Shown piece after piece: positions 1 to 21,816 of a stretch of DNA of 21,816 nt. Each line of letters opens with the position of its first letter. Positions within the stretch are counted from its first letter, which is position 1. This stretch comes from a virus. The notes under the pieces are model-generated. The model was given only the letters and a program-made list of their open reading frames with translations, made no database searches and was not told where the DNA came from. The stretch is from positions 1-21,816 of the IMG/VR virus record IMGVR_UViG_3300029258_003087, one strand, 5' to 3'. Position numbers and translations under genes: made by a program.

Positions 1-1
1 T

Positions 2-223
2 GGATCCAAGAAGGTTTTGCTACGAGGAACTTTGAGGAATGATTCATGGTCGTGGACTCTTGGCGCTGGAAGTGCAAATAGAATATATGTCAGTACGACG
101 ACGGGGCAATTGACACAGACGGATCCTACCGGAACAGGAGATGTTGTTCAGTGCGTAGGATGGGTGACAGCAACGAACGCCATCTACTTCGATCCGAACT
201 CTGTGCTGGTAGTGAGGAACTAA
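2..223 (+). CDS. C-terminal fragment of a phage fibre/decoration-like protein (partial, 5' end outside window)
   Basis: The frame is open to the left edge and ends at TAA 221-223, so only about 73 C-terminal residues are seen. A TTG at 17 lies inside the open frame and need not be the start. The tail pattern (RIYVSTTTGQLTQTDPTG, then GDVVQCVGW, then AIYFDPN, then a short hydrophobic end) is the kind of beta-rich terminus common at the ends of phage fibre and capsid-decoration proteins, where it likely forms part of a trimeric cap. This is recognition of a style, not a named family. Lying upstream of the head-tail connector genes, it is more likely a head fibre or decoration protein than a tail fibre. 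The stop overlaps the next start codon (TAATG), so the two are probably translationally coupled. Confidence 0.6.
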   Translation, partial: GSKKVLLRGTLRNDSWSWTLGAGSANRIYVSTTTGQLTQTDPTGTGDVVQCVGWVTATNAIYFDPNSVLVVRN

Positions 224-720
224 TGGCATACAAGCACAGCAATGGATTAGTATTCGGGAACTGGGATCGCTTTCACGATGGACACAAGGCGGCATTGCAG
301 AAAGCCTTCGAGTTGTGCGAAACTGTTTTGGTGGTGTATACAAAAGCGCTGTATCACGTCCAACAGTCTCAGGAGACATGGGGAATAGAAGATATTGATT
401 TCAGGAGGTCAGTGGTAGAGTCGCATATTGACGGGGTTATTTGCGCAGGAGGTCGGGTATCATACGCTGTGTATGATAATTTGTCGGACTTTCTGGCGGA
501 TGTTACTAGTCATGATTTCGACGCTGTCATTGTTAGCGATAAAGATTGTGGGAATTGTTGGGCCCGCACATATCCAGGCAAAGTTCAGGATTTGATTTCC
601 GCTGGCAAGAGCGAGCCGATATTGGAAAGTGTTGACGTCGTCTATATGGCAGATGGTCAGGCGCTTTCGTCAAGCAAATTGAGAAAGCGAGAAAAATTGG
701 GGATGCCATTGGGGATTTAA
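223..720 (+). CDS. HxGH nucleotidyltransferase, archaeal/eukaryotic-type phosphopantetheine adenylyltransferase-like
   Basis: 165 residues from ATG 223, which overlaps the previous stop (TAATG) and has GAGGA at 214-218. An open frame extends upstream to a GTG-type start at 151, but that would run through the preceding gene and is rejected. Near the N terminus is a nucleotidyltransferase signature, FGNWDRFHDGHKAAL, with the HxGH catalytic pair intact. The centre has DFDAVIVS, and the end has VDVVYMADG followed by SSSKLR, matching the (I)SSTxxR ATP-phosphate motif. Order and spacing fit the archaeal/eukaryotic-type enzyme, which joins 4'-phosphopantetheine to AMP in coenzyme A synthesis; the length also fits. 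The usual GTFD is GNWD here, a substitution at a substrate-contacting position, so another substrate (for example a nucleotide-activated sugar or alcohol, or NMN) is possible. It lies among virion genes and in AT-richer DNA than the tail genes. Family call fairly sure; substrate unsure. Confidence 0.72.
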   Translation: MAYKHSNGLVFGNWDRFHDGHKAALQKAFELCETVLVVYTKALYHVQQSQETWGIEDIDFRRSVVESHIDGVICAGGRVSYAVYDNLSDFLADVTSHDFDAVIVSDKDCGNCWARTYPGKVQDLISAGKSEPILESVDVVYMADGQALSSSKLRKREKLGMPLGI

Positions 721-724
721 TTGA

Positions 725-1363
725 ATGTCTCAATATAAACAAAACACGAGCGCCCTTGACCAAGGTCACGATATGTATGACGGCGGGAATCGTGACACGT
801 CGCAGCCGTTGACCTTTGGGTATCCGAAGGTAATTGTACCGTTTGACTATCGCATTGCATGTCGTTGGCAACCGAATCTCAGTCAGCAAAACAGGCGCGT
901 CCTTGTGAGTTCTGCATATATACGGGTGACTGCGGCAGGCGAGGGAGCTGGGGCGTATACGAGCGGCGTGCATGTTCATGATGGTTCTGCTCCGGATTTG
1001 TCGACAACTAATTTAGCTTTTGGCTATGTGGATATTGGAAACGCACAAAACTGGAGCATCAGTGCGAATTGGGCCACAAACACGGAATACACTTCTCCGG
1101 ATATGAAGCTGGCTGTGCAGGATTGGTTTGATCGTGGTGCATATGTCTCAACCGATTGGATAGGATTAATTGTAGACGGCGGGGATTCTGCTGGCGATGA
1201 GTACAAGGATGTGTACAACGCCAACCATGCGACGCTAAGTTATAGGCCGGAGTTCGAAATTAATTATGTGTTTGTGTTCATCGACGACGTATCTCCAGTC
1301 GCGTATTCTGATATAACAAGCGTGAATGGCGTTCCACGAAACGAGATAGAGCGCATACTGTAG
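725..1363 (+). CDS. DNRLRE-like beta-sandwich protein, probable virion decoration/adhesion protein
   Basis: 212 residues starting at ATG 725, five bases after the nucleotidyltransferase stop, with GGGGAT at 711-716 as SD. The C-terminal half has the run typical of DNRLRE/CBM-like beta-sandwiches: a Thr/Ser-rich strand, a helix-like MKLAVQDWFDRG ('V-x-x-W' position), then DWIGLIVDGGD, and a closing RPEFEINYVF strand where the family has 'rPyLvvty'. In bacteria such domains sit on surface and adhesion proteins. In a phage structural block the likeliest role is an outer decoration of the capsid or a fibre-associated protein, but no direct evidence fixes this. No signal peptide or membrane segment is seen. 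The fold is an inference from pattern; function is unassigned. AT-richer than the genes from 1848 on. Confidence 0.5.
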   Translation: MSQYKQNTSALDQGHDMYDGGNRDTSQPLTFGYPKVIVPFDYRIACRWQPNLSQQNRRVLVSSAYIRVTAAGEGAGAYTSGVHVHDGSAPDLSTTNLAFGYVDIGNAQNWSISANWATNTEYTSPDMKLAVQDWFDRGAYVSTDWIGLIVDGGDSAGDEYKDVYNANHATLSYRPEFEINYVFVFIDDVSPVAYSDITSVNGVPRNEIERIL

Positions 1364-1372
1364 AGAGCCGGG

Positions 1373-1401
1373 TTGAAGGCCTATTCGAGTGATGGTATCA
1401 T
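1373..1401 (+). promoter_or_regulatory. Candidate sigma70-type promoter in the 69-bp gap before the gene at 1433
   Basis: TTGAAG at 1373-1378 (four of six matches to TTGACA) is separated by exactly 17 bases from TATCAT at 1396-1401 (five of six matches to TATAAT). It lies in one of the few gaps between genes and would start transcription about 25 bases before ATG 1433. Such matches occur by chance, and the late genes may depend on a phage-specific activator, so this is only a candidate. Confidence 0.3.
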
Positions 1402-1432
1402 TGTGTCTGGTTTTAACAGAAAGGGGCAAAGC

Positions 1433-1780
1433 ATGCCAATGTTTGACGTTACACAAAAATTGTTGGATTTGTCGGGCAAGCCGCTCGTAGGTCCTCCGAA
1501 GCCGCCGCTTCCAGGTCAGCAAACCGCACCTCCTCCGGAGCAGATGACACTCCGGTCGGCGTGCGTGCAAGCGCTCACTGCGCCGAACGAAAATCAGACC
1601 GGCGACGAGAAGTTTAAAAATTTCTGTTTGGCGCAGCGCATCACGGAGCGTGACAACGTGGCACTGTCGGCCGAGGAAATCACGAATTTGAAGGCTCTCA
1701 CGGGGGCGATTTTCATCCCGATCGTTGTCGGTCGTGTTTGGGAGATGCTCGATCCGCAACCTGTGGCTGTCGAAGAATAA
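1433..1780 (+). CDS. Small phage structural-module protein of unknown function
   Basis: 115 residues from ATG 1433 with AAGGGG at 1421-1426 six bases upstream. An in-frame TTG at 1373 is an alternative but has no SD and would overlap the candidate promoter. The N terminus MFDVTQKLLDLSGKPL is followed by a Pro-rich linker (about 20-35), then a helical segment ending in FKNFCLAQRI, SAEEITNLKALTG and a hydrophobic FIPIVVGRVWEML. This layout resembles small hypothetical proteins seen in phage structural modules (a VTQ/L-D-GKPL start, then 'LAQRI ... LSAEEI ... LVG ... PLVVGQ'), but I cannot attach a proven function. Base composition changes within this gene, from AT-richer at its 5' end to GC-rich beyond about 1480. 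Confidence 0.6.
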   Translation: MPMFDVTQKLLDLSGKPLVGPPKPPLPGQQTAPPPEQMTLRSACVQALTAPNENQTGDEKFKNFCLAQRITERDNVALSAEEITNLKALTGAIFIPIVVGRVWEMLDPQPVAVEE

Positions 1781-1819
1781 CCCCCATTCGGCCCTCCGCT
1801 TGACCACCCTAAACAAGTC

Positions 1820-1847
1820 GTGTCAGAATCACCGTAGAAGGTGACAC
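1820..1847 (+). promoter_or_regulatory. Inverted repeats enclosing the Shine-Dalgarno of the connector gene
   Basis: GTGTCA (1820-1825) pairs with TGACAC (1842-1847), directly against ATG 1848. Alternatively TCACC (1829-1833) pairs with GGTGA (1840-1844) across a six-base loop. Both fold the AAGGTGA ribosome-binding site into a stem. They share TGA, so they are mutually exclusive. The 67-bp gap otherwise holds no visible gene. A TTGACC at 1800-1805 followed 18 bases later by CAGAAT (1824-1829) is a weak promoter possibility. A regulatory role is inferred from position only. Confidence 0.3.
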
Positions 1848-2867
1848 ATGAAAGTAAGCCTACAATTTCCGGTTTCCGACGTCGCGGATCGCATCGATGA
1901 CGGGTATGTCGAGCTGATAATTCAGCGCGACGACGGTGGCGGCGGTGGATTGGTAGAAATTTCACACGCTACGACGCGGCCACCGCTGCGAGATGTCGTC
2001 GAGCGGTACGTCTACCAGGATACGGTCGGAGACGAAGCGTGGGACTATCAGGCGATTCCGGTCAAAGCGGACGGCGCTGAGTACCCGACGCCGACGGCGG
2101 CCGACGTGGTCGAGTCCATGGCCTACACAACCTTACAGGCCATCAGAGACGAGGGCGTCCTCGCCGCCGACGTATCAGACGAACGGGTGGAGGAAACTAT
2201 CGAGCTGGCGAGCCAATACATCGAGGATTATACGCAGTCTTGGTTCCAGCCGAGATTCCAGAAGTTTGAGCTATCCGGCGAGGACCGACCGCGATTTTTC
2301 TTTGACATCCCAGTGATCGCCCTTCAGAAATTGACCGTCAACGACGAAGACGACAACATCGGGAACATCGAGGTCAATAATCGATACCTTAGAAACGGAT
2401 TGACCTCTCCAGACGACCGAAAAAACCCCATGATGACTTACGCTGACGGATATCTGATAGAGCCAGGCGAGCGGCTCTACACGCTTGGTGGTGGGTACTT
2501 CCCACACGACAGGCAGGAGACGAGGGTGTGGGGGATCTTCGGATACACAGAGCTTCCACGTGGCGCAGTGTGTGGCGAGACTTCGACAAAGAGTCAGGTG
2601 CCGCTCAACTACGGGACGGTTCCGAAGTTGATCGAATGGTGCGCGAGGATGATCGTCATCAATCATGTCTATCCGCTTCTGTCGGACGATTCGCTGGAAC
2701 TCATACTGAAAAACAGGATGACGCGACTCAAGACACGAGATCAAGAAGTTGAGTTCAGTGATCAGGATTCGTCAGAGGTCACCACGACGACCGGATTCAC
2801 AAATAGCACCGCAATCGATGAGGTGCTGAGTCGGTTCAAGCGACCGATGAAAATGCTCGCGGTATAA
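1848..2867 (+). CDS. Head-tail connector (adaptor) protein, gp6-like
   Basis: 339 residues from ATG 1848, preceded by AAGGTGA at 1838-1844. Residues about 15-75 form a strand-rich N-terminal unit with a five-Gly loop (GGGGG near 30-34) and a W-x-Y strand. From about 110 comes a helix (DERVEETIELASQYIEDYT) followed by WFQPRFQKFEL and FFDIPVIALQKLTVND, the helix then 'PR/beta-hairpin' pattern of HK97 gp6/SPP1 gp15-like adaptors that sit under the portal. A C-terminal helical part (VPKLIEWCARMIV...HVYPLL) follows. It is longer than the usual 100-200-residue adaptor because of its extra N-terminal domain. Being first in a run of connector and tail-completion genes fits this role. The stop overlaps the next ATG (TAATG). 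Confidence 0.65.
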   Translation: MKVSLQFPVSDVADRIDDGYVELIIQRDDGGGGGLVEISHATTRPPLRDVVERYVYQDTVGDEAWDYQAIPVKADGAEYPTPTAADVVESMAYTTLQAIRDEGVLAADVSDERVEETIELASQYIEDYTQSWFQPRFQKFELSGEDRPRFFFDIPVIALQKLTVNDEDDNIGNIEVNNRYLRNGLTSPDDRKNPMMTYADGYLIEPGERLYTLGGGYFPHDRQETRVWGIFGYTELPRGAVCGETSTKSQVPLNYGTVPKLIEWCARMIVINHVYPLLSDDSLELILKNRMTRLKTRDQEVEFSDQDSSEVTTTTGFTNSTAIDEVLSRFKRPMKMLAV

Positions 2868-3682
2868 TGGGGAGTGCTTTTACCAGACTGATAATGAAGT
2901 TTCGCGTGGTGATCTACCGGACGGACACGCTTACCACCGACAAAGCAAACATCCTCAGCACCCCAGAGACGTGGGACTTTTCGACGTTCCCAACGATTGA
3001 CCTCGAAGTCACGATAGACGCGGGGGCGCTTCAGACCATCACGATCGATTCATCCCTCTTTGACGACCCGGCAGCGGCGACGGCGGCGGAGGTCATCGAC
3101 CAGATAAACGCGGCGATCGTGGGCGGTTTCGCCATCGAGGACGCTGACCACCAAATCGTTCTTGCTACGGACACGTTGGGGAATCCCGGATCGATACTTG
3201 CGGGGGGGGCAGCCGGGGCTTTACTCGGATTTGATACTGAGGAGGTCTCAGGCGGCGCGTATGACGATGTTTGGGGCGCGCCTACGCCGACGGCCGACGG
3301 AACCCAGACGGGCGCTGACAGCCGTCGTGAGCTCGCTCCGATAACGCAACTTTGCCAACTCGACCGGCAGGAGTGGGGGAAGCGTACTTTGACGGCGGGA
3401 GGCGAGTCTGATGTATCGGACATCGTCATTGAACTCCGCAAGGATCATCTGGAGGCGGCCGGCCTGATGGGCAGCAACGGTCTTCCGTTGATTCACATTG
3501 GCGACCGCATCGATCGGATCCTACAAAGAGACGGCACGGTGGCGATGGATTTCCCGCACCCACCTGGCATGTGGGTCAATGAGGTAGAGCCGCTGGGATA
3601 CGGCTTGACATACTTCGGGACGGCCGAGATAAATCTGTTCGCGTTGCACTGCAAGAAGGACCGGGAGATCGAAACGGAATGA
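2867..3682 (+). CDS. Probable head-closure/stopper-type neck protein with inserted flagellin-IN-like domain
   Basis: 271 residues from ATG 2867 (TAATG overlap with the connector gene). An in-frame ATG at 2894 is an alternative start (MKFRVVIYRTD), but neither has a well-spaced SD; GGGGAG at 2869-2874 is too far from 2894. Residues about 44-130 are a self-contained beta unit: a D-x-G-x-x-QTITI hairpin, a helix TAAEVIDQINAAI, a strand pair HQIVLATDTLG, and a closing ALLGFDTEE. This resembles the flagellin/hook IN motif and is shared with the sheath and the 850-residue protein. The C-terminal half (about 150-271) carries ITQLCQLDRQEWG, HIGDRIDRIL and VNEVEPLGYGL and is not recognised with certainty. 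Its slot between adaptor and gpG-like gene suggests the stopper that closes the head. Function is by position. Confidence 0.5.
   Translation: MGSAFTRLIMKFRVVIYRTDTLTTDKANILSTPETWDFSTFPTIDLEVTIDAGALQTITIDSSLFDDPAAATAAEVIDQINAAIVGGFAIEDADHQIVLATDTLGNPGSILAGGAAGALLGFDTEEVSGGAYDDVWGAPTPTADGTQTGADSRRELAPITQLCQLDRQEWGKRTLTAGGESDVSDIVIELRKDHLEAAGLMGSNGLPLIHIGDRIDRILQRDGTVAMDFPHPPGMWVNEVEPLGYGLTYFGTAEINLFALHCKKDREIETE
2996..3256 (+). repeat. Flagellin-IN-like beta domain, copy in the neck protein
   Basis: Codons 44-130 of the gene at 2867. Landmarks in order are a double-strand IDLEVTI/QTITI, a helix ending in INAAI, a middle strand pair, G-N-P-G-S, and the LGFD closing motif. Comparable units are found in the genes at 5292 and 17404. 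The similarity is at protein level; I see no long identical DNA. Confidence 0.55.
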
Positions 3683-4275
3683 AGCTGGACATTGAGGACA
3701 ACAGCGCTCCGGCGCTTGCTGAGTACAAAGCCCTTGTGGCCACCGTCAACCGTGGGGTGACGACGATGTTGGCGCAGGAGGCGTTTGCTCTGTCCAACGA
3801 GATGAAAGTCGGCCTTATTGAACAGCGTCCCGGTGGTAGGCCGATCCGGAAGCTTTCCCGGACAACTATTTTGCTGCGCGGCCTTCGGACGGGTGGAAAT
3901 CCAGGGACCAAGGCACTGATCGACTCGGCTTCGATGGTCAACTCTGTTAACGCTCGCAAGGTGAGCATGTATCACTACACGGCCGGGGTTCACCGCAACG
4001 TTCGGAGCAAGGACGGCAAGAAGCTCGCGAACATCGCGGCGATCCATGAGTACGGGACGAAAAGCTACACGATCACGGTGACTGAGAAAATGCGGCGCTT
4101 TTCGTTCGTCCTGATGAAGCACGGGATCCTACATGCACCGTGGAGGGTGGGACAAACGCTCAAGCGTAGGACCGAGGCGCGCCCATGGCTGAACCCGGCG
4201 CATGAAAAGTGGGAGAAGAAGGCCGACGAGCGCTTCACGATGGGCCTTGCGGCAATTTTTGGGATAACGATGTAA
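3679..4275 (+). CDS. Virion morphogenesis / tail completion protein, Mu gpG / P2 gpS-like
   Basis: 198 residues from ATG 3679, overlapping the previous stop as ATGA. A long N-terminal helix-rich part (MLAQEAFALSNEMKVGL) leads to R-rich LSRTTILLRGLRTGG, then a 'VHRNVRS' strand and IAAIHEYGTKSYTI. The latter is the H-[EQN]-[FY]-G-T motif of phage virion-morphogenesis proteins, followed by the usual C-terminal ARPWLNPAHEKW (R-P-[FW]-L). Length fits the family (about 150-220). Proteins of this type act at the head-tail joint or tail tip to complete tails for joining. The neighbours (stopper candidate before, terminator candidate after) agree. Confidence 0.75.
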   Translation: MKLDIEDNSAPALAEYKALVATVNRGVTTMLAQEAFALSNEMKVGLIEQRPGGRPIRKLSRTTILLRGLRTGGNPGTKALIDSASMVNSVNARKVSMYHYTAGVHRNVRSKDGKKLANIAAIHEYGTKSYTITVTEKMRRFSFVLMKHGILHAPWRVGQTLKRRTEARPWLNPAHEKWEKKADERFTMGLAAIFGITM

Positions 4276-5234
4276 TGGCAGTTCCGACGATCATAAGCAT
4301 CACGCCAGAAGGGGGCCTCACACGGGGCCTTAATCTGGTGCAGATCACGGGGACCAACTTTTCGATGCCGCCGGATCCGCCACTGAACGACACGGGGCCA
4401 GCGTTTCAAAGCATCAAGGTGATGTTCGGCGCTCTTCAGTCTCCAGCCGCATACGCCATCACCACCACCCAAGCGATCGCTACAGCGCCAACCTACGAGG
4501 GCGACGCTATGGGGGAGGCGGGCGACCCGGTGGACATCACGCTCCACAACCTGGACAGCTCCGGCGCGGAGATCCCCGGCGAGGAAGTCGTCTACAGCTC
4601 GTATACCTACAACCGGCCGCTGTTCACCGACGAGCAGGTGCTTGAATATGTGGTCGGGCGCTTTATTGCGTATCTCCGGCGCCATGTCACACCGAATGTT
4701 TGGGCCACCATGGGCAGAAGTTATTCCGAGGGTGACGACCAAGTTGCCGAGCGGATCAAGCAGGCGACGAAGCCGCTCATCTGGATCAACGGCATAGATC
4801 TGGAGACGAACACCAATCTTCAAACGATGAAGAACCAGGAGATTCTTACGAGTGCCACGGAGTTCTCCGTGTATCGGCCTGGCACGGCGGTCAATGTTCT
4901 GATGTCTTCGATCCAAATATATTCCGACGAAGAGCATACACGTGAGATTATTGCACTTTCAACGGACATTCAGAACACGATAAGAGATGTTCCGCATCTG
5001 AAAAGCAACGCGCCTCCCTTTGACACGGAAGAGTCTGAATACAAATATCCCTTGTCGATCCCGGCCGACGGGATGCCAAGCTTTGACCTGGGACCGGAGA
5101 ACGACGGTCTGAAGGTGTGCACGCTTGCGGTGACGATAGAGGAAGTCGACTTGACCGATTTGGCCGGAACTCTTACTGATATTGGATGGACGGTCGAGGA
5201 GGATCCGGAAATCGATTTTTCTGCGAGCGTGTGA
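4275..5234 (+). CDS. Probable tail terminator fused to an N-terminal IPT/TIG domain
   Basis: 319 residues from ATG 4275 in a TAATG overlap. The frame is open upstream to 4209, but that would run deep into the gpG-like gene. Residues about 4-114 read as an IPT/TIG immunoglobulin-like domain: PTIISITPEGG, LVQITGTNF, VMFGALQSPA, then a closing YSSYTYNRP. From about 116, FTDEQVLEYVVGRFIAYLRR starts a second domain with VYRPGTAVNVLMSSIQIY and a late VCTLAVTIEEVDL strand, as in small alpha/beta tail-terminator proteins that cap the tube at the head-proximal end. The slot directly before the sheath gene is where contractile-tail phages often encode the terminator. The TIG part is fairly clear; the terminator role rests on position and general fold pattern. 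A TIG domain here would face outward as a collar decoration. Confidence 0.6.
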   Translation: MAVPTIISITPEGGLTRGLNLVQITGTNFSMPPDPPLNDTGPAFQSIKVMFGALQSPAAYAITTTQAIATAPTYEGDAMGEAGDPVDITLHNLDSSGAEIPGEEVVYSSYTYNRPLFTDEQVLEYVVGRFIAYLRRHVTPNVWATMGRSYSEGDDQVAERIKQATKPLIWINGIDLETNTNLQTMKNQEILTSATEFSVYRPGTAVNVLMSSIQIYSDEEHTREIIALSTDIQNTIRDVPHLKSNAPPFDTEESEYKYPLSIPADGMPSFDLGPENDGLKVCTLAVTIEEVDLTDLAGTLTDIGWTVEEDPEIDFSASV

Positions 5235-5291
5235 TGTGTTAACATCGGTGTGAAAAAAAGGTTTTTCTAAATTCTAATCGGAGGTGAGCAG
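5235..5291 (+). promoter_or_regulatory. Sheath-gene leader: two small hairpins and a strong ribosome-binding site
   Basis: This is one of the longest gaps in the tail region. It holds a five-base-pair hairpin GATGT-GTTA-ACATC (5233-5246), an A/T-only six-pair hairpin GAAAAA-AAGG-TTTTTC (5252-5267), and GGAGGTGA at 5280-5287 ending four bases before ATG 5292. The last matches eight bases of the extended anti-SD of 16S rRNA, the best in the window. High translation of the abundant sheath protein is a reasonable inference. The hairpins lack a GC-rich stem plus U-run, so a terminator is not supported. Confidence 0.5.
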
Positions 5292-7493
5292 ATGCCTACT
5301 GGCGCTTCGAGAATAAACATTACCTGGAAACAGGGACAGCAAAACGTCACAGGCGTTGACACATCCCGCGCCGCAGCCGTTGGTCTCACCGAGCGTGGCC
5401 CTATAGGTACCCGGACGACCGTTTTCAGCGCGGAGGAATACAGGAAGTATTTCGGCGGGTACATCGACAACGATGATTCAGACCTGTCGGTGGCCGTTGA
5501 TTCGTTCTTCGACAACGGCGGTACGGCCCTTGACGTCGTCCGGACTTGCCATTACACCGACATCAGCGATCCCGACAGCTACACGGCCGTCATTGGGACG
5601 TTGGATCTGGAAACCTACACGAGCGGCACTCCGACCTCGGGCTCGGAGACGTCGAGCGGTACCGAGCCGTTCGAACTCGCACCGGCGGACACACTGCTGA
5701 TCGACGTCGATGCGGGGGGCGTTCAGACGATCACTTTCAACGCGACCGCCGGGTATGTCGATTCGAGCGACACTTTCCCAGTGGGGGATCAGGTCGGCCT
5801 GACGTTGAATCTGTCCGTCGACGGCGGCTCGACCTTCACGGTGACGTTTGGCACGGCAACCACCGTTGCGGAGCTCGTGAACGACATCAACGCCGAGGGT
5901 ATCCCTGGGCTGCACGCCTACGAGTCCGGCGGCCAGGTCCGGATTCAGAGCGACAACCCGGGCACCAACTCATCGATCGCAATTATCGCCGGTGGAACGA
6001 ATACCATCACCTGGGGCGCCCCGGTGGCAGGAACCGGCGACGTTGCGAACATCTATGCGGTCACGGCGGCCGAGGCCGAGGCCCACATCGAGGCCACTCT
6101 GACCGGCGCGTCGGTGGACGTTGAGACCGGTGGAGAAATCACCATCACTAGCTCAACGACGGGAACGTCTTCGAGCGTCCAGATGACTGGAACCGCGCAG
6201 ACCAAGTTTGGGTTTGACGGTGCCGTCCATAGCGGCTCTACGGCCGGGACAACCACGACGCTCACGGTCAACGGCAAAACAGAGGGTGAGTATGCAAACA
6301 GCCTCTACGCCGTTGTTGCGGACGCCAGCAGCGGCGATGCGGCTTACTTCGACCTGTCGATCACGCGTGACGGCGAGGTAGAGGAGAGCTGGGCCAACCT
6401 CACGATGGATCCGGCGGACGAACGCTATGTGATCAACATCGTCAACGATGAGCTGATCGGATCCGACTTGATCAATCTCGTGGACGCGGAACTGATGGGC
6501 GGCGCGGGCTACACGGCACTGGAGGCGCGCCCGACAAACGGCACATTCGGGCCGCTCACGGGTGGCGACGACGGTCTGTCGGGGCTTCTCGATTCCGATT
6601 TCGTTGGCTCCAGCGCGGGTTACACGGGGCTCTACGCCCTTGACGACGAAGCGGACATCCGCCTCTTCTCCGTCCCGGGGCACGCCTCGTCGGCAGTCCA
6701 CGCGGGGATCAACGCGTATATTGAGCACAGGGAAAAGGGCATATATGGCGTCCATCCGACGCCGGGCCCCGATCAGGGTGTCGTGAGTGCGGTCACGATG
6801 AAGACGTGGTCTGAAAATTACCTGCACAACACGACCGAGTTCGGGTGTTGTGCCTGGCCACGGATCAAGATTTCCAACCCATCCAGCGCGGTGTTCGGCG
6901 ATGTCGACACGGTGACGATCGGCTCCGAGATGGCGAAGATGGGCCGATTCGCCTACAATGATCGTTACAACCCTGACGGTGTCCTCGTGAGTACCGCCGG
7001 GATCAAGGACGGCCGTGGTGTGGTTGTCAACTGCCTTGGAGTCGAGTACGACGACATGCTGATTCAGTCGAAGGCCGACCTAATCGCAGACGTGAATATC
7101 GAGCCGATCCGCAAGTTCAAAAACACCGCGTACCATTGGGACGGCGGCGACAACCTCACGATCAACGGCGATTGGCCGCGCCAGTGGCATGCGCGGGGGG
7201 CCGTTTACATCGTCAAGTCCATCGAGGCAGATTCTTTGTGGGTCAAGCACTCGAAGAACAATCCTCAGACGCGGTCGCAGTGGGAGCGCCAGGGGAACCG
7301 CTTCTTGGCCACACTCCCCGAGACGGCATTCGACGAGGACCGGCCGACATACTGGGAAGTCTCCGACGCCCTCAACGGCCCGGACATCCGCGCACAGCAG
7401 CGCATTCGGGGCAAGCTGGGCTTGGGCTTCTCGGACGACGCGAAATACGTGGAAATCATCGTCACCCGGACGGTGGCCACGACGACAAGCTAA
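5292..7493 (+). CDS. Contractile tail sheath protein with inserted beta domains
   Basis: 733 residues from ATG 5292 with a near-perfect SD. The N terminus has the sheath start pattern: a short strand, then AAAVGLTERGPIGTRTTVFS, AEEYRKYFGGY and a FFDNGGTALDVVRT strand-helix. The C-terminal half carries the conserved sheath core: HASSAVHAGINAYIEHRE, WPRIKISNPSS, a VYIVKSIEADSLWVKHSKN strand, FLATLPETAFDEDRPTYWEV, and the last KYVEIIVTRT strand that in sheaths links neighbouring subunits. Between them, about residues 118-320 is a Thr/Gly/Ser-rich insertion made of flagellin-IN-like units. Sheaths of P2/Mu type are about 400-500 residues, so the extra length is explained by this insertion. It likely projects from the outer surface of the sheath without hindering contraction. 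The protein polymerises around the tube and contracts on infection. Confidence 0.92.
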   Translation: MPTGASRINITWKQGQQNVTGVDTSRAAAVGLTERGPIGTRTTVFSAEEYRKYFGGYIDNDDSDLSVAVDSFFDNGGTALDVVRTCHYTDISDPDSYTAVIGTLDLETYTSGTPTSGSETSSGTEPFELAPADTLLIDVDAGGVQTITFNATAGYVDSSDTFPVGDQVGLTLNLSVDGGSTFTVTFGTATTVAELVNDINAEGIPGLHAYESGGQVRIQSDNPGTNSSIAIIAGGTNTITWGAPVAGTGDVANIYAVTAAEAEAHIEATLTGASVDVETGGEITITSSTTGTSSSVQMTGTAQTKFGFDGAVHSGSTAGTTTTLTVNGKTEGEYANSLYAVVADASSGDAAYFDLSITRDGEVEESWANLTMDPADERYVINIVNDELIGSDLINLVDAELMGGAGYTALEARPTNGTFGPLTGGDDGLSGLLDSDFVGSSAGYTGLYALDDEADIRLFSVPGHASSAVHAGINAYIEHREKGIYGVHPTPGPDQGVVSAVTMKTWSENYLHNTTEFGCCAWPRIKISNPSSAVFGDVDTVTIGSEMAKMGRFAYNDRYNPDGVLVSTAGIKDGRGVVVNCLGVEYDDMLIQSKADLIADVNIEPIRKFKNTAYHWDGGDNLTINGDWPRQWHARGAVYIVKSIEADSLWVKHSKNNPQTRSQWERQGNRFLATLPETAFDEDRPTYWEVSDALNGPDIRAQQRIRGKLGLGFSDDAKYVEIIVTRTVATTTS
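5643..6251 (+). repeat. IN-like domain insertion in the sheath, with one unit nested inside another
   Basis: Codons about 118-320 of the sheath. The outer unit appears split: its first strands are TLLIDVDAGGVQTITFN (about 133-150), and its helix and closing strands resume at VTAAEAEAHIEATL, ITITSSTTGTSSSVQM and FGFDG (about 257-310). Between them lies a complete second unit (about 166-250: LTLNLSVDGGSTFTVTFG, VAELVNDIN, GGQVRIQS, TITWGAP). The single copy in the gene at 2867 shows the uninterrupted order, which is the basis for the nesting claim. Confidence 0.5.
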
Positions 7494-7505
7494 AGGAGAC
7501 CCACG

Positions 7506-7976
7506 ATGCCGAAGGATCAACCAAAAAATTTCTTCATGCAGCCCAAGTGGGTGCTGTACATCGACGATATCGAGCGTGTTCGATTTTCGCGTGTGACAAT
7601 ACCCGACGAGACTGTCACCGATAACGTGATCCGCCAGTCCGCGCAAACCTTCCCGGATCGCGCGCCGGGCGAGTATCAACCCGTCGACATCGATCTCGAA
7701 GGTCCGGCCTTTTTCGCGGATCCGACGTTCCGAACGCTCTGGAACAGGACGATCGATGTCATCCGTGGCGGCGGCAGCATCGGCGAGGCGCTCTATTTCG
7801 ATTGCGATCTTGTTCAGCTCGATCGCGACAATGAGACCGAGTTGGAGAAGTACCGCTTGCACCGGTGCTATTGCGGCGGCCGGAAGTTTGGCGATTTCGA
7901 CGCCGAGACTGACGGTGCGCGGAAGAAGGGCGCCTTTATTCGCCCGCAGAAAATCGAAGAAATCCCGGTCGCCTAA
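7506..7976 (+). CDS. Tail tube protein
   Basis: 156 residues from ATG 7506, with AAAGGAGAC just upstream at about 7492-7500. Being directly after the sheath and before the chaperone genes, at the standard size for contractile-tail tube subunits (about 140-170), is the main evidence. The sequence shows an N-terminal WVLYIDDIERVRFSRVTIPD that fits a tube beta-strand leading into the inner-barrel loop, YQPVDIDLEGPAFF, and a C-terminal strand region KYRLHRCYCGGRKFGDFD. Many subunits would stack as hexameric rings inside the sheath to form the DNA channel, with length set by the tape measure. I do not see a family-defining motif, so a related minor tail protein cannot be excluded. Confidence 0.6.
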   Translation: MPKDQPKNFFMQPKWVLYIDDIERVRFSRVTIPDETVTDNVIRQSAQTFPDRAPGEYQPVDIDLEGPAFFADPTFRTLWNRTIDVIRGGGSIGEALYFDCDLVQLDRDNETELEKYRLHRCYCGGRKFGDFDAETDGARKKGAFIRPQKIEEIPVA

Positions 7977-8012
7977 TCTCAGGCGCCGAAAAAAAGAAAG
8001 GCTTTGGGGCAA

Positions 8013-8837
8013 ATGTCAGAAATTATTAAGTTTCCGTCAAGAATGGAAGTGGAGATGCGCGCCCGCTCGGTTTCCGAGTTGCGCCAAACACTGAGCGGAT
8101 TCCGCGATTCTCTCGTAGGCGCTCAAACGGCCGCGCTCGAAGGTGCCACCGTCAAGCTTGTGTCACCGGGAGACTACCCGGTCGAACGCATCGCAGGCGT
8201 AGACGATAGCGTCAATTGGATCAAGGCGACCACGGAGGACCGTCTTTACGGACTGCTCGCAACGCGGGTCATTTCGTTTGAGAAGGGGCGCCACTACCGG
8301 ATGGAAAACGCGTGTGAGCGCTGTCCCAAAAAGTACATGCACGATGTGGATTTGCGCCGCGTCGAGGACGGTGGCGATATTGTCGTCTGGGAATTCGAAG
8401 ACGACGATCATCGGGATCGGTTCAAAAAGGATATTCCATTCGAGGGGATGCTGGGGGACAAGCTCGTCAAGTGGCGCATGGCCTACGGCGAAGACGAGCA
8501 GCTCATCGAGCGTGTTTCGGATGGGAATCCCAATGCGAAGACTGACGAGTTGAGCCTCCGGACGCGCATCGTCGAAGTTGAAGGGATAAATAGTAACGAC
8601 ATCAGCAAGTGGCTCGAAAGCCTTGGCGATGAGCGACTTGAGCTTCAGGACATGATGTCCGAGGCAACCCACGGTGTTGACCTCGTGGTCGACACGAAAT
8701 GTGTGTGGTGTAACTCTTCGCAGGAAGCAACGATCCCTTTCGATTTGGAATTCTGGATTCCGGTAGTCGCGCGCGAGCGGGATCGACGTCGAGATCGCAG
8801 GGACAAAGCCCTGATGAGAGCGGCGCAGCGGAGATAA
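8013..8837 (+). CDS. Tail assembly chaperone, T4 gp51/gp26-like with two Cys pairs (frame G)
   Basis: 274 residues from ATG 8013. A TTG at 8004 is also in frame but poorly spaced from the A/G-rich GAAAGG near 7996-8001. The layout (about residues 75-105: LYGLLATRVISF... then CERC; about 150-160: a WRMAYGEDEQLIERV segment; then RTRIVEVEGI; C-terminal DLVVDTKCVWC before IPFDLEFWIP) matches the phage family described as T4 gp26/gp51-like or tail assembly chaperone, encoded between tube and tape measure. Cys101/104 and Cys230/233 look like a split zinc-binding site. The product likely coats the tape measure while the tail assembles and is absent from the virion. The last ~30 residues are Arg/Asp-rich. 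A -1 slippery heptamer at codons 242-243 connects to the next frame. Confidence 0.65.
   Translation: MSEIIKFPSRMEVEMRARSVSELRQTLSGFRDSLVGAQTAALEGATVKLVSPGDYPVERIAGVDDSVNWIKATTEDRLYGLLATRVISFEKGRHYRMENACERCPKKYMHDVDLRRVEDGGDIVVWEFEDDDHRDRFKKDIPFEGMLGDKLVKWRMAYGEDEQLIERVSDGNPNAKTDELSLRTRIVEVEGINSNDISKWLESLGDERLELQDMMSEATHGVDLVVDTKCVWCNSSQEATIPFDLEFWIPVVARERDRRRDRRDKALMRAAQRR
8735..8761 (+). promoter_or_regulatory. Programmed -1 ribosomal frameshift site (CCCTTTC) plus downstream hairpin
   Basis: The heptamer C CCT TTC at 8735-8741 is in the correct phase of the upstream frame (Pro242-Phe243) and fits X XXY YYZ, so both tRNAs can re-pair on CCC and TTT. Five bases later GGAAT (8747-8751) and ATTCC (8757-8761) form a perfect five-pair stem with a five-base loop, extendable by wobble pairs. 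The last stop in the -1 frame is TAA 8711-8713, so a slip here enters an open frame that runs to 9157. This is the classic G/GT chaperone arrangement. Confidence 0.65.
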
Positions 8838-9157
8838 TAAATTACGGCGTCAGCCCGGTCGTCTCCCCAGAATTGCTGTACATCTTGCGCTCGTTCGAGG
8901 TGCGCCCGTGTAGTGCCACACTCGATGAATGGTACAACCTGAAGACGGTTGCGAGCGTCGAACCGCTCGTCGATCCGTTTGACGAGCAGAGTCTTTTTGA
9001 CCTCCAGTTTGACCTTTGCGTAAGCGCTCCGATGGCGATATCAATGAACATGAGGTGGGAGGACGCTGGTCAGCTACCCATGAAAGATGCTATTCGTATA
9101 CAAGAGACTTTGTACAAGAGAAACGATGCATTAGTTAGAGCGTTGAAGGACAAATAA
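8741..9157 (+). CDS. Tail assembly chaperone second frame (T), probably made only as a -1 frameshift G-T fusion
   Basis: The frame is open from 8714 to TAA 9155-9157 and overlaps the end of the upstream chaperone by more than 100 bases. The first conventional start codon is TTG 8873, with no SD before it; ATG or GTG starts are absent until deep in the frame. If reached by slippage at 8735-8741 the fusion would be about 381 residues: 243 from the first frame plus 138 here. The unique part begins with a flexible Ser/Gly/Arg stretch and then a folded-looking segment, ELLYILRSFEVRPCSATLDEW, continuing to a Lys-rich helical end. Position directly before the tape measure gene fits lambda GT-type logic, where the T part recruits tube subunits. 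If translated alone from 8873 it would be 94 residues. No other function is recognised. Confidence 0.65.
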   Translation, partial: RFGILDSGSRARAGSTSRSQGQSPDESGAAEIINYGVSPVVSPELLYILRSFEVRPCSATLDEWYNLKTVASVEPLVDPFDEQSLFDLQFDLCVSAPMAISMNMRWEDAGQLPMKDAIRIQETLYKRNDALVRALKDK

Positions 9158-9182
9158 CGGGGAACGGCAGAAAAGGGAGTCC

Positions 9183-11867
9183 ATGGCTGGCAAAAGCCTG
9201 AAGACTATCTTTGACGTTTTGGCCAGGGATGGCGCCACCCCAGTCCTGAATAAAGTCACAAATTCGTTCGGAAGTATGCGTAAGGCCGCAAAGAGCGCTG
9301 ATCAGGCGTTGGGCGGCATGAATGCTGGCGCGGCGGCCATGCAAAAGCGCATGACCACCATCATGGCCGGTGGTATCATCGGCGCGGGATTCCTGAAGGC
9401 CGGTGCGGGATTACAGAACTTCGTCAAGGGGGCGGTCGCTCAGGCCGGCGACCTCGAATACGAGCTTGCTACCCTCAAGGGCATCTCGGGGGCTACGGCC
9501 GACGAAATGGATCGCCTTGCGGCGGCGGCGTCCAAGGCTGGCGTGGAAACCCAATTCACGCCGACACAGGCGGTGGAGGGACTCGCGGCCCTTGCACAAC
9601 AGGGCTTCACGACGGCCCAGCAGCTCGACACACTCATGCCGTCCCTATTCCTTGCAGGCGCGTCCGGTGGAAAGATCCCCCTTGAGGAGGGGGCGAAACT
9701 CACGACTCAGACACTCAAGGCGTTTGGGCTCCAGGCGGAGGACGCCGGTATCCTTGTCGATCAGTTGGTCAAGACGACTACGCAGTCCGGACTCGCCATT
9801 GATGAGCTTACCGAGTCATTACAGAATGCATCGGCGGGTGCGATTTCAATGGGGCTTGGCATCGAGGATTCCATGGCGGCGCTGGGTTTGATCAAGAATA
9901 TCATCCCGTCGGCGGCGATGGCGGGGTCCGCCTTCCAGATCATGACCGGCCGATTGAGCGCGACGCGCACGCAGAAGAAAATCAAGGAGGCCATGGGGAT
10001 CGACGTTGTCGACGCGGCGACCGGCAAGTACATGGCTTTTGACAAGCTCCTCGTGAAGATGAGCGACAAGTTGGGCAAGATGGAGGAGGGCGCGCGCGGG
10101 GCGTTGGTCGGGGAGGCGTTCGGTGAGCGTGCCAAAAAGGGTATTCTTTCTATCTTCCAGCAGCTTAGTACGGGCATTACGACAACCGAGGGGCAGGTCC
10201 TGAAGGGCGCGGAGGCATTCGCCTATTACAAGGACCAACTCGATCCGGATGTGGTGCGAGGTTTCGCACAGTCCATGAACGACTTGAAGCTAGACACTCT
10301 CAGGGGGCAGATGGAGCTTCTTACCGGCTCCGTCCAAACGTTCATGATGGAGATGGGCAAGGGCTCGGCGGCGTTCTCGAAGAAGATCGTCAAAGCATTC
10401 CTTGGCGGCTTCAATACGATGCTGTCGATGTTCCAGGAGCTCCCGGATGGATTGAAAACCGGGATCGCCGCCTTCGTGATGTTGGCAGGGACGATCACGA
10501 AGCTGATCGGCGTCATATTGATTGCGCGCGCGGGGTTGGGTCTGTTCGGGTTCAGTCTCAGCGGTGTCTTGATGGGGATCGGTAAAATGCTGCTACTCGC
10601 GGCGCCGCTGACGTTGTTCTTTGGTGGCATCGCCCTCGGGGCCTACGGTATCTATCGGGCCGTCGCGAGGAACTTCGGCAACGCGGAGAAGTCGACGGCA
10701 TCCTTCACCGACAAAGTCAAGATGGCGTTCAAGGGCATCGTGGACATCGTCAAGACGGGCGGCTTGTCAGAGGCGACAGAGAAGGAATTCCTGAAGATGG
10801 GCAAGTCGCCGATGCTGTCGGCGTTCTTCAAGCGCTTCATCTCAATGTGGCGCAACGCGAAGGCGTTCTTCTCCGGTGTGGTCCAGGGGTTTGACGAGGG
10901 GCTAGTGCGTCTTGAAGGGCCGTGGAATCGTTTCACAGACGTCATCACCAGGGTATTCAATATTTGGACCGGCGGAACACAACGAGGCATCAGCGATACA
11001 GGTATATGGACAGAGAAGGGCCGGATATTCGGAGACACCTTGGTCGGGCTTAGCGAGATGGTCCTTGATCTCATGACGAAGTTTGTAGAGCTCGGGGAAA
11101 AGGGGGCGCAATCGCTTGAAGGTATTACCGTGGACGATGTCGTCGATGGGTTCGCGAAACTGATAGGAGTTATCAAGGTCGTTGGAAGGGCGTTCCATGG
11201 GGTTTTTTGGCTCTTCGACAAAATAGGCACACACATCGGCGAGATGGTTGGTGGTATCGTTACCCTGTTCGATGGTTTGGGGTCCGTCATCTCTGGCTTC
11301 TGGAACAACAACGAGCAGCTTTCGGCCGCCGGTATGGCGAAAATCAAAGGCGTCCTTACGGGAGAATTCACTAGCGCTGGGGCATCGCTTAGGGAAAACA
11401 TGGCGCGGCAGAGGGAGCAGGCGGGCGGACTAGCAGAAACGCGGGAACTTGCGCTTGCGCGCATGAGGTTTGCTGTCGGCGCGCGGGAGCGAGACACGAC
11501 GCCGTTGGATGGACTCGACAGAGGAGAACGCCGGGCGGCAATGTCTGGCGATCAGACTGTGATGAGCCAGATGAATAGCAACATCGCCGAAATGACCGCC
11601 CGGCTCCGCGCGCGCCAGGCTGAGATCGTGGAGTACAAGAAGAGCGAGGACTATCAAGAGGGTGTGGTGGCACCGCAAACACGGCAAGCACTTGCGGAAG
11701 AGATGAAGGTCATCAAGCAGGCGCTGACACAGACGCCCAAGGTCATCATGGTCAACGTCGACGGGCGCCGGTTGTTTGAGGTCCAGATGGAGAACGCTGC
11801 GGAAGATCGCGAGGACAATTTCGATGATCCGAACATGTCGCCAGTGACCCAGCCAGGAGCAATATAA
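9183..11867 (+). CDS. Tail tape measure protein
   Basis: 894 residues from ATG 9183 with GGGAG at 9175-9179. Residues about 85-300 match the phage tail tape measure core (TP901/PhageMin_Tail type): LEYELATLKGISGATADEMD, then a long Ala-rich TPTQAVEGLAALAQQGF, LMPSLFLAGASGG, TTQTLKAFGLQAEDA, FQIMTGRLSA. About 424-491 is a strongly hydrophobic stretch in two to three helices (GIAAFVMLAGTITKLIGVI and onward), which may enter the host inner membrane during DNA delivery. The C-terminal third is helical and charged. By the lambda rule of roughly 1.5 angstrom per residue the tail would be about 130 nm, a reasonable contractile length. No lysozyme or peptidase domain is seen. The stop overlaps the next ATG (TAATG). 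Confidence 0.93.
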   Translation: MAGKSLKTIFDVLARDGATPVLNKVTNSFGSMRKAAKSADQALGGMNAGAAAMQKRMTTIMAGGIIGAGFLKAGAGLQNFVKGAVAQAGDLEYELATLKGISGATADEMDRLAAAASKAGVETQFTPTQAVEGLAALAQQGFTTAQQLDTLMPSLFLAGASGGKIPLEEGAKLTTQTLKAFGLQAEDAGILVDQLVKTTTQSGLAIDELTESLQNASAGAISMGLGIEDSMAALGLIKNIIPSAAMAGSAFQIMTGRLSATRTQKKIKEAMGIDVVDAATGKYMAFDKLLVKMSDKLGKMEEGARGALVGEAFGERAKKGILSIFQQLSTGITTTEGQVLKGAEAFAYYKDQLDPDVVRGFAQSMNDLKLDTLRGQMELLTGSVQTFMMEMGKGSAAFSKKIVKAFLGGFNTMLSMFQELPDGLKTGIAAFVMLAGTITKLIGVILIARAGLGLFGFSLSGVLMGIGKMLLLAAPLTLFFGGIALGAYGIYRAVARNFGNAEKSTASFTDKVKMAFKGIVDIVKTGGLSEATEKEFLKMGKSPMLSAFFKRFISMWRNAKAFFSGVVQGFDEGLVRLEGPWNRFTDVITRVFNIWTGGTQRGISDTGIWTEKGRIFGDTLVGLSEMVLDLMTKFVELGEKGAQSLEGITVDDVVDGFAKLIGVIKVVGRAFHGVFWLFDKIGTHIGEMVGGIVTLFDGLGSVISGFWNNNEQLSAAGMAKIKGVLTGEFTSAGASLRENMARQREQAGGLAETRELALARMRFAVGARERDTTPLDGLDRGERRAAMSGDQTVMSQMNSNIAEMTARLRARQAEIVEYKKSEDYQEGVVAPQTRQALAEEMKVIKQALTQTPKVIMVNVDGRRLFEVQMENAAEDREDNFDDPNMSPVTQPGAI

Positions 11868-12397
11868 TGACCGATGTGCCGACAGACGTGCGAACCACGA
11901 TCGTGAACGTAGACACGGGGAAGGGGCTCTTCCTGCAATATGAGCCCGAGACCCTGACCGGCAACGTTGCGGCGACGTACAATTCAGATCCCGCGCTCGG
12001 CGGGACGCACGAAAACCTGATGTTCTCACACACGGGGAACGAGAATTTTTCGATCGGAATGCGCTGGAATAGGATAATGCTTACGGCCATCACGGGAAAA
12101 TCGACAGACGAGGCGTCGAAGATCATCGACGACGCGCGGGCGTTCATCCGAGCGCTCCTGAACCCGGCGAAGCTTGTCATCGAAGTCGTGGGCGGCGAAC
12201 CACCGCTCGTCAATATCACGTGTCCAGGGGTGTTCGACGTCTACGCGAGGCTGACAACGATTGACTGGGAGGTGCCACGGCGCGACCCGGCGACCGGCCA
12301 GATTATGGAATTGAGCATGGGGTGCACCTTCCGGGAGGATCCGCAGTACAGGTACACCTACGACGACATTATCGACATCGGCTATGAAAGGAGCTGA
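11867..12397 (+). CDS. Tail hub/tube-initiator-like protein preceding the LysM gene
   Basis: 176 residues from ATG 11867 (TAATG). The sequence opens with strands (TTIVNVDTGKGLFLQYEPE), followed by FSIGMRWNRIML, a helix EASKIIDDARAFIRALLNP, and a closing pair VYARLTTIDWEVPRRDP and MELSMGCTFREDPQ. In many contractile phages and injection systems a protein of this kind sits between the tape measure and the LysM gene and forms the adaptor or first ring linking tube and hub. 'I-x-W-x-[VI]-x-R...D-P-x-T-G' is a feature I associate with that slot. Assignment is by order and general pattern; the exact homologue (T4 gp53/gp54-like or tube initiator) is not settled. Confidence 0.5.
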   Translation: MTDVPTDVRTTIVNVDTGKGLFLQYEPETLTGNVAATYNSDPALGGTHENLMFSHTGNENFSIGMRWNRIMLTAITGKSTDEASKIIDDARAFIRALLNPAKLVIEVVGGEPPLVNITCPGVFDVYARLTTIDWEVPRRDPATGQIMELSMGCTFREDPQYRYTYDDIIDIGYERS

Positions 12398-12399
12398 CC

Positions 12400-12744
12400 A
12401 TGGCGGTTCTATGGGAGCTCAGCCCCTACCAGCTATGTTATGAGACCTACGATGCCCGGGCTAGGCTCTACACGACCGACTATGAGCCGTATCCCTATGA
12501 GGACTTGCCCGACAACATCGAGCACATCGTGGTGGAGGGTGAGACCTGGGATGATATCGCGCACACCTACTGGTCGCCAATTTTCCAGGCCGGGGCGCTG
12601 TGGCGGTATATCGCAGACTTCCAGCCGGACCCGGTGACCGATCCCTTCATCACGCTCAAGGCCGGGGTGACCGTAGTGGTCCCGTCCAGGAACACGCTGT
12701 ACACAAAAATTCTAGACCCGGATCGGAGAAGGATCGTTGATTAA
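12400..12744 (+). CDS. LysM-domain baseplate/tail hub protein (gpX / gp53-like)
   Basis: 114 residues from ATG 12400, with AAAGGAG at about 12387-12393. Residues about 42-96 form one LysM domain: EHIVVEGETWDDIAHTYW, then ALWRYIADFQPDP (the 'W-x-x-I-x-x-x-N' slot, with F-Q in place of N), a loop, and LKAGVTVVVPS (the 'l-x-pG-x-x-l-x-iP' end). Single-LysM proteins of this size are standard between tape measure and gpD-like hub in P2/Mu-type phages and contractile injection systems, where they bind peptidoglycan or brace the baseplate hub. Its last codons overlap the next gene's start. Confidence 0.8.
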   Translation: MAVLWELSPYQLCYETYDARARLYTTDYEPYPYEDLPDNIEHIVVEGETWDDIAHTYWSPIFQAGALWRYIADFQPDPVTDPFITLKAGVTVVVPSRNTLYTKILDPDRRRIVD

Positions 12745-14071
12745 ATGGCGCGCAGCGGTAGTCGCCCTGAACCTCGTTGACTCTGACGAGGGAACCGATG
12801 GGTTGCTTGATTTCGCCCAGGATCGATTGAAGTCGTTCACCTTCTACGACAAGGAGGGCCGCGTTGATAAATGCGAGGTCGTTTTCAGGAACGCGGACAA
12901 GAAGCTCCTCGACGATCCGCGCCTGAGAAGCGGGCAGGAGTACTTGGTGCAATGGGGCTATCCCCACCAAATGTCGGCCGTGTACAGGATGATCGTCAAG
13001 AAGACGAAGGAGGCCGGCCTGAACTTCCAGGTGACGATGAAGGGGAAGGCCGTCTTGCTGGACAAGGGCAAGCAGTATCGGCAATGGACCGGCGTTCGAG
13101 ACTCCGACGCGGTCAACGAGATTTTACAGGAACACGGATATGATGGCGTGACGCTCGACGTGATCGATACGCCGGTTTATCGGCCGACGCTCACACAGTC
13201 GACGTCGGACGCGCGCTTTCTTCAGAGGCTCGCAAGGAAGAACAAATTCCATTGGTGGATCGATGCATCGGGAGCTCATTTCCGCCCGCGTAGCAAGGAC
13301 GTCGACCCCTACAGGTGGTATACATACCGTGGGCAATTCGTTGGGGATGGAGAGATATTGACCCCGGGCCCCAATATCGACACAAATTTCGCCAACGACG
13401 TCGCCCGCGTGAAGGTCAGGGCGATCGATCCATACACGCTTGATGAGGTGATCGCGGAGCAGGGCATCGACGGCGGCGACGCGGAAGAAGATTATGAGGT
13501 TTCGCTCGGCTCGGAGCAGGAGATCGGCGACCCGGACAACCTCGAAGGCAACCGGCAAGATCGCGTCACGCGCACGGAAGAAATCAATCTTGGTTTCGCC
13601 ACCCAGTCGGAGGTGAATGCCGAGGCCGAGGCAATCTATCGAGAGGTGGCTTCGCGGCGCTACAAAATGAAGATGCCGATCAAGGGAGACCCTCTCATCG
13701 GGGCGCGCATGCTGATCGGGTTGAGGAATTACTCGCATGCGTATTCGGGGCTTTACTACGTGAAGGGAGTCACTCATCAGATCTCCGGCGGAAAGTACAG
13801 ATGCGAGTTGGACACGATCCGCGATGCGCTCGGGAAGATCTATCTGAAGAAAAAAAAGGGTATTTACGGCAAGAAAAACAGCAATAAAGATCCCGGGGGC
13901 GCCGACGGACCGCCGAAGCCGGAAACGTTGGAGCAGATCACAACCACGAAGAGAGGCCCGAACAACAGGGATATTTGGGTGCATCAGTGGGTGAAGGCCG
14001 GGACGAACCACGTGGTCAGAGAGCAAGTGCTGCATGAGACAATGCAACGGCGCTTGGACGGGTTAAGATAG
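12737..14071 (+). CDS. Baseplate hub protein, phage late control gpD-like
   Basis: 444 residues from TTG 12737. The start is supported by GGAGAAGGA at 12725-12733 and an eight-base overlap with the LysM gene; the nearby ATG 12745 is out of frame. Features of the gpD/VgrG-like hub (T4 gp27 fold) include LKSFTFYDKEGRVDKCEVVF with a 'D-P-R-L-R-x-G' turn, VYRMIVKKTKEAGL, YRPTLTQSTSDARFLQRLARK (the 'q-x-x-e-s-D-~-FL-x-r-L-A' motif) and a late YYVKGVTHQIS strand. It would form the trimeric hub joining tube and spike. Residues 371-390 become a Lys-rich linker (KKKK, KK) followed by a Gly/Pro stretch and a ~60-residue C-terminal extension not usual in gpD. An A AAA AAG heptamer sits exactly at the start of that linker. 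Confidence 0.82.
   Translation: MIKWRAAVVALNLVDSDEGTDGLLDFAQDRLKSFTFYDKEGRVDKCEVVFRNADKKLLDDPRLRSGQEYLVQWGYPHQMSAVYRMIVKKTKEAGLNFQVTMKGKAVLLDKGKQYRQWTGVRDSDAVNEILQEHGYDGVTLDVIDTPVYRPTLTQSTSDARFLQRLARKNKFHWWIDASGAHFRPRSKDVDPYRWYTYRGQFVGDGEILTPGPNIDTNFANDVARVKVRAIDPYTLDEVIAEQGIDGGDAEEDYEVSLGSEQEIGDPDNLEGNRQDRVTRTEEINLGFATQSEVNAEAEAIYREVASRRYKMKMPIKGDPLIGARMLIGLRNYSHAYSGLYYVKGVTHQISGGKYRCELDTIRDALGKIYLKKKKGIYGKKNSNKDPGGADGPPKPETLEQITTTKRGPNNRDIWVHQWVKAGTNHVVREQVLHETMQRRLDGLR
13850..13887 (+). other. A AAA AAG slippery heptamer in the hub gene, with -1 frame stop
   Basis: A run of eight A followed by GGG lies at 13850-13860. In the gene's reading phase it contains A AAA AAG (13852-13858), the most slippery -1 motif in Escherichia coli (as in dnaX). 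After a slip, nine codons are read before TAA 13885-13887, giving a 383-residue product that lacks the C-terminal extension. Transcript slippage on the A-run would do something similar. Whether it is used is unknown; the nearest GC-rich downstream hairpin would start well over 20 bases away. Confidence 0.35.
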
Positions 14072-14080
14072 GGGCAAAGC

Positions 14081-14668
14081 ATGAGCGAACAGGCAGGGGT
14101 CACGAGTGGCCCACACATGGGCATCATAATCAAGCGGGAACTCGACCCCAAGGACGATCCCGAGGCGGCCAATATGGAAGTTTTGGGGCGCATCAAGGCG
14201 AAGGTCCCTGGGAAGTGGCAAGAGTCCGCCTGGGCGTGGCCTCTCAACTTCGGGGGCGCGCCGCAATGGGGTGTCAATCGCGTGCCACCGATGGGCGCCC
14301 TTGTTGCGATTTGGATTGTGGGAGGGAACGAAGAATCCCTCGTCTACATGCCAGCGCAGCACGCGATCGGAATGACCTTCCCCGAATTCGAGGACCCCGA
14401 CGTCATCGTTGCCGGGGATGAAAATATCCGGCTTATTTACGACCGACGGGAGGGGCAGAAATACGCGGCGGCGCAAGTCGTCAAGGAGGTTGACGGCGCA
14501 GAGAGTCTGATATGTGAGATCCGGTTTGACGTCGAAGGAAACAGCGTTCGAATCTTGGCGGAAACCGGGTTGAAAATCGAGTGCAAGGGACAGCTCACAC
14601 TTGACTCCACCGGCGACATTGAGATCGGCGGCCGGAAGCTGGCGCGCAAGAGCGGGATGATTGAATAA
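14081..14668 (+). CDS. Baseplate spike / assembly protein gpV-like (OB-fold plus beta-helix tip)
   Basis: 195 residues from ATG 14081, ten bases after the hub stop, with GGGGC upstream. The N-terminal part has the gpV/gp5 OB-fold pattern: EVLGRIKAKVPGKW, then the PPMGALVAIWIVGGN strand with 'P-x-x-G-x-x-V-x-[IV]-x-[FW]' and a following ESLVYMP. From about 115 the sequence turns to short alternating strands (IRLIYDR, VRILAETGLKIEC, LTLDSTGDIEIGG), the stacked-strand pattern of the triple-stranded spike helix, ending at GRKLARKSGMIE. No metal-binding HxH tip is visible, so a separate tip protein or PAAR is not excluded. It pairs with the gpD-like hub encoded just before. Confidence 0.85.
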   Translation: MSEQAGVTSGPHMGIIIKRELDPKDDPEAANMEVLGRIKAKVPGKWQESAWAWPLNFGGAPQWGVNRVPPMGALVAIWIVGGNEESLVYMPAQHAIGMTFPEFEDPDVIVAGDENIRLIYDRREGQKYAAAQVVKEVDGAESLICEIRFDVEGNSVRILAETGLKIECKGQLTLDSTGDIEIGGRKLARKSGMIE

Positions 14669-15456
14669 TGGCTTTTTCCTGGAATGTAGCAACGGATCTT
14701 ATCTGCAACGATATACCGACCTTCACGGCGATGGAGGATATTTGCTTCCCGGGCGGTGCGTGCCTATCGCACCTGTTGACGACAATTCAATCCGTCCCGA
14801 GCCCGACGGAGATCCCGCTTCAATTTCTGTCGCAGCTTGGCCCGGCGACATCGTTCATCCAGCCGTTCATGAACGCGATTGACACGGTCATCGCTCTGTT
14901 CAAATGCCTGGAGGCCATCGTTGATTTTGCGACATCGCTGGATCCGACGGGTATTTTCGAGTGCCTGCCCCAGCTCATCGAGAAGATAAACGCCCTCCTC
15001 TCGATGATCCCTCAGCTTTCGATCCCGCGCATGGTGATCGCTATCATTCGGGCGTTGATCGCCCTCTTGCGAGGGCTTGCAACCGACCTTCAATATCTAG
15101 TGGATCGCGCCGTGGACATCGCGGAGCAAATAGACCGCGCTGCGGACCTGAACGATGTAACAAAGGCTGGATATTTGGCTTGCGCCGAGAACACGATGAA
15201 TGAATCGTTGTCGGAGACAGCGCTGGCGCTGAAGGCTGTCGGACGGATTATCCTGCTGGTAAATATCTTCATGGGATTGTTCGGGGGGCCGGAGATCCCG
15301 TGCTTCGGTGAGCTACTGGACGGCGCCACCGTCGATGTTCTCCAGCCGATCATCGGCACCTTGGACGCCTTGGCGGATCTACTTGAGCAATTGCTTGATA
15401 TGATTCCGGATCCAATCGCCGCCCTCACGAAGGCGCTGGGAGAACAAAGATGCTGA
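14668..15456 (+). CDS. Unknown hydrophobic, helical, Cys-rich baseplate-region protein
   Basis: 262 residues from ATG 14668 (TAATG overlap with the spike gene). I do not recognise the family. The protein is mostly helical and Leu/Ile/Ala-rich, with two strongly hydrophobic stretches (about 120-138, IPRMVIAIIRALIALLRGL, and about 190-207, KAVGRIILLVNIFMGLF) and amphipathic helices around them; no signal peptide. Eight cysteines (13, 26, 32, 80, 99, 172, 212, 262) include ICFPGGAC near the N terminus and a Cys as the last residue. It sits between spike and gp25-like wedge, where P2 and Mu have no gene of this size. Possible roles are an internal baseplate or hub component, a tail-tube cargo acting on the host membrane, or an assembly factor; none is proven. 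Confidence 0.6.
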   Translation: MAFSWNVATDLICNDIPTFTAMEDICFPGGACLSHLLTTIQSVPSPTEIPLQFLSQLGPATSFIQPFMNAIDTVIALFKCLEAIVDFATSLDPTGIFECLPQLIEKINALLSMIPQLSIPRMVIAIIRALIALLRGLATDLQYLVDRAVDIAEQIDRAADLNDVTKAGYLACAENTMNESLSETALALKAVGRIILLVNIFMGLFGGPEIPCFGELLDGATVDVLQPIIGTLDALADLLEQLLDMIPDPIAALTKALGEQRC

Positions 15457-15833
15457 GCAAAGACCGGATCGGGCTGAAGTACCCGGTGCAATTAGATGGA
15501 AAGGGAGACCTCGCGAGTGCCACCGGGCTCGACCTCGAAAAGGCGGACATTATGTTCCTTCTGTCAGTTGGGCGCGGTGAGGTTCCATGGGATCACAACT
15601 ACGGCACGCGGATCCGGGAGCTTCTCCACGGACACGTCGCAAGCAAGGTGGTGGCCAGATCGATCGCTTTCCGGGAGTGTACAGATCAGATGAATACCTA
15701 CGCACCGGCTTACCGCGTGGTGGGCATGGATGTTCTGTTCGACGCTAACCTGGTAAGGGTTTCTGTGTCCTATGTCGAACGTGGTACACTGACCACTGAG
15801 CGAAAACTCGCGACATTCGAGGTGAATAGATGA
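15450..15833 (+). CDS. Baseplate wedge protein gpW/gp25-like
   Basis: 127 residues from ATG 15450, overlapping the previous gene by seven bases. The pattern is typical of the GPW/gp25 family: an early IGLKYPVQLD strand, G-L-D-L, a helix ADIMFLLSVGRGEVPWDHNYGTRI (the 'L-x-T-x-x-G-E-x-x-x-x-p-~-GS/T-x-l' motif, here with VGRGEVPW and YGTRI), and a C-terminal MDVLFDANLVRVSVSYVER strand pair where the family has 'v-x-v-x-~-y-x'. Length (about 110-140) fits. With gpJ it forms the wedge complex that ties sheath to baseplate. Encoded directly upstream of gpJ, and its stop overlaps the next ATG (ATGA). Confidence 0.9.
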   Translation: MLSKDRIGLKYPVQLDGKGDLASATGLDLEKADIMFLLSVGRGEVPWDHNYGTRIRELLHGHVASKVVARSIAFRECTDQMNTYAPAYRVVGMDVLFDANLVRVSVSYVERGTLTTERKLATFEVNR

Positions 15834-17404
15834 CCGCCATATACACCGAGACCTATGATTTCACCGAACGAGATTTTCAGTCGGCCGACCTCCGCCTTCA
15901 AAGCCTTCAAGATTCGGTGTTTCCAGATATGACGGACCCTAATTCTCCGAACATAATGAACCTTCTCAGGTCGGAATTCTCATGGGTGATGTCACGCGTT
16001 GACTACTACACATCGAAGGGCGCCCGGGAGTCTTTCATCGCGACCATGGAGGAACGACGCTCGGCGATCTACCACGGGCGACGACAGGGATACGAGCTCG
16101 CCGGGGCACAGGCGGCGACGGCCGACCTGTCTGTCACCATCGAAAACGGCCCGATGCCAGCGACGGTCACCTTCGCGGCGGGAGACATTGTCAAAACACA
16201 GGAAGTCCCGACGCCGATTATCGGCGAGATCCAGGAGGAGGTGGTGATTGCCTCCGGCGACACGACGGCAACGTTGTCGTGGAAGCACGCACAAACGCGT
16301 CAGGACTCGTTCACGAGCACGGGGAAGCAGTCTCAGCGGATGAAGCTGTCATTTGCTCCATATCTCGACCAGTCGGCGGCCTTCTCGAATTCTCAGGGGA
16401 CGTGGGCAGAGGTCGAAACATTCCTGAATAGCGGCCCGGCGGACCTCCATTTCAGGATCATCGTTGACGAGGACGATTTTGCATGGGTGTACTTCGGGGA
16501 CGATACCAACGGAGCGATCCCCAGCGGCACCTTCCCGATCGACTATGAAACCGGCGGCGGCGAGGAGGGGAATGTTGCCCAAAACACGCTGACGAAGTTC
16601 GCCAAAAACTACACCGACGCGAACGGCAACGCCGCAGTGCTGACGGTGACGAACGCGGACGCGGCATCCGGCGGCATCGCTCGGGAGACCGTAGCAGCGG
16701 CGAAAATCAACATTCCGAACAACCGGCGCCTCCCGGCCGGGACCACGACCCGAGAGGATTTTGAGCTCCGCGCCCTCGAAGTGTCGGGTGTTGCTCGGGC
16801 GCTCATGCTGTCCAGCGGCGAGGATTCGACCATACCGGAGAACGAAGGACGCCTTTACATTGTCCCGAACGGTGGTGGTACGGCAAGCACGGCGGTGCTC
16901 GAAGCCGTCGAGACCCAGATCACTGTCACCTATCCCCAGCTTATTTCGTTCACGACGGCCGTAAATACAGCCTCATATCTGACCGTGAACATCTACGCGG
17001 TGATCTTCCTTTCGGCCGGGGCCGTGAGGAGCACGGTCAAGGCATCGGTACTCAGTCGGTTGGGCCACTACTTTGAGGCTCTGATTACCGAGGGAAGCCA
17101 GTTTATCGGCGAATTTGTCGAGACGGGCACCGGCGTCTCTATTGAGCTGGACATCGGCGCGCAGAACCCGTTCATCGACTTCGGCTATAACTATCGGGAT
17201 CAAGATGACAACCCAGCGGGTGAAATACCGCTGAGCGACATTTACAACACGATCCGTGATACTACAGGAGTGCGCAAAATCGGCACGTCTTCAGACGAGT
17301 TTTTGCTAAACGATGAGCACGACGACGTATCAATCGACAACTTCCAGTTTCCATCGCTCGGGACGGTGACGCTGATCGACGGATCTACGGGGACCGAAAT
17401 GTAA
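15830..17404 (+). CDS. Baseplate wedge protein gpJ-like (Baseplate_J)
   Basis: 524 residues from ATG 15830 (ATGA). The N terminus has the usual helix-rich start (PNIMNLLRSEFSWVMSRVDYY, then 'ERRSAIYHGRRQGYE'), followed by strand repeats and the gpJ signature VYFGDDTNGAIPSGTFPIDY, GGGEEGNV. From about 285, an IPNNRRLPAGTTTREDFELRA segment and the 'v-a-r-a' helix follow, then a strand domain with LISFTTAV, LTVNIYAVIFL, a helix SVLSRLGHYFEAL and IDFGYNYR. A gpJ of P2 is near 300 residues; the greater length fits Mu gp47/T4 gp6-type proteins. With gp25 it forms the wedge heteromer. The stop overlaps the next ATG (TAATG). Confidence 0.92.
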   Translation: MTAIYTETYDFTERDFQSADLRLQSLQDSVFPDMTDPNSPNIMNLLRSEFSWVMSRVDYYTSKGARESFIATMEERRSAIYHGRRQGYELAGAQAATADLSVTIENGPMPATVTFAAGDIVKTQEVPTPIIGEIQEEVVIASGDTTATLSWKHAQTRQDSFTSTGKQSQRMKLSFAPYLDQSAAFSNSQGTWAEVETFLNSGPADLHFRIIVDEDDFAWVYFGDDTNGAIPSGTFPIDYETGGGEEGNVAQNTLTKFAKNYTDANGNAAVLTVTNADAASGGIARETVAAAKINIPNNRRLPAGTTTREDFELRALEVSGVARALMLSSGEDSTIPENEGRLYIVPNGGGTASTAVLEAVETQITVTYPQLISFTTAVNTASYLTVNIYAVIFLSAGAVRSTVKASVLSRLGHYFEALITEGSQFIGEFVETGTGVSIELDIGAQNPFIDFGYNYRDQDDNPAGEIPLSDIYNTIRDTTGVRKIGTSSDEFLLNDEHDDVSIDNFQFPSLGTVTLIDGSTGTEM

Positions 17405-19956
17405 TGGTAGCGGAATTTGAAAACAAAGACTTTTCGGTTGCCGACCTCGGGCCCGGCGAAGCGGAAGACTGGACGCTCACCGCGTTCTTGCAGCTCCCAG
17501 GATGGGCCAAGTTTCGGACCTACGGTGGGTTCGTGCTGTCCGAGCGATTCGACTGGTTCGACAGCTACGCAAAACAGTGGAGCGGTATCGAGCCCTTCGC
17601 GATCGATGAGTCGCTTACCTTCACCATCGCCACCGTGGGCGTCGATCCGGACAACTGTTTCGAGGTGACCGGCGACGTTCGGCGCCTACTGCCGGAATCC
17701 GCGTGCTTTCAGGTGGTCGGTACCGTGGCCGGACAGACCAACCTCGACGCCTACTGGACGGTCCTCGGTACTGAATTCGACGGCACGGTGACCCGGATTT
17801 ACGTCACAGAGGACGTCCTGGCCGACGTACCGGCCGAACTCATCATACCGCCTATCATCAACGTCAACATCGACAACTACGGCTGGGGGGCCGCTGTGGC
17901 GTCTCTGGCGACGTATCCGGTCGGCCCGTTTGTCGGTGGCGAAACCTTGGAAATAGAGATCGATCGGGGCGCGCCGGTCACGGTCACGTTTGCGGGTGGA
18001 GAGACCACGGCCCAGAACGTCGTGGATCTATTGAACGCCGAGTTTGTGAGCGAATCGGTGGACGATCTTGTGGTTGCCGAGGTAGAGGGGGGCGTTCCCG
18101 TCATCAAAACCCTCACGCAGGGGTCCGACCAATATCTCGAAGTCACCGGCGGCACGGCTGAGGCGACCTTGCTCTTTGCCGATTATGAGCACTACGGCTC
18201 CGGGCAATTCGCGCAGCTCTTTGACATCTACTTTGACGACCCGGACAACGCGACTTCTGAAGAGATCGACGATGTTTTTAAGCAATACATCCAGCACGGA
18301 TACTTCAGGACGCGGGACTCTGACAGTGGTGGGAACGTTCTCGTGCGGTCGGAAAAGGCCGGTGAACTCGCCTCGTGTCAGGTGTGGGGATACTACGGCG
18401 ACATTTTAAGCGACGCCACCTGGCCAATATCGGCGAGGACGGCCATGGACAACGAACTAACAATGATAGCCGACGGGGTTGGCCCATTCACCGCAACCAT
18501 GCCGATCGGCGCGACGACGGCCGAGGATCTCGTTGAAAGTATTCAGCTTGCGATGCAATCGAACAACGTCACCGGCGTCGTGACGGTCGCCGGAAACGGG
18601 CAGCTTGTTGTGGGCGCCCTGTTGAACATCGAAATTACGGGTGGATCGGCAAACGCGGATCTGAATTTCCCGACACACAAGGCTTGGGGTACCAACTATT
18701 TTCACGCCATCCTTGGCTTCACGTCGAGCACGAGCACCGGCGTTTATGACGTTGGTTTTCACGAGAGTTTCGACGAAGAGGCGGCCGTCGGTGCAAACTT
18801 CTCGGGCGGAACGACCGTCGAGTCTCAGTGGGAGACGTTCGAGTGGGATTATATCATTGGTGACCTGGACGAGACGGCAACTTTCGAGTCGTCGATCAAG
18901 AGCTGGGCGGAGTGGGTGAACAGGGGAGACATCACGGCGGTCGTCACGGGCCCGGGTGGGTCGTTCGCGGTCGCAGGGGACAAGACCGCTTACTACTTCG
19001 ACGACGTCAGTGCCATAGTCCAGGACTCGACGGGCAACGATCAACTCTACACCGTCGACAACTCCGCCTATGGGGGCGGTGTTACGGTTGTGACGGTGAC
19101 AGAGGAGGTCGTTGACGCGACGGCCGATGGGACGCTTTACCCGTTATTCTTCGCGAACGGCTCAGAGGACTTCGATCAAGCCTGGCAGACGGCATTCCTG
19201 TCAAACCCGAACGACCCGCCACACCGCTTCTTTGACGGCGTCCTAGTTGGCGACTCGGTCACCTTCCCGATCAACGTCGCAGCCAATCGCGATGAGATGT
19301 GGATCTATGTGGGATCCGAGGAAAACCTCGTCCATATATCGGTCGACGCTGACGTCTACGATACGGCAGCCGACCTCGTCGCGAACATGAACACGAAGTT
19401 CTCGGCGGCCTCCGGCGCCGATCTTGAGTTCTCGGTCCATGAAGAAAGCGCCGATCAGACGAGTGCCAAGATCGGATTCGGATGGAACGGTTCGGGAAGC
19501 ACCACGGAAGAGTTCTACTTTGTGAACCAGCATGGACAATTCGAGGGGTTGGACATCCGTGGCGCTATCGGAATGCTCAACCTTGTCGACCCCACGACCA
19601 ATAGGATCAAGGTGCCGTCCAGGCACTTTGCCAACATCGAAGGGGCCGCGCATAGCACCGCGCCGGAACTGTGGCAGGATGACCAGACACTTTTCGATGT
19701 CGATCCTGACAGCCGATTCTCGTATACGATACAAACAACCCCGGCGGCCGAGACCGTGGTTGTGCCGGAGGGGCAAGAATTTTCACTGTTCAATCAGGTT
19801 GCGGCGCCGGACAACGCGGCCAACGAGGCGTTTGTCCCCGAGGGATGGGGCGGCGCGATTCTTGATGAACTAGCATTTGAAGCAACCCTGACGGTGGCCT
19901 GGTTCGACCAGGATCTCGTACCGCAGGATGTAGAAGACTTTGAAGAAGGGTGGTAA
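17404..19956 (+). CDS. Large mosaic beta-rich baseplate/tail-appendage protein
   Basis: 850 residues from ATG 17404 (TAATG). Two domain types alternate. The first, with an F-x-V-x-GD strand, a VVGTVAGQTNLD or STGNDQ turn and a TxIYVTEDV-type strand, occurs at about 81-150 and 512-580; the copies align well (FEVTGD/FAVAGD, YWTVLG/YTVDNS, YVTEDV/TVTEEV). The second, the flagellin-IN-like unit, is found at about 179-258, 349-423 and, more divergent, 631-705. Acidic aromatic motifs HESFDEE, SEDFDQAWQ and EDFEEGW recur; the last forms the exact C terminus, as if a following domain had been lost. No gpI-like gene is seen; by position after gpJ this protein may replace gpI and carry the fibres. Alternatives are a baseplate-periphery scaffold or an adhesin. 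Multi-domain architecture is well supported; role is inferred. Confidence 0.6.
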   Translation: MVAEFENKDFSVADLGPGEAEDWTLTAFLQLPGWAKFRTYGGFVLSERFDWFDSYAKQWSGIEPFAIDESLTFTIATVGVDPDNCFEVTGDVRRLLPESACFQVVGTVAGQTNLDAYWTVLGTEFDGTVTRIYVTEDVLADVPAELIIPPIINVNIDNYGWGAAVASLATYPVGPFVGGETLEIEIDRGAPVTVTFAGGETTAQNVVDLLNAEFVSESVDDLVVAEVEGGVPVIKTLTQGSDQYLEVTGGTAEATLLFADYEHYGSGQFAQLFDIYFDDPDNATSEEIDDVFKQYIQHGYFRTRDSDSGGNVLVRSEKAGELASCQVWGYYGDILSDATWPISARTAMDNELTMIADGVGPFTATMPIGATTAEDLVESIQLAMQSNNVTGVVTVAGNGQLVVGALLNIEITGGSANADLNFPTHKAWGTNYFHAILGFTSSTSTGVYDVGFHESFDEEAAVGANFSGGTTVESQWETFEWDYIIGDLDETATFESSIKSWAEWVNRGDITAVVTGPGGSFAVAGDKTAYYFDDVSAIVQDSTGNDQLYTVDNSAYGGGVTVVTVTEEVVDATADGTLYPLFFANGSEDFDQAWQTAFLSNPNDPPHRFFDGVLVGDSVTFPINVAANRDEMWIYVGSEENLVHISVDADVYDTAADLVANMNTKFSAASGADLEFSVHEESADQTSAKIGFGWNGSGSTTEEFYFVNQHGQFEGLDIRGAIGMLNLVDPTTNRIKVPSRHFANIEGAAHSTAPELWQDDQTLFDVDPDSRFSYTIQTTPAAETVVVPEGQEFSLFNQVAAPDNAANEAFVPEGWGGAILDELAFEATLTVAWFDQDLVPQDVEDFEEGW
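17644..17853 (+). repeat. Beta domain repeat A, copy 1 (pairs with 18937-19143)
   Basis: Codons 81-150 of the gene at 17404. It shares with copy 2 an F-[EA]-V-[TA]-GD start, a 'turn then Y-x-[VT]' centre and a [YT]-VTE-[DE]-V close. The resemblance is in protein sequence; DNA is not obviously identical, so duplication is old. Confidence 0.5.
17938..18177 (+). repeat. Flagellin-IN-like domain in the 850-residue protein, copy 1
   Basis: Codons 179-258: ETLEIEID and PVTVTFAGG strands, a QNVVDLLNAEF helix, a strand pair, and a closing LEVTGGTAEATLLF. The order matches the copy at 2996-3256; the LGFD end is degenerate here. Confidence 0.5.
18448..18672 (+). repeat. Flagellin-IN-like domain in the 850-residue protein, copy 2
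   Basis: Codons 349-423: ELTMIADG and FTATMPIG strands, an AEDLVESIQLAM helix, GNGQLVVGAL, and a closing IEITGGSANADLNF. The ITGGSAN end closely parallels VTGGTAE of copy 1. A third, weaker unit is likely at 19294-19518. Confidence 0.5.
18937..19143 (+). repeat. Beta domain repeat A, copy 2
   Basis: Codons 512-580 of the gene at 17404. It carries the STGNDQLYTV turn-strand, which is close to the 'G-S-T-x-N-D-G-x-Y-T-V' motif that I recall from many phage tail proteins. Confidence 0.5.
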
Positions 19957-19959
19957 CCA

Positions 19960-20661
19960 ATGAGCGCAGAAGATTGGGCCGAACTTGATGACAGCCTCGT
20001 GGCCGTAGAAAAGGGTGCCACGAACGGACTGGGAGTTCCCAACGGTGGAGGGACGCAAATCTATGCCTTCAACTCGATGGACGCCGAGCAAATCGGCGCG
20101 GCGGGGCTTCGGTGCGTGATCGCCGACTTCCAGCCGATGTCCTCCGGCGGCCGCATTTCGGCTTGCATCAAACGCATGCCGAGCGGGGCAAACACCGGCT
20201 TTTCACCGCTGATCTACATGGCGGCCGGTGGCACGAGCGTCAACGATACGGCGTACCTTTTGGGGCTCGAAGATGCGGACCCCTACCGGATCGTACTGAG
20301 GAAGGCAACGATCATCAGCGGCATCCCGGCGACCGAAGAGGGCAACTACCTGGCGCGGTCGTCGACTCAATTCCAGATGTCGGCCGAGGCGTGGCATCAG
20401 CTACGGCTTGACGTCATCGAGCAACCCTCGGGGGCAGTGACTCTGGAGGTGGCTCAGAGCGATCTCGACAGCTACCCGTGCACGGCTCCCGTTTGGACGT
20501 CGATCGACGGCATGGCGCAATTCGTCGACGACGCCGTCGGGGCGAACACGGGGTCCTTGCCGCTGATCGGCGGCTATGTTGGGTTCGCGACGGCCTACCA
20601 GGAATCGATCGCGACCGTCGGCGGCTTCGATCAGATTCAGATCTTGAGGCAGGTCCCATAA
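19960..20661 (+). CDS. LamG/concanavalin-like jelly-roll tail appendage protein
   Basis: 233 residues from ATG 19960, three bases after the previous stop, with AAGGGTGG upstream. Alternating strands fit a LamG-like jelly roll: LRCVIADFQPM, RISACIKRM, FSPLIYMAAGG, a 'Y-L-L-G-L-E-D' strand, then a strongly typical WHQLRLDVIEQPSG-VTLEVAQ pair and a late IGGYVGFATAY followed by GGFDQIQIL, the family's 'G-x-x-G-x-x' and 'f-D-n-~-v' end. Such folds bind sugars or act as passive spacers in fibres. An active site of a glycosidase is not seen. It is likely attached to the baseplate periphery or fibre base. The stop overlaps the next ATG (TAATG). Confidence 0.55.
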   Translation: MSAEDWAELDDSLVAVEKGATNGLGVPNGGGTQIYAFNSMDAEQIGAAGLRCVIADFQPMSSGGRISACIKRMPSGANTGFSPLIYMAAGGTSVNDTAYLLGLEDADPYRIVLRKATIISGIPATEEGNYLARSSTQFQMSAEAWHQLRLDVIEQPSGAVTLEVAQSDLDSYPCTAPVWTSIDGMAQFVDDAVGANTGSLPLIGGYVGFATAYQESIATVGGFDQIQILRQVP

Positions 20662-21101
20662 TGGCGACGGCACCCACATTGCCAGCCCTGCCGGACGAGC
20701 CCGCTGAGATCGAGAGGGAAAACGGGTCGTGGTTCGAGTTGTCGCTTGGGACGCTGTCCGGACGCGTGGAGACGAGCGCCGGGGAATACTCAATGGTTCT
20801 GGGTCAGTTGGAGTCTCACGAATTGGCGACGATTTCGACCGGCGACTATGTCGAGGTGACTCAAGAAGATGTGGATCTCTCAGGTGTCGATTACATCACG
20901 TTTCCGGCCGAGGTGATCGGCCGAGAGCTCGGAGCGGTCAACGTCGCCTGGGTGGCGTCGGTCATCGTCGGCGGCACCGTATTTGTCGAGAAAGAGATCA
21001 AACCTGAGAAGGAAACGAGTTGGGCCGACTTCCGCGCCCCCGTGACTTTGATTACCGGAACGGCGGATGTCACAGTCCGCCTGACCGTTGTAGAGGTGTA
21101 A
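20661..21101 (+). CDS. Small beta-rich structural protein of unknown function
   Basis: 146 residues from ATG 20661 in a TAATG overlap with the LamG-like gene; a reading frame open further upstream is not credible as it would lie inside that gene. After a Pro-rich start (PTLPALPDEPAEIER) come clear strands: WFELSLGTLSGRVE, DYVEVTQEDVD, YITFPAEVIG, NVAWVASVIVGGTVFVE, APVTLITGTADVTVRLTVVEV. This could be an immunoglobulin-like or similar beta-sandwich domain. I do not recognise the family. Position between a LamG-like protein and a fibre gene suggests a virion adaptor or fibre-associated protein. Confidence 0.6.
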   Translation: MATAPTLPALPDEPAEIERENGSWFELSLGTLSGRVETSAGEYSMVLGQLESHELATISTGDYVEVTQEDVDLSGVDYITFPAEVIGRELGAVNVAWVASVIVGGTVFVEKEIKPEKETSWADFRAPVTLITGTADVTVRLTVVEV

Positions 21102-21103
21102 GA

Positions 21104-21816
21104 ATGACAGCCTTGGTAACGGCAATGGGAGTTTCATGGCCGACGGAGTGGGACGACCCATTTATTGATGAAATCGAGCTGACACAGCAGGACGTGGACA
21201 ACATCAAAGAGGATGCTGACCTGATGCTGATCGGCGGTGGCACGACGTCGCTTGTGGGTGATCTTTTTTCATGGTCAGCGCCGTTCTACGTTTATTCGAC
21301 TCGGGCCGGAACATTCATCACAATCTCGGCCGGTTCGGTGACCGTAACCGATGGAAATCATATTTATTTCACGCCATCAACGCGACCGATACCAACGGAG
21401 ACACGGACGTTAACGGTCGGCTCGGCGGTTCCGGCCGGTGCGGTGTGGATTGGAACGCGTAGCGGTTCGGCGGTTTCGCTGCGGAGTGAAGGTTCTGGCC
21501 CTGTCACGGTTACGCTGGACGAGGCCTACCAGGGCGGCAGCTCAATAACGGCAGCTTCGGGCGCTGTTACGGTCACGGTCCCGGACACATCTAACAATGT
21601 CGCTCTTCGGCTGACACAAAATGATGTAACGAACGATCCGTCCGCTCTTCTTATCACCAATACTGCGGATTACGCCTCCGGAAGTTATTCTATCGAGCTT
21701 GCCGGGACGAATCGGACGATCGTTAGTGCTGGCGCAGATCTTACCATTGAAACCACAACGTCCGGAGACATAAATATAAACCCAGCGGTGGATGTAAATT
21801 TTGCCGTGGCCGGAAA
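21104..21816 (+). CDS. N-terminal part of a tail-fibre-like protein (partial, runs off the end)
   Basis: The frame opens at ATG 21104, two bases after the previous stop, and is open for 237 codons to the window edge with no stop. Residues 1-45 hold an acidic helical segment (DEIELTQQDVDNIKEDADL). Residues about 50-130 form a beta domain with FYVYSTRAG, ITISAGSVTVTDGNHIYF and AGAVWIGTRSGSAVSLR, a unit often at the fibre start. From about 138, VTLDEAYQGGSSITAASG, ALRLTQNDVTNDPSALLIT and TTSGDININPAVDVNF have the 'L-x-x-A-Y-x-x-G-x-x-I' and stacked-strand character of trimeric phage fibres. It is likely the receptor-binding fibre or its shaft. The rest, including any chaperone or lectin tip, lies outside the window. 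Confidence 0.65.
   Translation, partial: MTALVTAMGVSWPTEWDDPFIDEIELTQQDVDNIKEDADLMLIGGGTTSLVGDLFSWSAPFYVYSTRAGTFITISAGSVTVTDGNHIYFTPSTRPIPTETRTLTVGSAVPAGAVWIGTRSGSAVSLRSEGSGPVTVTLDEAYQGGSSITAASGAVTVTVPDTSNNVALRLTQNDVTNDPSALLITNTADYASGSYSIELAGTNRTIVSAGADLTIETTTSGDININPAVDVNFAVAG

Follow-up and report, generated by a model that had tools for sequence, protein, structure and literature searches.

A predicted −1 frameshift site in a gp26-type tail assembly chaperone gene of an uncultured contractile-tailed virus

Two overlapping reading frames, here called F1 and F2, lie directly ahead of the tape measure gene in a 21.8-kb DNA fragment from an uncultured virus (the window, which is the whole stretch analysed). 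We conclude that they very probably encode the short and long forms of a gp26-type tail assembly chaperone (TAC), arranged as in G/GT-type loci, and that the long form would arise by −1 programmed frameshifting at the heptamer C CCT TTC. The first-pass annotation of this DNA had already read the frames as two chaperone frames joined by slippage, and the conservation of the heptamer, the gene slot and the homology of F1 support that reading. Frameshifted tail chaperones are well established, lambda gpG/gpGT among them (review PMC5009743, citing Levin 1993, Xu 2004/2013). To these the window adds a gp26-type chaperone whose predicted, strongly supported frameshift site is of the canonical −1 kind. 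The case is of interest because some T4-like phages, the best-known relatives, reportedly do without frameshifting. It also illustrates how the second half of a chaperone is easily overlooked by annotation, since F2 has no start codon of its own.

The window carries a contractile-tail operon with genes for sheath, tube, F1, F2 and tape measure (Table 1). F1 reads from an ATG to the TAA at 8837; its protein contains a pair of CxxC motifs and has a C-terminal tail rich in Arg and Asp. In the −1 frame, the stretch open from 8714 is bounded by a TAA at 8711-8713 and by the TAA at 9157. The heptamer is in phase with F1 and lies at the point where a −1 slip enters F2. As in G/GT-type loci, the overlapping frames thus occupy the interval between the tube gene and the tape measure gene. 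The coordinates, phase and frame relation given in the first-pass annotation are correct, and its estimate of a fusion of about 381 residues turns out to be exact when the sequence is translated across the slip. The predicted fusion consists of F1 residues 1-243, ending in ATIPF, and continues with RFGILDSG. The sheath protein matches phrog_15814, a family of unknown function, with 3.6e-94 and the known sheath family phrog_23 with 2.7e-12; phrog_15814 is probably a large sheath type. A tblastn search with this protein against 50,697 phage records gave no match.

Table 1. Positions of the features discussed; second ORFs of distant myoviruses are given by contig.
Feature	Position	Strand	Details
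Sheath protein gene	5292-7493		733 aa
Tail tube protein	7506-7976	+	phrog_4542 tail tube, 9.8e-06
F1, predicted short tail assembly chaperone (TAC-N), T4 gp26/PF12322-type	8013-8837	+	ORF, 274 aa
F2, −1 frame, putative TAC-C part	8714-9157	+	productive from 8741; 138 aa after the slip
Predicted −1 frameshift fusion TAC-NC	8013-9157	+	translation across the slip, 381 aa; expression presumed
SD-like AGGA, possible stimulator	8722-8725	+	9 nt upstream of the heptamer
Slippery heptamer C CCT TTC (Pro-Phe)	8735-8741	+	slip to CCC TTT; sole in-phase X XXY YYZ in F1
Candidate stimulatory hairpin	8756-8784	+	GAUUCC(G)GU 8756-8764 with GCGGGAUC 8777-8784, spacer 14 nt
Tape measure protein, presumed chaperone client	9183-11867	+	Pfam PhageMin_Tail 1.9e-26; PHROG tape measure 1.6e-34
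+1-frame second ORFs	L004:6542-6844, L025:3177-3467, L026:3135-3440, L027:3135-3503, L029:3117-3425, L031:3060-3383

The searches recovered three independent lineages in all, which we compared: the window, the near-identical contigs L002 and L003 (counted as one), and L009, a contig from a bacterial MAG. L002 and L003 were retrieved with the sheath protein as query and L009 with F1; when viral contigs were scanned with F1 or F2 as the sole protein query, no close relatives emerged. A DNA pattern for the peptide PFDLEFW recovered L002/L003 alone plus unrelated matches, for example in a radical-SAM-like family, and the single match to an F2 DNA pattern, L035, was unrelated. Among 132 genomes of the phylum of the L009 host, the only match was that of L009 itself, and a plasmid collection contained no relatives. 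F1 of the window is 62-66% identical to its counterparts in L002/L003 and L009, and F2 is 54-55% identical at the amino acid level. F2 lies in the −1 frame in all three lineages.

On its + strand the window has a single CCCTTTC. The first-pass annotation had described it as the only in-phase X XXY YYZ motif in the overlap, and this holds for the whole of F1. The overlap considered here spans about 41 codons, in which 0.09 in-phase heptamers are expected by chance from codon shuffles of F1 and 0.21 from the rate in the window's main genes taken together. With such expectations the mere presence of a single heptamer is weak evidence, and the argument must therefore rest on conservation. In all three lineages CCCTTTC stands at the same codon near the 3′ end of the first frame, as in G/GT-type loci, and is the sole in-phase heptamer of the entire F1. 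The four codons ATC CCT TTC GAT are invariant in all three; no other run of invariant codons in F1 is as long, and the next is CGG GAT. For comparison, the codon is identical in all three lineages at 15% of 130 conserved residues (Met and Trp excluded), and at 14% of the conserved residues upstream of the overlap. By permutation, an invariant run of this kind is expected anywhere in F1 with P 0.009, and exactly at the heptamer with P 0.00037. Relatives with a broken heptamer and an intact second frame had been proposed as evidence against slippage; both other lineages keep the heptamer, its phase and F2.

F2 reads as a Ser/Gly/Arg-rich linker followed, from about 8864, by a conserved C-terminal domain. 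Beyond the F1 stop, differences fall mostly at third codon positions (for example 28, 24 and 57 at positions 1, 2 and 3 between the window and L009 in the F2-only part), the pattern that purifying selection on a protein would leave. From the slip site to the F1 stop, where F2 reads as the linker, differences track the F1 frame rather than F2. Over this interval none of the lineages has a stop codon in the −1 frame; given the F1 proteins, the chance of this is 0.16, 0.13 and 0.06 for the lineages taken singly.

Part of the DNA conservation at the heptamer arises because F1 conserves the protein motif IPFD there. It is nevertheless highly improbable that this motif alone maintains the heptamer and that F2 is decayed or unexpressed. 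Such an account could draw on the occurrence of I-P-x-D in a distant PF12322-type protein as well, and on the chance expectation of 0.1-0.2 heptamers per overlap, but it would leave unexplained why synonymous sites are invariant precisely at ATC CCT TTC GAT, and the conservation of F2 is patterned like that of an ordinary coding gene. We give equally little credence to a joining of the frames by transcriptional slippage or by a shift elsewhere in the overlap. Some genes of phages and insertion sequences do rely on slippage during transcription, but the overlap contains no long homopolymer, and no lineage has a second in-phase heptamer at which ribosomes might shift instead.

An independently started F2 deserves closer attention. 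It would be a separate gene with a weak or non-standard start (TTG 8873, ATA 8834/8837 or an NTG at 8753), expressed by translational coupling, and we regard it as unlikely. The −1 frame has no conventional start codon before TTG 8873. The first-pass annotation had stated that the second frame has no ATG or GTG, which is true up to this TTG; further downstream, inside the conserved domain, there are a GTG at 8900 and ATGs at 9032, 9044 and 9050. The TTG is retained as TTG in L009 but reads TTA in L002/L003, and in L002 ATG, GTG and TTG are all absent from just past the slip site to +105 beyond the F1 stop, which is already inside the conserved domain. A separately started F2 is unlikely on these two grounds, and in the choice between frameshifting and a start at 8873 the lack of conservation of the TTG favours the former. 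No ATG or GTG start upstream of the conserved domain is common to the three lineages. The ATA codons are preceded immediately by GGAG and adjoin the F1 stop, an arrangement that would suit coupling. An NTG is present at 8753 in all three lineages, but the Phe-Trp codons of F1 dictate it, and no SD sequence precedes it. An independent start would also leave the invariant heptamer unexplained. In L009 the −1 frame contains an ATG at 6687, which lies 36 nt ahead of the heptamer and inside the CxxC region of F1; the other lineages lack it, and it is probably incidental.

Frameshift sites may be assisted by neighbouring elements, and several candidates were considered. The first-pass annotation had made a GGAAT/ATTCC hairpin (8747-8761, + strand) part of the signal. 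This hairpin can form in the window but is broken in both other lineages, where two of its five pairs are lost in at least one relative, and we rejected it as a conserved stimulator. A stem further downstream (8756-8764 with 8777-8784) retains all 8 pairs in the three lineages, including one change from G-U to G-C, and the invariant codons CGG GAT fall on its 3′ arm. Synonymous randomisation yields a common helix of at least 6 bp in about 3% of trials, and none of 109 other F1 segments has one. With modest support, the comparison suggests that this stem is the better candidate for a stimulator. Its folding energy is no better than that of shuffled sequences (z +0.4 to −1.3) and its 14-nt spacer is longer than usual, so it is treated as a candidate only. 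A 7-bp helix that begins right at the heptamer was set aside as consisting mostly of G-U pairs and having no spacer. An SD-like AGGA or GGAG is found 9-10 nt upstream of the heptamer in all three lineages; it was dropped as evidence, since the protein sequence alone explains its presence (P 0.41).

The family assignment of F1 runs through intermediates. Against Pfam PF12322 (T4_baseplate), F1 of the window scores 14.9 bits, below the gathering cutoff of 24.5, and it is therefore a distant relative and not a Pfam member. The protein of L004 (the 484-kb phage LR756508), a distant homologue that aligns to F1, matches T4_baseplate with 2e-15 and 57.5 bits. We also built an HMM from 8 PF12322-type phage proteins, leaving out the window group; with this model F1 of the window scores 54.9 bits, T4 gp26 17 and T4 gp51 10. 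By homology through these intermediates, F1 is a distant T4 gp26-type (PF12322) protein. Genes of the PF12322 type also lie between tube and tape measure, the slot of the tail assembly chaperone, in Microcystis phage Mel-JY01, immuto, Listeria phage LIS04 and Bacillus phage SP-15, although a long ORF without annotation occupies the tape measure position in Mel-JY01. The conserved half of F2 matches the end of T4 gp51 and the second ORFs of PF12322 phages weakly (hhalign probability 60% and pairwise P 8.8e-5 over 51 columns). F2 weakly resembles the C-terminal chaperone domain of PF12322-type phages. AlphaFold models of F1 and F2 had low confidence (mean pLDDT 45).

In a slippery heptamer of this type both tRNAs can fully re-pair after a −1 slip, from CCU to CCC and from UUC to UUU. 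We propose that most ribosomes would complete F1 at 8837 and release the short form (TAC-N). A presumed minority, holding tRNA-Pro at CCU and tRNA-Phe at UUC, would slip back by one base at the heptamer, the pairing moving to CCC and UUU, and would then translate F2 to its stop at 9157. The resulting 381-residue fusion would lack the Arg/Asp-rich end of F1 and carry the linker and the C domain instead. Lambda gpG/gpGT suggest, by analogy, that the N part shared with the short form may bind and coat the tape measure protein and that the C part may bind and recruit tail tube subunits.

The locus resembles that of lambda in that the pair is situated just upstream of the tape measure gene and would give a short and a long form (PMC5009743). 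It differs in that F1 is of the gp26/PF12322 type and no demonstrated homologue of gpG, and in the slip sequence CCCTTTC, which is followed by a 31-codon F1 tail. None of the papers searched names CCCTTTC as a frameshift heptamer. In T4, gp26 and gp51, which we take to be the T4 TACs, are encoded by two separate genes on opposite strands. F1 is gp26-type by HMM, and F2 bears a weak resemblance to the C-terminal part of gp51 and its relatives, but in the window both forms are predicted to come from one locus by a −1 slip. T4-like TACs were identified by Vladimirov et al. 2022, as cited in PMC10885494 and PMC12846349, and PMC10885494 describes some T4-like phages as having a short gene and a fused long gene in place of frameshifting.

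Sites of −1 frameshifting have been described in other myoviruses, at the TAC locus of Vandenendeviridae/Andersonviridae (Pakpunavirus Adele; PMC12846349). The Adele locus is likewise that of a myovirus, and a conserved −1 frame stays open throughout its downstream part; its proposed slip motif, however, is GTTTTT (PMC12846349), and the likeness to F1/F2 noted here is one of layout. The TAC of Escherichia phage 9g shares with F1/F2 a frameshift at a C-run/T-run (5′-CCCUUUUUUU in 9g), although the shift in this siphovirus is reported as −2 (PMC4276943).

Six distant myoviruses have, after the PF12322-type gene, an ORF that overlaps the 3′ end of this gene in the +1 (= −2) frame (Table 1). These second ORFs are often unannotated or annotated late, and sometimes have no start in the overlap. 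L025, L029 and L031 have a T6 or T7 run at Phe-Phe codons, and a −2 or +1 frameshift is possible in these three. Overlaps of the +1/−2 kind occur in LIS04, SP-15 and Mel-JY01. A tentative scenario, somewhat speculative at this stage, is that recoding may be the ancestral route to the long form of gp26-type chaperones in contractile phages, with −1 shifts at CCCTTTC in the window group, −2 or +1 shifts in many distant phages that have a +1-frame second ORF, frequently with no start, and a later replacement by two separate genes in T4. Agrobacterium phage Atu_ph07 (L030:3268-3513) and LR756511 (L028:3160-3432) carry their second ORF in the −1 frame. In L030, T TTT TTC stands shortly before the F1 stop; coupling is equally possible in both phages, because each has an ATG near or overlapping the stop.
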